Below are positions 1-64,000 of a DNA stretch of 64,000 nt, piece by piece (within the stretch, counting starts at the first letter, position 1; every line of letters starts with the position of its first letter). The position numbers and the translations under genes are program-made. A model generated the notes under the pieces. It searched no databases, was not told the DNA's origin, and saw only the letters and a program-made list of their open reading frames with translations. The DNA comes from [Limnothrix rosea] IAM M-220 (GTDB lineage Bacteria; Cyanobacteriota; Cyanobacteriia; Cyanobacteriales; MRBY01). Location of the stretch: contig NZ_CM007612.1 of NCBI RefSeq assembly GCF_001904615.1, forward strand, positions 1-64,000, written 5' to 3'.

Positions 1-147
1 TTGAAGCTTAGCACGATTATTGAAAACCAGTATTGTTGTCTGGTTATAAAGCTAACAAGTTGACAAGCTAACTTGGTTTGAAGCTTAGCACGATTATTGA
101 AAACCAGTATTGTTGTCTGGTTATAAAGCTAACAAGTTGACAAGCTA
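1..147. repeat. Two tandem copies of a 77-bp-period direct repeat
   Basis: Positions 1-70 recur exactly at 78-147, separated by a 7-bp non-repeated spacer, so the period is 77 bp. Each copy contains a short dyad, AACCAG-N9-CTGGTT (25-45 and 102-122), and a second weaker one in the distal part. The array starts at the first base of the window and may continue outside it. No reading frame explains it. The position next to a serine recombinase gene suggests recombination or accessory sites; plasmid iterons or a centromere are alternatives. Confidence 0.85.
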
Positions 148-295
148 TAAAGTTTAGTTGACGGCGATCACCTCCCAGCACATTTTGGAAAAGCTTTATT
201 TCTGACCTATTTCAAGCTCGTAAGTCAATAGTTTCGCAATGAATCGTGATGCTTTGGGGCATTGTCAATAATGAGGGCGTACAAGTTATTTGAAT

Positions 296-328
296 AATCT
301 GTACTGTAGAATGCTGTTATTACAGATT
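296..328. promoter_or_regulatory. 33-bp dyad in front of the recombinase gene (possible crossover or operator site)
   Basis: AATCTGTA at 296-303 and TACAGATT at 321-328 form perfect 8-bp arms around a 17-bp centre, 15 bp before the recombinase start. Resolvase subsites are partial dyads of roughly this size, so a recombination site or an autoregulatory operator is plausible. Function is inferred from position and symmetry only. Confidence 0.45.
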
Positions 329-343
329 GAGTAAATATTTCAA

Positions 344-1045
344 GTGAAATTGGTTGGCTATGTGCGGGTGAGCTCGGAGGGCCAGCGGGAAAATACCTCT
401 CTTCCGGAGCAGATGAGACGGATTCAGGCTTATTGTGATGCCTATGGTCATGAGCTAGTGCATCTGTATCAAGAAGTAGGTAGTGGCAAAAATACAGAGG
501 ATCGTCCGCAATTTCTCGCGGCGATGGATCATGTCGCAATGGATGCAGATGGGATTATTGCGATTAAGTTGGATCGGATTGCGCGGAACTGTCGGGATGT
601 GTTGACTCTTGTGGAAGATATTTTGCAGCCGAATAATAAGGTTTTGGTATTGCTGGATCTGAATGTGGATACGTCAACTTCGATGGGAAAGATGGTGTTG
701 ACAATGATGGCGGCGGTGGCAGAATTAGAACGTTCTCAAATTAGTGAACGGACGCAAGGTGGGCGAAAAGCGAAGGCAGAAAAAGGTGGATATGCTTATG
801 GTGCGCCTGCGTTTGGATTTAAATCTGTGGATGGAGAGTTAGTAATTAAATCGGATGAAATAGAAGTAATTGATGTGATTCGTCGGCACCATAAATCGGG
901 TAAAAGTTTGCGGGCGATCGCTGATTATCTGAATCAACAAGGTTATAAACCAAAGCGTGGAGATAAGTGGCAGCACACGAGTGTGAAATGTGTTTTAGAT
1001 CGACTTTATTCCAGATATAAAGACCACAAAAAATTCAGGAAATAG
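344..1045 (+). CDS. Serine recombinase (resolvase/invertase family), 233 aa
   Basis: The N-terminal ~140 residues form a resolvase catalytic domain. The sequence opens with GYVRVSS, which supplies the catalytic serine (about residue 10) and Arg8, and later has LDRIARN and a long helical segment around MAAVAELERSQISERT. A C-terminal part (about 150-225) resembles a shortened 'recombinase' DNA-binding domain. At 233 aa it is longer than Tn3-type resolvases (~185) but far shorter than large serine integrases. It starts at GTG, with no strong ribosome-binding site. It probably resolves plasmid multimers or is the remnant of a mobile element; the tandem repeats and dyad just upstream are candidate substrates. 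It is clearly different from the TnpR at 49.5-50.1 kb. Confidence 0.9.
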   Translation: MKLVGYVRVSSEGQRENTSLPEQMRRIQAYCDAYGHELVHLYQEVGSGKNTEDRPQFLAAMDHVAMDADGIIAIKLDRIARNCRDVLTLVEDILQPNNKVLVLLDLNVDTSTSMGKMVLTMMAAVAELERSQISERTQGGRKAKAEKGGYAYGAPAFGFKSVDGELVIKSDEIEVIDVIRRHHKSGKSLRAIADYLNQQGYKPKRGDKWQHTSVKCVLDRLYSRYKDHKKFRK

Positions 1046-1166
1046 AGTGATGTAATTTAAATTGAAGGTAATTTCTAGTAAAAATGGAGCCTTTTAGCAA
1101 AAAAAGTGTCCGAATCATTCATAATAGCAATAGCATAGAATTAAATGTGTATTGAATGTTTAAATT

Positions 1167-1454
1167 ATGCTTGATCTAACCCAAGATATCCGCTCCCTGA
1201 CTGAGTTCAAGCGCAACACCAGTGAACTCGTTGACAATCTCAAACGTACAAAACATCCCCTAGTGCTGACTGTGAATGGCAAAGCCGAGCTAGTTGTTCA
1301 AGATGCCGAATCCTACCAAGCCTTATTAAATGCTGCGGAACTGCTCGAAACTCTGAAGGGAATTAAGCGTGGTCTAGAGCAAATGCAAGCAGGACAGGGT
1401 AGACCTGCCGAAGACTTTTTCGCTGAAATATTCGAGCAATTGGATGATGTTTGA
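1167..1454 (+). CDS. Phd/YefM-family antitoxin, 95 aa
   Basis: The N-terminal half has the Phd/YefM layout: a SLTEFKRNTSELVDNLK helix followed by PLVLTVNGKAELVVQDAE, the beta-strand core that binds the operator. The C-terminal acidic helical tail normally wraps the cognate toxin. In intact modules the toxin gene follows immediately; here the next 180 bp holds only the C-terminal third of a RelE/ParE toxin. The protein is therefore probably an orphan antitoxin that could still repress its own promoter or neutralise a related toxin. The start is the ATG at 1167, without a strong ribosome-binding site. Confidence 0.85.
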   Translation: MLDLTQDIRSLTEFKRNTSELVDNLKRTKHPLVLTVNGKAELVVQDAESYQALLNAAELLETLKGIKRGLEQMQAGQGRPAEDFFAEIFEQLDDV

Positions 1455-1471
1455 TGGGCGAAAAATATTAA

Positions 1472-1630
1472 GTTATTATCCAGTCGGAGACAGAAATTCG
1501 GCAGCTTCTCTATGGCAAAGGGAAAAACGCCTATCGCATACTTTTCATCGTCGCCGAGCAAACGGTACAGGTTATCTATGTGCGACATGCAGCGCAAGAG
1601 CCTTTAGTTCCTGAAGAGGAAGAAGAGTAA
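1472..1630 (+). pseudogene. C-terminal remnant of a RelE/ParE-type toxin
   Basis: Reading from 1472 gives a 52-residue frame containing EIRQLLYGKGKNAYRILF and VIYVRHAAQEP, the typical C-terminal strands of plasmid RelE/ParE toxins. The frame is closed by a TAA immediately upstream (1469-1471) and has no start codon. About the first 40-50 residues of a normal ~95-aa toxin are missing. It follows the Phd-type antitoxin, as expected for a degraded toxin-antitoxin operon. Toxin activity is very unlikely. Confidence 0.75.
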
Positions 1631-1743
1631 TTTGGTTGCGGACATCGAATGGAGGGGCGATCGCCTTTCTCTTTTCTCTTTCATGATGATGTGATTTCTT
1701 GCAAAGTAAAAAAGGGCAAGGAACATTAGGCGATCGCCAAGTT

Positions 1744-2165
1744 TTATGTCGTTTCTTTGGGTCGAATTGAGAACCGTTTTTGAGAGCGATAGAAACAGAC
1801 ATCGAACTCTAGAAAAAAGTTGACCTGTCCTAGAATTAGCGGTACTTGTGGAGCCTGTGTCCATGCCCAAATTAGATTTACTGGAGCAAATTCGCTGATG
1901 ATTGTCGAGGTCATCACAACACGAGCTTCATACTGTGCAAGATTGCCGGTTAATTGGACAGTCGTTGTTTCGTTATTCCACTGTAAACCCAATATCAAGC
2001 CAGCTTCGTATGGCAAAACATTCACACTAGTCCGGTGTCGAGTAATCCGACTGTTTCGGTAGCTTGTTCGCCATAGATTAGTGTTAGGGGAAGAGAGGGG
2101 CGTAAGCTAGCTTCACCCAAATTTGAATCAACAGGGATGAAGGGAAAGGTTACATCATTATTCAT
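1744..2165 (-). pseudogene. Retropepsin-like aspartic protease gene broken by a frameshift at the DTG active site
   Basis: From the ATG at 2165 the minus strand reads a plausible N-terminus (MNNDVTFPFIPVDS...) up to GLLDTG, the catalytic aspartate motif, and then meets a stop. One base would have to be added at about 2027-2032 to continue into the second frame (NVLPYEAGLILGL ... LILGQVNFFLEFDVCFYR), which has the sequence style of small cyanobacterial retropepsin-like proteins. The joined product would be about 140 aa. The start overlaps the end of the upstream 82-aa gene by 8 bp, so the two formed an operon. The disruption falls beside the catalytic Asp, so the gene is probably dead unless a sequencing error or ribosomal frameshift restores it. 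Confidence 0.7.
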
Positions 2166-2406
2166 GGTTTACTCCCTTAGCTGCGTCCAAAATTTGCAGC
2201 ATTGTTGCAGCGGCTTCGGTTGCATTGTAAGGAGACCATACAGGATAGGCTTGATCTGCTGGAATAAGCTCTGGCTCTGATTCGGCAAGTTCGGCGATTA
2301 GGGTTTGAATAATCTGAAACTTATCGGCGCGAGGCAGATTTAGCAGGGTGGACATCAGCTTGGTAGTAACCATTGAAATCTTTTGTTCGTAGGATTCTTG
2401 TTCCAT
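2158..2406 (-). CDS. Small acidic hypothetical protein, 82 aa
   Basis: I do not recognise a named family. The protein is mostly helical (TKLMSTLLNLPRADKFQIIQTLIAELAE) and then has a Pro/Tyr/Trp stretch, YPVWSPYNATEAAATMLQIL. Its last codons overlap the start of the aspartic-protease pseudogene by 8 bp, so the two were translationally coupled. It lies downstream of and on the same strand as the ParM operon, separated from it by about 60 bp. Function is unknown; a partner or substrate of the protease is one guess. Confidence 0.6.
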   Translation of the reverse strand: MEQESYEQKISMVTTKLMSTLLNLPRADKFQIIQTLIAELAESEPELIPADQAYPVWSPYNATEAAATMLQILDAAKGVNHE

Positions 2407-2467
2407 TTTACGAGAGAGACAATCAGAATTAGACTTTTTGCTTTAGGGCGATCGCCCTACTCATCCA

Positions 2468-2677
2468 TCAAGACAAAAATAACTGTGTCGAGAAGATGCC
2501 GAGAACAAAGGCAATCGTCACCAAAACCAGCACCGAAAAAACAGAGCCAAACAAGCGATCAAATTCCCGCCGTTTGCGCCGCCGAAACGAGATGACCTGT
2601 TCAATCTTTGCCTGTTGAATGGCAAGTTGTTTTTCCTTGAGGGCGATCGCCCGTTCATGTTCCCGACAAAAATCCAT
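2468..2677 (-). CDS. Small membrane protein with basic coiled N-terminus, 69 aa
   Basis: The first ~45 residues are a charged helix (HERAIALKEKQLAIQQAKIEQVISFRRRKRREFDR) and the C-terminal ~25 form one transmembrane segment (VFSVLVLVTIAFVLGIFSTQLF). I choose the ATG at 2677 because its first base is the last base of the upstream stop codon, giving tight coupling to the 165-aa gene. A TTG three bases earlier is possible. It is the last tightly linked gene of the ParM operon and could tether a component to the membrane, but this is inference. Confidence 0.6.
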   Translation of the reverse strand: MDFCREHERAIALKEKQLAIQQAKIEQVISFRRRKRREFDRLFGSVFSVLVLVTIAFVLGIFSTQLFLS

Positions 2678-3174
2678 CAAGTATCGGAGGAGGAACTCTC
2701 TGGCAGCGCAGGCGACTCCCCCGGCAAAATCTGCGCCTCAAGGGAATCCGCCCCCAAAACCCGCTCAAATGCCCGTTGCATCTCCCCCGAAGCCACTAAA
2801 CCATTCAACTTTTCCCAATATTTGCGGACAATGTACCGCCTCACCTGCTCCTGTTGTTGCTTGATAATGTAGGGTGCTTCCCCCGCAAACCGTTGGGCGA
2901 TCGCCGCCAACTGTTGATCAATTAGACTTGTGAGCTGCGGATCTAAATCCATATCCACTGCATCCATGCAATCAGCCGACGGATTTTTGATGAGGGCGAT
3001 CGCCTCTTGGTAAGTCTTCTTTTCCTGTCGAACCAAATGCCAAATTTGATCAAGAATCTGGATTTGCTCAGGAGAAAATTCCTCCGTATCGATATCAATA
3101 TCTAAAGCTCGGAGAACTTCATTAACCTTAGTGATCGAAGTGCTGTATTTCTCGACAATGTTCTGCTTATTCAT
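2677..3174 (-). CDS. Hypothetical ParM-operon protein, possible DNA-binding adaptor, 165 aa
   Basis: No family is recognised with certainty. The N-terminal ~60 residues (YSTSITKVNEVLRALDIDID ... IWHLVRQEKKTYQEAIALIK) look like a helical DNA-binding module, the middle is helical and acidic, and a basic helix (EQVRRYIVRKYWEKLNGL) precedes a Ser/Asp-rich tail. A GAGG ribosome-binding site lies about 9 nt before the ATG. It is the third gene after the actin homologue. By analogy with ParMRC systems one of the small downstream proteins should be the centromere-binding adaptor; this and the 119-aa protein are the two candidates. Confidence 0.65.
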   Translation of the reverse strand: MNKQNIVEKYSTSITKVNEVLRALDIDIDTEEFSPEQIQILDQIWHLVRQEKKTYQEAIALIKNPSADCMDAVDMDLDPQLTSLIDQQLAAIAQRFAGEAPYIIKQQQEQVRRYIVRKYWEKLNGLVASGEMQRAFERVLGADSLEAQILPGESPALPESSSSDT

Positions 3175-3187
3175 GAGTTAATTACCT

Positions 3188-3547
3188 CTAAAAAGTATTT
3201 TTTGCGAATAATTGGGGTGTAAAAAAAGGCTTAGACTCAGCATCATCCATATCAAGATCTGTCTGCTCTTCCCCTGAATCTAGAATTGAAGATGTAGAAG
3301 AAACAGAATTAATTAGAGCCGTTAAATGAGTGATCTCTTGATGTAAACGTCGGATAGAAATTTCAGCTTGGCGACAAACCTGTTCAGATGAAGCCCCTTG
3401 TTTATGCAAGAGATGGGGATAATACAAAATGAGTAAGGTATCCTCCAATTCCTTTTGGAAACTTCGACCCTCACTTTGTTTGATGTCCTCCAAAATTTGT
3501 TGTAAAGGACTATTCTCTTCACTGCGAAAAAAATGTTTTTTAGTCAT
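3188..3547 (-). CDS. Hypothetical ParM-operon protein, candidate ParR-like adaptor, 119 aa
   Basis: The gene follows the actin homologue by 11 bp and has a clear GAGGAAA ribosome-binding site. The central part (RSFQKELEDTLLILYYPHLL, then SSEQVCRQAEISIRRLHQEI) is predicted to be two to three helices, and the C-terminal third is acidic, low-complexity and probably disordered. Size and position match a ParR-type adaptor that would bind centromere repeats and cap ParM filaments, but no ribbon-helix-helix signature is obvious. The function is therefore inferred from position only. Confidence 0.65.
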   Translation of the reverse strand: MTKKHFFRSEENSPLQQILEDIKQSEGRSFQKELEDTLLILYYPHLLHKQGASSEQVCRQAEISIRRLHQEITHLTALINSVSSTSSILDSGEEQTDLDMDDAESKPFFTPQLFAKNTF

Positions 3548-3558
3548 ACTTATTTCCT

Positions 3559-4548
3559 CTATAAACTTTGCAGTAGTCCATAACAGTCGGCGAGGCGACG
3601 TGCCATCACCCGATCTTTAAGACCCGATTTCAAGACTGCACGAGATAAATGATTTGCCCAGCTAACTTTCCCCGACAAATGAGCAATAATTTTGTCTTCG
3701 AGGAGTATCGCTGCACCCCCACCACAGACCGCATAATCAATGGGTTGTTGCTCATCCAAAAACAGTTGAATTTGCTGCCAATAGAGAGGTAAACAAACCT
3801 GAACTGCCCGTTGAATATCTGCATGGAGATGTTCACCAGAGAAAATCATTTCCGCTAAAGCAATCTCATCCTTATGCCCAGTGCGTTGGCGTACCTCTTG
3901 GACTAACCAGCGAAAGCCGAGATTATTCGTCACCGATTCCGCCAGAGCCGGAGAACCATTTTCCGTGACGAGCCAAGATGCATTGCGATGACCGATTACC
4001 AACACCGCAACCCGTGCCGATTGTCGGTCAATTTTTGGTGGTAAACCTTGCAGAAAAAGCCCCGCCCCTTCCGGACAGATGGTGATCTCGTTAATCTCCA
4101 AAGAGAGCGATCGCCCACAATATTGGACAAGATCCTGAGCCAGCATTAACGCCTCTTCCAGCTGATCTTTCGTGACGTATTCATCAAAAGGCAGCAGAAT
4201 ACCCAGATCAATCGGGCGTTTTTCCCGCGTAATAGTCGTCTGTATATGGGCTAAAACCCCCAATATTTTGTAGAGAGCCTTCACATGTTTCAGCTCATCG
4301 TTCCGAATAGCAGAACCCTGAAATTTTTTGGCGATCGCCCCAAGGAGATAACAAGAATCAGCATGACTAACCCAAGCATTCTCAATATGAGTGGAGCCAA
4401 TGCCCCATGAAGAAGAGCGCGGATAGTCAGGTGGTACAGCCGCACAATAGGGAGACATCGAGAAACATTGCGTGGAGCCATCATCCACTTGATAAGCCAC
4501 TTTAGTCGCACTACTGCCGGGGTCAATCACAATTTTGAGTTTGGACAT
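3559..4548 (-). CDS. parM: ParM/StbA-like actin-type plasmid segregation ATPase, 329 aa
   Basis: The actin/Hsp70 fold signatures appear in order: phosphate-1 loop IDPGSSATKVAY near residues 8-19, the PEGAGLFLQ segment at ~160, phosphate-2-like AVLVIGHRNASWLV at ~185, and the adenosine motif YAVCGGGAAILLE at ~280. Length matches ParM (~320 aa). ParM polymerises with ATP and pushes sister plasmids apart through a ParR/parC complex in the cytoplasm. A strong AGGAGG lies 7 nt before the ATG at 4548. Three small genes follow on the same strand, and the 11-bp repeat array at 4891-4967 lies upstream. An Alp-type actin is an alternative to ParM in the strict sense. Confidence 0.88.
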   Translation of the reverse strand: MSKLKIVIDPGSSATKVAYQVDDGSTQCFSMSPYCAAVPPDYPRSSSWGIGSTHIENAWVSHADSCYLLGAIAKKFQGSAIRNDELKHVKALYKILGVLAHIQTTITREKRPIDLGILLPFDEYVTKDQLEEALMLAQDLVQYCGRSLSLEINEITICPEGAGLFLQGLPPKIDRQSARVAVLVIGHRNASWLVTENGSPALAESVTNNLGFRWLVQEVRQRTGHKDEIALAEMIFSGEHLHADIQRAVQVCLPLYWQQIQLFLDEQQPIDYAVCGGGAAILLEDKIIAHLSGKVSWANHLSRAVLKSGLKDRVMARRLADCYGLLQSL

Positions 4549-5078
4549 AAATTTTCCTCCTGAGTGTTAAGAGGAAAAACCCCGAAAAAAACAGATAAAG
4601 AGCCGCCAAGTTGTGACGCAAGTTTCCAAAGAGTTCTCCGATCAGACCGTCATCCCCATGAACTAACCTTGCCTTCCGGTAAAAACTTTGGCTCAAAAAT
4701 TTTCGACATTGCGAAAAAAAATCACATCATAGGATCAAGTCTTGAGAAGTATATTTGTATTGCCGTTAGAACTGGTGGCTAAGTGCCGGCTGTTTGCCGC
4801 TCGTTTGGTCGTGATTTGCTAAAACTCAAGCAGATAAAAAATTTCTATTCGCAGTAAAGGCCAAATTATGTTGGCTTATTGAGAAAACCGACCAAATAAA
4901 GAGCAAATCATTACCAAATAATCACCAAATAGCTACCAATCAACAACCATTCACTACCCATTACTTACTAGTCATCCAGAGAAAATTTCCCCACACATTA
5001 CGCACCTCTGGAAGTCCTTTTTTGAAATATCCGAATTTTCCATCAGATTTGCCCTAGAAAATTAGGACAGAAATTTTG
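4549..5078. other. 530-bp divergent intergenic region between parM and the relaxase gene
   Basis: This gap separates the leftward partition operon from the rightward relaxase gene and should hold both promoters. It contains the 11-bp repeat array described separately. A 72-codon open frame at 4564-4782 looks non-coding. MobF relaxases often lie beside their nick site, so an origin of transfer may also be here, but I could not identify one from sequence. Confidence 0.5.
4891..4967. repeat. Seven contiguous 11-bp direct repeats, candidate parC-like centromere
   Basis: Aligned at exact 11-bp steps from 4891: ACCAAATAAAG, AGCAAATCATT, ACCAAATAATC, ACCAAATAGCT, ACCAATCAACA, ACCATTCACTA, CCCATTACTTA. 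The left part of the unit (ACCAAAT or ACCA) is conserved and the right part drifts. An 11-bp period repeats a site on nearly the same face of the helix, and plasmid R1 parC also uses 11-bp repeats bound by ParR. The array lies about 340 bp upstream of parM. Binding sites for a relaxase accessory protein at an origin of transfer are the main alternative. Confidence 0.65.
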
Positions 5079-8000
5079 ATGATGCTAACAATTGCGACGA
5101 TGACACCAGCAAAAGCTGGCAGTTACTACAAAGAAAATTATTACGAAGAAGAAGACCAAGTTGAATTTTCTGAGTGGTGGGGAAAAGGTGCAGAGTCGCT
5201 GGGGCTGTCAGGTCAGATCAACGATCCGAAAGTCTTTCGTCATATGTTGCAGGGTTTGACAGCAGATGGTCAGACAAAACTACGGGCAGCTCCACCGAGA
5301 GGAAAAGAAGCAAGGGCAGGCACTGATTTAACATTTTCAGCACCGAAATCAATCTCAATAGCCGCTTTGGTAAATGGAGAAAGGCAATTACTCGAAGCCC
5401 ATAATCGAGTGGTAGACCGAATGTTGAACCTGATTCAAGAACGATATGCAGAAACTCGCGTCAAAAAACAGCATCAAAAAATTGATAATTTGTGCGTTGC
5501 TAAATTCCTGCATGATACGAACCGGGAGCTAGAACCGAATTTGCATACCCATTGTCTGGTGATGAATATCGCCCAAGATGAGTCAGGAGTATGGCGTTCC
5601 GCAGCTAATCGAAAGCTATATCGACACAGAATATTGTTGGGGAGAATGTATCAAAATGAGTTGGCATATGAAGTGCAAAAGCTGGGCTATGAGATTGAAA
5701 TCAGAAGGGATGGTTATTTTGAACTGAAAGGCTACACGCGAGAACAGATAGAAGGATTCAGCGATCGCCACCAGCAGATCCTCGACTATCTCGAAACAGA
5801 AGGGTTAGAAGATACCACCGAGAACCGCATTACAGCCCTATTTGCCACCCGTAAAACCAAGCAAAAAAATGTAGATCGCCGAGAACTCCAGCAGCAATGG
5901 CAAGCCGAAGCGCAAAAATTAGACATCACACATCCCACCCCAAAACCATCACCTCAAAAAGTCGAAAGCAATGTGCCGGAGTTGGTGGCCCAAGCCATCC
6001 GCCATAACGAAGAACGCACCGCCATCTTCACGAGCGAAGATCTTGAAAGCTTTGTGGTGAGCCAACCTACAGGTCAATCCTTCGATGAAATAGAGACGGC
6101 GATCAAAGCTAATCCCCGACTCATTCGCCGAGGAGATCGCCCAGCTAAATTTGCAACAGAGGAAAGCCTAGAGCGCGAAAAAATGACCGTTGCAATCATG
6201 CTAGACGGTCAAAACCGACTGCCGCCAATACTCCAAAATCAGGAAATCCATCTTCCTGAAAACCTCACAATCTCCCAAACCGTTGCCATTAACCATGCCC
6301 TGAAGAGCCAAGACCGTATTGTGGGCTGGGTGGGAGTTGCCGGAGCCGGAAAAACCTTCACCCTGAAAACCTTGGTAAATATTGCCAAAAATCAAGGAAT
6401 TGAAATATCCGGCTTTGCCCCCGATGCCAGTAGTGCCGAAGTATTAGGCGATGAAATCAACATCACGACCAATACTGTCGCGTACCATCTCCTCGAAAAC
6501 AGTGAACCCTCAACCAAACGAAAACTGTGGATTATTGACGAAGCTGGAAAACTGTCCGCCCAAGAAGCCTATGACTTACTACAAAAATCCAGATTTTATA
6601 ATGCCCAATTATTATTAGTCGGAGATCCCAAACAACTAACCGCCGTCAATGCTGGTGCACCCTTTAAATCCCTCATTGATAACGGTTTAAGCAGTAGCCA
6701 ATTAAAAGATTTTCTCCGACAAAAAGACCCCATTTTGGCGCGGGCAGTCCAACTCACTTATTACAACCTTGGCGCAGAATCCATTGTCTGGCTAAACAAA
6801 CATGACAAAATCACCGAAAGCGAATCCCTCGAAGCAAGAGCCGAACAAATTGCCGCGACTTATTTAGACCTTACAGAAACAGAACGGAGTCAAACCCTAG
6901 TCTTGTCAGGTACTCACCGCGAACGTCACGCCATCACTTCACGAATTCGGCAAGGATTAAAACAAGAAAAAAAGCTTACCGACCAAGACTTCATCATAAA
7001 TATTCTCAGCCGTAAAAATATGACTGAAGAGCAGAAACAACATGCCCGATTTTATGAAGTGGGCGATGTCCTGATTCCTTTAAAAAATCATAATTGCTTG
7101 AAACGTTCCCAGCGTTATCAAATCACTAAAATCGAAGCCGAAAACATCACCTTAGATGACCGCATTACCCTAAACTTCAAAGGCTTCAAATATCCACTCT
7201 CAACCGAAGTTTTCACCCAACACCACCTGAATATCGCTGAGGGCGATCGCCTGAAATGGACGAGAAATAACCGCAAAGATAAACGCTTCAACGGGCGGGA
7301 ATTCACCATTCAAGCCATTGACCCAGAAACAAGAATAGCAAAAGTTACCTACGATTCAGGTCGCCAAGATCAATTCTCCCTCGATGATTGCAACCATGTA
7401 GATCACGCCATTGTGGGCACAGTCTACTCTAGCCAAGGCAAAACCACAGACCGAGTTTTAGTCAGTTTTGGCAATGATCCGACCGTCAACCGCGAAAGCG
7501 TTTTAGTTGCCCTATCCCGCGCTAAATATGACGCACAAATCTGGACACCCAACGCCCAGAAATTAGCAGAACTAGCCGATATTTCCTATAACCAAACCAA
7601 CCCATCCGAACTGCTCAAAGAACAGGGCATCAAATTACCGCCCCCACCTGCCCCTCTGCACATTGAAGAAAAACATTGGTTGGAGCGAGTCGAAGCCTCC
7701 GGCATTGCCCCAGAAGTTGCCGCATTAAATGCCATTTCCCTAAAAGAAATGGATGTCTACGAACACTTGCTAGATAAGCATTTAGCCACCTTGGGCAGTG
7801 GACAGTTTGTGACCCAACGAATGAAGCGGGTGATGGATAAATATGCCACCGTTGCCGAGGGAGGCGTTTGGGCAGATGGCGGCATCGATGCGACAAAACT
7901 CCCCCATTTGCAACCCGGACAAGTTCCCCCCGAAAAAGAATTTGGAGAGTTTAAAGCCGACCAGCCCCGTTTAGATGAATATAAAACCCAGAAAAAAGGC

Positions 8001-8846
8001 AGTGACCAGTACCGCAAATATGAAGCACCGAGAGGCATTCCTAAGGGAATTAGTTTCCCGAAAGTGCCCGATATTTTTGCCGAGAAAATCTATGAACGTT
8101 ACGGTGTGAATCCCAGTGCTGAAGAGCGAAAGAGCGGTTTTTGGGCTTGCGTGTATTGGCATCCAGAAATAGCGATTATTCCGGTGGAAGGCAAGAAAAA
8201 AGCTGAGGCACTCATCAGTCAGGGCTATGGGGCGATCGCCTTACCGAGCGTGACAGGTGGATATCGCTCAAAGGAAGATGGGGTAGAACTACCAAAACGC
8301 AGACTCCATCCAGAATTAGAGGTCTTCGCAACAAGCGGACGACAACTCCTGATGGCATTCGATCAAGACACCAAACAAAGCACCGTGCAAAATGTGCGGC
8401 GAGATTTAGTGCGAACCGGAGAATTATTAGCCGAAGCAGGCTGTGAAGTATCTGTTCTCAAATGGCAGTCCCACGAAGGCAAGGGCATCGATGATTTGCT
8501 GGTGAATCAAGGCGTTGAGCGATTAACCGAGGTCATTAAGCACAGTATTCCCCTCGCGTGGGAAGCCGAAAAACATTATCGCAACGAGTATTTGAAGCTG
8601 CGAAATTATCTACTGAAAACCCAAGGGCAAGGGCGCAAACTTACTGAACTGATGATCGATACGGCGATCGCCTACATTGCGAAACCCCAAGATGTTTTCA
8701 AAATCTTGCACCAAAGCAATACTCTCGAAGTACGCCGTAAGCAGGGCATTCCCGAAGATTTTCAAACTTATCAAATGCAGATAGAACGAGAATTACAGCG
8801 TTTAGAACAGAGGCTAAATCCCAAGCAAAAATTGCGTTTGAAATAG
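5079..8846 (+). CDS. MobF (TraI/TrwC-type) conjugative relaxase-helicase with DUF3854/Toprim-like C-terminus, 1255 aa
   Basis: It nicks plasmid DNA at oriT and unwinds the transferred strand. The N-terminal ~300 residues are a TrwC relaxase domain: tyrosine pairs at 16/17 and 21/22, and metal-binding His145, His156 and His158 (LHTHC), a spacing close to F TraI. A RecD-like helicase follows, with Walker A GVAGAGKT at 419-426, Walker B WIIDEAG at ~485 and late motifs VYSSQGKTTDRV and VALSRAKYDA at ~785-825. Residues ~1010-1170 carry VEGKKKAEAL and LLMAFDQD, matching DUF3854, a Toprim-related domain found in plasmid replication proteins. The ATG at 5079 is chosen for the AGGACAG 8 nt upstream; an in-frame TTG precedes it. 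Such relaxase-DUF3854 fusions appear typical of cyanobacterial plasmids. Confidence 0.93.
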   Translation: MMLTIATMTPAKAGSYYKENYYEEEDQVEFSEWWGKGAESLGLSGQINDPKVFRHMLQGLTADGQTKLRAAPPRGKEARAGTDLTFSAPKSISIAALVNGERQLLEAHNRVVDRMLNLIQERYAETRVKKQHQKIDNLCVAKFLHDTNRELEPNLHTHCLVMNIAQDESGVWRSAANRKLYRHRILLGRMYQNELAYEVQKLGYEIEIRRDGYFELKGYTREQIEGFSDRHQQILDYLETEGLEDTTENRITALFATRKTKQKNVDRRELQQQWQAEAQKLDITHPTPKPSPQKVESNVPELVAQAIRHNEERTAIFTSEDLESFVVSQPTGQSFDEIETAIKANPRLIRRGDRPAKFATEESLEREKMTVAIMLDGQNRLPPILQNQEIHLPENLTISQTVAINHALKSQDRIVGWVGVAGAGKTFTLKTLVNIAKNQGIEISGFAPDASSAEVLGDEINITTNTVAYHLLENSEPSTKRKLWIIDEAGKLSAQEAYDLLQKSRFYNAQLLLVGDPKQLTAVNAGAPFKSLIDNGLSSSQLKDFLRQKDPILARAVQLTYYNLGAESIVWLNKHDKITESESLEARAEQIAATYLDLTETERSQTLVLSGTHRERHAITSRIRQGLKQEKKLTDQDFIINILSRKNMTEEQKQHARFYEVGDVLIPLKNHNCLKRSQRYQITKIEAENITLDDRITLNFKGFKYPLSTEVFTQHHLNIAEGDRLKWTRNNRKDKRFNGREFTIQAIDPETRIAKVTYDSGRQDQFSLDDCNHVDHAIVGTVYSSQGKTTDRVLVSFGNDPTVNRESVLVALSRAKYDAQIWTPNAQKLAELADISYNQTNPSELLKEQGIKLPPPPAPLHIEEKHWLERVEASGIAPEVAALNAISLKEMDVYEHLLDKHLATLGSGQFVTQRMKRVMDKYATVAEGGVWADGGIDATKLPHLQPGQVPPEKEFGEFKADQPRLDEYKTQKKGSDQYRKYEAPRGIPKGISFPKVPDIFAEKIYERYGVNPSAEERKSGFWACVYWHPEIAIIPVEGKKKAEALISQGYGAIALPSVTGGYRSKEDGVELPKRRLHPELEVFATSGRQLLMAFDQDTKQSTVQNVRRDLVRTGELLAEAGCEVSVLKWQSHEGKGIDDLLVNQGVERLTEVIKHSIPLAWEAEKHYRNEYLKLRNYLLKTQGQGRKLTELMIDTAIAYIAKPQDVFKILHQSNTLEVRRKQGIPEDFQTYQMQIERELQRLEQRLNPKQKLRLK

Positions 8847-8927
8847 TAGATGAGGGCGATCGCTAATAATCGATAATTTGTTGCATAGATTCCTTAGAGC
8901 CAAAAGAAAGTTTTTTTGCCAGAAAAC

Positions 8928-8956
8928 TTGACACTAAAAAATTTGAAATTCATACT
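8928..8956 (+). promoter_or_regulatory. Sigma-70-type promoter of the AbiE-like operon
   Basis: TTGACA (8928-8933) and CATACT (8951-8956) are separated by exactly 17 bp, giving a perfect -35 and a 4/6 -10 box. Transcription would start near 8963. That excludes the upstream TTG at 8916 as the normal start and supports the ATG at 8985. Confidence 0.55.
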
Positions 8957-8984
8957 AAATAAAGAGTGTGCGCATAATCAAAAA

Positions 8985-9695
8985 ATGTTGAGTAAAGCTG
9001 AAGCGATTCGCCACCGCATTGAAAAACAGGATAAACAATACTGGCAAATCCAAGATTTTCCTGATTTACCAATGACGACTGTCGCCAAAACACTGTCTCG
9101 CCTAACTCAGAAAGGTTACCTCACTAGGGTTAGTAAAGGCGTGTACTATCGCCCCAAAATGACGCGCTTTGGTCAAACTCATCCGAGTCAGACGGGAGTG
9201 CAAGAACTGCTTAAAAAAACAGGAGTTACGCTATATCCTGCTGGAATAAGTGCTGCAAACTTTCTGGGTTTGACGACGCAAAATACTCCCTACGGAGAAT
9301 TTGCGACCTCAGCCTCTAGCCTGCCTTTAAAATTGTTAGGAGAACGAGCAAAACTACATACCCGTCGCCCTGCCAATTGGCATCAATTGAATGTAACTGA
9401 AGCCGCTCTGTTAGATAGTTTGCGTAATCGTGGCATCCATAGTGAATTTCCCCCCCAAGAAACGATGCAAAAAATTCTTGACTTACTAAATACAGAAGAG
9501 CATTTTGAAAATATTATGGCGATCGCCACAACAGAACCACCTAGAGTTAGAGCAATATTAGGTGCAATGGGGCAAACATTAAAAAAAGATTCCAAACAAT
9601 TACAAAAATTAAAAAGGCAACTAAATCCCTTATCTAGATTTGACTTTGGCTTGTTTAAAGAACTGCCGTTTGCAGAAGAATGGCAAGCCAAATGA
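8985..9695 (+). CDS. AbiEi-type antitoxin/transcriptional regulator, 236 aa
   Basis: The N-terminus is a winged helix (AIRHRIEKQDKQYWQIQDF, then TTVAKTLSRLTQKGYLTRVSKGVYYRPK), as in AbiEi antitoxins, followed by a domain with GISAANFLGLTTQNTP. In type IV AbiE systems AbiEi represses the operon and counteracts the AbiEii nucleotidyltransferase without a stable complex. The next gene overlaps its end and encodes that toxin. I use the ATG at 8985 because a good promoter lies between it and the upstream TTG at 8916. The module probably stabilises the plasmid and may abort phage infection. Confidence 0.82.
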   Translation: MLSKAEAIRHRIEKQDKQYWQIQDFPDLPMTTVAKTLSRLTQKGYLTRVSKGVYYRPKMTRFGQTHPSQTGVQELLKKTGVTLYPAGISAANFLGLTTQNTPYGEFATSASSLPLKLLGERAKLHTRRPANWHQLNVTEAALLDSLRNRGIHSEFPPQETMQKILDLLNTEEHFENIMAIATTEPPRVRAILGAMGQTLKKDSKQLQKLKRQLNPLSRFDFGLFKELPFAEEWQAK

Positions 9696-10657
9696 AACTA
9701 TTTGAATCACCCGATTTTACTGATTTAATTCAAGCAACCCAAAACCATTTCGGACATATTGGCTTGACAGAAATGTTAGTAGAAAAGGACTACTATGTGA
9801 CTGAAGCCTTGAGGATAATTGCCTATCAATACCCACAACAAGTAATTTTTAAAGGAGGAACAAGCCTATCAAAAGCATGGAATCTTATCCAACGATTTTC
9901 AGAAGATATTGATCTATTTTTGAATAAAAAAGCCTTTGATCCTCCCCTCGGTGAAAGCAAGGCAGATAAAACCCTGAAAACCTTAGAAAATATAGTGACT
10001 AGCCACCCTGCTTTTACCTTGGATAGAGAGAGAAAAGCGTCAAAAAGGGGAGTTTATCGCCATAGCTATTTTCACTATCCTCAACAATTTCCGAGTCTCG
10101 GATTAGTATCAAATCGAATTTTTCTGGAAGTCGGTACAAGGAGTGGAACATATCCCGTTGAAGAATGTGAAATTTCTTCTTATGTTAGCCAATTTTTAAA
10201 AGCAAAAGGAGAAAGCCTTAATGCTGAAGATGAAGCTTCTTTTACCATGTCAGTGCTGCATTATAGACGTACTTTTGTAGAGAAATTATTTGCAATTCAC
10301 AGTGCTGTAATGGACTTCCAAAATCAGCAAAAAGCTCTTGGAAGTCAAGTGAGACATTACTATGATCTGTATTGTTTGGCGCAAACTAATGAAATCACTC
10401 AATTATTGACTAGTGATGAATACCAAGCAATTAAATTAGATGTTTACGAAATTAGTAAACTGAGTTTTCCACAACAAATTGATCTTCTCCCAGAAGCTTT
10501 AGACTTTTCCAAGAGTGTGGCTCTTTTTCCTGAATTAGATTTAGCGAAAGAGATCGCCAAAGAATATAAAACTCAATGTCAAAGCCTGTGTTATGGCAAA
10601 TTTCCTAAATGGCAGGAAATTCAAGAGTGTTTTGCTGAAATTTGTGCTTATCTTTAA
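9680..10657 (+). CDS. AbiEii/AbiGii-type nucleotidyltransferase toxin, 325 aa
   Basis: The protein carries the AbiEii signature IFKGGTSLSKAWNLIQRFSEDIDLFLNK at ~50-80: a GG[ST]xL loop and a DxD metal pair (EDIDL). A conserved RRTFVEKLFAIHS follows at ~190-205, typical of this family. AbiEii toxins are GTP-binding nucleotidyltransferases; related enzymes modify tRNA 3' ends and stop growth. The ATG at 9680 overlaps the antitoxin gene by 16 bp. A second ATG at 9692 sits in an ATGA stop/start overlap and is an equally reasonable start (321 aa). Length and motifs look complete, so the module is probably functional. Confidence 0.87.
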   Translation: MASQMKLFESPDFTDLIQATQNHFGHIGLTEMLVEKDYYVTEALRIIAYQYPQQVIFKGGTSLSKAWNLIQRFSEDIDLFLNKKAFDPPLGESKADKTLKTLENIVTSHPAFTLDRERKASKRGVYRHSYFHYPQQFPSLGLVSNRIFLEVGTRSGTYPVEECEISSYVSQFLKAKGESLNAEDEASFTMSVLHYRRTFVEKLFAIHSAVMDFQNQQKALGSQVRHYYDLYCLAQTNEITQLLTSDEYQAIKLDVYEISKLSFPQQIDLLPEALDFSKSVALFPELDLAKEIAKEYKTQCQSLCYGKFPKWQEIQECFAEICAYL

Positions 10658-10716
10658 GATAAAAATTTAGCTATTGCCAGCACAATAGTCATGAATCTTA
10701 GACGTAAAATGGAACT

Positions 10717-10851
10717 CTATCTTGTCGAAAAATATTGATCTAACTTATTGAGTAATGCTAAACCAACGATGGGATTACCTTTTTTTGCTAATATTCTAAA
10801 GCGAACTTTTGCCTTGAGTTCAGCTAATTTAATATCAGAAATATTGTCCAT
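10717..10851 (-). CDS. Possible small protein, 44 aa
   Basis: A short frame from the ATG at 10851 reads MDNISDIKLAELKAKVRFRI and then LAKKGNPIVGLALLNKLDQYF. The composition is plausible for a small helical protein but no family is recognised and no ribosome-binding site is evident. It occupies most of the 290-bp gap between the AbiE pair and the transfer operon. It could equally be a fragment of a lost gene. Confidence 0.3.
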   Translation of the reverse strand: MDNISDIKLAELKAKVRFRILAKKGNPIVGLALLNKLDQYFSTR

Positions 10852-10914
10852 AAATTAATCCATCAGAATCTCTATTCTTGTGCCAAGATAGCGTATTAAT
10901 GAGGATTTTTGCCA

Positions 10915-10939
10915 CAAAAAAGGCATCCCCGAAGATGCC
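10915..10939 (-). terminator. Rho-independent terminator of the transfer operon
   Basis: On the minus strand GGCATC-TTCGGG-GATGCC forms a 6-bp GC-rich hairpin (10922-10939), directly followed by a run of six or more T (10915-10921 as A on the plus strand). It lies about 10 bp past the stop of the last transfer-operon gene. Confidence 0.85.
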
Positions 10940-10948
10940 AAAAAAAGC

Positions 10949-11140
10949 TTAACGTTTCACTGGACATTCAAGTGGAGGAGATGTCCTAAAAGCCATCCGC
11001 ATGAAGGAACGATTGAGGACAAAACTACCTGTTCCCTCGATGATCAGTAGACAAATCCAGAGCCAGCGACCTCGATACAGGACAACTCCCACAAACGAGA
11101 TCAATTGCTGGGCAAAATAGATGAGGGAGATCGCCTGCAT
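10949..11140 (-). CDS. Small membrane protein of the transfer operon, 63 aa
   Basis: Two hydrophobic segments (about residues 3-20 and 26-42, around LWICLLIIEGTGSFVL) and a basic tail ending in CPVKR suggest a small inner-membrane protein. Its ATG is 2 bp after the stop of the preceding gene and a terminator follows, so it is the last gene of the minus-strand transfer operon. No family is recognised. Confidence 0.6.
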   Translation of the reverse strand: MQAISLIYFAQQLISFVGVVLYRGRWLWICLLIIEGTGSFVLNRSFMRMAFRTSPPLECPVKR

Positions 11141-11142
11141 GA

Positions 11143-12264
11143 TTAAGCCTTTTGAGTGTGTTTATGTTGAGTGGTTTCCTGTTGAGGAGTTTGCATAACC
11201 TGCTGTGAAGGCGTTTGAGATAACCCATAATTTTGATTTGCCTTCATCACAAAATCCTTGATGACCCCCATTTCCTTGGAAGTTGCTGAAGTTGGCGTAA
11301 TTATTTGATTGTCAGCCTTACGAGTCAAACTCACCCCACCATCCGGTGCAACACTCCAGGCGATCGCCTTCGTCTGAAAAGTTTTGGTTCCATCCGCCGC
11401 AAGATCAACCTCGCCGATTTTCTCCATCTGACTGACCACCACCTTGACCGCTGGTTCCACAAACTTATTCATGAAAACTTCTGCCGCCTGTTGACCCGTT
11501 TGACTCAGAGTTTGATGGAGCTGTTCTTGCACCTGACCCTGAGTTTGTGCCAACTTCTCAGAAGCCGTCACAGAAATCTGATTTGCCAAACCCCGCAACT
11601 TATCCGCAACCAGATTGCGCTGCTGATTAAACCATTGACCTAAACGCTGATTTGGAGTTTGCACCGGAACCGGATTTAATGCTTTTTCTTGCGTTAAAGT
11701 ATCCAGTCTTGTTTGCAGTTCAGTGATCTTTTCATTCGTCAAATTAAGCTGAGTTTGTAACGCCTCAAACTGCTCCATCGAAAAAGTCTGAACCGTATCT
11801 TTTTTCTCTCCTGAAACTTCAACATTATCCAAAGGTGGAGCTTGGTCTGGAACTGAAACCGCTTCAGAACTGACTGGAGAATTAGTATTTTGCCCCTCCG
11901 TATTGGATTGGAGCAGAGCCAAATCATTCTTGAGAATTTGCCCCCCTTTGCTTTTAAACAAAACCTGATTCTGCTTGTCAATCACCCGCACAGAACCGGA
12001 ATTCTCCTGAGGTGCAAATGCCTCACTGAGGGTTTTAGCCTGCATTTGAGTTAACTGTGTGCGCTTGCCATCCCCGTTGACTGTCCCATCAAAAACCTTT
12101 TTCGAGCCGACCCGAATTGTAATTTCTTGATTGGGATCCATGCCCAGTTGAGCTAATTTCTGCAAGAGCTGATCCAGAGCCGAGACTGCCATGGCTGAAG
12201 CCTCAACTGAATTATTGGTGATTTCACTGGCAGAGTGCTGATCACTAGATTGTTGAATATCCAT
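11143..12264 (-). CDS. Hypothetical transfer-operon protein with long coiled coil, 373 aa
   Basis: No family is recognised. The sequence is Gln/Thr/Val-rich and soluble. A compact part near residues 45-110 (ITIRVGSKKVFDGTVNGDGK ... SGSVRVIDKQNQVLFKSKGG) looks folded. Residues ~165-200 (MEQFEALQTQLNLTNEKITE) are coiled coil and ~205-270 form an amphipathic helical region. The final part is Gln/His-rich. It lies between the coupling-protein gene and the terminal membrane protein, so a role in DNA processing or transfer regulation is possible. Confidence 0.6.
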   Translation of the reverse strand: MDIQQSSDQHSASEITNNSVEASAMAVSALDQLLQKLAQLGMDPNQEITIRVGSKKVFDGTVNGDGKRTQLTQMQAKTLSEAFAPQENSGSVRVIDKQNQVLFKSKGGQILKNDLALLQSNTEGQNTNSPVSSEAVSVPDQAPPLDNVEVSGEKKDTVQTFSMEQFEALQTQLNLTNEKITELQTRLDTLTQEKALNPVPVQTPNQRLGQWFNQQRNLVADKLRGLANQISVTASEKLAQTQGQVQEQLHQTLSQTGQQAAEVFMNKFVEPAVKVVVSQMEKIGEVDLAADGTKTFQTKAIAWSVAPDGGVSLTRKADNQIITPTSATSKEMGVIKDFVMKANQNYGLSQTPSQQVMQTPQQETTQHKHTQKA

Positions 12265-12302
12265 ATTTTTGGTCTCAAATTAAAATAATGAAGTGCTGAA
12301 AA

Positions 12303-12698
12303 TTATTGCCCTAAAGTATTAGTTAAAAGAGAAATCTGAGCTGCTGGAGAAATGAGTACATCCGGTAATAAACAACCTCCCAAGGTGTCGAGAAGTAACT
12401 CCCCATGCACTTGGACATAACGAGGTAATTCATCAATGACGATGCAGAACGTGGAAGTAGTACGAGTTGCAAGAAAATCTGGGTCAATGTGAACTAAACG
12501 ACCTTGATGGACGACAAAGCAAGTATCGTCAGCTCCGTTTGCATAGATCTCGACGCATTCAGGTAGATAATCTGGGGGTAAAGGTTCGCTGTGCCAACCC
12601 TGAGCCGTGAGCAGCGCCAGAGATTCCGAAAAATCAACCTTGCGCTGAATTGCCTCAGGTAGGTCATCAATGAGTAGTTGGTCTGAATCTAAAAGCAT
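12303..12698 (-). CDS. Hypothetical protein, 131 aa
   Basis: No known family is recognised. It is an acidic soluble protein with alternating strands (YVEIYANGADDTCFVVHQGRL-like core, then TFCIVIDELPRYVQVHGELLL), and the end is hydrophobic but without a clear membrane segment. An AGGAGG-like sequence stands just before the ATG at 12698. It lies between the coupling protein and the coiled-coil protein on the same strand. Confidence 0.55.
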   Translation of the reverse strand: MLLDSDQLLIDDLPEAIQRKVDFSESLALLTAQGWHSEPLPPDYLPECVEIYANGADDTCFVVHQGRLVHIDPDFLATRTTSTFCIVIDELPRYVQVHGELLLDTLGGCLLPDVLISPAAQISLLTNTLGQ

Positions 12699-12813
12699 GG
12701 GTTCCTCCTAGAAATGGGGACTTACCGGAGCAATGGCAGCCGGAATAATGTCTCTATTGATTAAGGGGAAAAAGTCGTTTGAATTCGGATAAAACTTGGC
12801 AATCAATCTGAAA

Positions 12814-14661
12814 TTACAGAACCGCAGACATTATTTCTTCGGCATCCGGTTCATCAATTTTTCTGAAATCGATGGCATCCTGCCGTAGTTGGGCAAGGTC
12901 AATCTCGTCATTTTGTGGTGGTGTTGCTTGTCCAAGATCAGGGCAAATCCCTTGATAGGCATTGATTAGAGCGAGATCTCGCTTCACAAAATCTTGCTGA
13001 GTAAAATGCGGTAAAGCTGTCCCTAAAAGCTGTTGTTTGAGGGTTTCCCAATCGGCGGTGGATTCTTTAAAAGCCTTCAGATCATGGTCTGGAATAGTGA
13101 TGGTCTGAATTAAGGGAATACGGGAACCGTGGCGATCGCCGATACCCCGATTCCAGATAATGGCTTTACCCTGCGATAGTTGCAGAATTTCACTGGCTTC
13201 AATAATGGCGATCGCCTGTTTATGCTCCGTATCACTGGTGGAATTGCCGCCCTTTTGCCGAGATCGCCCTCTGGTGTCGTACTCCACATCCCGATTGCCC
13301 ACCGATTTCGAGTATTTTTCCGCATCCGCAATATCATTCGCCTGAAACACCAATTGCGTCGCACAAGCCTTTAACAAGCGACTCGCCCCATCCTTGCCAT
13401 AGCGTTTTTCAAGGACTTCAGGGAATTGCACCCCAATCGCCATCACCAAACCCGCCGAGCGGTGAATGTTCGGCCAGTCTTCCGCCGAGGGAAGATAAAT
13501 TTGGGAAATCTCATCCAGCCAGAGCAAAAATGGACGTTGACGCGGTTTCAGCAAATTCCGGTTAGTCAAAAGGTGAATCACCGTCGCCAAAATCGGATTA
13601 ACAATTTCACCCCGCTCCGCATCACTGCCAAAAATAAGTACTTTACGCTCATCCAAATCCAGAGGAATCGTCGTTTTACCGCAGATAGACGGCAGCAAAT
13701 CCGGCATCAATAACCCGCTCAAAAGATTAGCAAAAGTCGCTTTGATACTGCCATAGGTTTCCTCAACGCCAAACACATCAACCACCGCATCAAAAACCAT
13801 GCGAATCGCCTCCGGTTGGGCATCGACAATCATCTGTAATTGGTCACTCGGTAGGCGCGTCAACGTCCGACACATCACCAAATCAGGGCAGTCCGTTTGT
13901 TTTGCCAGCAGCATCACCCCCGCTAAAAATGAGGTTGTTGCCTCCGTGAAAAACGGATTAGAACCGCCTTTCAGAGCTTGGGGATTCAAATTCAAATAAA
14001 GGACTTTCGCAATTTGTCGCGCCATCGCCGCGTCTTCAGAATGACGGATAAAATCGAGGACATTGCAACAAAGAGATTCCGGTTTACCCGGTGCAAATAA
14101 ACCAACTTCATAGTTCAATCGCTTGGCATAACCTGCAATTAAAGCAGTGGGTGATGGGTCTTCTGGCGAGTGGGTGGAATATTTGATGTCAAAATAAAGC
14201 CCCGGAATGCCTTGCGCCAAACCCGACAAAAAGAGCGGATTTAATGCCGAAAAACTTTTACCAGAACCTGCGCCACCCAACACCGAAATCCCAGAAGTGC
14301 AGTCGCTGAGATAAAGCGTTTGCGGGTCATAGCAAAGATCGATGTGCCATTTTCCTTTTTGACAACAAAAAACAGACCCTTTTGGCGTGCCAACCCAGAG
14401 ACCAACATCAGCCCGTTTGGCAGCTTGAACCTGTTTTAGCGTCCGCAATGCGCCATTTTTGATCTGTTGCGGTGTCGCAATTTTGCCCTTACCAAGGACG
14501 ACCGATTTACGGCGATCGCCCTTAAAGGTCATGAAGGCTAACAAAACCCCACAACCCAATAGCAGTAAACCTAGTGGCGAAAAAATTAACTCACTAACAT
14601 AGGCATTAAGGTCAGGTTGAGAAGGATTAGAAGGAGGGAGGCTCGTCTGCGGGTTGGACAT
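12814..14661 (-). CDS. virD4: VirD4/TraD-family type IV coupling protein, 615 aa
   Basis: This ATPase links the relaxase-DNA complex to the secretion channel at the inner membrane. An N-terminal transmembrane segment (LIFSPLGLLLLGCGVLLAFM) comes first, then Walker A SVLGGAGSGKSFSALNP at ~124-140, a conserved GLYFDIKYS, and Walker B PFLLWLDEISQIYLPS at ~375. GVQFPEVLEKRYGKDGASRLLKACAT matches the coupling-protein family near ~410-435. I use the ATG at 14661 instead of an in-frame TTG at 14676; it overlaps the upstream gene by 35 bp. Length fits the family (~600 aa). Confidence 0.9.
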   Translation of the reverse strand: MSNPQTSLPPSNPSQPDLNAYVSELIFSPLGLLLLGCGVLLAFMTFKGDRRKSVVLGKGKIATPQQIKNGALRTLKQVQAAKRADVGLWVGTPKGSVFCCQKGKWHIDLCYDPQTLYLSDCTSGISVLGGAGSGKSFSALNPLFLSGLAQGIPGLYFDIKYSTHSPEDPSPTALIAGYAKRLNYEVGLFAPGKPESLCCNVLDFIRHSEDAAMARQIAKVLYLNLNPQALKGGSNPFFTEATTSFLAGVMLLAKQTDCPDLVMCRTLTRLPSDQLQMIVDAQPEAIRMVFDAVVDVFGVEETYGSIKATFANLLSGLLMPDLLPSICGKTTIPLDLDERKVLIFGSDAERGEIVNPILATVIHLLTNRNLLKPRQRPFLLWLDEISQIYLPSAEDWPNIHRSAGLVMAIGVQFPEVLEKRYGKDGASRLLKACATQLVFQANDIADAEKYSKSVGNRDVEYDTRGRSRQKGGNSTSDTEHKQAIAIIEASEILQLSQGKAIIWNRGIGDRHGSRIPLIQTITIPDHDLKAFKESTADWETLKQQLLGTALPHFTQQDFVKRDLALINAYQGICPDLGQATPPQNDEIDLAQLRQDAIDFRKIDEPDAEEIMSAVL

Positions 14662-15145
14662 TTTGTGGAATCTCAATTTCTAAGTTTTCAAGGGCTTGGT
14701 AACGGTCAGAAGGCATATACAAAACCGCGTCAGATTCTTGGGCGAAGGTTGTGAAACCCGCCTCAAACTTGACTTTGCCGCCCTGTGCGTCGATCTTGCG
14801 TTGCCAAAGTTGCTCATTGAGGGCGATCGCCGCTGTTTGGTCGATGTATTTGCTGAAGGGATAATCGTTGTCACTGGGCGGATTGAGGCGACTACAAATA
14901 CCGTTTTGAACAGTCACCAAAATCTCTTCAGGATGATGTCCATGCCCATCAAGATCAGTCGCCTGAATCACTTGATATGAATCATATTCAGCGAGAACGG
15001 CAAAAGGTTCAGTCATGCAAGAAACTTGGAGCTGGGATTCAACCGAATCAGAACGCACCGAGAATATTGCCACGATGAAACCGAAGAGAATGAAAACGCC
15101 AAACAACAGGACAGCGCGTTTTTTTAAAAGCTTAAAAATTGACAT
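14627..15145 (-). CDS. Membrane-anchored T4SS-associated protein, 172 aa
   Basis: A single N-terminal membrane anchor (LKKRAVLLFGVFILFGFIVAIF) is followed by a ~145-residue extracytoplasmic domain containing two Cys (CMTEPF and GICSRL), which could form a disulphide. The ATG at 15145 overlaps the stop of the M23 peptidase gene by 14 bp and is preferred to a longer in-frame extension. No family is recognised. The position between a peptidoglycan hydrolase and the coupling protein suggests a structural or accessory role in the transfer apparatus. Confidence 0.6.
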   Translation of the reverse strand: MSIFKLLKKRAVLLFGVFILFGFIVAIFSVRSDSVESQLQVSCMTEPFAVLAEYDSYQVIQATDLDGHGHHPEEILVTVQNGICSRLNPPSDNDYPFSKYIDQTAAIALNEQLWQRKIDAQGGKVKFEAGFTTFAQESDAVLYMPSDRYQALENLEIEIPQNVQPADEPPSF

Positions 15146-17096
15146 AATTTCTAGGGTTGAGAGGTTTGCCAAAGCGATCGCCATCACGAACTTCAAAATG
15201 GAGATGCGCCCCCGTACTGCCGCCAGTGGAACCCTCCAAGCCAATCAGTTGACCCTTTTTGACCGTTTGATTTTGCGCCACTTTCTGATAACTCATGTGG
15301 GCATAGCGCGTGAAAAGGTTGTTTTGATGTTTGAGAACCACCACATTGCCGTAGCCTGATTCCCAACCCACATAGATCGCCTCACCACAGTCCGCTGCAA
15401 GGATCGATGCATTCATACCCGCACTGACATCAATGCCCGCGTGCAATTTCCAAGTGCCATAGATTGGGTGAAGGCGATTGCCCATTTCGCTGGTGACGAC
15501 TCCTTTTGAGGGACGCTGCATTTTGCCGCCGCCACAGGAACCACCAAAGAAACAATCTTTTAGGATCGCCTGATAGTCAGAGGCTTGGTGGGCGAGGGTT
15601 GTGGTCTTGTCTGAGGGTAAATTCAGAGCTGTACCTACCCCGAAAAAATCAACCTTGGTAGCTGTGATGAACTGTTTCAGTTGAGGAATAATTGTCTGCA
15701 TGGATGCAGTACTATTTGTCAGTTGGTAGGCGATCGCATAGGCAGTTTGGGATTCGGTCAAATTGAGTGTTTCAGCCTGTTCCAGCAATGACGGCAGACG
15801 AGATTCAACCCCAGAACGTTGGTCAAGGGGAACCGTTTGCAGCATTTTTTGTAGACATTCATTTTCATTTGCCGGAGACGAATCGCTGTATTTTGCCTGT
15901 GCCGCCTTGAGTTGTGATTGAACCTCTTCTGGGACATTAATCTGAGGATTGGGCAGCGCATTCATATCATCGAAACCGAGAAAAATCCCATCCCCTTCCT
16001 TGGCTTGAAAGAGTGACCATGTTCCGAAGACAAAGGGCGTACAACCGAGATCAACCAAACCCCGCTTACAGAAGCGTGTCGATAGTCCGAATTCCGCTGT
16101 CCCCGTGGCTTCGTCCGTATCCATCAGAATCAATTTAAATTCCGAGCCGAGCATTCGTCCAGTAGGTTCCATGCCGCCGAAAGCTTTGCTCAGTAAGCCA
16201 GAACCCCCCGGAACCATTTGCCCACCTGCCTCTGGATCACCACCTTTAATCCAGCGATCGCCCTTGTGTCCCTGACCCGAAAGTTCGATGTATGCACAGC
16301 GTTCCTGTTGGCAAGGATATTGAAAGCCGACCGTTGTACTGCCGGAGATGGGCTGAAATGTGGCTTGTGATTCTGCTGCACCCCAAACGACATCCAATGT
16401 GGCGATCGCCGAAGGAGACAAAATGCCCAGCTCGGCGAGGGGAATTTGATCCAAACGGGGAATATCCTTGAGGCGAATCTCTTGCCACCCCGCAAATTCC
16501 TTGAGGGGAGTCTCCGCCAAGGTTGGAATGTCAGCCACTGAAAAAGTTTGCAGATTGGGAATTTGGGAAAGGGGCAGTTGGGCGATCACCGAATTGTTAA
16601 CTAATGTGCCAATATTTTGAGAGAGTAAATCCTGTATTCCTTCCGTCAACTGACTTTTAACTAAATCCGCGAGAGGTGGAACTTCTCCTAGAGGTAAAGT
16701 TTTTAGGACAGGTAAAGCCTCAAGCAATGAACCCAAAGATTGCTTAGTAAAGTGGGCGATCGCCGACAGAGCAATATCTTGTAAATTAAGCTGTGCAAGG
16801 GTTTCAATCTGAATGAGTGATAAATCTGCAATCCCAGTTTCCGCCATGTCACCCAGCGTAAAAATATCCGTTAGGCGATCGCCCGCCTGAATGTTTTTAT
16901 CGAGAGAATAGCCCGCCTGCTGCGATAAACCCGTATCAACCAGATAGGAATCACTCTGCTGAATCGGCGGCAAATCAGCCCAGCGTAACGTTTCTAGATT
17001 AACTGTCGGGACAGAACTGGCAGTGCTGGGGGTTCCCCAGCCAAAACTGAACAGCAACATTAATAAAAGAGTGACCCAGAGAATTGGCGATTTCAT
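15132..17096 (-). CDS. Secreted protein with C-terminal M23 metallopeptidase domain, 654 aa
   Basis: A signal peptide (ILWVTLLLMLLFSFGWGTPS) directs it across the membrane. Residues ~50-230 contain degenerate Leu/Ile-rich repeats (e.g. LSLIQIETLAQLNLQDIA). The C-terminal ~120 residues are an M23/LytM domain: GNRLHPIYGTWKLHAGIDVS gives the HxxxD zinc motif and GAHLHFEV the HxH motif. It probably cuts peptidoglycan to let the T4SS span the wall, replacing VirB1-type transglycosylases. It overlaps the genes on both sides by a few bases (operon). Confidence 0.85.
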   Translation of the reverse strand: MKSPILWVTLLLMLLFSFGWGTPSTASSVPTVNLETLRWADLPPIQQSDSYLVDTGLSQQAGYSLDKNIQAGDRLTDIFTLGDMAETGIADLSLIQIETLAQLNLQDIALSAIAHFTKQSLGSLLEALPVLKTLPLGEVPPLADLVKSQLTEGIQDLLSQNIGTLVNNSVIAQLPLSQIPNLQTFSVADIPTLAETPLKEFAGWQEIRLKDIPRLDQIPLAELGILSPSAIATLDVVWGAAESQATFQPISGSTTVGFQYPCQQERCAYIELSGQGHKGDRWIKGGDPEAGGQMVPGGSGLLSKAFGGMEPTGRMLGSEFKLILMDTDEATGTAEFGLSTRFCKRGLVDLGCTPFVFGTWSLFQAKEGDGIFLGFDDMNALPNPQINVPEEVQSQLKAAQAKYSDSSPANENECLQKMLQTVPLDQRSGVESRLPSLLEQAETLNLTESQTAYAIAYQLTNSTASMQTIIPQLKQFITATKVDFFGVGTALNLPSDKTTTLAHQASDYQAILKDCFFGGSCGGGKMQRPSKGVVTSEMGNRLHPIYGTWKLHAGIDVSAGMNASILAADCGEAIYVGWESGYGNVVVLKHQNNLFTRYAHMSYQKVAQNQTVKKGQLIGLEGSTGGSTGAHLHFEVRDGDRFGKPLNPRNYVNF

Positions 17097-18043
17097 AAAC
17101 CTGCTGCCTCCGGTGAAACTCCCGCATTTTCCAAGACCAACTTCACATGGGCGAGCTGAAGATTGCTGTGCTGTGCCGCTTGAATGAGCGTAGAACCTGT
17201 CCGTAGACTGCGAATCATGGTCTGATAACGGAGATACAGCCGACTACTGTAGGGTGTATCAGGATGAGTGATCAAACCTCTGGCGATCGCATTAGCAAGC
17301 TGATAACTATCCAAACTGTCTGCCTGAGTTTCCAGCACTGAAAGCCTTGTCTGATAAGTATTTGGAGCCTCTTCTCCTCTCACTAAAAGTGGTTCCTGAC
17401 GAGTCGGATTTGGTGATGGAAATGCCTCGAACTGTCCCATTTGGAAGAGCTGTTCTATGGTGCGGGAATTGAGATTGGAAGCCGCCGCTACCTGTTGCAT
17501 GGACATCCCTTGATCCACCTTGGCGATCGCCTCCTGAATTGCCAGATGTAACTCCGAATTTTCAACCAATAACCGCCGCTCAATGGCTAGATCAACACCT
17601 CGCTGAAGCTGCTTAGCATTATTGGCGATCGCTAAAATATTCGGGTTGCCGACAGGATTGGCGGTGATATTGACGATGCTATTGCCTTGGGATCCCGCGA
17701 CTAGCTTAAACACATACAACGATTCAACCTGATTAGCATCACGGGTGACCAAACTGAGTTGTGTTTTTCCTGCCTGAGAGGCGACTAAATGGAGAATGGA
17801 TGCACCCTGTTCAAACGGGTGATCGCCGTCAATTTGCACCATCGAGCCATCATCAAGCCAACCCTTATAAGCCAAAATCCCATCCGGTAGATTGAGATTA
17901 ATCCCCTGATTGACTTTGAGAGTAATGGTCGGAACCTGATTTTGTGCCGCCTGCGCCGAAATCCATTGCGTTTGGGCGAGGACAGGCGATCCTGAGAACC
18001 CAAAAATCAGCATGAAAATAGAAAGCTTTGACAGAAATTTCAT
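17093..18043 (-). CDS. Exported T4SS protein, TraK/VirB9-like, 316 aa
   Basis: A signal peptide (FLSKLSIFMLIFGFSGSPVLAQ) is cleaved after AQ. The N-terminal mature part (residues ~30-115: TITLKVNQGINLNLPDG, then a beta-rich stretch) resembles the VirB9/TraK N-terminal beta-domain. The C-terminal half is helical and repetitive (LQLAHVKLVLENAG). I start at the ATG at 18043 because a GAGGAAA sequence lies 7-8 nt upstream; an ATG at 18058 would overlap the previous stop. The gene sits directly after the VirB10-like gene, where VirB9/TraK is expected. The assignment is mainly positional. Confidence 0.65.
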   Translation of the reverse strand: MKFLSKLSIFMLIFGFSGSPVLAQTQWISAQAAQNQVPTITLKVNQGINLNLPDGILAYKGWLDDGSMVQIDGDHPFEQGASILHLVASQAGKTQLSLVTRDANQVESLYVFKLVAGSQGNSIVNITANPVGNPNILAIANNAKQLQRGVDLAIERRLLVENSELHLAIQEAIAKVDQGMSMQQVAAASNLNSRTIEQLFQMGQFEAFPSPNPTRQEPLLVRGEEAPNTYQTRLSVLETQADSLDSYQLANAIARGLITHPDTPYSSRLYLRYQTMIRSLRTGSTLIQAAQHSNLQLAHVKLVLENAGVSPEAAGL

Positions 18044-18054
18044 GGCAAATTTCC

Positions 18055-19422
18055 TCATGGAGAAACAACAAAAGCCTGATTAATCGTTAACTGGACGGGA
18101 GTATTGGGCTGAACCAGTTGCACCGCCGACTCCGAATCGGGTTCCGCCAGCAGCGAATCCGCCAAACCCTTGAGCGCCGCACTCCCCAAACTTGTCCAAT
18201 CCTTATCGCCCCCAGCCCTTGTGATGGAGGTACTCGACTCATTCTGAAAGAACGTTTCTGAGCGACTAATGTACTGATCTGCCAGCCCACGACCCGCTCC
18301 CAACAACGCCCGACCGACTTGGGTTTGCAAAAAACTCTGATCCGTTTTCGCCTTTAAGAGCCGTCCATCCAGCCCCGAAACCGTCATCGTTCCCGCCGGA
18401 AGGAGCATGGCAGGGCGATCGCCTTGAAGAATTGCCCGCACCTCCGCCACGAGATAACCATCCGTAAACTGAGTAATTTCAGCCAGAAGCTGTGAATCCG
18501 CAGGCAAACCCAAGATCGCCTCCGTCGTGCGAATGTTGAGAATTGCTTTTTCTGCCGCAATCATCTGTTGCGTAATCGTGCCAGTGAGAGACTGACCCCC
18601 TTCCACTAAAAATTGGCGATCGCCCCGCAAAAAAGAAGTTTCCTGCTGCACCAACAAAATCGAATCATCATTAACAATCCCCTCAGATGAACGAGGAGGA
18701 GCGTCAACCCTTGACTGACTAAGACTTTCCGGCAATGCCCCAAAACTCACCATCTTTTGCTGAGGAGCCGTTGGCGCAACCGCAGCAGAGGGCATAGAAC
18801 CCGTTGGTGTTGGAGGAATAAAAGTTTGTCGTGGCGGAGGAGTATAGGCACGAGATGGGGCGATCGCCCTCTCAGGACTCGTTGAATTAATCGGTGGGAG
18901 TGAAGCCGAAGCCGCTGACTCCTGTTGCTGCTCATCCAATTGACCCGTCAGAACCTGCTGTTTTTTCTGTTCCTCCAAAACCGCCGCCCGATTTTTCAGG
19001 GTGCTAAAAGCAATTTCCCCCTCCAGCTCCGAAAGTTTGGCTTGCTCAGGATCAACCTCATCCTCATCCTCTACCTGAGAAACTTCCGGGGCGATCGCCT
19101 CTGGGTCAGCATTGCCAAGTTTGACATTTGTCCCCTGCGTTAAAGCCGTCCCAAGGAGCGCACAAATCAGGAGAACACCCGAACCAAAAAATAGCCCTTT
19201 GATGTGAGGACGCTTATAGAGAGGAACCTTGCCCACTTCAATCTCTAAATCTTGGTAAGCAGGCGGTGGCGCTGGAATCTCATCTATAGCTTCATTTGTC
19301 GTTAATTCTTCCGAATCAGGCGATGCATCTTCCGTCGTGAAAGAATCAGGTGCTGTGGAAGCCGCTTCAAAATCAAAATTAGCCCAACGTTCCAACGTTA
19401 AAGACTCAAAATCCTGTGACAT
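18055..19422 (-). CDS. virB10: VirB10/TraB/TrbI-like T4SS core protein, 455 aa
   Basis: VirB10 spans both membranes and transmits ATPase energy to the outer pore. Here an acidic cytoplasmic N-terminus (~1-85) leads to one transmembrane segment (GLFFGSGVLLICALLGTAL). A helical region (KNRAAVLEEQKKQQVLTGQ) and a Pro-rich periplasmic linker (~185-225) follow, then a C-terminal beta-domain (~265-455) ending VQLVQPNTPVQLTINQAFVV. This architecture is typical of the family. The downstream and upstream genes abut or overlap it by 1-4 bp. Confidence 0.82.
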   Translation of the reverse strand: MSQDFESLTLERWANFDFEAASTAPDSFTTEDASPDSEELTTNEAIDEIPAPPPAYQDLEIEVGKVPLYKRPHIKGLFFGSGVLLICALLGTALTQGTNVKLGNADPEAIAPEVSQVEDEDEVDPEQAKLSELEGEIAFSTLKNRAAVLEEQKKQQVLTGQLDEQQQESAASASLPPINSTSPERAIAPSRAYTPPPRQTFIPPTPTGSMPSAAVAPTAPQQKMVSFGALPESLSQSRVDAPPRSSEGIVNDDSILLVQQETSFLRGDRQFLVEGGQSLTGTITQQMIAAEKAILNIRTTEAILGLPADSQLLAEITQFTDGYLVAEVRAILQGDRPAMLLPAGTMTVSGLDGRLLKAKTDQSFLQTQVGRALLGAGRGLADQYISRSETFFQNESSTSITRAGGDKDWTSLGSAALKGLADSLLAEPDSESAVQLVQPNTPVQLTINQAFVVSP

Positions 19423-19424
19423 TA

Positions 19425-20174
19425 TTAATTCCTCAATTTTTCAGGCATGGATTCGATGACCAGCCCAGAACTGCGCTCTTCCATGACAACCCGCTGAATG
19501 TCTGAGATTTGGGGATTTGCCATGTCTGCATTTACTGGCACAAGCGGATCAATGACGCGGACATAAACCTCATGCTCGCGAACCACCTGATCGCCCAAAT
19601 TGTCACCATTCGCAAAAACCATCAGAAGTCCGGTGTAATCAACCTTCCAGAGATCCGCCTCAACCTTTTGAGGCACACCAATAATGGGGGAAGTCATCGC
19701 CGTTTGAGTGCTGGGTTGGTCTGTAAAAATATCCTGCGGTGTCAGGATCGCAATCTGAGTGAGAATATCTTGGCGAATAGCATCATTGAGACGAAAACCC
19801 GCCCGCCAAGTCGCCGTTGTAATCTTGCGATCGCCATTACCAGTCGAAATCGGCACACCGAGGTCAGGTTTAGGCGAACCAACATCCTCCGCCGTTTCCG
19901 GGGGGAGAATACCGCGCCAATCATAGAGACTGTAGAGAGTTGCAGCCACAAACTGGCGAATCGATTCCGGTGTCGGCTCCGCATGGTCGAGGGCAACCAC
20001 ATTGCGAGTGACCCCATCCGTTGTTTCCACCAGACGAGGTGCAGGTTTGTTTGCCAGACTGCCCAGCGCCCCAATCACACCGAGACTAATCAGAAGATTT
20101 AACCCACTCAAAACGAGACAGCTAACCACACAGAGCGGTAGAAAATTCTTGGATTTTTTGGGAATAAAATTCAT
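19425..20174 (-). CDS. TraE/VirB8-like T4SS inner-membrane protein, 249 aa
   Basis: One N-terminal transmembrane segment (LCVVSCLVLSGLNLLISLGVIGAL) is followed by a periplasmic domain (~60-249) of NTF2-like size, with PESIRQFVAATLYSLYDWRG and DLWKVDYTGLLMVFANGDN. The end of the segment has VREHEVYVRVIDPLVP. VirB8/TraE proteins nucleate channel assembly. The order VirB6-like, this gene, VirB10-like supports the call; sequence identity to named members is not obvious by eye. Confidence 0.68.
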   Translation of the reverse strand: MNFIPKKSKNFLPLCVVSCLVLSGLNLLISLGVIGALGSLANKPAPRLVETTDGVTRNVVALDHAEPTPESIRQFVAATLYSLYDWRGILPPETAEDVGSPKPDLGVPISTGNGDRKITTATWRAGFRLNDAIRQDILTQIAILTPQDIFTDQPSTQTAMTSPIIGVPQKVEADLWKVDYTGLLMVFANGDNLGDQVVREHEVYVRVIDPLVPVNADMANPQISDIQRVVMEERSSGLVIESMPEKLRN

Positions 20175-21358
20175 AAGCCTTTCCTCAAACGTAGAAGTTT
20201 AACGCCCGTATTCATCGCAACTCCCGAAGCCGCAAAGACTGCTGAAAAGCCCATGCTGCCAGCAAAAAGAGCAAGGAAAGGATTAATAAATCCGCCTAAA
20301 AATGGGTACAGTAATCCATGAATTCCTAAAGCCGCACTCTGTTGACTGGCGAGGGCAATTTGGAGGATGGTGAACATCCAGATGCTCAACATGGCAGCGA
20401 ACAAACCACTGACAAAAATTTGTAGACTACTTTTCGCCGCCGGATAGAGGGCGATCGCAATCCAGATGGGTGCAGAGGAAGCCCAAACCGCCAGAGCATA
20501 AGCCATGATGAGGTGAAATGTCCCTGCCATAAAGCTCAGAAAGCCAGTGACCACCAGCTGCATGAAATCATTAAACATGCGACCAACCGGATTGAACGTC
20601 CAACCCGATGAGGATTGTTCGCCCAGCTTTTCCGCCGCCGCCTGCATTTCCGCCTCAACTTCCTCAAGACATTGCGTTGCTTCTTGTCCGTTCAGGGCGA
20701 AACAAGATTCTCGTTTCTGTTGATAGGTATTGTTGAGACCCTGTTGAAGATTGGCATTTTTAATTAAGTCGCGCCCCGAAACCCCGTTATAGGTTTGGGT
20801 CAACATATAGTCATTTGCCCCATAAACAAGATTTTTGTAGGCTTGCAGACCGAGTAATGTAAGCTGACCGCCATTTGCAAACAGAAAAACGACCAATAGC
20901 GGCGTGTAGATCATCTGCCATGGAAACTGTTTGTAGCTGGATGTTTGCCATTTATAAACAGCGGCGATCGCCCAGAGCATAAAGCCCACCGCAACGATGT
21001 AAGTCGTTGCCTGAAGCAAAATAGCGAAATAGGGAGAATCCAGTGAGAGGTAAGTATCCCAGAGCGTATCAAAAGTGCCAGCTACCTCACTAATCCATGC
21101 CTGAGACTCCAGAGTTGCATCCCCAGCCATGCCATCCGTACCCGTACCAGCAGCACCAACCGGAAAAGGTACACCCGACTGAGCCAGAACCGGGAGAGGA
21201 CGTAAGCTGAAGACCCCCGCAAACCCCAAAAAGCCCCATTGCAAAAGCCAGCGAACTCGGTGGCAAAATCGCATCCATGCAGAAGGCATTGATTGCCAAG
21301 TCTCAAATAAATTAAGTTGAATAGCGTGATGAATCGCTTTATTCAGAGTAAAAAACAT
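20171..21358 (-). CDS. VirB6/TrbL-like polytopic T4SS membrane protein, 395 aa
   Basis: A long N-terminal region with a signal-like segment (WLLQWGFLGFAGVFSLRPLPVLAQ) precedes at least five to six membrane segments (~120-145, 160-180, 275-300, 300-325, 330-355, 360-385), including the conserved-looking FMAGTFHLIMAYALAVWASSAPIWIAIALYP. VirB6/TrbL proteins form part of the inner-membrane channel. I use the ATG at 21358; an in-frame TTG at 21421 would add 21 residues. The end overlaps the VirB8-like gene by 4 bp. Confidence 0.75.
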   Translation of the reverse strand: MFFTLNKAIHHAIQLNLFETWQSMPSAWMRFCHRVRWLLQWGFLGFAGVFSLRPLPVLAQSGVPFPVGAAGTGTDGMAGDATLESQAWISEVAGTFDTLWDTYLSLDSPYFAILLQATTYIVAVGFMLWAIAAVYKWQTSSYKQFPWQMIYTPLLVVFLFANGGQLTLLGLQAYKNLVYGANDYMLTQTYNGVSGRDLIKNANLQQGLNNTYQQKRESCFALNGQEATQCLEEVEAEMQAAAEKLGEQSSSGWTFNPVGRMFNDFMQLVVTGFLSFMAGTFHLIMAYALAVWASSAPIWIAIALYPAAKSSLQIFVSGLFAAMLSIWMFTILQIALASQQSAALGIHGLLYPFLGGFINPFLALFAGSMGFSAVFAASGVAMNTGVKLLRLRKGL

Positions 21359-21439
21359 GCCAAAACTATCTTTACCCGAAACAGGTAAAAGCCCGTAATT
21401 TTTAGAACAAGACAAAGCCAATCAAAAAGTCAAAAGCAA

Positions 21440-22678
21440 TTAGAGAAATGGACTACCCCTGACAGGTCTGAAACAGGTAATAGACCATAGTGAGATCTGC
21501 CAATACAAATCAGCAAATTTCTGAAAGTAGAGAATAAGCCAGTCAATTAAACCTTGGATTTTTTCTAAAATGTCAGTCTGAAGATAGAGCCAACTGATCT
21601 TTTTATCTATTATTCTCACCTTGAATAGAAAATAAGCCGATAAATCTCGTCGAGTCGATTTAGACTGAATTGGAATGCCAAGCTGAGGGGGAGTAAAACA
21701 GATATCAGTTACGCTGCGTGAAAATACTTGATTGGTGATGTCAGGAGACTTAAATAATGGATAATAAGGCTTGTCCCTGAACAACTTAGAATAAATCTTT
21801 CCGAATCCGTAAGTCGGCTGAGTAAAGTTTCTCCAATTAATAAAACTATCTGGATTAGCGAGAGGCTGTAAAAAATGAACAACCAGCTTCCCTAATACAG
21901 AAATAGCTGAATCTCTACTTTCAGAACGCTTAATCCGAACTTTTATACCGCCACTAGCCTTCCTTTCAAGTGCAGAGCTAACAGGGTGATTGATCGGATC
22001 CTGAAAATAAGCTTTGAGAAAATCTAACCCAACTGAATGATGTAGATTGCGGATGATTTCAGTATTGTTCTTGAAAAAATCTTGAAAATAATTCCAAGTC
22101 CGCTGTGCACTTGCTTTAGAAAGATTCAAATATGCTGCTAGCTCTAAAACTGTGGGAATATCTCCCGGAGTTTGGCAGATAAACTCCAAAATTAACCGTT
22201 GTCTTTTCGTTAAATCTTTTTGACATATTGCCTTTAAAGAATGCCACCCAATGTCATCAAAAGTATCCAGTTCAGAGCGAGGTTCCGAAACAAAATCAAG
22301 ATCCTTAGAGAAAGAATTAGATTGAAGTTTTTGTGCAAGATAGGGACTAACAGACATCGGATAGATATTCTTAGCAGCCCCTGTTCTCACAGCATTACGG
22401 AGATTCCAATAAGACTCTAAATCAGCCGGGTTATCAGTGTGAAGAGCCGTTTCAAAAAAGTGCATGACCGCTTCCTGATAGGCATCCTCAAAGCCCCATT
22501 GCTTTGCCCAGACTGTGGAGCGGCACATCGCCGCAATATTATCAGCATGGGCTTGAAGGAGAGTATTAAAAGCTTCTGTTCTGGTGTGGGGTTGTTTGAC
22601 ATCCTGAAGCAGTTGATAAGTCGATTCCCAAGATAGAAAAACTTTTGATTGTGTAGGCTTAATTGAAAAATTAGGCAC
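21440..22678 (-). CDS. Sigma-factor-like regulator at the head of the transfer operon, 412 aa
   Basis: Residues ~25-115 contain ADNIAAMCRSTVWAKQWGFE and DAYQEAVMHFFETA, reminiscent of sigma region 2. Residues ~160-215 contain LTKRQRLILEFICQTPGDIP and LELAAYLNLSKASAQRTWNY, a region-4-type helix-turn-helix. The C-terminal half is of unknown type and ends in an aromatic-rich segment. The GTG at 22678 is favoured by a GAGGAAA about 7 nt upstream; a longer frame from a TTG lacks one. It lies first in the minus-strand transfer block, 82 bp before the VirB6-like gene, so it may control transfer expression. A true sigma factor is not proven. Confidence 0.6.
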   Translation of the reverse strand: MPNFSIKPTQSKVFLSWESTYQLLQDVKQPHTRTEAFNTLLQAHADNIAAMCRSTVWAKQWGFEDAYQEAVMHFFETALHTDNPADLESYWNLRNAVRTGAAKNIYPMSVSPYLAQKLQSNSFSKDLDFVSEPRSELDTFDDIGWHSLKAICQKDLTKRQRLILEFICQTPGDIPTVLELAAYLNLSKASAQRTWNYFQDFFKNNTEIIRNLHHSVGLDFLKAYFQDPINHPVSSALERKASGGIKVRIKRSESRDSAISVLGKLVVHFLQPLANPDSFINWRNFTQPTYGFGKIYSKLFRDKPYYPLFKSPDITNQVFSRSVTDICFTPPQLGIPIQSKSTRRDLSAYFLFKVRIIDKKISWLYLQTDILEKIQGLIDWLILYFQKFADLYWQISLWSITCFRPVRGSPFL

Positions 22679-23713
22679 GATAAATTTCCTCAAATTGCAT
22701 GACAATTAAAGGACTTCGCCTATATATCCGGTATAATGAAAATAGGCAAATGAAGTACTTTTATTTGGTTTGCCGAGATAGAGGCTCTCATCCAGAAGGT
22801 TTCCAGGCTGTATGGATGGGAGTCTTTGTTTTATGTCATATTCCAGTGGATTTGATCAAAAAAATTAGGATTTTAGTGATACTACAGGAATACTGAGAAT
22901 CTCAATAACCCAAGTTTTGACCATCTTTTGAGTTGCTTTTTTTCCTCCACTAAGCTAACAGAATAAAAAAAATTACGAAATTCGAGTGATCTCAGACAGG
23001 AGATCCAATCTAAATAGAATTTAGCGTAAATTATTCTGTTTTGGTTTTTTTTATGAATTTTTAGCTTAATTTGAGATTACCAATAGAAAGCAATTGTGAA
23101 ATCTTAAAATTTTATTAAAATGATTTTCGAAAAATTGCTTTTGTAAATTTATTAGATTGAATGGAAACTTTTTTTGTGATTAAAAGTCTGGCAAGTGAAA
23201 TGCTAATAGATTGTGATCTAGGTCACTGAATGTATGGTAATTTTATAGCTACTTTCGAAGAATAAATGCTTAACTATTGCTTGTTGTTAGAGAAGAGCTA
23301 CTCGAAAATGCAAAATTTTTCAAGTGCTATATTTGTGGATTTTGATCTGTCTATATTTTGGAAATAAAAGCCTTTTGTGATGAATGATTGTGTTGATAAT
23401 CCTTCATTTCAAGTTGAATTGAGACAGTCCTTAAAGAACTGTCTGATTTGATAATGTCTTTCTGCCGGAATTAGAGCTGAAACGAATGATGTCAGTGTTA
23501 TCAACTAGGGATAAACCATAACAACGTAGTCAATGTGCCTAAGGTCTGTCTGCGATCGCCTGCTTTAGACGTTTCTCAGTAGTAAGTGCGATCGCCTGAA
23601 AAGATTATGGTAATGTTACTAGGAAGGGATCTAGGCTTTACTCGAAGCTAGAAAACCCTATAGAAAGCACAAAACCGCTGGTTGTTAAGCGACGAAACTT
23701 GTAACCAACGGCT
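22679..23713. other. 1-kb AT-rich non-coding region with several dyads, upstream of the primase gene
   Basis: No convincing gene is seen. The region is strongly AT-rich from about 22900 to 23400. It includes a 55-bp imperfect hairpin with AAAGCAATT (23087-23095) pairing with AATTGCTTT (23133-23141) around an A/T core, and AGACAGT-N9-ACTGTCT at 23422-23444. Two HIP1 octamers lie at about 23552-23595, and a further hairpin stands just before the primase start. The divergent promoters of the sigma-like gene and of the primase must be here. A replication origin or a long regulatory leader RNA is plausible. Confidence 0.5.
23675..23711 (+). promoter_or_regulatory. Hairpin directly before the primase start codon
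   Basis: CCGCTGGTT (23675-23683) can pair with AACCAACGG (23703-23711) with one mismatch, leaving a 19-nt loop and ending 2 nt before the TTG at 23714. In the mRNA it would occupy the ribosome-binding region, so it may control translation of the primase, as copy-number controls often do. Confidence 0.45.
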
Positions 23714-25624
23714 TTGAAAACATATCAATTGCGGATTCGCCTTGCAGGGCGGGTGCGCAGCACCTATGCGTCTGGGGCGCATATGCCTACCATGTTAATA
23801 GATTTAACGTTCCCTGAAAAGAGTTTTAGGGAAATTTCAGAAAATTTTTTAGAAATCTTTGCCCACCGTTGGGAGTGGATCTACGCCGAAAGCCTTACAG
23901 AGAAAGGAAAAGCAGCGTGGAAGACAATAAATCGACGAACATGGAGATTTTCTAAAGAACGGGAATTGCCGCTGGTATTAACGGATGAAAAACTACTAGA
24001 GCTGTGGAAATCCGAACACCAAGTAGTCGGAGTGGGGTTCGGAAAGAAGACAAAGTACCTGATGTTGGACATCGATGTAGATAGTCCCTACCATCCGAGT
24101 AAAGGAGCTGAACTGCAGGGGATAAAAGGCGAACTAGAAGACATCGGACTAATTAGTAGCTTTGCAGTGCAATCGAGTAATAGTGGCGGCATACATGTGT
24201 ATTACCCTTTCTCAGAAGAAGTGGGAAGCTATGCCTTGGCGCGGACAGTAGCGGAACATTTGATAGCAGCCGGATATGAAGTCGCCAATGGAAAACTAGA
24301 GATCTTTCCCAATAGGAAAGCATTAGGGAAGAGAGAAGACCCAACGACATGGGCGCAGTACCAGCGACATCGGCTACCCCTGCAACAGGGGAGCGTTGTA
24401 CTAGACAAAGACTACGAACCAGATAGCAGCATGTTATCCGTGTTTATCAGGCGATGGGAATTTTGTGCGAGTAGCCAAGATCATGAAGCATTATCGGTGG
24501 CAATGTATGGCAGAAAGTCATACAAAAACTTCAAAGGAACAAGCACAGGACTGCAACCAATAAAAGCAGAATACGAAAACCTACTAAAAAATGGGTTCAC
24601 AGCAGCACATCAAACAAACGATATTTTGATCCAGCTCGGTAGACAGACACGTATTCTCGAAGGATACGGAGGAATAGAACTACGAGATCGCCTGATAGAA
24701 CTCGTAACCGAATTACCAAACTACGGAAAATATTGTCAGCACAAAGAAGACATTAACCAGCGATGTCAGGACATAGCGCGGTGGGCAGAACGGCGATTCA
24801 GTCCAGCAGGCAGCAAAACAAAAATCAGTGAACCGCTGCCATTACCCGGCAAGAATAACGAAGAGAAAAAACAGGACGCAATCCAGCGCATCAAACAAGC
24901 ATTAGCCGAAGTTCTAACCGTCGAAGAAGCATTCAAGAGTAAGACCAGTTTCTTGAAGGCGATCGCCAAGATAGCAAGCAGTTCGATGAGTACCCTGACA
25001 AAATACTGGCAAAAACTACTGGAACCCATATTTAGCAAACATCACAACCAAAAAATCATCACAGAAAAGCCCAAAGAAATCAGCAATGAAATCGTGTGTA
25101 ATTCCAGTCACAGCAATGGTTCCAGCCATTCTAAACCAAAAAATCAAGACCCTCAAATCGCCTGTAATCCCTTACCCAGCAAAGAATCTAGCGATTTTAA
25201 TCAAAAACCCCATACTAAGCATGTAGGGCGAAGCCCTAAACCCTTAGTTGAAATAAATAATGCCTTTAATCTTTCAGACACTAAAAAATCATCTTTCTTA
25301 CTTAATCAATCGGAAAAGAAGAACTCCGTAGAAGTAGTGGTGGCGAAACTGAGACGTTTACAGGAAAAGATCAGCAAAACTTATGGTGAAAATCCGGAGG
25401 CGACCGAAAAAAAAGAGATTAGTGGAGCTTATGAATTAGCGAAACGGAAGATCCCGCGTTGGTTATCAGAATATGGATTGCATCGAAAGTATTGGTACTT
25501 GCATGGGATGGCAGTGCCGGAGAATGGATTAGCGGAATGGTGGATATTGGCGAATAAAGCACCACAGGGAACGCCGCCAGAGAAATTGGAATTAGTAGAA
25601 GTGGATGTTCCGGTTCCGAAGTAA
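23714..25624 (+). CDS. Archaeo-eukaryotic-type primase-like plasmid replication protein, 636 aa
   Basis: Three AEP primase motifs are visible in order and spacing: a DxD-type metal site LMLDIDVDS at ~116-123, the SGGIHVYY (sxH) motif at ~157-164, and KLEIFPN at ~194-200, which supplies the third acidic residue. The first 100 residues are a variable N-terminus; ~370-450 contain a helical domain with AEVLTVEEAF and a putative DNA-binding part. Residues ~455-530 are low-complexity linker, and a C-terminal module (~545-636, with KRKIPRWLSEYGLHRKYWYL) follows. It probably primes or initiates plasmid replication. The start is uncertain: the TTG at 23714 gives the longest frame, and ATG codons follow at residues 24 and 27. 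Confidence 0.75.
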   Translation: MKTYQLRIRLAGRVRSTYASGAHMPTMLIDLTFPEKSFREISENFLEIFAHRWEWIYAESLTEKGKAAWKTINRRTWRFSKERELPLVLTDEKLLELWKSEHQVVGVGFGKKTKYLMLDIDVDSPYHPSKGAELQGIKGELEDIGLISSFAVQSSNSGGIHVYYPFSEEVGSYALARTVAEHLIAAGYEVANGKLEIFPNRKALGKREDPTTWAQYQRHRLPLQQGSVVLDKDYEPDSSMLSVFIRRWEFCASSQDHEALSVAMYGRKSYKNFKGTSTGLQPIKAEYENLLKNGFTAAHQTNDILIQLGRQTRILEGYGGIELRDRLIELVTELPNYGKYCQHKEDINQRCQDIARWAERRFSPAGSKTKISEPLPLPGKNNEEKKQDAIQRIKQALAEVLTVEEAFKSKTSFLKAIAKIASSSMSTLTKYWQKLLEPIFSKHHNQKIITEKPKEISNEIVCNSSHSNGSSHSKPKNQDPQIACNPLPSKESSDFNQKPHTKHVGRSPKPLVEINNAFNLSDTKKSSFLLNQSEKKNSVEVVVAKLRRLQEKISKTYGENPEATEKKEISGAYELAKRKIPRWLSEYGLHRKYWYLHGMAVPENGLAEWWILANKAPQGTPPEKLELVEVDVPVPK

Positions 25625-25691
25625 AGATTAGTGGCAGAGCTATCTGAATGGTGTGGGGTGTTTTCTCTTATGAAACACAGGAGGAAACACC

Positions 25692-28600
25692 ATGGAAGAG
25701 AAGATTGCCATTGAAAAACCAGCCATTGCAGAATATTTCAGCAGTCAACTAAGTCAGGGAGTTAGATTTGGATCAATCGCAACAGCTAGAAAAGCAATAG
25801 AGCAAGAGTTTGGCATCAAAGTTTCTGCGGGAAGTCGAACGGCGAAGGCCGTGGATGAAGTGATTGAACTTTCATTGGTGAAGGTGGCGCGGGAGATTGC
25901 AAAGCTTGAAAACCGATTAGAAGCGTTTGATCTGTTGGTAGATCTGTATGATCGCCAACCCCGTTTAGGCGTGAGATCTTCCACAAGTGTCCGGCAGCAA
26001 GCTTATAGTACAGCTTTACCAATTGCTTATCTAGCTTCGACTTTAGCTGGAATTAATCAGACATCACGGGTGTACGAACCGACGGCGGGAAATGGGGCTT
26101 TATTGCTGGGGGCATTGCCGGAAAATTGTACGGTGAACGAACTCAATCCTGACCGAGCCGAGCAACTCAGGAGCCAAGGTTTTACGTTGTCAGGGCATGA
26201 TGCAACGGAATATCTGCCTGAAAAATTGCATGATGTGGTGATTATGAATCCGCCGTTTGGTCGGGTGAAGGGGAAACGATTTTGCCTCGCCGGAGATGCA
26301 GGGACAACCAGCCAAATTGATCAGGCGATCGCCCTCCAGTCGTTACAAGCGATGAAAGACGATGGACGGGCTGTGTTGATCCTTGGCGGCAAACCAGAAA
26401 TCACTCTGTCAGAACGCTCTGAAGCCTATAACAGTCTGGAAACCCGGCGCTTTTTTTACATCTTGCAGCAGCAGTATAAAGTAACGGATCACTTCACCAT
26501 CAGCGGCGATTTGTACCGGAAACAGGGCGCGGGTTGGGCGATTGACATTATTCAAATTGCTGGACGAGGCACATCAGAACGTCCATTACCCGCTGTGGAA
26601 CCGCCCAGAATTTACACCAGTTTTAACCAATTACGAGACTTTTTAAATGAATATCTCCAACGTGATCCAATTGCCGAGCTACGAAGAGTATCAGACCCAC
26701 GACCGAGTGTGGATTCCAATGACAGAAGGGGATCAAGCCCTATTTATGGTGCGAATTCCGCCAGAGTTAACGAGTCTGGATTTTCCGACCTACCTCGAAT
26801 TGATGAAAGTGCGGGTGGAATGGATGTGCCGTCAGTGGATCAAGCGCAACAGACCGGAGGCATTGCAAGCCGAATTAATGGAAACGCTGCGACAGCTCAA
26901 TCCGATTCAGACAGCTCCTTTGCTCTATCAAGAGGAGGAGGCAGAACAGATTTGGATTTGGGCATCGGATTGGGCAGAAAGTCTGGTGGAATTCGACCCG
27001 ACATGGCTGAACTGGTGGCAGGTGACCAACTGGGCAATCGAGTTTCCCGTCCAATTAACGGAGCTAAAACCGGATCCCAATCAAATGGCACAGCACGACG
27101 CAGTGACGATCACCCAGTTTCTGTCGGAACTCAGAACCGATTTCAAATAGAAGACTTTGAGAATATGAGTGAAGAATTTAATATTGCCTATCAACCGAGA
27201 AGTGAAGGGCGATCGCCGCAAACCCTCATCCCCACCAATATGGCGGTTGCCGCTCAGAAAGCTCTGGATAATTTAGAAGCGGAATACGGCAATCTCGATG
27301 ATTTTGTGCGGGAACGGTTGGGTTATGAATCCAAAGCAGCAATGTATGCAGTGTTGTATGCCGAGCAAATTGATGCCCTTGCCCTCGCATTTTCCCAGAA
27401 GGATAAAGGCAAAATCTTTCTCAATGGTGACCAGACAGGCAATGGCAAAGGTAGATTTGGTGCTGCCAATATCATTGATGCTCAACGACAGGGCTATATT
27501 CCCGTATTTGTGACCCAAAAACCGAATCTCTATGCTGCGATGCTGGAGGATTTGGCGGATATTGGGCATGGTGGACTTACGCCGTTTATGACCAATAACA
27601 GTGAAAAGCTCACCCTGAAAAATGGGTTGGTGTTGACCACCGGAGATAAAGCGAGTCAGGAAGCAGAGATGTTTCAACTCGCTAAACGCTTGGATTTAGG
27701 CAGTTATGGCGCAGTGTTCACTACCTATAACCAATTGCAAACGGTCAGTAATCAGGAACCCTATCGTCGGGAATTCTTGAGGGCGATCGCCCATCGTTCA
27801 GTCTTTATTTTTGATGAAGCCCATGAAGCAGGCGGCGGTCAAGCTGAAACATGGAATGTAGGACAAGCTCCCAACCGTGCCGAATTTGTGCGGGAATTGG
27901 TGGATCTCAGTGCAGGCGCAGTTTTCATGTCCGCCACTGCCACGAAAAATCCCGCCGTGATGGATTTGTACGCCAGAGGAACCGATGCAATCCATGCCGT
28001 GGACAGTATGTACCGTTTGGAAAATACCCTGAAAGCAGGTGGGATTCCATTACAGCAAATGATGGCAACCCAGTTTGTCAGCGCAGGGAATATGCTGCGG
28101 CGGGAAAGGAGTTTTGACAACATCAGTTTCGATGCCAAGACAGTCCCCGTGAATCAAGAAATTGCCGACAATATTTCAGCGGTGATGCGGGCAATTGATC
28201 GCTTTGATGCCACTAAAACCGAGGCTATGAAGGACTTACGCAAGGAGGTAAAGGCAGAAGCCAAAAGTCTCGGCGAGGATAATTCCATCGGTAAAGCTGG
28301 TGTAAAATCCGTCAACTTTACCTCCCTGATGCACAACGCCATCGAACAAGGTTTACTCTCTCAAAAAGCTGAAGCTACAGTCCAAGAAGCGATCGCCGCC
28401 CTAGAGCGAGGCGAAAAACCATTAATTGCCCTGTCCAACACCATGGATAGCTTCATTGGGAACTATGCCAAAGACCAAGGTATCGAAGCGGGCGAGGCCA
28501 TAGAGGTGACGTTCGGCGATGTGTTAAACCGTTATCTTGAACGTTCCCGCGACGTAATTATCACCGACTACCTCGGCAAACGCACCAGAATTCCCATGAC

Positions 28601-31600
28601 CCCAGAACAGTTGGGGGAAGAAGGGATCGCCGCCTTTGAGGAAGCCAAGGAAATCCTTGCAGAAGCCGATTTTTCAAAAATTCCCCTCAGCTCCATCGAT
28701 TACATGAAATATCGCTTGGCACAGGAGGGCTATCGCGTCGATGAAATTACAGGGCGTAGCAGTATTCTCCAGTACAACGACGAAGGCATGACCTATGCCC
28801 TCCGTTCCGCTAAAGACACCAGTCCCCAAGCCAAAATTGATATCGTCAATCGTTTCAACAGTGGACAGCTCGATGTCGTCATTTTGAATCGCAGTGGTGC
28901 AACTGGAATTAGTCTCCATGCCTCCGAAAAATTCACCGACCAACGTCCCCGCCACATGATCGTTGCCCAAGCCGAGCGGGATATTAACCAGATGATGCAG
29001 ATGCTGGGACGGGCTAATCGCTTTGGACAGGTCATCGAACCAAAATTTACCTTGGTGATGGCAGACGTTCCCGCCGAGAAACGTTTGGGTGCAATCTTGG
29101 CGAAAAAAATGGCTTCCCTTAATGCAAACACCACCGCCGGAAGGGATTCTGCCCTGAGCGTCGGAAATGTAATTGATTTTATGAATACCGCAGGGGAGGA
29201 AGTGATCACCGAATTATTGGAGGAAAATCCTGAACTCGATGCGATGCTGTCCTATCCGACCCGTGGCAGTCTGGATGGTGAAACGGCTCTGATTGAAAGG
29301 GTTACAGGACGAATTCCACTCTTACCCCTAGCGGATCAAGAAGAACTGTATGGCATCATCGAAGCCGAAACTGAAGCCCTCATTAAACAAAAAGAGGCGA
29401 TGGGCGAGAATATCTTAGCCGCTGATAAACTCGACCTCAATGCCCGCACGGTGGCAAGGATGGAAGTTGTGGCAGCTGATGCCAATATTGTCAGCGAATT
29501 CACTGGGACAGTAATGCTGGAAGTGATGGATGCCAAGGTGATCAACAAACCGCCCTCCCAACTACAGGTGATCAATTTGGTGCGGGAAAGTCTTGGGCAA
29601 CCCAAAGTAAAAGCCATTGAAGAGCATGATTTAGAGACGATACAGGCGATCGCCCAACAACAGGGTAGTGAAAAACTCCAAGCCCTCCAAACCGCGATGA
29701 CTGCCTATCAGGAACGGGTATTGTCCCAACTAAAATCGGCGGAAACGGTAAACAATACTCGGGAAAAACTTGATCGCCAATTCGACAATGTACAGAAGCT
29801 GATTGAGCAATTTTCCCCCGGTGAATCCGTGCAGTTTTTTAGCCTTGGGTTAGAGGATGTGAAAGTTTCCTCCGGTGTGGTGGTGGGCATTGCCCAGAAA
29901 AGTCGGGCGATTGGCAGTCCCAGTGCGCCAACGAATTGGACAATGCAAATCATCAGCCTCGAAGGAAAATTGCTCTCCTTGCCCTTCTCCAAAATCAATA
30001 CGGAACGAGCATCCAGCATTACCCTTAATCCGGTGGATTCAGACCGCAATATCTATGGAGAATTTGATCGCCTGCAACAGGCACAGCGCACAGAGATGCA
30101 GGTTTTTACGGGGAATTTGCTCAAAGCCTACGAGAAATTCCCCAAGGGTAAGTTTGTGAATTTTACAGACAATCAGGGGCAGACAAGACAGGGACTCTTG
30201 ATGCATCAGGATTTCGATATTGTCGAGCAGCTCCAGCAACAGCCCGTATTGTTTGAAAACCCAGAACAGGTAGGGCTTTTCCTCACTGAATGGAGTCATC
30301 ACCGAGGGATTGTGGAGTCTTTGGAGCTGGATTTGGCGATTAAGGCGAATGGTAAAGCCCGCTTGAATGGCGATGCCGCTGAATATTATGTGGTGCAAGT
30401 GCCAGAAGCAACGAGTCGTGGTGGTAAATATTTCCTCAACGAGTCCCTACTCCAAGCCGCTAATGATGAATTCTATTCAGTCGGTGGACGGATGGAAATG
30501 CGAGTACATCCCGATGATTTGGCGGCAGTGGTCAAAGTCTTGATGGAGGAGCTACAGGTTAAATTGGCTGTCCATGACCTGAGTTACAAGGAGCTGTTAC
30601 GGGGGCATTTGGGACAATCTTTGCCGACTTTACAGGAGGTTACGCCATCGGTTGGACAACGGGAAGTGACGGAACAATTGCAACTTTTTAACGCTGTGCC
30701 AGTCGAACCAGTCGAAGCAGTTGCCCCACCGATTCCAGAGGCAGCGATCGCCCCCCAAGAATTTATACCGGAAATCCCAGTCTCTGAAAATCCTGCTCCG
30801 GTGCAACCACAACCATCGACAACCCAAATGCAGGGAATTTTATCGTCAGAAAAACAGGGAAGTAAGGCGGCGAAGCAGATTGCCCAATTGCTCCATGAAG
30901 GCGGTTTAGCGGCTGAGATTTTGCAAGGGGAAAGCTTTCATCAGCGATTTGAACAGCAAAGTTATTTACCCTTTGTGATTGAGCGGCATGGAGAGCAGGT
31001 TTATTTGAGCCATTACGCCGAGCTGAATGGGGATCATTATATTGATGCTGAAATGGTGTTTCAGATTGGGCAGCGGGGCAATTTATCGTTGCTGGAAACG
31101 GCGAGTTATAACCCTTTGACGGGGGGTGAGCTGCGCAATAAAGATTACAGTTTTGCGGATTTGTTCTCTGGAAATTTGTTGGCGCAGGGTTGGGCGGAGG
31201 TGATGCAGGCAAGTCGGCAAAGTGTGGCTCCAGAGCCAGAAATACCGGAACCGATGGAAGCTGTTGTTGAATCTCAAGAACTGACTGTTGCAAAATCTGA
31301 GCAACCTGTGGAGGAAACGGCTCAATCGAGTGCAAAGGATTTGGTGGCGAGTCCGAAGAATTGGCTGACCGTGGCACAGGCGATCGCCAAATCTCCGGCA
31401 TATTTACAACGAATTCAGGAGGTGACCGCTCAACCCTTGCAGGAAAAAGCTGTGACGGCGATGGAAAAAGATTTTGCCATGTTTCAGCAGTCCATGACGG
31501 CATTAAGGCAGTGGTATCATTGCGCCCGTTGTATCGATAAAACCGCAACATATTTACAGGGAATTCAGGAGATCGCCGAACAATTCAAAGCAGGTCAACC

Positions 31601-31937
31601 CTTACCAGAATCGATTCAGCACGCTATGTTGGAAGACCGCCGCGTGGCAACCTTTGAACACTTGGCGACAGGATTAGACCGACAACATCCCGAAACTTTT
31701 CTCCAAAATGTTGCCCGGAAAGGCTTACAGAAGGGAATCCAATTACAGGAACTCGCCGCGACCTTACTACAGGGAGATCCAGCCCTGCGAGATATTCATA
31801 AAATTCAGCCCCAATCGACCCAAACCTATCTGCAAAAAATCTTGACTTCCGCCGAGCAATTATTCACCAGAGAACAACGACAACCTTTGCCGATTCAAGT
31901 TTCCAGCGAACAAAGTAACCATCATCCTAAACTGTAA
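25692..31937 (+). CDS. Giant DNA methyltransferase / strawberry-notch-type helicase fusion, 2081 aa
   Basis: Residues ~90-310 form an N6-adenine-type methyltransferase: SAM motif I YEPTAGNGALLLG at ~127-139 and catalytic NPPFG at ~186-190. Residues ~320-490 are Gly/Ser/Arg/Asp-rich and linker-like. From ~492 a strawberry-notch-like superfamily-2 helicase follows: atypical Walker A GDQTGNGKGR at ~579-588, FIFDEAHEAGGGQ at ~706, GATGISLHA at ~1070 and QMLGRANRFGQ at ~1103-1113. The last ~700 residues are of unknown fold. AGGAGG stands 7 nt before the ATG. Similar methylase-helicase giants on phages and plasmids (P1 DarB is the named example) protect entering DNA from restriction; that role here is inference. 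Confidence 0.85.
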   Translation: MEEKIAIEKPAIAEYFSSQLSQGVRFGSIATARKAIEQEFGIKVSAGSRTAKAVDEVIELSLVKVAREIAKLENRLEAFDLLVDLYDRQPRLGVRSSTSVRQQAYSTALPIAYLASTLAGINQTSRVYEPTAGNGALLLGALPENCTVNELNPDRAEQLRSQGFTLSGHDATEYLPEKLHDVVIMNPPFGRVKGKRFCLAGDAGTTSQIDQAIALQSLQAMKDDGRAVLILGGKPEITLSERSEAYNSLETRRFFYILQQQYKVTDHFTISGDLYRKQGAGWAIDIIQIAGRGTSERPLPAVEPPRIYTSFNQLRDFLNEYLQRDPIAELRRVSDPRPSVDSNDRRGSSPIYGANSARVNESGFSDLPRIDESAGGMDVPSVDQAQQTGGIASRINGNAATAQSDSDSSFALSRGGGRTDLDLGIGLGRKSGGIRPDMAELVAGDQLGNRVSRPINGAKTGSQSNGTARRSDDHPVSVGTQNRFQIEDFENMSEEFNIAYQPRSEGRSPQTLIPTNMAVAAQKALDNLEAEYGNLDDFVRERLGYESKAAMYAVLYAEQIDALALAFSQKDKGKIFLNGDQTGNGKGRFGAANIIDAQRQGYIPVFVTQKPNLYAAMLEDLADIGHGGLTPFMTNNSEKLTLKNGLVLTTGDKASQEAEMFQLAKRLDLGSYGAVFTTYNQLQTVSNQEPYRREFLRAIAHRSVFIFDEAHEAGGGQAETWNVGQAPNRAEFVRELVDLSAGAVFMSATATKNPAVMDLYARGTDAIHAVDSMYRLENTLKAGGIPLQQMMATQFVSAGNMLRRERSFDNISFDAKTVPVNQEIADNISAVMRAIDRFDATKTEAMKDLRKEVKAEAKSLGEDNSIGKAGVKSVNFTSLMHNAIEQGLLSQKAEATVQEAIAALERGEKPLIALSNTMDSFIGNYAKDQGIEAGEAIEVTFGDVLNRYLERSRDVIITDYLGKRTRIPMTPEQLGEEGIAAFEEAKEILAEADFSKIPLSSIDYMKYRLAQEGYRVDEITGRSSILQYNDEGMTYALRSAKDTSPQAKIDIVNRFNSGQLDVVILNRSGATGISLHASEKFTDQRPRHMIVAQAERDINQMMQMLGRANRFGQVIEPKFTLVMADVPAEKRLGAILAKKMASLNANTTAGRDSALSVGNVIDFMNTAGEEVITELLEENPELDAMLSYPTRGSLDGETALIERVTGRIPLLPLADQEELYGIIEAETEALIKQKEAMGENILAADKLDLNARTVARMEVVAADANIVSEFTGTVMLEVMDAKVINKPPSQLQVINLVRESLGQPKVKAIEEHDLETIQAIAQQQGSEKLQALQTAMTAYQERVLSQLKSAETVNNTREKLDRQFDNVQKLIEQFSPGESVQFFSLGLEDVKVSSGVVVGIAQKSRAIGSPSAPTNWTMQIISLEGKLLSLPFSKINTERASSITLNPVDSDRNIYGEFDRLQQAQRTEMQVFTGNLLKAYEKFPKGKFVNFTDNQGQTRQGLLMHQDFDIVEQLQQQPVLFENPEQVGLFLTEWSHHRGIVESLELDLAIKANGKARLNGDAAEYYVVQVPEATSRGGKYFLNESLLQAANDEFYSVGGRMEMRVHPDDLAAVVKVLMEELQVKLAVHDLSYKELLRGHLGQSLPTLQEVTPSVGQREVTEQLQLFNAVPVEPVEAVAPPIPEAAIAPQEFIPEIPVSENPAPVQPQPSTTQMQGILSSEKQGSKAAKQIAQLLHEGGLAAEILQGESFHQRFEQQSYLPFVIERHGEQVYLSHYAELNGDHYIDAEMVFQIGQRGNLSLLETASYNPLTGGELRNKDYSFADLFSGNLLAQGWAEVMQASRQSVAPEPEIPEPMEAVVESQELTVAKSEQPVEETAQSSAKDLVASPKNWLTVAQAIAKSPAYLQRIQEVTAQPLQEKAVTAMEKDFAMFQQSMTALRQWYHCARCIDKTATYLQGIQEIAEQFKAGQPLPESIQHAMLEDRRVATFEHLATGLDRQHPETFLQNVARKGLQKGIQLQELAATLLQGDPALRDIHKIQPQSTQTYLQKILTSAEQLFTREQRQPLPIQVSSEQSNHHPKL
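26647..27150 (+). CDS. Overlapping 167-aa reading frame inside the methyltransferase-helicase gene
   Basis: This frame is +1 relative to the host gene and runs from ATG 26647 to TAG 27148-27150. Its product looks like a normal folded protein: Trp-rich, with amphipathic segments such as VWIPMTEGDQALFMVRIPPE, LMKVRVEWMCRQWIKRNRP and WIWASDWAESLVEFDPTWLN. In the same interval the host frame is Gly/Ser/Arg/Asp-rich and uses many AGA, AGG, CGA, GGA and TCA codons, as expected for the non-selected frame. An in-frame ATG of the host (27165) just downstream would start the helicase part cleanly. Either a genuine overlapping gene, or an ancestral small gene now bridged by a read-through fusion. No family is recognised. 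Confidence 0.6.
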   Translation: MNISNVIQLPSYEEYQTHDRVWIPMTEGDQALFMVRIPPELTSLDFPTYLELMKVRVEWMCRQWIKRNRPEALQAELMETLRQLNPIQTAPLLYQEEEAEQIWIWASDWAESLVEFDPTWLNWWQVTNWAIEFPVQLTELKPDPNQMAQHDAVTITQFLSELRTDFK

Positions 31938-31954
31938 AAGTACGAGGTCATTCC

Positions 31955-32269
31955 ATGTCTAATCAACAAAAAACTGTCCATGAATTAAATCAAGCTGTAC
32001 TCGCCACTGCCTTAAGTAAACTATTCAGTAATGTGCAATCCTGCCAATCTCGATTGGATTATGCCTACGCTAGAGCCGCCCGTTCTCAAAATGTCCATAT
32101 TCAAGGCAAGTTATCAGCGGCATCGTTAAAGCTTTCGGAAATGCTAGAAATTCTTGATGATGAAGCAATTCAAGCATTGGTAACTCTTCAGCCAGAGCGG
32201 AATTTATTGCGGGAGTTTACGGCAGACATAACCATTCAACAATCAGCCCACGAAGAGATAAACTTCTAA
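31955..32269 (+). CDS. Small helical hypothetical protein, 104 aa
   Basis: Starts 17 bp after the giant methylase-helicase gene with a GAGG ribosome-binding site about 8 nt before the ATG, so it is probably in the same operon. The sequence is almost all helical (HELNQAVLATALSKLFSNVQ, then KLSAASLKLSEMLEILDDEA). No family is recognised. Confidence 0.6.
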   Translation: MSNQQKTVHELNQAVLATALSKLFSNVQSCQSRLDYAYARAARSQNVHIQGKLSAASLKLSEMLEILDDEAIQALVTLQPERNLLREFTADITIQQSAHEEINF

Positions 32270-32275
32270 TTTTGC

Positions 32276-32296
32276 ATATTCGGAATTTGCGAATAT
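32276..32296. promoter_or_regulatory. Perfect dyad upstream of the second regulator/toxin pair, likely autoregulatory operator
   Basis: ATATTCG (32276-32282) and CGAATAT (32290-32296) form perfect 7-bp arms with a 7-bp centre, 29 bp before the start of the helix-turn-helix gene at 32326. Toxin-antitoxin regulators typically bind such a site. Confidence 0.5.
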
Positions 32297-32325
32297 AGAA
32301 TAGAGGTCACGGGAGGGCAAAAAAA

Positions 32326-32835
32326 ATGCTCAAATCTCAAGACATCGTGATCTTGCTTCAGGTTCATTGTCTCGGCACGGCATGGACATATAGCGAATTG
32401 GCTAAAAGTTTAAAAATGAGTGCTTCTACGGTGCATGAAGCTTTACAACGTTGTGAAATAAGCCATCTATACAATCAAAAGAGAAAAAAAGTTTTAAAAG
32501 GAGCATTAGAGGAATTTTTAGTGCATGGTTTAAAGTATGCTTTTCCCGCAGAAGCCGGAGCTATTGTGCGAGGAATTCCCACGGCTCATTCCGCAGAACC
32601 TTTGAATAAATTGTTGATGGTGGATGAAACAAATCCCTACGTTTGGGCTTCGGCGAAAGGTAAAGTAAAAGGCCAAGCGATTATTCCTCTCTATAAATCT
32701 GTACCAGAAGTAGTGGAAAATAAAGAAGACACTCGATTGTATGAATTATTCTGTTTGGTGGATAGTTTACGAGTGGGAAAAATACGAGAACAGGAACTAG
32801 CGGGGATGGAGTTAAATAAAAGATTGTATGCTTAA
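32326..32835 (+). CDS. Helix-turn-helix regulator/antitoxin paired with a nucleotidyltransferase, 169 aa
   Basis: Residues ~15-60 form a winged helix (TWTYSELAKSLKMSASTVHE, then ALQRCEISHLYNQKRKKVLK). The middle contains GIPTAHSAEPLNKLLMVDET and a WASAKGKVKGQAIIPLY strand pair. Its last codons overlap the start of the nucleotidyltransferase gene by 8 bp, a coupled two-gene module analogous in layout to AbiEi/AbiEii. A GGGAGG ribosome-binding site precedes the ATG. Because the partner is truncated, this protein may now be an orphan repressor. Confidence 0.7.
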   Translation: MLKSQDIVILLQVHCLGTAWTYSELAKSLKMSASTVHEALQRCEISHLYNQKRKKVLKGALEEFLVHGLKYAFPAEAGAIVRGIPTAHSAEPLNKLLMVDETNPYVWASAKGKVKGQAIIPLYKSVPEVVENKEDTRLYELFCLVDSLRVGKIREQELAGMELNKRLYA

Positions 32836-33045
32836 TCCGCAGATTGAAAATTTAGAAAAAGTCGCAGCCATTCTATCGAAAATTCCAGAACAATTTGTGT
32901 TTACAGGCGGTGCAATGATCGCCCTTTATTTAGATGAAATATTGTGGGATGAGGTGCGCCCGACAATTGATGTGGATTGTGTGGTTGAGATTGCCTCTCG
33001 CGTTGAATATTATGCGTTAGCAGATCGCCTCAGAGCTTTGGCTTT
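32828..33045 (+). pseudogene. Truncated nucleotidyltransferase (toxin-type) gene at the edge of the copper island
   Basis: The first ~72 codons encode the start of a nucleotidyltransferase: QFVFTGGAMIALYLDE gives the GG loop and RPTIDVDCVVEIASRVEYYA the DxD motif, then ADRLRALAL. After about 33040 the frame continues into sequence complementary to the 3' end of the MFS exporter gene and loses family resemblance. About two thirds of a normal protein are missing. The junction marks the left limit of the inserted metal-resistance block. The toxin should be inactive. Confidence 0.75.
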
Positions 33046-34235
33046 AAAGCGAGCTGAACTACTACTAAGAATACTAAAGCAATTAGACTGCCCGAAAGAA
33101 AAGGCAACTCTTTTTGGTAGCTGCCAAGCCAGCCAGCTAAGGGATAAGCAAAGACCCACCAAAGATGACTCCAAGCAAACTGAGCACCATACACTCGGCC
33201 TTGAAATTTGATAGGGGTACAATCAGCGATCAGTGTTTGAGCAGAAACATTCACTAACGTTTGCCCAGCACCAGCTATAAACCACAGCGCTAATAAAGGA
33301 GATAGTCCAACATAGCTAGCGGGCAGTAATGCACTTACCACCAAAACAGTACCCGCAAACATCAGGTTTAATCGTTTCGATTTCTGGTCTAACAGCCCAA
33401 AGATAAAAGCTGCGAAGGTTGCGCCGATACCTAATGCACCCATCACCCAACCGTATTGCACACTGCTCAGTTGGAGTGTTCCTTGAATGTAACCCACTGT
33501 GTTGACGAGAATTTGTGCTCCAGCAATAGAAACAACAAACTGCATCGCTAGCGCGTAACGCAGAGAGCAATCAGAAAATAAACGGTTGGTTCCCTCTCGA
33601 ACTTCTGACCATGTTTTACCAGATGGACGTCTCTGGTCAATAGCCTGATTAACCCGCAGTTGCCCCGGTAATGTAGCGATAAGAATAGCTGCTATCAAAA
33701 ATGTGAGTGCGTCTATAAAGAAGATTTGCCTCATCCCAACAAAAGCCGCGATCACCCCTGCAATACCAGGGCCAAGTACGCCTAAGAGCTGAAAAGTTGC
33801 ACTGGAAAGGGCGATCGCCTGTGGATAGTCTTGCTGCCCTGTTACCAGTGGAATCGTAGCCTGGTAGGTCGGTGTAAAAAAAGCGTTGAAGACATTCAAG
33901 GCAAAGACAATCGCATAAACCTGCCAAACAGCACTCACAAAAGGTAAGAAACTGATAATACACATCCGAGCCAGATGAGTGATGACCAAAATAGTTTTGC
34001 GATCAAAACGGTCAGCAAGCACGCCCGCAAACGGTGACAGTAAAACGAATGCAGTGACCCTTAATGTCAAAGCCCCCGATAACACGACGGCAGAATCCTT
34101 CCCTGCTAGTTCAAAAGCAAGCAGTGCTAGTCCTAACCACGTTAGAGCATCACCCAGTAGGCTAGTCGTTTGCGCAGCATATAAGCGGGCAAAGGCTGGG
34201 TTGTGCAGACTATGGAATAATTTAGATACCTGCAT
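33030..34235 (-). CDS. MFS exporter of the EntS/MFS_3 type, 401 aa
   Basis: Twelve hydrophobic segments are visible across the length. LLSPFAGVLADRFDRKTILV carries the loop 2-3 motif GxLaDRfdRr typical of major facilitator exporters. Length (~400 aa) fits the family. It is the last gene of the leftward RND block but separated from it by about 100 bp containing a 33-bp palindrome, so it may have its own promoter. The substrate is unknown; siderophore or drug export is usual for the family, and a metal link is suggested only by position. The final codons lie at the junction with the truncated nucleotidyltransferase gene. Confidence 0.82.
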   Translation of the reverse strand: MQVSKLFHSLHNPAFARLYAAQTTSLLGDALTWLGLALLAFELAGKDSAVVLSGALTLRVTAFVLLSPFAGVLADRFDRKTILVITHLARMCIISFLPFVSAVWQVYAIVFALNVFNAFFTPTYQATIPLVTGQQDYPQAIALSSATFQLLGVLGPGIAGVIAAFVGMRQIFFIDALTFLIAAILIATLPGQLRVNQAIDQRRPSGKTWSEVREGTNRLFSDCSLRYALAMQFVVSIAGAQILVNTVGYIQGTLQLSSVQYGWVMGALGIGATFAAFIFGLLDQKSKRLNLMFAGTVLVVSALLPASYVGLSPLLALWFIAGAGQTLVNVSAQTLIADCTPIKFQGRVYGAQFAWSHLWWVFAYPLAGWLGSYQKELPFLSGSLIALVFLVVVQLALKPKL

Positions 34236-34277
34236 GACTTTATACCCCTCGTCTATCTCAGAACAATCGCAGATCGT

Positions 34278-34310
34278 TAGGTCAGCTCAATACTATTGAG
34301 CTGACCTAAA
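34278..34310. promoter_or_regulatory. Perfect 33-bp palindrome in front of the MFS gene
   Basis: TTAGGTCAGCTCAATA, one central C, then its exact complement: 16-bp arms without mismatch. It lies 43 bp upstream of the MFS start and 29 bp after the end of the RND pump gene on the same strand. It could be a strong terminator stem lacking a U-run, or the operator of an unlinked regulator. Confidence 0.55.
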
Positions 34311-34338
34311 CTCAACACTGTCAGTCCAATTCAGAGAC

Positions 34339-37300
34339 TTAGAACCGGAGAGATGCAGGTGTTGGCGAAGACGAGCTTGGAGAGCTATCCTCGAAAACGC
34401 TATCAAACTGAGTCTGTATCTGGCGAGATTTGGGTATCAGTCGCTTACCAAACTGAGCATAAAGAGCAGGAATCACCAGCAGTGTCAGTGCGGTAGAGGT
34501 AAACAATCCCCCTAAAACCACCGTGGCTAAGGGTTGTAAGATTTCGTTTCCGGCTCCAGTAGCAACTGCCAGAGGCAACATTCCTAATGCAGAGGTGAGA
34601 GCTGTCATCAAAATGGCATTGACTCGTTCCATAGAGCCGCCGACAACTGCTTGACGTAAGGGAACGCCCGCTGCAAACTTACGATTGTAATTATCCACAA
34701 GCAACAATCCATTACGTACTGCGACCCCAAACAGCGTGATAAAGCCGATGAGAGAGGCTACCGAAATCACACCACCTGTGAGGACAATTGCTAGAATGCC
34801 ACCGACAATCGCCAAGGGTAGATTAATCATGATCGCCAAAGTGGCGGGTAGTGACTTCACCGAGAAATACATCAACACCGCAATCACAATCGCCGCCAGA
34901 ACGCTAAATATCGTCAGGTTGCGACTAGCCCGCTGCTCTGACTCAAACTGCCCGCCATACTGAATGAAGTAGCCTTGAGGCAGAGATACTTGGTCTCGAA
35001 TCTGGGCTTGAATATCATTAACTACCGTGCCTAGCGGTCGGTCTGCGACATTCGCTGAGACCACAATCAGCCGGGAGACATCTTCTCGATTGATCAGGTT
35101 TGGCCCCGTACCATAGTCCACTTGAGCAACGCTGCCTAAAGTGGTGGTTTCGCCCGTGGGAGTACTAATAGGAATGGCACGAATGGCATCCAAATTGCTT
35201 CGGGTTTCGGGCTGTAGCCAAACTAAAATATCGCTGCGCTGCTGGGCTTCGACCACCTGTGAGACGACTCGACCATTCAAGGCCGTTTCGATTACGTCGG
35301 ATAGTTGAGCCATGGTCAACCCATAGTCAGCCGCCGCTTGACGGTCTAATTTGATGTGAACCTGCCGGACGGGGACTTGCGGTTCTAGCTGTAAATCCAC
35401 AACGCCTGAAATCGGTTCAATCGTATCTCTGACCTGTTCGCCTAGTGCGAGTAATTGGTCTAGGTCGGGGCCAAATATTTTGATGGCGATCGCACTTCTT
35501 ACCCCAGAAAGAACCTCATCCATACGATGGGAAATAAAACCGCCGACATTAGGCGCGACTCCCGGTAACGTCTTAAAAGATTCCCTTAGTGCTTGCACAC
35601 TGGCCTCACGATCCTTCATCGCTTCATCGCTGAGTTCCACATCAACGTGGGCAATATTTACCCCAGCGCCATCGGCATCACCCGGAGTACGACCAGCTCT
35701 GATCTGTACCCACTCGAAAAGAGGATTGCCTTCAAGGGTTTTTTGCAACGCGACACCGGCTCCAGTGGTCATATCCAAAGAGACTCCCGGAAACAACACC
35801 ATGGAATTGACCAGAGACTTTTCTTGAAACTCTGGCAAAAAGACCCTGCCCAGCGTGGGCACGAAGGAAACAGTTGCAACCAAACCAGCCAGCGCCACAC
35901 TCAAAATCACCTTGGGCGCACCCATCGCCAACTGTAAGCAAGGTCGATAAAGACCTTCAGCCCAGCGAGAAATAAATGAGCCTTCTTGGGGAAGCTGTTG
36001 GTTGCTCAACAAAATAGCGCAGAGGGCTGGGGAAAGGGTCATCGCTACCAACGTAGACGCGCCGATACAAATTAAGTAGGCAATGCCCATCGGTGCAAAA
36101 ATGCGTCCTTCCACCCCGGTTAAGCTAAAAATTGGCGCAAACACCACCACAATAATCACCGTGGAGAAAACAACGGCTAATCTCACTTCTACCGAGGTGT
36201 CATAAACGACGCGCAAAGGATGTTTGGGGTTACCCTGAGCTTGATTGTTCCGGAGTCCGCGATAGCAGTTTTCCATATCGACAATGGCATCATCGACCAC
36301 AGAGCCAATAGCCACCACTAAACCGCCTAACGTCATGGTGTTAATGCCCAGACCAAAGGCGTGCATGAGCATTAACCCAATGAGTAGAGACAAAGGGATA
36401 GCACTCAAGGTGATGATCGCTGTTCGCCAATTCATCAAGAACAACAACATGATCACTGAAACAATGACGATGCCTTGAAGCAGTGAACCGCTAACATTCC
36501 GAACGGCTGTTTCAATAAAGTTTGTCTGCTGAAATGTTGTGGCAACCTGCACGTTATCGGGAAAGGTCGGCTGCAAATCGGCAATCACCGTTTCGACACC
36601 CCGGGTGACGGTGGGGGTATCGACTTGAGGTTGCTTGGTGACTAGCAGTACCACGGCGGGTTGACCGTTAAAGCTAGCGTCACCACGCTTTAGGGCTGCG
36701 CCCATTTCTACCGCTGCCACATCCGATAAAAGAACCGACTGGCCATCTTGAACAGTAACTACTGACTGCCGTAAATCTTCAATCGAAGAGACTTGGCCCA
36801 TGCCTCGAACGAGCAACTCTTGTCCGCCGCCAATCAGGAAGCCACCGGGGGCGTTGGCACTGGATTCTTGGGCCGCAGCGGTCACCTGATCAAGGGATAT
36901 ATTAAGCGCCGTTAGCTTACTTAGATCGACCAGTATTTGCGCTTGGCGATCTTCTCCACCGTAGACAGTGACTTGGGTTACGCCGGGAACAGAAAGAATG
37001 CGATCGCCCACTGTATTTTGAACAAACTGCCGCAGCGCCATCAAATCAGTCTGGCCACCCTCTTGAACGGTGAATGCGTACTGTAAAACGGTTCCCAACG
37101 GAGACACCAAAGGCGAAATCTCAGGGGGGGTAATTCCTTCCGGGAGCTGACTGCTCACTTCCTGCAAGCGTTCGGCGACTGACTGCCTCGCCTGGGAAAT
37201 ATCGGCGGACTGCTCAAAGACTACCTGAACAATAGAAAGACCGACTCTAGAAGAGGAGCGCACCACGGTGACTTCTGGTAGACCATTCACAACGCTCTCA

Positions 37301-37506
37301 ATCGGTACTGTAATTTGAGCTTCGATTTCTTCGGGCGCTAGGCCAACAGCTTCGGTCTGAATTTCAACTTGGGGTGGTGCAAATTCAGGAAAAACATCCA
37401 GCGGCATTTGGGTGACGGTAAAGCTGCCCCATAGGCTCACCAAAACAGCGCAGCCAACAATCAGCCAACGCTGAACAATTGACCACTTTAAAATTCGATT
37501 AATCAT
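34339..37506 (-). CDS. CusA/CzcA-family (HME) RND heavy-metal efflux pump, 1055 aa
   Basis: This inner-membrane proton antiporter expels metal ions to the outside through a tripartite complex. The N-terminus (WSIVQRWLIVGCAVLVSLWG, then MPLDVFPEFAPPQVEIQTEA) is typical of the CzcA/CusA group. The membrane relay motif AIGSVVDDAIVDMENCYRG at ~405-423 carries the charged Asp/Asp/Glu residues of HME pumps; it differs from the CusA pattern, so metal specificity is open (divalent or monovalent). Length is normal. The gene follows the short adaptor by 15 bp; no outer-membrane channel gene is nearby. Confidence 0.9.
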   Translation of the reverse strand: MINRILKWSIVQRWLIVGCAVLVSLWGSFTVTQMPLDVFPEFAPPQVEIQTEAVGLAPEEIEAQITVPIESVVNGLPEVTVVRSSSRVGLSIVQVVFEQSADISQARQSVAERLQEVSSQLPEGITPPEISPLVSPLGTVLQYAFTVQEGGQTDLMALRQFVQNTVGDRILSVPGVTQVTVYGGEDRQAQILVDLSKLTALNISLDQVTAAAQESSANAPGGFLIGGGQELLVRGMGQVSSIEDLRQSVVTVQDGQSVLLSDVAAVEMGAALKRGDASFNGQPAVVLLVTKQPQVDTPTVTRGVETVIADLQPTFPDNVQVATTFQQTNFIETAVRNVSGSLLQGIVIVSVIMLLFLMNWRTAIITLSAIPLSLLIGLMLMHAFGLGINTMTLGGLVVAIGSVVDDAIVDMENCYRGLRNNQAQGNPKHPLRVVYDTSVEVRLAVVFSTVIIVVVFAPIFSLTGVEGRIFAPMGIAYLICIGASTLVAMTLSPALCAILLSNQQLPQEGSFISRWAEGLYRPCLQLAMGAPKVILSVALAGLVATVSFVPTLGRVFLPEFQEKSLVNSMVLFPGVSLDMTTGAGVALQKTLEGNPLFEWVQIRAGRTPGDADGAGVNIAHVDVELSDEAMKDREASVQALRESFKTLPGVAPNVGGFISHRMDEVLSGVRSAIAIKIFGPDLDQLLALGEQVRDTIEPISGVVDLQLEPQVPVRQVHIKLDRQAAADYGLTMAQLSDVIETALNGRVVSQVVEAQQRSDILVWLQPETRSNLDAIRAIPISTPTGETTTLGSVAQVDYGTGPNLINREDVSRLIVVSANVADRPLGTVVNDIQAQIRDQVSLPQGYFIQYGGQFESEQRASRNLTIFSVLAAIVIAVLMYFSVKSLPATLAIMINLPLAIVGGILAIVLTGGVISVASLIGFITLFGVAVRNGLLLVDNYNRKFAAGVPLRQAVVGGSMERVNAILMTALTSALGMLPLAVATGAGNEILQPLATVVLGGLFTSTALTLLVIPALYAQFGKRLIPKSRQIQTQFDSVFEDSSPSSSSPTPASLRF

Positions 37507-37521
37507 TTTAAGTCGTCACTC

Positions 37522-38097
37522 CTAGCGGCGCTTGCCATTATTTGCGACAGCCAATGCACCGCCTACAAGAAGTAAAGCAACCGTTCCGACTCCAGCCACA
37601 GGCAGTAAAGGAAAGCCTTTAGTTGGAGTCGGAACGCTTATAACACTACTGTCTACAGGCTCGGCAGGTGCTTCTTCTTGTGCGGCTGTGGCAGGCTGTG
37701 CCCGCAGAGACTGGGCATAGAGCGTGAGTCCGCCTTGGGTAACTAACTTCTCTCCCACTGAAAGTCCTTCAGTAATTTCAATCAAGTCTCCTTGACTTGC
37801 ACCTGTGGTCACGGGTACAGGCTCATAGAACCCCTCGTACTCGACAAAAGTATAGGTACTGCCATCAGCTTCGACTAATGACGTGACTGGGATGAGGACG
37901 GCAGCACTACCATCGACGGCAGGTTCAATGGGGACGACCTGAATGCCCAGTGCTCCATCGGTTTCTGCATTGATCTCAACTCGCTGAACATCGCCAGTCG
38001 CGTTAAATTCATCCCCATGGCCGACGTGGGCTAAGGCGGGTGTACTCACCGCCAAGATGGTAGCTAATGCCATAACTTTTAAAAGGGAGCTTTTCAT
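37522..38097 (-). CDS. Short RND periplasmic adaptor-like protein, 191 aa
   Basis: A signal peptide (LLKVMALATILAVSTPALA) precedes HVGHGDEF, a possible metal-binding start. Residues ~65-130 match the membrane-proximal end of efflux adaptors (YTFVEYEGFYEPVPVTTGAS, then EGLSVGEKLVTQGGLTLYAQ). A C-terminal transmembrane segment follows (FPLLPVAGVGTVALLLVGGALAV). A complete adaptor (~350-450 aa) would also have lipoyl and hairpin domains, and these are absent. It may be a minimal cyanobacterial adaptor or a metallochaperone-like partner of the pump, not simply a broken gene, since the frame is intact and well formed. Confidence 0.75.
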   Translation of the reverse strand: MKSSLLKVMALATILAVSTPALAHVGHGDEFNATGDVQRVEINAETDGALGIQVVPIEPAVDGSAAVLIPVTSLVEADGSTYTFVEYEGFYEPVPVTTGASQGDLIEITEGLSVGEKLVTQGGLTLYAQSLRAQPATAAQEEAPAEPVDSSVISVPTPTKGFPLLPVAGVGTVALLLVGGALAVANNGKRR

Positions 38098-38222
38098 TTG
38101 AAGTTTTCCTCACTGCATTAAAAAAATTGAAAGGGATCTTAGTCGGCAGATCTCATCCTGCTGAAAAAAGAGGTAATAAAATGCTTACTCGTTGGAAGCA
38201 AGCACAGTATCTCAGAGGTGAG

Positions 38223-38239
38223 ATGAAAATCAGGTGAAG
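38223..38239 (-). promoter_or_regulatory. CopR-type direct repeat between the RND operon and the first response-regulator gene
   Basis: On the minus strand CTTCAC-N5-TTTCAT, one mismatch from the (G/T)TTCAT-N5-(G/T)TTCAT pattern seen upstream of copA and the Met-rich gene. It lies between the divergent starts at 38097 and 38292 and could serve both. Confidence 0.45.
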
Positions 38240-38291
38240 TGGCGATCGCTTCTGTAAAATCGACTGAAGTGGCCAGCAAAGAAGAAGGGTT

Positions 38292-38981
38292 ATGCGAGTT
38301 TTATTAGTAGAAGATGAATCAGCTTTAGGTGAAGCCATCAAGCGGGTGCTTGTGAACGAGAACTATGTGGTGGACTGGGTTCAAGATGGACTGGAAGCTT
38401 GGCATTATCTAGAAAATCCTTGGACAGAGTACACCGTGGTTGTGCTGGACTGGTTACTGCCGGGTCTGTCCGGGTTGGAGTTATGTCAGCGGCTGCGATT
38501 TCAGCAAAATTCACTTCCTATCCTCATGCTTACTGCCCTTGGCCAACCCGAAAAGCGTATCGAAGGGCTAGATGCTGGAGCCGATGATTATCTAGTCAAA
38601 CCCTTTGTAATGGATGAGTTGTTAGCCCGACTGCGTGCCCTCCAGCGGCGATCGCCCCAAGTCCAGCCCCAAACATTTTCCTTAGGGAACTTCAGCCTCG
38701 ATCCAGCCAGCAGTACCTGCTCAGTACATCTACTAGAAGAGCGAACAAAGACATTGGCGTTAACTCGAAAAGAATTCCAAATTATGGCTTACCTCATACA
38801 AAGACCCGGTCAGATCATTGCTGGTAGTAAGCTGAGGTCACAACTTTGGGATGTAGATTCTGAGGCGATGAGCAATGTTGTTGCCGCTCAAATCCGTTTA
38901 CTGCGACGAAAATTTGACGCAGAGGGCTGCGTTTGTCCGATTGAGACAGTGCGTGGCAAAGGATATTGTTTTTCGATTTAA
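38292..38981 (+). CDS. copR: OmpR-family response regulator, CopR/CusR-like, 229 aa
   Basis: A receiver domain (residues 1-120) has the acidic pocket EDE at 7-9, phosphoacceptor Asp in VVLDWLLPG at ~52 and Lys in YLVKPF at ~103. The C-terminal winged helix (~130-229) ends GKGYCFSI. It should be phosphorylated by the sensor kinase encoded downstream and activate metal-resistance promoters. The TAA stop lies inside the 8-bp target duplication of a miniature element, which now separates this gene from its kinase by 186 bp. It closely resembles the second regulator at 42721-43410. Confidence 0.82.
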   Translation: MRVLLVEDESALGEAIKRVLVNENYVVDWVQDGLEAWHYLENPWTEYTVVVLDWLLPGLSGLELCQRLRFQQNSLPILMLTALGQPEKRIEGLDAGADDYLVKPFVMDELLARLRALQRRSPQVQPQTFSLGNFSLDPASSTCSVHLLEERTKTLALTRKEFQIMAYLIQRPGQIIAGSKLRSQLWDVDSEAMSNVVAAQIRLLRRKFDAEGCVCPIETVRGKGYCFSI

Positions 38982-38982
38982 C

Positions 38983-39127
38983 GCAGGGCAAACGCATACT
39001 CCTTAAAATTCTCAATACCAGCATGAATTTGGTAGCTTATTGAGAAAAATGAAGTCTCAATCCAGCGGACAAATTTCTGAAAGCCTTATTCTTTCGTTGG
39101 AACAAATTTAGTATGCGTTTGCCCTGC
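38983..39127. mobile_element. 145-bp miniature inverted-repeat element (MITE) with 8-bp target duplication
   Basis: Perfect 18-bp terminal repeats: GCAGGGCAAACGCATACT at 38983-39000 and its complement at 39110-39127. The element is flanked on both sides by GATTTAAC (38975-38982 and 39128-39135), an exact 8-bp duplication. It has no coding capacity, and an internal hairpin (TTCTCAATA with TATTGAGAA). The insertion used the stop codon of the response-regulator gene as its target and restored it. The parent transposase is not in this window. Confidence 0.9.
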
Positions 39128-39167
39128 GATTTAACGGTTCTGGCTTGACAGCTTTATTTTCTTAGAC

Positions 39168-40517
39168 ATGGCTAAACAATCTCTTTTTCGTAGCAGTCGG
39201 CTACGGCTTTCTCTATGGTATGCCGGGATAATGGCCGTGATTTTAAGCTTGTCGGGCTTGGGGGCTTACCGCGCAGTCATTCAATCAAACTGGGCAGCAC
39301 TAGAGCGAGAGATTGAATCAAGCGCGGGCACATTACATGACAGTGTGGAGCCTTTGCTGCCTTCTAACGAAGAGACTGTCAAGATCTTGCAAAAAATATT
39401 TCCTGAACTATGTCTTGTAGGGCAACCGTGCGATCTATCCCCTACTTTGATCCAACGGCATACCATTGGCGTCAGCGATCGCAGCACCTATTACATTCGA
39501 CTGTTTAATTACGAAGAGACACTCCTCGGATTCTCTCCTAATCAACCCGCTGAACTGCCAGCAACCCTAGTCAAAACACCGTGGCAAACCTTTAAAACTG
39601 AGGATGGTAGCCGTTATCGCCAATTCACCATTTTGCTCCATGGCGACGAAACAGGCTCGTCTCAAGCTAATTGGGGATATCTGCAAATTGGCCGCTCATT
39701 GGCTGAATTTGATGCTGAAAACACCCGCATTCAAAAGATTTTGCTGATTGGCTTTCCGTTAATGCTAGCCGTCATTACGGCTTCAAGCTGGTGGCTTTCG
39801 GGTCTTGCTATGCGGCCCATTTATGTTTCTTACCAACAACAACAGCAGTTTACGGCTAATACTGCCCATGAATTGCGAACACCCATTGCTAGTTTGTTGG
39901 CAACGATTGAAGCATTACAAAAAGTGCCTCCTACTTCTCCAGAAGATGCCAATACCTTGCTCTCTCAGATTGCAAAGCAAGGCCGCCGTATCAGTGAGCT
40001 ATTCACTGATTTGCTCAATCTTACCTACATTGAACAAACACTCGTTTTGCCGTTACAACGCTGCTGTTTAAATGACATTGTGAGTGATTTGATAGAGGAG
40101 TTTTCTGAATTAGCCGATGGGGCGAATTTCCAGCTTGCTAGTCATATTCCTGAACGTTCTATTGACGTGATGGGCAATGAACCACAACTCTACCGCCTCA
40201 TTTCAAACTTGATAGTCAATGCGATTCAGTACACACCTGAAAAAGGGACAGTAACTGTAAGTCTTGAGCGGCGTGATCGCATGGCTTATCTGAAAGTGAG
40301 TGATACGGGCATTGGGATTGAGTCTGATGAACAAAAACGTATTTTTGATCGATTTTATCGGGTCAACCGTGATCGCTCACGCCAAACAGGTGGCAACGGA
40401 CTAGGCTTAGCCATAGCTCAAGCGATCGCCCAAGCTCACCACGGACGGTTGACTGTCGAGAGCCAACTCGACAAGGGCAGCACGTTTACCCTACAGATAG
40501 CGACAGCAGATGGTTAA
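39168..40517 (+). CDS. copS: Membrane sensor histidine kinase, CopS/CusS-like, 449 aa
   Basis: Two membrane segments (~12-35 and ~192-214) enclose a ~155-residue extracytoplasmic sensing domain with ELCLVGQPCDLSP. A HAMP-like linker, H-box TAHELRTPIASLLATIEALQ (His ~235), N-box LIVNAIQYTPEKG, and ATP-lid motifs DTGIGI and GGNGLGLAIAQAI follow. The kinase presumably senses periplasmic copper or another metal and phosphorylates the regulator encoded upstream. The gap between the two genes is enlarged by the 145-bp MITE, which may lower co-transcription. Confidence 0.85.
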   Translation: MAKQSLFRSSRLRLSLWYAGIMAVILSLSGLGAYRAVIQSNWAALEREIESSAGTLHDSVEPLLPSNEETVKILQKIFPELCLVGQPCDLSPTLIQRHTIGVSDRSTYYIRLFNYEETLLGFSPNQPAELPATLVKTPWQTFKTEDGSRYRQFTILLHGDETGSSQANWGYLQIGRSLAEFDAENTRIQKILLIGFPLMLAVITASSWWLSGLAMRPIYVSYQQQQQFTANTAHELRTPIASLLATIEALQKVPPTSPEDANTLLSQIAKQGRRISELFTDLLNLTYIEQTLVLPLQRCCLNDIVSDLIEEFSELADGANFQLASHIPERSIDVMGNEPQLYRLISNLIVNAIQYTPEKGTVTVSLERRDRMAYLKVSDTGIGIESDEQKRIFDRFYRVNRDRSRQTGGNGLGLAIAQAIAQAHHGRLTVESQLDKGSTFTLQIATADG

Positions 40518-40608
40518 TGTCTCTGAACATTCCATGAGCAAAATCGAAAAAAATAATAGCTATTTCAACAAACGTTTGAAATCTTAAAAATATTCAGGAG
40601 ATACGCCG

Positions 40609-40708
40609 TGTGCAACTAAGTTGTAATCTTTGCAAAATAAGGGTTTCAAGAAGTGGGTTAAGTTACAAAATAGCCTGAAACCCCTACTCTGCCGTTTTAA
40701 GTTGCACA
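40609..40708. mobile_element. ~100-bp inverted-repeat element (MITE-like)
   Basis: TGTGCAACT at 40609-40617 is repeated in inverse orientation as AGTTGCACA at 40700-40708, and inner GGGTTTCA (40641-40648) pairs with TGAAACCC (40675-40682), so the whole element can fold back on itself. It has no coding capacity. I find no target duplication, so this is less certain than the 145-bp element. Confidence 0.5.
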
Positions 40709-40966
40709 TCGCGTGAGGAGATCGCTCCTCAGATTCCTCTCTCACATAACCCAAGATTTCCCACAAGATTTATAGCGGCGGCGAGGTTTTCCCTTATAGA
40801 ATCTATTCCCTTTTGTGTCTGTAGAGCCGCATTCAGGGCAGGCTATCGGGGCTTGATTATGTCCCTGTGTCTGTGTGTATGCTGGCTGAATATCCGGGCT
40901 ATACAAGTAATTCAGCCATTGTGTTGGGTTTGTGTCGGTGTCTAATGGTGTGTCTACGGTCGTAGC

Positions 40967-41109
40967 TTGGATAGAAGGGCGATCGCCGTTGAGAAGGAGA
41001 TTAACCGCCGTCGTGATGGTGAGAAGTTAAGCAGTGTGAATGGCTGTTATGCATCAAGTCAGGTAAGAAGGTTCACTACTACTGGTATCTGCGATATCGG
41101 CAAGATGGA
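40967..41109 (+). pseudogene. Degraded coding remnant (family not identified)
   Basis: One frame reads AIAVEKEINRRRDGEKLSSV and NGCYASSQV; shifting by one base at about 41062 continues KKVHYYWYLRYRQDGK. The two parts together resemble a type of small basic cyanobacterial plasmid protein with a YYYWRY-like strand. The break, the absence of a normal start and the isolated position indicate a pseudogene. The family is not identified with confidence. Confidence 0.3.
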
Positions 41110-41371
41110 AAGGGGAGCATCCCCTGCTTTCCACTTTTCAGACTCATCTAAGGCACTCGCACCTAGCAGAATCAGCATAAAGTTATTACGTCGCTTTTTA
41201 CTAATCTCCATGTCTTTTACATTCTGAGAATGACAGATCCTAAGGCGATCGCTCTGAGGAAAACGAAATCGCACATAACTCTAGCCAGATAGAGTAACTA
41301 CATTGAGATTAAATCTAGATGCGACGATGACTAAAAAAGTCAGATAGGTAACGCTACTTTATTCAGAATGA

Positions 41372-42724
41372 TTATTGTTGTTTGCAAGGTAACCGAATAG
41401 TAAACTTACTACCATGGCTTAATTTACTATTGACTTCAATTGAGCCACCGTATAATTTTGCAATAGCATCGGCGATCGCCAAGCCGAGACCAGAGCCTCC
41501 TGTGTGACGAGAACGATCATGATTAACACGGTAAAATCGTTCAAATATCTTAATCTGTTCCGTTTGTGAAATGCCAATCCCTGTATCAGTAACTTCAATG
41601 ACTGCCTGACGATTATGCACAGATAAAATCAATGTTACGTCCCCATTTTCTGGAGTATATTGAAGGGCATTCATGATTAAATTTGCCAACAAACGATAAA
41701 TTTGGGACTCGTCACCATCAATAACTAGTAATTGACTAATATCTTTTTTGATTTCTAAATTGATTTTTTTTGCTAGAGCTAAAGCCGCAAATTCTTCTGC
41801 AATATCATCCACTAAATCATTGAGAATAATGGCCTGATTTACGGCGTGATTCGCCTTGCTATTAAGGCTTCCATCTATACGAGATAAAGTCAGTAAATCA
41901 TTGACTAGGCTGCTCATGCGGTAATTTTGTCTTTCAATGCTTATCAGTAAATTCTGGATTTCCTCTTGTTGCCATTCTGGCTGCATAAGTACTGATTCAA
42001 TTGTTGCCCTAATCGTTGCTATAGGCGTTCTTAATTCATGGGCAGCATCCCCAGTAAATCGTTGTATTTTTTGATAGGAATAGTAAATTGGTTTAATAGC
42101 TAAATTAGATAAATACCAAGCTGCAATCGAAACTAAAATTAAGGCAATAGGAAAACCTAATATTAAGACCCAAGCAATACTTGCGACATAATGATCAAAA
42201 TCTTTAAGGTTTCGTCCTACGATTAAATAGCCCCAAGGTTGACCATTTACTGTCTGGAGTTCTATCGAGATTTGATGATAACGATTATTTTGAGGATCTT
42301 TAAAATACTTCCATGGATCTTGTTGAGATTGTAATCGTAATTTTGATGGCTTTGTTTCTGTGACAGCTAATGAGTTTTTAGAGAGGTCAATAATTTCTAT
42401 ATAGTAGTTACTAGATACACTTTCATTTAGTGATGTTAATATTTTTTGTTTTGCCAAAAGACAATCACTATGTTCTATACAGAAGCTTTGAAATACATGA
42501 TTTATTGTATCTTCAAGGTTCTCCGATTTTTTGAAATGAATTTTTAGATTTTTATGGAATGTATGGGCAATTGATTCGATTTCTCGATGAATCGTTACGC
42601 GATGGGCATGGGAAACTGTCTCATAGAGTCCGATGCTACAAACACCCATAATCAGGCTCATTGTTCCCGCATACCAACAAGCTAAATGCCATCGAGTTTT
42701 TTTAAATAATTGATTATTATTCAC
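41372..42724 (-). CDS. copS: Membrane sensor histidine kinase, second copper-type system, 450 aa
   Basis: Same architecture as the kinase at 39168: membrane segments at ~14-34 and ~190-212 around a sensing domain, H-box AAHELRTPIATIRATIESVL, N-box LIMNALQYTPENGDV, DTGIGI and GGSGLGLAIADAI. The sensing domains are clearly diverged, as are the base compositions (this copy is more AT-rich), so it is a homologue and not a recent duplicate. The start overlaps the regulator's stop by 4 bp, an intact operon. It probably reports periplasmic copper to the adjacent regulator. Confidence 0.85.
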   Translation of the reverse strand: MNNNQLFKKTRWHLACWYAGTMSLIMGVCSIGLYETVSHAHRVTIHREIESIAHTFHKNLKIHFKKSENLEDTINHVFQSFCIEHSDCLLAKQKILTSLNESVSSNYYIEIIDLSKNSLAVTETKPSKLRLQSQQDPWKYFKDPQNNRYHQISIELQTVNGQPWGYLIVGRNLKDFDHYVASIAWVLILGFPIALILVSIAAWYLSNLAIKPIYYSYQKIQRFTGDAAHELRTPIATIRATIESVLMQPEWQQEEIQNLLISIERQNYRMSSLVNDLLTLSRIDGSLNSKANHAVNQAIILNDLVDDIAEEFAALALAKKINLEIKKDISQLLVIDGDESQIYRLLANLIMNALQYTPENGDVTLILSVHNRQAVIEVTDTGIGISQTEQIKIFERFYRVNHDRSRHTGGSGLGLAIADAIAKLYGGSIEVNSKLSHGSKFTIRLPCKQQ

Positions 42725-43410
42725 AATAAATTAGGTGAAAAACGATAACCTAAACCATAAATCGTTTCAATAGTACCTTGGGCATTATAAATAGCTAATT
42801 TCCGTCGTAATAAACGAATTTGTGCAGCTACAACATTACTAATTGGGTCAGTATTCCATTCCCATAATTGTGCCAAAATTTGATCACGATTTAAAATCTG
42901 GTTAGGATGGCGCATAAAATACTCTAAAAGCTTAAACTCTTTTAACGTCAAGGTGATTTCTTGCTTGTTATTTTCTAAATAAATTTGATTATTTGCGTAA
43001 TCTAAAATAAACTTTCCCACCACGAGATTTGAAGGCATCAAGTTTTGTGATCGCCGCTTTAAAGCTCTGAGTCTAGCTAGCAGTTCCTTCATGCCAAAGG
43101 GCTTAATGAGGTAATCATCAGCACCTGCATCTAATCCTTGAACACGATCATTAATGCTATCTTTTGCCGTCAACATAAGAACAGGTAAATTATCTTCACG
43201 TTGACGTAATTTTTGTAATAACTCAACCCCAGATAAATTTGGCAGCAACCAGTCAAAAATTCCGAGATTATAGATTGTCTGTTGGTTTTCTAAATATGAC
43301 CAAGCCTCTGCTCCATCCTGCACCCAATCAACAACATAAGTATTTTGAGCTAATACTCTTTTTATTGCACGACCTAAATCCGGCTCATCTTCTACTAACA
43401 AAATTCGCAT
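42721..43410 (-). CDS. copR: OmpR-family response regulator, second copper-type system, 229 aa
   Basis: The receiver domain has EDEP at 7-10, Asp in LGIFDWLLPN at ~52 and Lys in YLIKPFGM at ~103. The winged helix ends GLGYRFSPN. It is divergently oriented to copA, sharing a 207-bp intergenic region that contains a perfect CopR-type direct repeat. That arrangement suggests it controls copA and itself. It is the same length as the first regulator, and the two may cross-regulate. Confidence 0.85.
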   Translation of the reverse strand: MRILLVEDEPDLGRAIKRVLAQNTYVVDWVQDGAEAWSYLENQQTIYNLGIFDWLLPNLSGVELLQKLRQREDNLPVLMLTAKDSINDRVQGLDAGADDYLIKPFGMKELLARLRALKRRSQNLMPSNLVVGKFILDYANNQIYLENNKQEITLTLKEFKLLEYFMRHPNQILNRDQILAQLWEWNTDPISNVVAAQIRLLRRKLAIYNAQGTIETIYGLGYRFSPNLL

Positions 43411-43551
43411 TTTATTGAATAAAATTTGGTTTCAATAAAACTTATGTTAATCCATAAAGACTTATTTGTGTTTAACAAAAACTGAGTATACTAGATTTCC
43501 CGAAAACCATGTTTGCAGCTATTATTCTTGGCTCAAAATAAAAATATGAGA

Positions 43552-43568
43552 TTTCATCCTTATTTCAT
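43552..43568 (+). promoter_or_regulatory. CopR-type direct repeat upstream of copA
   Basis: TTTCAT (43552-43557), 5-bp spacer, TTTCAT (43563-43568), located 50 bp before the copA start. It matches the pattern (G/T)TTCAT-N5-(G/T)TTCAT reported for Synechocystis CopR targets, as far as I recall it. Confidence 0.65.
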
Positions 43569-43617
43569 ATTGCTATTACATGATGATTTGGTAAGTCTCT
43601 CATTGAAATAAGAAGCT

Positions 43618-45327
43618 ATGGTTTTTCACACTACATCTTTGTCTAGACGTAATTTTTTGCGCTTTACCACTGGGACAGGGGTGGCGATCGCCTTAGATCA
43701 ATTAATCCCAAGAGCATTGCAAGCAAGCGTTAAACAATTAGAAGGTGAATATCCTGAAATCATTAATCTAACAATTCAAGAGACAAAGCTGGCGATTGGT
43801 GGTCGAAAAGCAACAGCCCTCACTATAAATGAAACTATCCCCGGTCAATTAATTCGCCTAAAAGAAGGTCAGACTGCCACTATCAAAGTGACCAATAAGC
43901 TCAAAGTAGACACATCGATCCATTGGCACGGCATTATTTTGCCTCCCAACATGGACGGTGTACCGGGCGTAAGTTTTGCCGGTATTAAACCCGGAGAAAC
44001 ATTTACTTACAAATTCGATGTTAATCAAAATGGCACCTATTGGTATCACAGCCATAGTGGTTTGCAAGAACAACAGGGTCATTTTGGAGGATTAGTCATC
44101 GATCCAATCGAGCCAGAACCGTTTAACTACGATCAAGATTACTTCGTTTTACTTTCCGACTGGACATTTGAAGACCCTCATGATGTCTTGGCAAACCTGA
44201 AAAAAATGTCACCTTTTTATAACTATCAACGACGTACTATTAGTACCCTCGGAGAAGATAAAGAGTGGCGCAGGATGCGAATGGATCCTACTGACATCGC
44301 AGATGTGACAGGGGCAACTTACACTTATCTTATGAACGGCACAGCTCCCGATGATAACTGGACAGCATTATTCAAGCCCGGAGAAAAAGTTCGCTTGCGG
44401 TTTGTAAATGCTTCGGCGATGACTTTCTTTGATGTCAGAATTCCCGGATTGAAAATGACTGTTGTGCAGGCAGATGGGCAAAATGTTGCTCCTGTGACTG
44501 TAGATGAATTTCGTATTGGCACAGCCGAAACCTATGATGTGATTGTGGAACCAGATGATCGCCAAGCCTATACCATTTTTGCGGAGACCATGGATCGCAG
44601 CGGTTTTGCAAGGGGCACTTTAGCCGTTCAAGCTGGTTTAACAGCAGCTATACCTCCTCAACGAGAGCGACCATTGCGCACCATGGCGGATATGGGAATG
44701 GATCATTCCAGTATGTCCGGAATGGATCATTCCAGTATGTCCGGAATGGATCATTCCAATATGTCCGGAATGGATCATTCCAATATGATCGACAATACCC
44801 CAGTACCTCACGGGATGGATGATCATGGCATCGGTAATTCTGGTGTACCGATGATGGTTAAAAATCGCTTAAACGAGCCGGGGATTGGCCTAGAAAATAC
44901 AGGAACCAAAGTTTTGGTTTATACAGATTTAAGAAGCCTAGCGCCTTGGGGTAAACAACGTACTCCTGATCGTGAGCTAGAGCTACATTTGACGGGCAAT
45001 ATGGAGCGATATATGTGGTCGTTTGATGGCAAGAAATATTCTGAAGAAAAGAACCTAATCTTTTATAACGGCGAACGATTAAAGCTGACTTTTGTTAATG
45101 ACACGATGATGGAACACCCAATACATCTCCATGGCATGTGGATGGAATTGGACAATGGGGCTGGTGCGTACAAACCACGTAAGCATACTTTGATCGTTAA
45201 ACCAGCTGAAAAATGTTCTACGGAAGTTGATGTAGATGCTCCGGGTAATTGGGCTTTTCATTGCCATCTTTTGTATCACATGAAAGTGGGGATGTTCCGT
45301 ACGGTTGCCGTAGTTAATCGAGCTTAG
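43618..45327 (+). CDS. copA: CopA/PcoA-like periplasmic multicopper oxidase, 569 aa
   Basis: A twin-arginine signal (SRRNFLRFTTGTGVAIALDQ) exports the folded enzyme. The four copper-ligand motifs are present: HWHG (~101), WYHSHSG (~141), HPIHLHGMW (~500) and HCHLLYHMKVGM (~543). Between ~355 and 400 lies a Met/His-rich insert made of MDHSSMSG units, which usually binds extra Cu(I). CopA-type oxidases convert Cu(I) to less toxic Cu(II) in the periplasm. It heads a rightward operon or regulon with a CopR-type site upstream, followed by copB. Confidence 0.92.
   Translation: MVFHTTSLSRRNFLRFTTGTGVAIALDQLIPRALQASVKQLEGEYPEIINLTIQETKLAIGGRKATALTINETIPGQLIRLKEGQTATIKVTNKLKVDTSIHWHGIILPPNMDGVPGVSFAGIKPGETFTYKFDVNQNGTYWYHSHSGLQEQQGHFGGLVIDPIEPEPFNYDQDYFVLLSDWTFEDPHDVLANLKKMSPFYNYQRRTISTLGEDKEWRRMRMDPTDIADVTGATYTYLMNGTAPDDNWTALFKPGEKVRLRFVNASAMTFFDVRIPGLKMTVVQADGQNVAPVTVDEFRIGTAETYDVIVEPDDRQAYTIFAETMDRSGFARGTLAVQAGLTAAIPPQRERPLRTMADMGMDHSSMSGMDHSSMSGMDHSNMSGMDHSNMIDNTPVPHGMDDHGIGNSGVPMMVKNRLNEPGIGLENTGTKVLVYTDLRSLAPWGKQRTPDRELELHLTGNMERYMWSFDGKKYSEEKNLIFYNGERLKLTFVNDTMMEHPIHLHGMWMELDNGAGAYKPRKHTLIVKPAEKCSTEVDVDAPGNWAFHCHLLYHMKVGMFRTVAVVNRA
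44698..44793 (+). repeat. Four 24-bp tandem repeats inside copA (MDHSSMSG-type units)
   Basis: Units begin at 44698, 44722, 44746 and 44770; each encodes MDHS(S/N)M followed by SG in the first three. The first two units are identical and the third differs at one position (Ser to Asn). The near-identity suggests recent expansion of the methionine-rich copper-binding segment. Confidence 0.85.
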
Positions 45328-45435
45328 GCAAATTCTTCGGAAGTTTTCTTTTCACTCATTTTTCTAGGGATGACAGCGAAAGAAAGCTTCCAGCAAAACA
45401 GGCAGTAGAGCAAAATCATCTTTATCGATAAAAAT

Positions 45436-46293
45436 ATGACATTTAAGCAAAGTCCGTTATTTTGGGTATCGATTTTCATGGTGGGTGGTTTCGGTGTATG
45501 GGAAACTAATCCGGCGATCGCCCAATATCAAGATCACAATATGCTGATGACAGAAGAGAACAATAACAACTCTTCTAGCGAGAGCAACCAAGACATTGAT
45601 TATGTAATAGAAGAAATTCCAGACGAATGGGGAGAACCGATCAATGACAGCCAATCTTTTTCTGTACTCATTTTTGACCAACTAGAATATCGAGTTAACG
45701 ATGGAGAAGACAGTTTTAATTGGGATGTTATCGGTTGGAAAGGAGGAGATTACCAGCGAATTTGGCTAAAAACAGAAGGAGATGTTGGCTTAGATACAGG
45801 AGCTGGAGAAGCAGAAATTCAACTACTATACGGTAAATTAATCGCTCCCTTTTGGGATTTCCAAGCAGGCTTAAGATACGACCAAGAATATGGCGAGGCT
45901 GAAAATGCTGGTCGAGCATTTGCCGTAGTAGGCGTGCAAGGATTGAGTCCCTACTTATTTGAAGTTGATGCAGCATTATTTCTTAGTGACGAAGGAGATG
46001 TTTCCGCTAGATTGAGTGCCGAACAACAATTGTTGATTACCCAGAAACTAAGCCTTCAACCAGAAATAGAGATGAATATTGCTGCCCAGAAAGTAGAAGA
46101 ATTTGGCGTTGGTTCGGGCATTAATGATATCGAACTTGGCTTACGATTGCGTTATGAAATCAACCGTAACTTTGCTCCCTACGTAGGTATAACTTGGGGT
46201 ACTAAATTGTTTGAGACAGCAGATTTAGCACGCTCTGAGGGAAAAGAAGTGAGTGATTTTTCAGTAGTTGGAGGCGTAAAACTACTGTTTTAA
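45436..46293 (+). CDS. copB: CopB/PcoB-like outer-membrane copper resistance protein, 285 aa
   Basis: A signal-like N-terminus (FWVSIFMVGGFGVWETNPAIAQ) is followed by a Met/Asn/Ser-rich acidic linker to residue ~65. A ~220-residue beta-barrel then follows, with FDQLEYRVNDGEDSFNWDVI, GKLIAPFWDFQAGLRYD and LRYEINRNFAPYVGITWGTK, all typical of CopB, and a C-terminal aromatic residue. CopB sits in the outer membrane and works with CopA. It lies 108 bp after copA. Confidence 0.9.
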   Translation: MTFKQSPLFWVSIFMVGGFGVWETNPAIAQYQDHNMLMTEENNNNSSSESNQDIDYVIEEIPDEWGEPINDSQSFSVLIFDQLEYRVNDGEDSFNWDVIGWKGGDYQRIWLKTEGDVGLDTGAGEAEIQLLYGKLIAPFWDFQAGLRYDQEYGEAENAGRAFAVVGVQGLSPYLFEVDAALFLSDEGDVSARLSAEQQLLITQKLSLQPEIEMNIAAQKVEEFGVGSGINDIELGLRLRYEINRNFAPYVGITWGTKLFETADLARSEGKEVSDFSVVGGVKLLF

Positions 46294-46331
46294 ATTTTGA
46301 TTATTAAAAAAAATATTGATTCTATTCAATA

Positions 46332-46348
46332 TTTCATCAGTAGTTCAT
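46332..46348 (+). promoter_or_regulatory. CopR-type direct repeat upstream of the Met/His-rich gene
   Basis: TTTCAT (46332-46337), 5-bp spacer CAGTA, GTTCAT (46343-46348), about 97 bp before the start at 46445. It matches both arms of the (G/T)TTCAT-N5-(G/T)TTCAT pattern, so the Met-rich gene and its downstream genes may be co-regulated with copA. Confidence 0.6.
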
Positions 46349-46444
46349 ATTTAGAAAACATAGTTGAATAAGACAAAAATAGTTTTCAACCCTGTCTATC
46401 ACATTAGATAAAACCTCATTATAAAGAGTCACCAAACAAGCAGT

Positions 46445-46762
46445 ATGAATATTAATTTTCTAAAAAATCTAAAAAAACTTACAATCAGTGCAACTGTTCT
46501 AATCTTGAGTACTCAGACTGTCAGCCTTGCTTCAGATCATTCGATGCCTACGGAACATGAGATGCCGATGAATCATTCGATGCCTACGGAACATGAGATG
46601 CCGATGAATCATTCGATGCCTACGGAACATGAGATGCCGATGAATCATTCGATGCCTACGGAACATGAGATGCCGATGAATCATTCGATGCCTACGGAAC
46701 ATGAGATGCCGATGAATCATTCGATGCCTACGGAACATGAGATGCCGATGAATCATGAATAG
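46445..46762 (+). CDS. Met/His-repeat periplasmic copper-binding protein (CopM-like), 105 aa
   Basis: A signal peptide (LKKLTISATVLILSTQTVSLAS) precedes DHSMPTEHEMPMNH and then repeats of SMPTEHEMPMNH to the end. Each 12-residue unit has three Met, two His and two Glu, ideal for binding Cu(I)/Cu(II). CopM in Synechocystis is a methionine/histidine copper-binding protein encoded with copRS; this one plays a comparable part by composition and context, although its repeat architecture is its own. Free copper in the periplasm would be buffered here. A CopR-type site stands upstream. Confidence 0.8.
   Translation: MNINFLKNLKKLTISATVLILSTQTVSLASDHSMPTEHEMPMNHSMPTEHEMPMNHSMPTEHEMPMNHSMPTEHEMPMNHSMPTEHEMPMNHSMPTEHEMPMNHE
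46541..46756 (+). repeat. Six perfect 36-bp tandem repeats
   Basis: The 36-bp unit beginning TCGATGCCTACGGAACATGA is present six times without interruption, all copies identical as far as I can read. It forms most of the coding sequence of the Met/His-rich protein. Complete identity at DNA level, including silent positions, implies very recent expansion, and copy number may vary between isolates. The repeat also opens a long, meaningless frame on the other strand. Confidence 0.95.
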
Positions 46763-46825
46763 AGCTGATTCAATATTTTCTTAAAACATTTTATTGACAC
46801 AATTTTTGATTATTCAGGAGACTCA

Positions 46826-47107
46826 ATGCTTATTGCGCATGTTGATCATATTTCTGATGAGAAAGAATCATTGCCTATGGAAATGGAGAATGAAGCTGAT
46901 GAAAAAGAAGGGACAACTGATGCAGAATCTGGCGAGCATCTGACAGAAACAAAAACTCATATTGAAACAGTTGAGGATTCTGATGCACCTATATCCAACA
47001 ATATGGGATTGATGAATTATGGACTGGGTGAAGTTGTTTTTGTTCTACTCTTAATTAGTCCATTTTTGTTGTCCATTCTAAAGCAAAAAATGTTTCGTAA
47101 GGTCTAA
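46826..47107 (+). CDS. Small membrane-anchored acidic protein of the copper operon, 93 aa
   Basis: The N-terminus (MLIAHVDHISDEKESLPMEM) and following acidic segment (~20-62) hold several Met, His and Glu residues, and one membrane segment lies near the C-terminus (GLGEVVFVLLLISPFLLSIL). A CAGGAG ribosome-binding site is 6-7 nt before the ATG. No family is recognised. It may bind or pass copper to the neighbouring transporters. Confidence 0.6.
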   Translation: MLIAHVDHISDEKESLPMEMENEADEKEGTTDAESGEHLTETKTHIETVEDSDAPISNNMGLMNYGLGEVVFVLLLISPFLLSILKQKMFRKV

Positions 47108-47113
47108 AAAATT

Positions 47114-47395
47114 ATGTTGAACAACAAGCTAATCTTTCGTCAACTGCATTATAAGCTGGCTCCGATTATGCTTTTTCCAATATTCTTGACAGCAATTACA
47201 GGATCTTTATTCCAAGTATCAATGTTGACTGGCAAAAGTAGTGATTTTTTATGGCTATTAGAATTACATAGAGGAAAGTTTGGTGTCATTAATCTCGAAA
47301 TCATTTATCCTTTTCTAAATGCTTTTGGTGTTTTATTTTTGACTTTTACTGGGATAGTAATGTGGTTTAAAACTAATAGAAAAATCAAGAAATAA
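47114..47395 (+). CDS. Small PepSY-associated-type membrane protein, 93 aa
   Basis: Two membrane segments (~15-36: LAPIMLFPIFLTAITGSLFQ; ~65-87: FLNAFGVLFLTFTGIVMWFK) surround a short loop with LWLLELHRGKFG. The arrangement RQLHYKLAP...LTAITGSLF is reminiscent of PepSY-associated TM helices that bind heme or act with copper systems. It starts 7 bp after the preceding gene, so it is co-transcribed. Confidence 0.6.
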   Translation: MLNNKLIFRQLHYKLAPIMLFPIFLTAITGSLFQVSMLTGKSSDFLWLLELHRGKFGVINLEIIYPFLNAFGVLFLTFTGIVMWFKTNRKIKK

Positions 47396-47414
47396 AGATA
47401 CAACGGTGAAAAAT

Positions 47415-49424
47415 ATGACAGATCATCAGGCATCCAATCATCAGCACCATGCAGGACATGATAAACATGCAGGGCACAGCCCCGCTATGTTCAAACGGCG
47501 TTTCTTTATTTGCCTAGCACTCACGCTACCTGTTCTCTATTTCGCGCCATCGTTTCAGGAGTGGTTTAATTATCAGGCGATCCAGTTTCCTGCTTCAAAT
47601 TGGGCAACGCCTATTCTCTCCACCGTTATTTATTTCTATGGCGGTTTGGTTTTTCTGAAAGGGGCTTACCACGAAATCCGCAGCAAAATCGGCATGATGA
47701 CGCTGGTTGCCCTTGCCATCACCGTAGCGTTTGTCTACAGCGTGGCAGTGTCTCTGGGATTAGAAGGAAATTCCTTTTACTGGGAACTGGCAACCCTAGT
47801 CGATATCATGTTGCTCGGTCACTGGATTGAAATGGCTTCGGTGCAAGGAGCCAGCCGTGCTTTAGAGCATCTCGCAAATCTAGTGCCGTCTGTAGCTCAC
47901 AAACAGGTCAATGGGCAGATCGAAGATGTACCTGTCAGCGCATTAGTTGAAGCTGATCAGATTCTCATTCGTCCGGGTGAACAAATCCCCATTGATGGTG
48001 AAGTTATCGACGGTAACTCCAGTGTTAACGAAGCGTTTCTAACTGGAGAGTCGCGCCCGGTGGTCAAAAAAGCCAGTGATGAAGTTGTCGCCGGAGCAGT
48101 GAATGGAGAAGGCGCTTTGACAATTAAAGTCACTCGCATTGGAGATCAGACAACTCTGAGCCAGATTATGCGACTGGTTAAGGAAGCGCAGGCATCTAAA
48201 AGTCAATATCAAAACCTAGCCGATCAACTAGCTGGTTGGCTAACTTATACGGCGATCGCCGTTTCTACGCTGACGTTCATTGTTTGGCTATCGGTGGGAA
48301 CAGGAGGTTTAACGTTTGCCATTAATCGGGCGGTGACGGTGTTAGTCATTACCTGTCCTCATGCGTTGGGTTTAGCGATTCCCTTAGTCATTATTAACGC
48401 CACGTCAATGGCTGCGAAAAATGGAATTTTGGTACGAAACCGCGATGCGTTTGAACGAGCACGAGGCATTAAAACCATCGCTTTTGATAAAACAGGAACT
48501 TTGACCAAAGGACAGTTCGGCGTACAGGAAATTTATGTTGACGGTATTGATGAGTTACCAGCCTTAGTGATTGCGGCCTCTTTAGAATCCCTATCAGAAC
48601 ATCCCCTCGGACAGGCGATCGTTCAAGAAGCACAGAAACGCGATCGCCAGCTTGATCAAGCGACTGATTTCAAAGCTGAAGCAGGTCAAGGCGTTGAAGG
48701 TGTAGTTAATAATCAACACTATCGGGTTGGCAGACCAGAATGGGTTGAGGAGTTGAAATTAAAGTTTCCTCCAGCCCTGAAAAAAGGGTTGCAAGAAAGT
48801 GAATCTCGTGGGGAAAGCGCGATCGCCCTGATGGATAATCAGCAAGTCCTTGCTGTCTTTGGATTAGCCGATCAAGTGCGCGAATCGGCACGAGAAGCAG
48901 TGAAAAAATTACAGGAAATGGGTGTGCAGGTGGTGATGATTACAGGCGATGCAGAAGCGGTTGCAAAGACCGTTGCTGAGGATTTGCATATTGATCGCTA
49001 CTATGCTCGTGTTTTACCAGAGGATAAAGCTACGTTGATTCGTCAGCTCAAAGCTGAACAGCCGACTGCTTTTGTGGGTGATGGAATTAATGATGCACCT
49101 GCCTTAACTGAAGCAGATTTAGGACTGGCGATCGGCGCTGGAACCAATGTGGCGATTGAGTCGGCTGATTTAGTGTTAGTTAAAAGCGATCCACTGGATG
49201 CCACCTATGGGCTGAAACTGGCAAAAGCCACCTATAACAAAATGATTCAAAACTTATTTTGGGCGACTGGATACAACATCATTGGCATTCCCTTAGCGGC
49301 AGGAATTGCAGCACCGTTCGGCGTTATCTTATCGCCGGCAGTGGGTGCAGTCCTGATGAGCATTTCGACGGTCGTTGTTTCAATTAATGCCATGTTGTTA
49401 CGGCGTGTACGTTTGCATAATTAG
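47415..49424 (+). CDS. P1B-type copper/silver-transporting ATPase (CopB-like, CPH motif), 669 aa
   Basis: The enzyme exports copper or silver across the inner membrane using ATP. It has a His-rich N-terminus (HQHHAGHDKHAGHSP), about eight membrane segments and the transport-site motif VITCPHALGLAIP (~310-322); CPH marks the CopB-like subgroup. The actuator TGES, phosphorylation site FDKTGTLTKG (~356-365), HP in SEHPLG, and hinge GDGINDAPAL (~555) are intact. I use the ATG at 47415 (GGTGA just upstream); a GTG at 47406 is possible. It is the last copper gene; a Tn3-family element is inserted 5 bp after its stop. Confidence 0.92.
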   Translation: MTDHQASNHQHHAGHDKHAGHSPAMFKRRFFICLALTLPVLYFAPSFQEWFNYQAIQFPASNWATPILSTVIYFYGGLVFLKGAYHEIRSKIGMMTLVALAITVAFVYSVAVSLGLEGNSFYWELATLVDIMLLGHWIEMASVQGASRALEHLANLVPSVAHKQVNGQIEDVPVSALVEADQILIRPGEQIPIDGEVIDGNSSVNEAFLTGESRPVVKKASDEVVAGAVNGEGALTIKVTRIGDQTTLSQIMRLVKEAQASKSQYQNLADQLAGWLTYTAIAVSTLTFIVWLSVGTGGLTFAINRAVTVLVITCPHALGLAIPLVIINATSMAAKNGILVRNRDAFERARGIKTIAFDKTGTLTKGQFGVQEIYVDGIDELPALVIAASLESLSEHPLGQAIVQEAQKRDRQLDQATDFKAEAGQGVEGVVNNQHYRVGRPEWVEELKLKFPPALKKGLQESESRGESAIALMDNQQVLAVFGLADQVRESAREAVKKLQEMGVQVVMITGDAEAVAKTVAEDLHIDRYYARVLPEDKATLIRQLKAEQPTAFVGDGINDAPALTEADLGLAIGAGTNVAIESADLVLVKSDPLDATYGLKLAKATYNKMIQNLFWATGYNIIGIPLAAGIAAPFGVILSPAVGAVLMSISTVVVSINAMLLRRVRLHN

Positions 49425-49485
49425 ATGTAGGGGTTTTTTGCATATCCCCCCGAAAAGGTATATTCCAGAAAAAGAAGGCTCAATA

Positions 49486-50052
49486 TCAGTCTGCTGCCTG
49501 AGCAACCTGAGTACCCTTGAGATAGCGATATATACTGGCTTTCGAGAGTTTATACTCCTCCATGAGAGTCTTCACGAGAACACCTTGCTGCCGTTTGAGC
49601 CGCAGCTCTAAACATTCTTGGTCAGTTAAGCGCTTTTGCCGACCCAACTGAACACCACGAGCCTTAGCATTGCGAATGCCATCCATTTGGCGCTCTGCAC
49701 GGATTTCCGTCTTAAACTGAGCGATGGCAGCCAACATATTGAACAAGAGCCTTCCAGTCGCATCACCCGTGTGAATATTTTGGTCAAGAACCTGGAGAGC
49801 AACCTGCTTTTCTTCCAACTGTTCAGCGATCTGACAGAGGTGCAATGTGGAACGAGCTAAACGGTCTAGGCGGGTCACCACCAAAGTATCCCCTTCGCGC
49901 ACATATTCAAGACAAGCCTGTAAGCGGACTCGCTTGCTGGAAGAGCCGCTGTGCTTTTCCTGGAAGAGCTTATCGCAATGACTTAACTTCTCAAGTTGAA
50001 CATCAAGACTTTGCCCAACAGAACTGACCCTGGCATAACCAATAATGGCCAT
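49486..50052 (-). CDS. tnpR: Tn3-family resolvase TnpR, 188 aa
   Basis: The N-terminal resolvase domain opens MAIIGYARVSSVGQSLDVQL (catalytic Ser10, Arg8). DTLVVTRLDRLARSTLHL and LFNMLAAIAQFKTEIRAERQ follow, and a C-terminal helix-turn-helix (LVKTLMEEYKLSKASIYRYL) binds res. Length matches TnpR. It resolves the cointegrates made by the transposase. It is divergent from tnpA, with res between. Confidence 0.93.
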   Translation of the reverse strand: MAIIGYARVSSVGQSLDVQLEKLSHCDKLFQEKHSGSSSKRVRLQACLEYVREGDTLVVTRLDRLARSTLHLCQIAEQLEEKQVALQVLDQNIHTGDATGRLLFNMLAAIAQFKTEIRAERQMDGIRNAKARGVQLGRQKRLTDQECLELRLKRQQGVLVKTLMEEYKLSKASIYRYLKGTQVAQAAD

Positions 50053-50137
50053 CAGTCGCCTCTACAGTTATCAAAAAGCCTAAAACCTTCCGAGATTTTT
50101 ATATTGAGACATGAAATGAGATTATAAAAACCGTAGG

Positions 50138-50161
50138 TCTCAGAAGGTACACCTTCTGAGA
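50138..50161. promoter_or_regulatory. Palindromic res subsite between tnpR and tnpA
   Basis: TCTCAGAAGGT, 2-bp centre, ACCTTCTGAGA: perfect 11-bp arms ending 2 bp before the tnpA ATG. A partial copy (ACCTTCCGAGAT) lies near 50086-50097. The 111-bp interval between the two genes is the expected place for resolvase subsites, which also repress both promoters. Confidence 0.65.
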
Positions 50162-50163
50162 TT

Positions 50164-53100
50164 ATGATAAACGAAAAAAGTGCCTTGGGCGACAACCATA
50201 AATTTATGTCAGCGCAGATAATCGCTCCCCACGCAAAACGTCTGCAAATCTTAGGCAATGATGAGATTGATAAGCTATATGGACTGCCCCATTTTACTGC
50301 TAAAGAGCAGGGGAAATACTTCGAGCTATCGCCGCTAGAACAAGCAGCAATTGAGCAATTACATAGCCTTAAATCTCGAATATACGGCATTCTACAACTG
50401 GGATATTTCAAAGCTCGCCACCTCTTTTTCGTCTTCAAATTTTCAGATATCGCCTTGGATGCTAAGCATATCCAGGAACGCTATTTCCCGGAATTCACAC
50501 TGGCTGAATTCGAACCTACCAAAGTCACAAGACTCAAACAGCAGCGTCTGATTCTGGAGCTATGCAACTATCGCCTTTGTGGAGAGGAAGAACGCATCTT
50601 GCTGAAAAATAAGGCCCAACAGGCTGTCAGAGTTTGTGGAAAACCCTTCTATATTTTTCGTGAGCTAATGTACCTCCTGGAAGAGCAGCATATTGTTGCG
50701 CCTGGCTATAGCTATATGCAAGATGTTGTCGGTCAAGCCCTCACCTATGAACAAAATCGTTTGATGGCGATCACTCAAACGCATCTAGATGAGGATGATA
50801 TCAAAGCTTTAAATCGCTTGATGGAGAATGAAGCTGGGTTATATGAGATCACCCAACTGAAGCGAGAGCCCAAGGATTTTGGTCTCACTGAGGTGAAGCG
50901 GGAAATTAGTCGGAGTGGGAAAATCCAACTCCTCTATCATCGCGCCAAAACGATATTACCTGAGTTGGCGATCTCCGAAGAAAGCATCAAGTATTATGCC
51001 TCACTGGTGACTTACTACTCTGTCTACCGTCTCAAACAACTGGCCGAAGGCATGGTTCATATGTATTTACTATGCTTTGTGTATCATCGCTACCAGCGAG
51101 CCCATGACAATCTCATCAATAGCTATATATACAAGCTCAAGCGCTATGTTGAAGACAGCAAGACGGCAGCCAAACAGCAAGTATATGAGCAGCAAATTGA
51201 GAATAACCAGGATCTGCGAAAAGCTGGTCGAGTTTTAAAGCTATTCGTTGATGAGACTATTGCTGCAAGCACTACCTTTGAGGATGTGAGAGCACAAGCT
51301 TTTGAGATCTTGGAACGGCAGAAATTGGCCTTTATCGCCGAGCATATTGCCACTGAGGCCAGCTTTGATGAGATCGCTTTTCAGTGGGAGTATGTGGATA
51401 GCCTCGCCCACAAATTCAAGTGTAATCTGCGGCCAATATTGCAAACTGTCGAGCTGGCCAGTACCTCTAGTCAAGTACCGATCCTTGAGGCGATTCAATT
51501 CTTGAAAGCGGCTGCTCTAAAGGGGCGTCCTTTAAGCCATTATTCTGAAGAGTCCTTTCCAACGCAGTGCATCCCAGAATCTAGCAAACCATATCTCTAC
51601 ACTTCAGAGGCAGAGAGGGCTAACCTGCTGCGAGATCGCTATGAATTTTTGGTTTATCGCTTGTTGCGTAATGGCTTAGAATCTGGCGATATTTTCTGTC
51701 ATGACAGTGTCCGTTTCCGCAGCTTTGAGGATGACCTGATTAGTAGGGAGCAGTGGCAAGCAAAAGATGGGTGGATTGCTGCAACAGAACTCCCGCTTCT
51801 CAAACAACCTATCCAAGCGCATTTAGCAGAGCTTGAGGAAAAACTAGAATCTTGCTTAGCTGAGGTCAATCAACGGCTGAGTAGTGGCGAGAACCCCCAT
51901 TTTGAGATCAAAAAGTTAGGCTCTTCTCCCGAGTGGACATTACGCTCACCAAGTCTGCCAGAGTCGGTTAATCATCCCCTCTTCAGTACGCTTAAGCAGG
52001 TAGATCTTAGTAGTGTCTTACACTTCGTCAACCAGCACTGTCATTATGCGGAAGCCTTTGAACATCGCTTGGCTCGCTATGGGAAGCAAAAGTTGGATGA
52101 ATCTGTGTCCACTGCTTGTTTAATCGCCTGGGGCACCAATATGGGGTTAGGCCGTATGGGGGATACTTCAGATATTGGCTACCATGTTTTGAGCAATGCA
52201 TCGGATAATTTCCTTCGTCCAGAAACCCTGAGAAAGGCCAATGATATTGTCAGTAATGCCATTGCTGACCTCCCCATTTTTCAGCACTATAATATCGATG
52301 GTGCTCTTCACTCCAGTAGTGATGGACAGAAGTTTGACAGCCAGATTCAGACGATTAATGCCCGTCATTCCCCAAAGTATTTTGGTCTGAAGAAGGGGAT
52401 TGTCTCTTACACCTTGGTTGCCAACCATGTACCGATCAATGCCAAGATCATCGGCGCGAATGAGCATGAGAGCCATTATGTGTTTGACCTCCTTTTCAAT
52501 AACACGACGGAGGTTCAACCCACTATCCATTCCACGGATACCCATGGCACTAATCAAGTGAATTTTGCCATCTTGCACCTATTCAATTATCAATTCGCTC
52601 CCCGTTATCGCAACATTCATAGCAAGATCAACAATGCTCTTTATGGGTTTCAGCACCCCAGTCAGTATGGAGACCTTCTACTCAAGCCAATCCGCAAGCT
52701 TAAGCCCCAGCTTGTTGTGGATGAGTGGGACAATATTCAACGGATTATGGTTTCCTTGGCTCTCAAGACTACGACCCAAAGCATCATTGTCAGCAAGTTG
52801 AGTACCTATGCTCGCAGAAATAAGACGCGCCAGGCTTTATGGGAGTATGACAACATCATCAAAAGTCTATATTTCCTAGACTATATTGATTCAGTCCCTC
52901 TGCGCCAGCATGTTCAACGGGCATTGAATCGTGGTGAAAGCTACCATCAATTACGTAGGGCTGTCTCCTATGCTAATTTCGGCAAGCTCCGCTTTAAAAC
53001 TGAATATGAGCAGCAAATATGGGGTGATTGCGCTCGCCTGTTGACCAACTGCGTGATTTACTACAACGCCTTTATTCTTTCTCGTCTCTTGAACCATCGC

Positions 53101-53271
53101 GAGCTCCTCGGTGACTCAACCAGGATTGCTCAGCTCAGTCTGGTTTCACTTGTAGCCTGGCAGCATGTCAATTTTTATGGTCGCTATGAGTTCAATAGGA
53201 AGCCTGAAAGCATTGATATAGAAGCGATTCTTCAACAATTGATGCAGCTTCCAATCCCCTCAGATGAGTGA
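50164..53271 (+). CDS. tnpA: Tn3-family transposase TnpA, 1035 aa
   Basis: Length is typical (~1000 aa). The N-terminal part (~1-170, DUF4158-like) binds the terminal repeats. The C-terminal catalytic region (~590-1000) shows the DDE residues: Asp in LHSSSDGQKFD (~720), Asp in STDTHGTNQVNF (~795) and Glu in RALNRGESYHQLRRAV (~925). It carries out replicative transposition. The frame is intact. Confidence 0.94.
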   Translation: MINEKSALGDNHKFMSAQIIAPHAKRLQILGNDEIDKLYGLPHFTAKEQGKYFELSPLEQAAIEQLHSLKSRIYGILQLGYFKARHLFFVFKFSDIALDAKHIQERYFPEFTLAEFEPTKVTRLKQQRLILELCNYRLCGEEERILLKNKAQQAVRVCGKPFYIFRELMYLLEEQHIVAPGYSYMQDVVGQALTYEQNRLMAITQTHLDEDDIKALNRLMENEAGLYEITQLKREPKDFGLTEVKREISRSGKIQLLYHRAKTILPELAISEESIKYYASLVTYYSVYRLKQLAEGMVHMYLLCFVYHRYQRAHDNLINSYIYKLKRYVEDSKTAAKQQVYEQQIENNQDLRKAGRVLKLFVDETIAASTTFEDVRAQAFEILERQKLAFIAEHIATEASFDEIAFQWEYVDSLAHKFKCNLRPILQTVELASTSSQVPILEAIQFLKAAALKGRPLSHYSEESFPTQCIPESSKPYLYTSEAERANLLRDRYEFLVYRLLRNGLESGDIFCHDSVRFRSFEDDLISREQWQAKDGWIAATELPLLKQPIQAHLAELEEKLESCLAEVNQRLSSGENPHFEIKKLGSSPEWTLRSPSLPESVNHPLFSTLKQVDLSSVLHFVNQHCHYAEAFEHRLARYGKQKLDESVSTACLIAWGTNMGLGRMGDTSDIGYHVLSNASDNFLRPETLRKANDIVSNAIADLPIFQHYNIDGALHSSSDGQKFDSQIQTINARHSPKYFGLKKGIVSYTLVANHVPINAKIIGANEHESHYVFDLLFNNTTEVQPTIHSTDTHGTNQVNFAILHLFNYQFAPRYRNIHSKINNALYGFQHPSQYGDLLLKPIRKLKPQLVVDEWDNIQRIMVSLALKTTTQSIIVSKLSTYARRNKTRQALWEYDNIIKSLYFLDYIDSVPLRQHVQRALNRGESYHQLRRAVSYANFGKLRFKTEYEQQIWGDCARLLTNCVIYYNAFILSRLLNHRELLGDSTRIAQLSLVSLVAWQHVNFYGRYEFNRKPESIDIEAILQQLMQLPIPSDE

Positions 53272-53325
53272 GCCTTTTTTCTGGAATATACCTTTTCGGG
53301 GGGATATGCAAAAAACCCCATGTAC

Positions 53326-53626
53326 GACTAGCGGGGGCATTTGAACAGAAAGCTACGGTTTCGCTGAAAAAGCTTGTCACATAAGGATTTCAGGCTCTAT
53401 AATAGCTTTAAGATAGACGAAATAGCCCGTAGCTTATGATAATTTACTCCTTAATTCCAATCAAAACTATATATATCAATACTTTCAGCGATTTCAGATA
53501 GCTTACGATAATACGCCTTAAGAGTAGCTTGAGATCTTATTCGAGTACGATTTTTACAAGTTTTGTTGTGCCTTCAGGTACTCTTAATTCCAAACCGTAA
53601 CTTTCTGTTTAAATGCCCCGCTAGTC
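53326..53626. mobile_element. ~300-bp non-coding inverted-repeat element (MITE/Tn3-derivative-like)
   Basis: About 35-bp ends at 53326-53361 and 53592-53626 are inverted repeats of each other with a one-base indel and two mismatches. Both read GACTAGCGGGG, then CATTT, AACAGAAAG and TACGGTTT. The interior has no gene. No clear target duplication is seen. GGGG near the ends and length recall miniature Tn3 derivatives, but the repeats differ from those of the adjacent transposon, so the parent element is unknown. Confidence 0.6.
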
Positions 53627-53632
53627 CAACAT

Positions 53633-53661
53633 AAAAAAAGACCTCTCGATCTGAGAAGTCT
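53633..53661 (-). terminator. Rho-independent terminator of the second transfer block
   Basis: On the minus strand AGACTTCTC-AGATC-GAGAGGTCT forms a 9-bp stem with one mismatch, followed by seven T. It lies 25 bp past the stop of the VirB5-like gene. The inverted-repeat element ends only 7 bp from it. Confidence 0.8.
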
Positions 53662-53685
53662 AATCAACCTGTAAAAAGCTTGGTT

Positions 53686-54402
53686 CTATAGGTCGTCAAC
53701 AAGTGCGTTATTAAACTGCACCTCCTGCAAAATTTGATTGGCAGCGCGATCTTTTTCCGCTTGCTTGGTTCGTTCTGCACGGGTCATGGTTTTAGCGACA
53801 TTGGCTTGGGTGATATTATTCGCAGCAAGCTGTTGGAGAATTTGCTGATTTTGATTAATTTGAATGCGGGACAATTGTGATTCATTCGCCATCTGGAGCG
53901 TCATACATTTCATCACTTCCTGCGTAATTTTTAAGCCTTGGCATTGTTCAGCGAGTTCACCCGATGTTGTGGAAATTTGCGTGGAAGTTTCAGCCAATTT
54001 TTCGGTACTTTTCTGACCCTCCGCTGAAAAGACAATTTCCCCAAGGGTGCTGGAAGTACCAGCGGCAACCTCTGCTTGTCTTAAAATCCCTTCCGAAATG
54101 TCGTTGATGTCGGTTTGATTGAGAGCAGCATCCTCACGAATGTCGGCGAAAATTCCACTGGGATCTGGCAGTCCTAACACACCTGTAATCGCTTCAATGC
54201 CTTGGGGGACATAAACCTGAAGAAAATCTTCAACATAGCTTCCCACATAGGTCTCAAAGGTGGATGAGACCATTTGGGAAGTCTGATTCCAAGCGTTTTT
54301 CAGAATGTTGAGGACGGAAGCTTCACTTTTGGCAGTGGAAATCAAGACGATGCCTGTGGCGATGGGCATGATGATAAGTAGTTTTTTAGTGCGGTTTTTC
54401 AT
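53686..54402 (-). CDS. VirB5/TrbJ-like exported T4SS protein, 238 aa
   Basis: A signal peptide (KKLLIIMPIATGIVLISTAKSEAS) precedes an almost entirely helical, Gln/Thr/Asn-rich protein (ISRIQINQNQQILQQLAANN-like C-terminus, with two Cys at CQG and CMT). This matches VirB5/TrbJ minor-pilus proteins. The ATG at 54402 is chosen because AGAGGA lies 9 nt upstream; it follows the VirB4 stop by 2 bp. A longer in-frame start would run into the VirB4 gene. Confidence 0.7.
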   Translation of the reverse strand: MKNRTKKLLIIMPIATGIVLISTAKSEASVLNILKNAWNQTSQMVSSTFETYVGSYVEDFLQVYVPQGIEAITGVLGLPDPSGIFADIREDAALNQTDINDISEGILRQAEVAAGTSSTLGEIVFSAEGQKSTEKLAETSTQISTTSGELAEQCQGLKITQEVMKCMTLQMANESQLSRIQINQNQQILQQLAANNITQANVAKTMTRAERTKQAEKDRAANQILQEVQFNNALVDDL

Positions 54403-54404
54403 GG

Positions 54405-57170
54405 TTAAAAATCCTCTAATTTTTTGCCTTGTTGCATACAGATTTGGAAATGTGCGCCCCACCGTGCGGCGGCTTCGAGGGGATTGGGATACTGCTCAAA
54501 GAAGCGATCGCGGGCAATGACTTGTTCTTTGTTGTTGGCTAATAAACCGACGAGAATCGGACTGGCAAAATAACGCCCGTGGGTATAGCGGCGATCGCCA
54601 TCGACTAGCCATTGGGAAGTACCACGACGGCGATCAGCTTTGAAGGTGCTGGCGACGTTTTCGCTGATAATCGCTTCCGGTGTGCGATGGATGCGTTGGT
54701 AATTGTCGATGTCGTCCCCATTAATTCGTCCCGTAATGCGTAACGATAAATTCGTCCGCATCTTGGCACTAGCGGCATTAGTTTCGATAATCACCGGATC
54801 TTGGGTGGTTAAAATGACCGTTAAACCAGACTTTCGCGCCGTTGCCATTTGTACGCCGACGTATTTCGCCAGACCCGCATATTCGAGCCAGATGGAAGCC
54901 TCATCAATGTAGAAAATGGAGCGGGAACATTGCAGGGCGCGACGTTGGGCAATATTGCAAATCATCAACCCTAACACCCTTGCCTTTTTCTCCGAACTAG
55001 GTTTGAGACAGGAAAATTGCAGGTAGGGCGTGTGGAAAAAATCAACGCTGGAGGGTTGGGCAATTTGCTTGCCCATTGCGCCTTCAATCCAACTCATCAG
55101 GGCGGAACGGATGAAATTTACCGCCTGTCGTTGCCCCTCATCGTCATTCTGCACCAGCGAATAATCGACCCGTTCGTAGAAATCCTGAAGGGTCGGATAG
55201 GCTTGCCATGCAGCAGAATTAATCCCATTTTTCTGAGCCGTGTTAATGCGTTCGAGAATGGCTGGGTCACGGTAAAAACGGGCGATCGCCGTCGTCAGAA
55301 TAAACTCAACCTGCGTGGCTAAACCCGAATCCGTCACCCCATCCAGCACCAAGGCTTGCATCATTGCCTCGATGGATTCCACAAACGCATCCCGTCGTTC
55401 CAATTGTTTCTGGGGCGAAAAGTGCGATAAATCCGGCAATTCCAAAATATTGGAAGCCTCACGGGAAGGGTCAAATTCAGTGCCACCGAGAAATTTAATC
55501 AGCGCAGAATAGGTCGATGAAGTTTTTTGCGCCGCATCATCTGCCTCGGTTTCAGACGGTACGACTAAATCCATCGAGGTAATTTGCGCCCCCGTAAACG
55601 CCGCCTCCACGAGCATATCGCCCACCAAAACCGACTTTCCCGAAGCCGTTCTACCGTAAACAACCCCGTGGCGCGGACTACCAAATTCATCCTCCAAACT
55701 GACGCGAAAGGGTACGCCCCCCTGAATGCTGATAAATTCCGTGCCTGTTTCCGCCTGATTCACAATGCCCGTCAAATTCACCAAGCCTAACGCCGCTGAA
55801 GCATTGATGGAGAGTCGATAATCGCCTGTCACAAAACCCGCACAACGCCATAATAATTCCAGCTTGGTCGGTAACGTTTGCAGCCAAATCCGCCAGACAT
55901 AATCGCGTTCCTGAAACAGGCGAGTGGGACGATTGAAACCTTTACGAATCAGGGTGAGTTTGTCGCGGAGAATGTCCAAATCAGGGGCATAAACGAGAAT
56001 TGCCACACCGACATAAACCGGATAATCCCCTTGCTGAATCAGTCGTTGCGCCTCCATCGCTTCCTCGGATGTGACCACCGCCGTTTGGTCTGCCTGCCCG
56101 TTTTTGCTGGAGGTACGGAGCTGCTGCTTGGTGTAATTTTGCAGGGATTTACGCACCCCATCCACCGAGGCATAACTGTACTGAGTGATCAGGTCATAAT
56201 CGCTGAGCTCCAGTGCAATCAAGCAATCCCAGAGCCAGCGGTATTTATGTTCCGGTGAAGCGAACTCGTCGGGTAAATCTTCCAAACCTAAAATCGCGCA
56301 GTACTGTTGCCGTGCCGGAAGCCAGAGATGTTCCTGATGTGCCCGTGGAAAATTCTCGTCGGTAAAGAGCTGCGACAATAACGCTAACGGTTGTCCCGTC
56401 AGACTTTCACCCGTTCGATTGAATTCCTGAATTTCGGGATGGGGATGATCGAGATCGACAAATAAATAGTAGGGCAAAGCTGAATTGCCACCGATCGCCT
56501 GATTGAGTAAATGCCAGAGGCGATCGCCGTCATAGAGTTGTGCCTGATCCAGTTTTAGCGTGGCATAGAGGGTTTTCTCAAACTCAATCCCTGCACGGTA
56601 AGCAGAATTAAAGAGAGTCAAAAGAGCAGCATATTCCCGTTCGTACTCCGTATCAGTAAAGAGAGATTCCCAACGGCGAATTACTTTCGAGAAAAACTTT
56701 TCGACCCCATTATCCGAGTCAACCGCCGTCCCATCCACGGTGAAAGTGCTATCAATGCGATAGGCAATCTGTTTGCGTTGCTTACTGTGGGCGAGATTAC
56801 GGCTTGTGCTTTCTTTGTTTAGCCAGAGTAATTGTGCCGCTGGATTCGGTAATTCTGAAACCCCTTGACTCTCAAAATGGGAATTTACCTGCGTAGAAAA
56901 GGTGAGTTTTTCATGCTCGGACAAACCTTTCAGCACCGACAACAAACCCGCCATCGAAGGTTCATGGGCTTCGTTGGCATGGATGCATTGATAACTGGCA
57001 CTAAAGGAAAACTGCGTTAAATCGCCTTGGCTGTTGGCGATCGCCCAAATATCGTGACCCCCTTTCCGCAGACAAACGATATTGGCGAGATCCAAAAAAT
57101 TCTCAATCGCAGGCAAATAATCCGTGGGAACTTCACCCCGTAAGGCTTGGATTGCTGTTGCTAAACCCAT
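54405..57170 (-). CDS. virB4: VirB4/TraC-family T4SS ATPase, 921 aa
   Basis: This is the large cytoplasmic ATPase that powers pilus biogenesis and substrate transfer. Walker A HGVVYGRTASGKSVLVGDML lies at ~495-512 and Walker B SIFYIDEASIWLEY at ~755, followed by MATARKSGLTVILTTQDPVI (~775), the usual motif of the family. Length is typical. It lies directly after the VirB3-like gene and before the VirB5-like gene, as in most T4SS operons. Confidence 0.93.
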   Translation of the reverse strand: MGLATAIQALRGEVPTDYLPAIENFLDLANIVCLRKGGHDIWAIANSQGDLTQFSFSASYQCIHANEAHEPSMAGLLSVLKGLSEHEKLTFSTQVNSHFESQGVSELPNPAAQLLWLNKESTSRNLAHSKQRKQIAYRIDSTFTVDGTAVDSDNGVEKFFSKVIRRWESLFTDTEYEREYAALLTLFNSAYRAGIEFEKTLYATLKLDQAQLYDGDRLWHLLNQAIGGNSALPYYLFVDLDHPHPEIQEFNRTGESLTGQPLALLSQLFTDENFPRAHQEHLWLPARQQYCAILGLEDLPDEFASPEHKYRWLWDCLIALELSDYDLITQYSYASVDGVRKSLQNYTKQQLRTSSKNGQADQTAVVTSEEAMEAQRLIQQGDYPVYVGVAILVYAPDLDILRDKLTLIRKGFNRPTRLFQERDYVWRIWLQTLPTKLELLWRCAGFVTGDYRLSINASAALGLVNLTGIVNQAETGTEFISIQGGVPFRVSLEDEFGSPRHGVVYGRTASGKSVLVGDMLVEAAFTGAQITSMDLVVPSETEADDAAQKTSSTYSALIKFLGGTEFDPSREASNILELPDLSHFSPQKQLERRDAFVESIEAMMQALVLDGVTDSGLATQVEFILTTAIARFYRDPAILERINTAQKNGINSAAWQAYPTLQDFYERVDYSLVQNDDEGQRQAVNFIRSALMSWIEGAMGKQIAQPSSVDFFHTPYLQFSCLKPSSEKKARVLGLMICNIAQRRALQCSRSIFYIDEASIWLEYAGLAKYVGVQMATARKSGLTVILTTQDPVIIETNAASAKMRTNLSLRITGRINGDDIDNYQRIHRTPEAIISENVASTFKADRRRGTSQWLVDGDRRYTHGRYFASPILVGLLANNKEQVIARDRFFEQYPNPLEAAARWGAHFQICMQQGKKLEDF

Positions 57171-57172
57171 AA

Positions 57173-57511
57173 TTATGACCTCTCCTGAATAGAAACCTGT
57201 TGACTAATTGCGGGTGCCGGATTGCGTTTCAACCAAACTCCATGACGACCCCGACCACGCCGCCAACGGGGAGGATGGTGATATTTCGCCGCAGTTCTTG
57301 CCGGAGATTTACCCGCAATAATCAGCCAAGTGATGAACGGAGCGCAGGTATAGACCATGACCCAGATAAAACCCGCTTGGAACCAGACCCCGACGACGAT
57401 AAACCCAAAAAATAGCGATAACCCAAACGGGATAATGTGTTCCGGGCTGAAGATGAAAAAATTAGCGCGGCGACGAAAGGACTTATTAACCTTGGTATTT
57501 TTGACAGACAT
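57173..57511 (-). CDS. VirB3-like small membrane protein, 112 aa
   Basis: Two adjacent hydrophobic segments (~27-47: IIPFGLSLFFGFIVVGVWFQ; ~49-68: FIWVMVYTCAPFITWLIIAG) followed by a basic tail with RWRRGRGRHGVW. The stop is 2 bp before the VirB4 start. Topology and location immediately before VirB4 match VirB3/TraL; sequence similarity is weak by eye. Confidence 0.7.
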   Translation of the reverse strand: MSVKNTKVNKSFRRRANFFIFSPEHIIPFGLSLFFGFIVVGVWFQAGFIWVMVYTCAPFITWLIIAGKSPARTAAKYHHPPRWRRGRGRHGVWLKRNPAPAISQQVSIQERS

Positions 57512-57517
57512 GATGCC

Positions 57518-58048
57518 TTAACCCCCGCAACCACTGCCCATGATGAGCGGTTCAATTGCCCCGACCACCACGATGGAGACAATCGCATAAACGATAGTTT
57601 TGATTTGCTCCGAGGAATCCTGCTGTTTCCGTTTTTCCTGCCAAGCCTCAAAAGCAACGAACGCTAGACCGAGGACAACACTGCCCCGAATGGCGGTGAA
57701 AATCAGCCCTGAAAGTACCGACAGTCCGGCAATTTGACTGAAGATACAGGTTTCCATTGCCGTTTGGGTGGCTTGCAATAGAAACGAGTATTCGATTGCC
57801 ATCACCGGGGAACTGGTGAATAATCCCAGCATTGCTAAGGCAGTCAGAGCAGCAAGAAATTTAGACCGAGAGTTTAACCGCTGAAACGCCCGTAAACCAT
57901 TGGGAATAGACAAAATGGCAAAGATGCTGAGGGGAACCATTGCCCAGAGCGGTTGTCCCAATCTCAGGAACACCAGACTGAGAGGAACGCTGAGGGTTTC
58001 AACCAGACGAGTAGGTTTGAGGTGAATTGTGTGCGACATACAGAACAT
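57518..58048 (-). CDS. VirB2-like pilin/membrane protein, 176 aa
   Basis: Hydrophobic segments lie at ~20-55, ~65-85, ~95-130 and ~145-165. The second half (after VMAIEYSF) looks like a VirB2 prepilin: a possible signal-peptidase site and two strong membrane helices with a short loop (AWQEKRKQQDSSEQ). The product is longer than usual VirB2 (~120). Starts at 58048 or 58039 (both ATG) are possible. It is the first gene of this block, before the VirB3-like gene. Confidence 0.6.
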   Translation of the reverse strand: MFCMSHTIHLKPTRLVETLSVPLSLVFLRLGQPLWAMVPLSIFAILSIPNGLRAFQRLNSRSKFLAALTALAMLGLFTSSPVMAIEYSFLLQATQTAMETCIFSQIAGLSVLSGLIFTAIRGSVVLGLAFVAFEAWQEKRKQQDSSEQIKTIVYAIVSIVVVGAIEPLIMGSGCGG

Positions 58049-58145
58049 TGAACGCTTCAATCTATAAGGGAAAAAGGCATTCAAGATTCGGATAAAGTCG
58101 CCAAATTATTTTTGGAAGGTTTGGGATGATGGGGCGATCGCCACT

Positions 58146-61043
58146 TCAGTCAATAGATGTTGTTGCTTGAATGTCTGCTTCATCAATTGGTTCCTCTATG
58201 GCATTCCGCAGCCACTGTAAATCAAACGCATCTTTTGCATGGGCATCAACAGTGAGATTGACGCTAACTTGAGAAGATTGGTCACTTAAGTTTTGTAGAA
58301 TAGTGACGAGTTGGAATAACTGAGCGGCATCTAATTTTGCGTTTAAGCGATAATGTTTTGCAGGTTGTTTACCTTCTTTTATGTCTACTAAAATATTTCG
58401 TTCAATACTACTTCCTGATGGTTTTTCCGTATCATAATTTCCTTTCGTACTAGACATTGAATCCGTTTTTTTTGTACTGTCGGGATAAGTAATTGTGACT
58501 TGGACTGGTTTTTCTTCTTCTTCTGGAGATGTGTCTATAGTCTGGTTTTGTTTCGCTTGATATTGAGCGAGAGTTTCTGTGACTAAATCTTTCTCTAATA
58601 AATATCCTTGAGTATCAAATTCATCATTAGGAATCTCGATATTGATACTGATAGATTGGGGATTTTCGATAATAGGTTGGCTATTATCTGTAATCGTTAG
58701 ATTTGGTACATAGCCGAAGTCTCCTCTGGCGATCGCCACCTGAATAGCTCGTTTTACAGGATGTTGGTCTAAAAGCTTAGGATAGTCTGGATATTGGAAG
58801 AATGCTTGGATTAGGGCAGAAACTTGAATGTAAGGTCTTTCGGGAGAAATACCTGATAATCGCACAAGTTTATTAACTGTTAAATTCTCGAAAACATCAT
58901 TACGTAGGGCATCGAGAACTCGTTCTTGTAGATTACTTGATGTATTAACTTGAGATAGTAAATCTATATTTTTTAAAGTAGTGGGATTATCACTCTCCCT
59001 ATCAGGAATAGGTAGTAAAATTTTTTCATAGAGTTTATCGACTGATCCTTTCAGACCCTGTTTAGAATTGTTTCCTTTTTCCTTTAGTTCGCTAATGTCT
59101 TCTGCACTGAATTTATATTTATTTTTCTGCTCTAACAAAGAGATGATCGCCGCATAGGTTCGGGCATTACTCCGGGCTTTATCCATTTGCTGACGATTGG
59201 GTACGACGAAGGCAAGACAATTTTTGTGGGTGCGTTTGCTGTTGCCTCGGTACTCTAGCCAGTGCATTACATCTTCATGCAATGTTTCTGTACTTTTTTC
59301 TGACCAATGGGCATCGAGATAAATGGCGATAAATTTATTGAGGTTATCGGGGATGCTGCTGGAATCCTTTGCCCATAGGACAATTTCTCCCCGTCCTCCC
59401 TTCAGGTTAGCTTCAAGCTGTTGGCGAATTTGCAGTAATCCTTCGTCTGTGCTGATTTTGGATTCTTCGTCGGCGATCAGTTTATTGAGGTTTGGTTTGG
59501 TTTCAAAACGATAACGTTTGCCAATGTAATGCAGGTATAACAGTTCATCCCGTAGGTCACTTAATGCCGCAGTCAGAATCGTTCGATCTAGGTTTCCTGT
59601 TAGGCAAGATGCAACGATCTCTTGTTCCATTACGCCTCGATCTTCGCCACTTTTTGCACCAAAGGAATACAGCAAAATTGCGGATGCTAGTCTTGTGCCG
59701 ATTTTTAGGTTGGCGATCGCCGGAACATCATTGGCGAGTCGGTTGTTGATGATATTGACTTTGGCTTTACGTCCGGTGATATCGGCAGAAATAACGGAGT
59801 CATAGGCATCACGCTGACCAACTTGGCTAAAAAAGGCTTGTTTGGTGTTGATGTCTTCGAGGGGAATACTACCGGGATGGATTAGCCAAAGTGGATCATG
59901 TTGTTGCCACAGATGACTCACAGTACGGGCAAGAAATTGTAAGGCGCCTCTGGTTCTTTGATAACTGGGCAGACTACCCCACCGGAGGTACATCAGATCG
60001 AGGAGGTCTGGATGGAAGGGATAACTACTTTCGATCCGTTCTGCCAAGATTTGGGCTTGTTGTTCGATTTCTTGTTGGGCGCGATCGCCGTCGGCATAGG
60101 TGTTATAAAACTTGCGGTAAAGATCGGCTTGTTGTCGGGCGACTTCTTTGATCACTTCCGGATCGCCGATATCTGCAAATAGACGACGTTGCACCACCTT
60201 CATCACTTCATCGCCGGAGACGGGTTCTTTTTTGGCATCAATGCGGGAAACGAGTTTATCCAGCACATTTAGTAAACCTTCATCACCCAATGCTTCCTGA
60301 ACGCTAGCTTGGAGGGAATACACCATCACGGTTTTGGGGAGTTCTCTTACTACTTCGGTTAGGCGTTGAATGAAGGTGAGAACTTGACGACCAAAGGTAG
60401 AATCTCCAACGGTCACACCCATGGCATTCTCAACATAAACCAGAAATTCATCGAGCAGAATTAGGGTCGGTTCGTCGCCAATAATCTTGCGGAGGGTATC
60501 GTTACCGGGAGCAATGCGCTTACTGTCTTCTTCGGCGATTAGGTTAAAGGCGATCGCCCCACCAATTTGCCATGCGAGATAACCCCAAGGGGTTAGTATT
60601 TTTTGACCATTTTCTAGTTCGATGCCGGATTGTGCGCCCATATCCAAGCCGATAAATGCGGCGACTTTCACGCTACTGGGATTGGGTAATTTATTGATTT
60701 CGGGGAGATCGCTGAGGTCTGGGCGATTTTGGGTGAGGTGATAAAGGCTTACAAGGGAGTGGGTTTTACCGCCACCAAATGGGGTTCTGAGTTGGATAAC
60801 TTTATCGGTGGGCTGACCATTTAAACCTTTGAGGACATCGTTGAGGAGATTGCGTAGTTCTTTGGTGAGATAGGTTGCTTCAAAGAATTTGCGGGCATCG
60901 CGATAGACTTCTGGGCAGTTGGGATCTTTTCTGACCACTTGGCTCAGGCTGGCGGCGAAGATTGCATTATCGATATTGCCAGAGGTGATATCTGCGTGGG
61001 GGGTAACAACTTGTGTCCAGGGTTTGAGTTGGTAAGCGGTCAT
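58146..61043 (-). CDS. DUF499 (COG1483) P-loop ATPase, defence-associated, 965 aa
   Basis: The Walker A motif RTPFGGGKTHSLVSL lies at ~85-100, with conserved KFFEATYLTKELRNLLNDVL before it. LILLDEFLVYVENAMG (Walker B-like) is at ~195 and SYPFHPDLLDLMYLRWG at ~340. DUF499 ATPases occur with DUF1156 methylases in defence islands and are related to BrxC/PglY of BREX/Pgl systems. It probably acts in sensing or restricting foreign DNA, together with the methylase at the other end of the cassette. The last ~150 residues include a low-complexity linker (EEEEKPVQVTITYPDST). Confidence 0.85.
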   Translation of the reverse strand: MTAYQLKPWTQVVTPHADITSGNIDNAIFAASLSQVVRKDPNCPEVYRDARKFFEATYLTKELRNLLNDVLKGLNGQPTDKVIQLRTPFGGGKTHSLVSLYHLTQNRPDLSDLPEINKLPNPSSVKVAAFIGLDMGAQSGIELENGQKILTPWGYLAWQIGGAIAFNLIAEEDSKRIAPGNDTLRKIIGDEPTLILLDEFLVYVENAMGVTVGDSTFGRQVLTFIQRLTEVVRELPKTVMVYSLQASVQEALGDEGLLNVLDKLVSRIDAKKEPVSGDEVMKVVQRRLFADIGDPEVIKEVARQQADLYRKFYNTYADGDRAQQEIEQQAQILAERIESSYPFHPDLLDLMYLRWGSLPSYQRTRGALQFLARTVSHLWQQHDPLWLIHPGSIPLEDINTKQAFFSQVGQRDAYDSVISADITGRKAKVNIINNRLANDVPAIANLKIGTRLASAILLYSFGAKSGEDRGVMEQEIVASCLTGNLDRTILTAALSDLRDELLYLHYIGKRYRFETKPNLNKLIADEESKISTDEGLLQIRQQLEANLKGGRGEIVLWAKDSSSIPDNLNKFIAIYLDAHWSEKSTETLHEDVMHWLEYRGNSKRTHKNCLAFVVPNRQQMDKARSNARTYAAIISLLEQKNKYKFSAEDISELKEKGNNSKQGLKGSVDKLYEKILLPIPDRESDNPTTLKNIDLLSQVNTSSNLQERVLDALRNDVFENLTVNKLVRLSGISPERPYIQVSALIQAFFQYPDYPKLLDQHPVKRAIQVAIARGDFGYVPNLTITDNSQPIIENPQSISINIEIPNDEFDTQGYLLEKDLVTETLAQYQAKQNQTIDTSPEEEEKPVQVTITYPDSTKKTDSMSSTKGNYDTEKPSGSSIERNILVDIKEGKQPAKHYRLNAKLDAAQLFQLVTILQNLSDQSSQVSVNLTVDAHAKDAFDLQWLRNAIEEPIDEADIQATTSID

Positions 61044-61048
61044 AGGGA

Positions 61049-61522
61049 TTAGGGTTTGGGGGTTAGGGTTAGGGCAAAGGAATGAATGTCTTGTTTGAAA
61101 GGAGAAAATACATTTATACTTTTTTCGGCAAGGGACAAAATCAGTTCTTGATCTAAATCGTAGGCATAGATTTTTCTGACAACATGGCGAAATCGCCTCA
61201 ATTCATCTAATGTTTCATAGGTATTTTCAGAAATAATGGCTGGTCGAATATCGGGAACTTCCGTCAGCATTTGATTGAGTAGTTGTTTATGCCAATTGGA
61301 GCCACTGGGTTGATATTGGTCGATCTGTTTGGCGATCGCCTCAAAGATTCGTTCGACTCCGGTATAGAAACTATGGAGATTAAAGGCAATGGCGCTGGTT
61401 AGGGCATTTTGGTAGATGGGGTTTTGTTCTTGTTTAGATTGTGTCAAAAATTGCTGGGTTTGTTCAATGATTTGGGTCATTGCCTCCAGTTCATAATTGA
61501 GCCGTTCTGCAAGTTTGGTCAT
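61049..61522 (-). CDS. HEPN-domain ribonuclease/toxin-like protein (HepT-type), 157 aa
   Basis: All-helical; the HEPN-like signature LRRFRHVVRKIYAYDLDQEL at ~110-130 provides the conserved Arg and His of the active site. HSFYTGVERIFEAIAKQID at ~50-70 is a family helix. HepT toxins cleave or modify RNA and are kept inactive by the partner nucleotidyltransferase MntA. That partner gene overlaps this start by 4 bp. The pair sits inside the DUF499/DUF1156 cassette. Confidence 0.78.
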   Translation of the reverse strand: MTKLAERLNYELEAMTQIIEQTQQFLTQSKQEQNPIYQNALTSAIAFNLHSFYTGVERIFEAIAKQIDQYQPSGSNWHKQLLNQMLTEVPDIRPAIISENTYETLDELRRFRHVVRKIYAYDLDQELILSLAEKSINVFSPFKQDIHSFALTLTPKP

Positions 61523-61893
61523 AGTTCAACCCCCTTGGCGATCGCCTCTTGAATATGGGGTTTGGCTTGTTCGATGGGGACAAGATCCACGGGGAAATTA
61601 TGACCTTCTTCCATGGTGGCTCCGGCTCGATAGAGGGATTGTGCGGGTAAACCCCAAACGGCAAGGTCAATGTCTGACTCGAAATCCATATGTTCGGGAT
61701 TGAGTAATGACCCAAAGAGAATGACTTTTTGTACGCCAAATTCTGTTTTTAGGCGATCGCTGATTTGTTGGGCGATTTCTAGGGCTTGTTTTTGGCGATC
61801 GCGCATCTGTGCCAAGAAGGTCTGCCGTTGGGCATGGGCTTGTTGGATACGCTGGATAATTGCTTGTTTGGTTTCTAGGGTCGGTAAGCTCAT
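61519..61893 (-). CDS. MntA-like minimal nucleotidyltransferase antitoxin, 124 aa
   Basis: VQKVILFGSLLNPEHMDFES, then DIDLAVWGL, is the GS-x-DxD nucleotidyltransferase core. VDLVPIEQAKP carries the third Asp. MNT antitoxins can AMPylate the HEPN toxin and keep it inactive. The ATG at 61893 gives a clean start (MSLPTLETK); a TTG at 61917 would overlap the VapC gene. The stop overlaps the HEPN gene by 4 bp. Confidence 0.8.
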   Translation of the reverse strand: MSLPTLETKQAIIQRIQQAHAQRQTFLAQMRDRQKQALEIAQQISDRLKTEFGVQKVILFGSLLNPEHMDFESDIDLAVWGLPAQSLYRAGATMEEGHNFPVDLVPIEQAKPHIQEAIAKGVEL

Positions 61894-61910
61894 AGATTTG
61901 AGTGGAGAAT

Positions 61911-62315
61911 TTACCAAATAGTTTTGATATTTAAGGCTTTTTGGATTTTTCCATCGCGGGTCACGAGGGGTAAATCAAGGGTTAGGGCTGTGGCGGCAAT
62001 GATTCGGTCTGGCATATCGGAGACGGTATCTCGATCAATTTGGGCGATCGCCGTAGCTATCTCAATATCAATAGGAATTAGTTCAATGCCGATGGCAGGA
62101 TCTTGAATTGCAGCTTTTAAACTTGTGATTGCTTCATTTGCTAATCTTCCTTTTTCAATGAGGTAGGTAATTTCGATCAGAGAAATGGCAGAAACAAAAA
62201 TGTTGTCACCCTGAGCAATGGAGGCTGATAGGGCTGTCCCAGCGGTGGCGGAAAGCTTTTCGTTGTTAGAGAGATACCAAATGATGGTATGGGTATCAGC
62301 AATGACTGAGGACAT
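61911..62315 (-). CDS. PIN-domain VapC-type ribonuclease toxin, 134 aa
   Basis: Conserved PIN acidic residues: Asp near the start (VIADTHTIIWYL), Glu in SLIEITYLIEKGRL (~50), and Asp residues in VSDMPDRIIAATAL (~100) and LVTRDGKIQ (~120). VapC toxins cleave tRNA or rRNA. The antitoxin gene ends 3 bp upstream. The toxin looks intact. Confidence 0.87.
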   Translation of the reverse strand: MSSVIADTHTIIWYLSNNEKLSATAGTALSASIAQGDNIFVSAISLIEITYLIEKGRLANEAITSLKAAIQDPAIGIELIPIDIEIATAIAQIDRDTVSDMPDRIIAATALTLDLPLVTRDGKIQKALNIKTIW

Positions 62316-62318
62316 GGC

Positions 62319-62543
62319 TTAAATGATTTCCTCCCCTAAGTTTCCCCACATTTCTTGACGAGCCTCGGCAATGTCTTCTTCTGTGATTTGAATATTTAGA
62401 TCTGCCCAGAGTCCGCGCACATCTTTTTTAGGCGATGCTTTGGTTTTATGGCGGAGGAATTGCACGAAATCTAAAACTTCATTTTGTTGGATTGGAGGTA
62501 ATTGGCGTAGTTCTTGGAGAACGATGGCTTCAATGTTAGTCAT
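62319..62543 (-). CDS. VapB-type antitoxin (DUF2281-like), 74 aa
   Basis: The N-terminus ALVLQELRQLPP-like helix (IVLQELRQLPPIQQNEVLDF) followed by VQFLRHKT is typical of small antitoxins paired with PIN toxins. The C-terminal acidic segment (ITEEDIAEARQEMWGN) should bind the toxin. I use the ATG at 62543 (MTNIEAI); a longer in-frame start exists upstream. It is 3 bp before the PIN gene. Confidence 0.8.
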   Translation of the reverse strand: MTNIEAIVLQELRQLPPIQQNEVLDFVQFLRHKTKASPKKDVRGLWADLNIQITEEDIAEARQEMWGNLGEEII

Positions 62544-62565
62544 GGTGTTGCTCTGTGGTGGAGTT

Positions 62566-64000
62566 TTATTTTTTCTGGGTAAATAGGTTTTCTTCAATTG
62601 TGCGTTTCCATGAAGCCAGCAGGGTATCGATCGCCTGTTGTTCTGGGGTACGTTGTGCTGTCATTTCTTCGCCTGCGTTGGGGGTGAGGGCGCGACCGGA
62701 TAGGGCTTGGGCGACGAGTCTGAGTTGGCTACTATCGGGTTGGGCGATCGCAATGTAATCGCTAATCTTTGCGGGTTTATGTTCGGCTAGCCACAGGAGG
62801 CGATGGAGAATATCAATCAGGGATGCGGGAGTAAGGGTTTCTTTGGGATCGAATGTGCCGAGTTTTTCGTCAGAGCCTCTGTCTGTATAGTTTCTGAGTT
62901 GAACTTTATTTTTTGTTTTCTGGACTAATGCGGTTTTGCCGTCGGTGAGTCCCCCTGCGCCATCGAGTTCTACGCCTACTCCTTTGGCGAGGGTATTGGC
63001 TTCATCGAATGCGACTTCGGCTTCTCCATATTCGTACCGGGCGAGGATGTAATATTGGGTGATTTTGTCGATCTGGGATACGCCTTTGGAATCGCACCCC
63101 AACACTTCTCGCAGGATGGTTTCGGCAACTTCTTTTTGTACTTCGTTCAGGAATGTATTGGCATCGAGTTCTTCGCCGTTGGGGAGTTCGACGCTATCGA
63201 ATTGGGTATAGGCTCGTAGTCCTGCTCCGACGCAAGCAATGACTAAATCGGCTCCGCTTATGCCTTCTTCCATCAGGGTTTTAACGCGGCTTTGGATAAT
63301 CTCCCGCAGTTGGGGTTGTACGTCCATCGCGTAATCGCCAATTTCGGAGGTAGTACGCTTGCGGGAAATGAGGAAAATGCTGGAGGCTAAAGCTGCCGAA
63401 TTTTGACCGCGTAATCTGGCTCCCATTTCTGTGTCTAATGGCCATGCTTCGGTAATCACAAATCCAGCCCGACGCAAGGAATCAATTAGGGTTGACCAGC
63501 CTGATGTAGTTTTGTGGGCATAGACTACCGCCATAATGCCATCAATTTTTAGGATGCGATTGGCTTCTTTGAAAGCGTCGTGCATCATCCCTTCATAGGC
63601 TGCCGATGCTGCTTTTTTATCCCCACCGTGGCGCGTGGGTTCCATGATAGCTTCTTTCTTTTTTGGGGTTAATTTAGCGGTGAAATGTTGGGGGTAAAGA
63701 TGACCGACTGAACGCTTTAACCACACATAAAAGAAATCTGATAAATCGGCATAGGGAACGGAATCAAAATAGGGTGGATCTGTAATTACTGCGTCTAAAC
63801 TATTAGTCTCAATTGCCATGCTCATGGATGAAGAGCGTTGAACATTAGCAAAGTTTGAATTTTGATTTTCTTGTCTAATAAAATTAGTTATCCAAGGTAG
63901 TGATGTTGATGCACTTCCAGAAGAGTTACCTATAGGACAGCCTTCACCAAAATCCCACACCATAGGTAATGCTTGTCTACCAAATGTATTGTTTATTCCG
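62566..64000 (-). CDS. DUF1156 (COG1743) DNA methyltransferase, C-terminal part (runs off the window)
   Basis: The frame is open to the window end; the visible part begins FGRQALPMVWDFGEG and encodes 465+ residues. The methylase catalytic motif is AVITDPPYFDSVPYADLSDF, followed by WLKRSVGHLYPQHF and RILKIDGIMAVVYAHKTTSG. The N-terminal part with the SAM-binding motif lies outside. DUF1156 methylases belong to defence cassettes with DUF499 ATPases, where methylation marks self DNA. It is the first gene of the minus-strand cassette. Confidence 0.87.
   Translation of the reverse strand, partial: GINNTFGRQALPMVWDFGEGCPIGNSSGSASTSLPWITNFIRQENQNSNFANVQRSSSMSMAIETNSLDAVITDPPYFDSVPYADLSDFFYVWLKRSVGHLYPQHFTAKLTPKKKEAIMEPTRHGGDKKAASAAYEGMMHDAFKEANRILKIDGIMAVVYAHKTTSGWSTLIDSLRRAGFVITEAWPLDTEMGARLRGQNSAALASSIFLISRKRTTSEIGDYAMDVQPQLREIIQSRVKTLMEEGISGADLVIACVGAGLRAYTQFDSVELPNGEELDANTFLNEVQKEVAETILREVLGCDSKGVSQIDKITQYYILARYEYGEAEVAFDEANTLAKGVGVELDGAGGLTDGKTALVQKTKNKVQLRNYTDRGSDEKLGTFDPKETLTPASLIDILHRLLWLAEHKPAKISDYIAIAQPDSSQLRLVAQALSGRALTPNAGEEMTAQRTPEQQAIDTLLASWKRTIEENLFTQKK

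Follow-up and report, generated by a model that had tools for sequence, protein, structure and literature searches.

A 167-codon frame nested in a cyanobacterial methyltransferase-helicase gene is conserved in plasmids and viruses and is under purifying selection

Same-strand genes nested in a different frame are known from phage lambda (Rz/Rz1) and from Bacillus (comS in srfA). Their nested products are far shorter than the small protein described here; for long nested genes on the same strand, bacterial examples are few and frequently contested. Unlike in Rz/Rz1 and comS in srfA, the host frame in the overlap studied here is a nearly neutral linker. The long overlapping genes of Escherichia coli O157:H7 resemble the present case in being long frames in annotated genes that annotation had missed; they are antisense and are regarded by their authors as weakly expressed and probably young (PMC9927249). 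The frame described here differs from them in lying on the same strand, in occurring in several cyanobacterial families as well as viruses, and in having a confident predicted fold.

Methylase-helicase dyads are known from phages and conjugative elements, and DarB of phage P1 protects DNA from restriction (PMC5512222). Our host gene is built like the DarB-type polyvalent dyad described there: an adenine methylase of the NPP(Y/F) type (here NPPF) is followed C-terminally by a SWI2/SNF2-type helicase (AAA_34 and Helicase_C_4). The helicase here is of the strawberry-notch kind and, as with the DarB-type dyad, the genes lie on mobilizable plasmids and in viruses (PMC5512222). The main text of that paper does not use the word "overlapping," and its section 14 names no nested gene. 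We found no report of the nested gene in the literature searched, which took in few subscription papers.

The locus and the predicted small protein

The window (the whole stretch of DNA analyzed, 64,000 nt from Limnothrix rosea IAM M-220) is part of a 73-kb contig in a genome of 4.07 Mb and 92 contigs. Its relatives place it near Picosynechococcus. A sequence-only reading had placed a 167-aa frame in the +1 phase inside a methyltransferase-helicase gene. The frame is there: the ORF at 26647-27150 (+ strand, ATG, 167 aa) lies wholly within the ORF at 25692-31937, at an offset of +1, and is the sole + strand ORF of at least 100 aa nested in that gene. Also present is the host-frame ATG at 27165, from which the helicase part could start. 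The features of the locus are as follows.

25692..31937, + strand: host gene, 2081 aa, methyltransferase plus strawberry-notch helicase (AAA_34, 7.5e-16; Helicase_C_4, 1.4e-23)
25872..26621, + strand: host methyltransferase region, aa 61-310; kept in other loci, with PHROG DNA methyltransferase matches
26634..26638, + strand: position of the putative ribosome-binding site, CGAGA, weak; CGAGGA or AAGGAG in many relatives
26644..26646, + strand: TAA in the small frame, abutting its ATG (from the sequence)
26646..27149, + strand: host-frame linker over the small gene; Gly/Ser/Arg/Asp-rich, near-neutral amino acids, stop-free
26647..27150, + strand: nested small gene (ATG start, TAG stop), 167 aa; supported by homologues, selection, and predicted structure
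27165..27167, + strand: in-frame host ATG just past the small stop (from the sequence); possible helicase-only start
27327..28163, + strand: AAA_34, helicase ATPase domain, host aa 546-824 (domain match)
28734..29219, + strand: Helicase_C_4, helicase C-terminal domain, host aa 1015-1176 (domain match)
30879..31109, + strand: DUF6908, C-terminal part of the host, aa 1730-1806 (domain match)

The NPPF motif stands at host aa 186, inside the methyltransferase region. An antisense open frame (30763-31551, - strand, 262 aa with an ATG) lies inside the 3' end of the host gene.

The two frames have distinct compositions. Pooled over 57 loci, the host linker consists of 11.8% G, 10.6% S, 10.7% R, 8.4% D, and 0.1% W, and the small frame contains 4.7% W; this agrees with the earlier description of a Gly/Ser/Arg/Asp-rich host frame and a Trp-rich +1 frame. 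Judging by its composition, the linker is probably disordered.

AlphaFold2 gave a confident model of the small protein (pLDDT 92.0, pTM 0.88) from an alignment of 77 cyanobacterial and viral rows led by the window sequence. A viral-only alignment of 22 rows gave a pLDDT of 94.2 and a pTM of 0.87, with strands and helices in the same order in both models. The length of 167 aa, the pLDDT of 92, and the pTM of 0.88 do not fit the short, disordered product of a young overprinted gene. Foldseek with the mixed model led by the window returned no match at an E of ≤0.001 in PDB or BFVD, and the best of the reexamined rows was a weak match (Z 3.2 over 97 residues, rmsd 5.2); the predicted fold is possibly new. 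The window protein had no match in Pfam, NCBIfam (curated cutoff), or PHROGs, and the free-standing relatives described below gave nothing above the cutoff in family libraries.

Conservation and selection in cyanobacteria

A tblastn search of 72,556 plasmid records returned four matches to the small protein, covering 98 to 99% of its length at 64 to 86% identity (NIES-970, 86%; PCC 7117, 74%; PCC 7002, 65%; PCC 7003, 64%). All four sit inside a homologous helicase gene, on plasmids typed as mobilizable (MOBF) in PLSDB; the PLSDB gene tables of these plasmids, which are incomplete, do not list the small gene as a gene of its own. A fifth relative, on a Limnothrix contig, is 90% identical. Over the same stretch the host frame is 75% (NIES-970), 54% (7117), 47% (7002), 47% (7003), and 87% (Limnothrix) identical, below the 91 to 94% identity of the helicase in the same relatives. 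In PCC 7003 (L006) the host frame ends early (CDS 5495-8836) with the small frame intact, and genes for a pRiA4b ORF-3 family protein and a recombinase (8836-11583) stand in place of the remaining host.

The small gene is present in five of the six genomes of the family; the sixth has neither the small gene nor a helicase match at an E of ≤1e-30. Across the class, a six-row profile of the small protein matched 55 of 388 genomes at an E of ≤0.1, a broader 31-row profile matched 55 of 388 at an E of ≤0.01, and a helicase profile matched 53 of 388 at an E of ≤1e-20. The 55 genomes, together with the viruses below, do not fit a young orphan gene restricted to a few close relatives. Eight of the broader-profile matches above 1e-8 were listed with one internal stop; in L052 and L101, the listed stop is the codon directly before the ATG or the gene's own stop.

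We took 60 loci around small-gene matches, of which 58 contain the small gene (L110 and L111, which lack it, were set aside) and 52 have it flanked by both enzymes. The small frame is in the +1 phase relative to the methylase in all 52. The helicase shares the methylase frame in 51 of these, and the methylase frame is stop-free up to the helicase in 50. One exception is L069, where an indel in the overlap (near 7480-7690) breaks both frames and the small frame continues into that of the helicase (1993 aa); a defective copy or an error in sequencing could account for this. The other, L097, has one stop within the methylase part. A further 28 loci were picked by helicase or small-protein matches, and 18 of these are fused, all with an open +1 linker frame (14 identified by profile match). 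L126 to L129 have a +1 frame open for ~175 to 180 codons; three of them, aligned, gave a profile match with an E of 6e-5 and a probability of 65. Set aside here were L130, L131, L134, and L139 (helicase at or near a contig end) and L122 (no helicase found). In L132 (reverse complement, 5156-8998), a helicase ORF of 1281 aa has neither a methylase nor a small gene found upstream.

Altogether, the +1 linker frame is open in 77 of 77 fused cyanobacterial loci (52, plus 18, plus 6 from the genus and 1 Chroococcidiopsis plasmid), a set that contains many near-copies, some loci that run off a contig end, and two with a broken host frame. Membership is by sequence match in 73 and by the open frame in 4 (3 of these with a weak profile match). 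Homologues with many stops in the +1 frame, which would have spoken against a nested gene, occurred in no fused cyanobacterial locus examined.

The +1 offset makes host position 1 the third (wobble) position of the small frame. Substitutions peak at host position 3 outside the overlap and at host position 1 within it. Among the six genus loci (15 pairs), substitutions per site at host positions 1, 2, and 3 were 0.323, 0.214, and 0.138 in the overlap and 0.182, 0.143, and 0.403 in the helicase, the latter pooled figure including the Limnothrix contig, whose broken frame there makes its share not meaningful. In a clade of 23 loci (253 pairs) the corresponding values were 0.220, 0.095, and 0.080 in the overlap and 0.045, 0.019, and 0.324 in the helicase. 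Four further pairs had the same position pattern. With pairs pooled, each of the six groups of relatives had its highest variability in the overlap at host position 1; among single genus pairs, that position was not alone on top in two of six (7002/7003 and window/Limnothrix, which are close and have few differences). The switch falls at the small ATG and the small stop, to within 60 nt (60-nt bins). We also scanned the window and three full-length relatives in 40-codon windows with enough aligned codons: host position 1 exceeded position 3 only in nine windows, which together cover 26592-27191.

The sequence-only reading had asked for substitution patterns and dN/dS in each frame, and these favor the small gene. 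By an OLGenie-like count with our own script, dN/dS in the six groups was 0.28, 0.40, 0.15, 0.35, 0.26, and 0.14 in the small frame (range, 0.14 to 0.40) and 1.06, 1.41, 0.81, 0.54, 0.80, and 0.82 in the host frame over the overlap (range, 0.54 to 1.41). From the position pattern and dN/dS, the small frame is thus the constrained one, and the host frame is nearly neutral in its amino acids there. The host frame is nevertheless kept open across the overlap: synonymous shuffling of the small gene predicts a mean of 3.45 host-frame stops, and none was seen in 57 of 57 loci (L069 left out). In the reverse direction, replacing host codons by synonyms drawn at the host's codon usage gave the window's small frame 3.95 stops on average, with the frame open in 0.75% of 400 trials; over the 57 loci, which were preselected for an open small frame, the mean was 3.2 stops. 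The substitution pattern is a stronger test than chance openness.

By every computed test, the two frames are today a true overlapping gene pair, one of the two alternatives raised by the earlier reading. Purifying selection acts on the nested frame, which lies on the same strand in another phase, and the host frame is maintained. The host frame also behaves as the read-through linker that had been proposed, since its amino acids evolve almost neutrally.

Viral relatives and translation of the small frame

Profile A1, used for an initial search of viruses, returned no relatives, and tblastn did not match a viral small protein to any of the named phages. A helicase-profile search of IMG/VR yielded 321 relatives, of which we examined the best 80; 78 of these have a fused methylase, and L190 and L227, in which the upstream part is missing, were set aside. 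All viral counts here and below come from these best 80 of 321. The +1 frame of the linker has an open stretch of at least 92 codons in 78 of 78, longer than the +2 stretch in 77. Synonymous shuffles gave 107 codons versus 129 observed, with a P value of ≤0.05 in 14 of 78. Viral +1 openness alone proves little, because the linker amino acids themselves predict 107 codons.

Similarity between the viral and cyanobacterial small proteins is more informative: the two families match by profile with an E of 1e-7 and a probability of 94. Taking start codons with a Shine-Dalgarno (SD)-like preference, we found a long form of the small protein (at least 115 aa) in 59 of the 78 fusions among the best 80. 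A cyanobacteria-only profile matches 36 of the 78, all long forms, and a joint profile, whose 23 viral rows match by construction, matches 58 of the 59 long forms. Counted from the chosen ATG, the +1 frames of the other 19 loci (L149, L150, L155, L156, and 15 more) are short, at 65 to 111 aa; the joint profile picks up one of them (L195), and the cyanobacteria-only profile picks up none. These short frames are possibly a trimmed or a different nested gene. Among viral pairs of 0.70 to 0.99 identity from the same best 80, with starts chosen in the same way, host position 1 varied more than position 3 in the overlap in 106 of 108.

Open +1 frames also turned up outside these sets. Bacteroides phage BS-TP4 (L142) has a giant ORF whose linker +1 frame is open for 121 codons (5567-5923); profile comparison shows no homology (probabilities of 1.1 and 1.6), and we therefore did not count it as a member. 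Of 297 plasmid records matching the helicase, we inspected five from outside the cyanobacteria, together with one Acinetobacter phage; none contained a convincing small gene, and the +1 frames of L144 and L146 in the non-cyanobacterial set are open by composition, with no similarity to the small protein.

We then counted ribosome-binding sequences at the first ATG of the small frame, applying no start preference and taking controls from the same genes. SD-like four-mers precede it in 44 of 57 cyanobacterial loci, compared with a fraction of 0.11 of other +1-frame ATGs, and AAGGAG lies upstream in 34 of 57, compared with 0 of 1,360. The corresponding viral figures, again from the best 80 of 321, are 69 of 77 versus 0.09 and 45 of 77 versus 0 of 1,154. 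The window itself has CGAGA alone, a weak site. In 56 of 57 cyanobacterial loci, the 75 nt past the small stop contain a host-frame ATG (control, 0.41), from which a helicase-only product may start; among the viral loci of the best 80, 15 of 78 have one (control, 0.51). In the proteogenomics literature on PCC 7002, we found no passage bearing on the locus.

We consider it very probable that this DNA yields two proteins at once, with the +1 frame an independently initiated gene for a folded protein and the host frame a disordered, stop-free linker. Conservation, phase, selection on the small frame, the lack of host stops, the confident predicted fold, and the viral relatives all support it computationally. 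The +1 product would be a folded, helix-rich protein of 167 residues here and roughly 115 to 200 in relatives. Over the same DNA, the host frame would encode a disordered tether from the adenine DNA methyltransferase to the strawberry-notch helicase, in which the amino acid sequence would hardly matter as long as it held no stop. Ribosomes probably initiate the small protein within the giant mRNA at the conserved ATG, in many relatives by way of an AAGGAG-type sequence before it. Both products are probably translated, and the host protein is presumably made as a full-length fusion.

Other readings of the same data fare less well. That no protein is made, the +1 frame being open through composition or a DNA- or RNA-level signal, draws on the viral linkers of the best 80, whose amino acids alone predict long +1 frames; this is extremely improbable in view of the codon-position pattern, the small-frame dN/dS, a conserved protein with a confident predicted fold, and free-standing copies with frames of their own. 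Programmed frameshifting from the methylase frame, in place of an own start, would be easiest in the 14 of 57 cyanobacterial loci where the small frame is stop-free over the 30 codons before its ATG. A small-frame stop abuts the ATG in the window, in 43 of the 59 viral loci with the long form (best 80 of 321, starts chosen with the SD-like preference), and in only 4 of 57 cyanobacterial loci; where such a stop is present, an upstream frameshift would not lead into the small frame; with a ribosome-binding site at the small ATG as well, we hold frameshifting to be very improbable. It is also conceivable, but unlikely, that the fusion goes unused: the methylase would terminate in a tail, with independent starts for the small protein and the helicase, and the host frame would be open only incidentally. 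Pointing that way is the internal host ATG that cyanobacteria keep; an SD-like site accompanies it in 16 of 57 loci (control, 0.06). However, the stop-free host frame in 57 of 57 loci where 3.45 stops are expected, the helicase lying in the methylase frame in 51 of 52, and the failure of the viruses among the best 80 to keep the internal ATG all argue for a host frame that is read through.

Origin, role, and significance

Some copies of the small gene lie outside the giant gene. In four loci (L119, L121, L123, and L125), it stands free directly before a helicase gene with no fused methylase, and the would-be host frame is full of stops. The profile of this group matches the mixed cyanobacterial profile at an E of 2.5e-9 and the viral profile barely (E of 0.061). 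In an unrooted helicase tree of 58 rows, the four form one clade (100/100) with a nested sister group, where the label "nested" is also carried by L142 and the short viral forms of unproven homology. Six further loci (L094, L095, L096, L102, L103, and L106) have a copy with neither enzyme nearby. Two of these copies (L096, 2495-3136, and L102, 6613-7212) have an N-terminal extension and lie near genes that resemble, by eye, Dps and ATP synthase subunits.

The simplest history had been taken to be a methylase gene, a small gene, and a helicase gene, with the host frame now reading through the small gene as a linker; fusion would have followed the loss of the methylase stop. Free-standing small genes directly before a separate helicase gene fit this account, but their position as a single clade with a nested sister is more simply taken as derived, with the caveat that the tree is unrooted. 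Separate, adjoining methylase and helicase genes in Persicobacter also speak for a fusion, as do the host-frame ATG just past the small stop in nearly all cyanobacterial loci and codon usage, which in 45 of 57 cyanobacterial loci is closer to that of the host in the small frame than in the host frame. The viral loci of the best 80 weigh against it, being mostly without that ATG and having no codon usage preference (39 of 78), so that codon usage is informative about age in cyanobacteria only; moreover, we found no locus with all three genes separate, using a methylase profile. We put this history a little short of an even chance.

The small gene could instead have been overprinted in the linker of an already fused methylase-helicase gene before the viral and cyanobacterial lineages split and later have escaped to stand free, which we rate as a serious possibility, if under even. 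Viruses and cyanobacteria widely share the nested state, the helicase-adjacent free state is one clade, and copies without a helicase exist. Four proteobacterial plasmids inspected have a fusion with no recognizable small gene, and in three of the four, the methylase-helicase linker is shorter (86 to 120 aa). Against an origin by overprinting stand the confident, compact predicted fold, which in our judgment is unexpected of an overprinted gene, and the more host-like codon usage of the small frame in cyanobacteria. Fusion around a preexisting small gene and birth in the linker thus stand at about even odds. The same DNA appears to have been dual coding for a very long time, because related plasmids and viruses carry a relative of the small gene at the same place.

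As to role, the least certain part of our reading, there is about an even chance that the small protein is an accessory of the methylase-helicase, made in step with it, that aids the survival of the element's DNA on entering a new host, a task proposed for DarB-like methylase-helicases. This assisting role is suggested by position and co-occurrence. Of the genomes with the six isolated copies, only G463 matches this helicase; the lack of a match in the other five argues against strict dependence on the helicase. The family persists without the giant gene, and its task may therefore be wider than serving it.

It is likely that a folded +1 protein of a new family is a regular, hitherto unseen part of methylase/strawberry-notch-helicase genes in cyanobacteria and many viruses, with the linker as its by-product frame. 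The finding would supply a protein hitherto missing from a widespread antirestriction-type module. Its signal is exceptionally clean, as the wobble position changes frame at the nested start and stop in several lineages, and the case illustrates that, of two frames, annotation can overlook the one under stronger constraint. The locus also offers a model in which dual coding costs little because one of the products is a linker. If our reading is correct, pairing a globular protein with a disordered linker in a second frame would be a general, low-cost way of nesting genes, and further linkers of giant proteins from phages and plasmids may likewise hold hidden genes.
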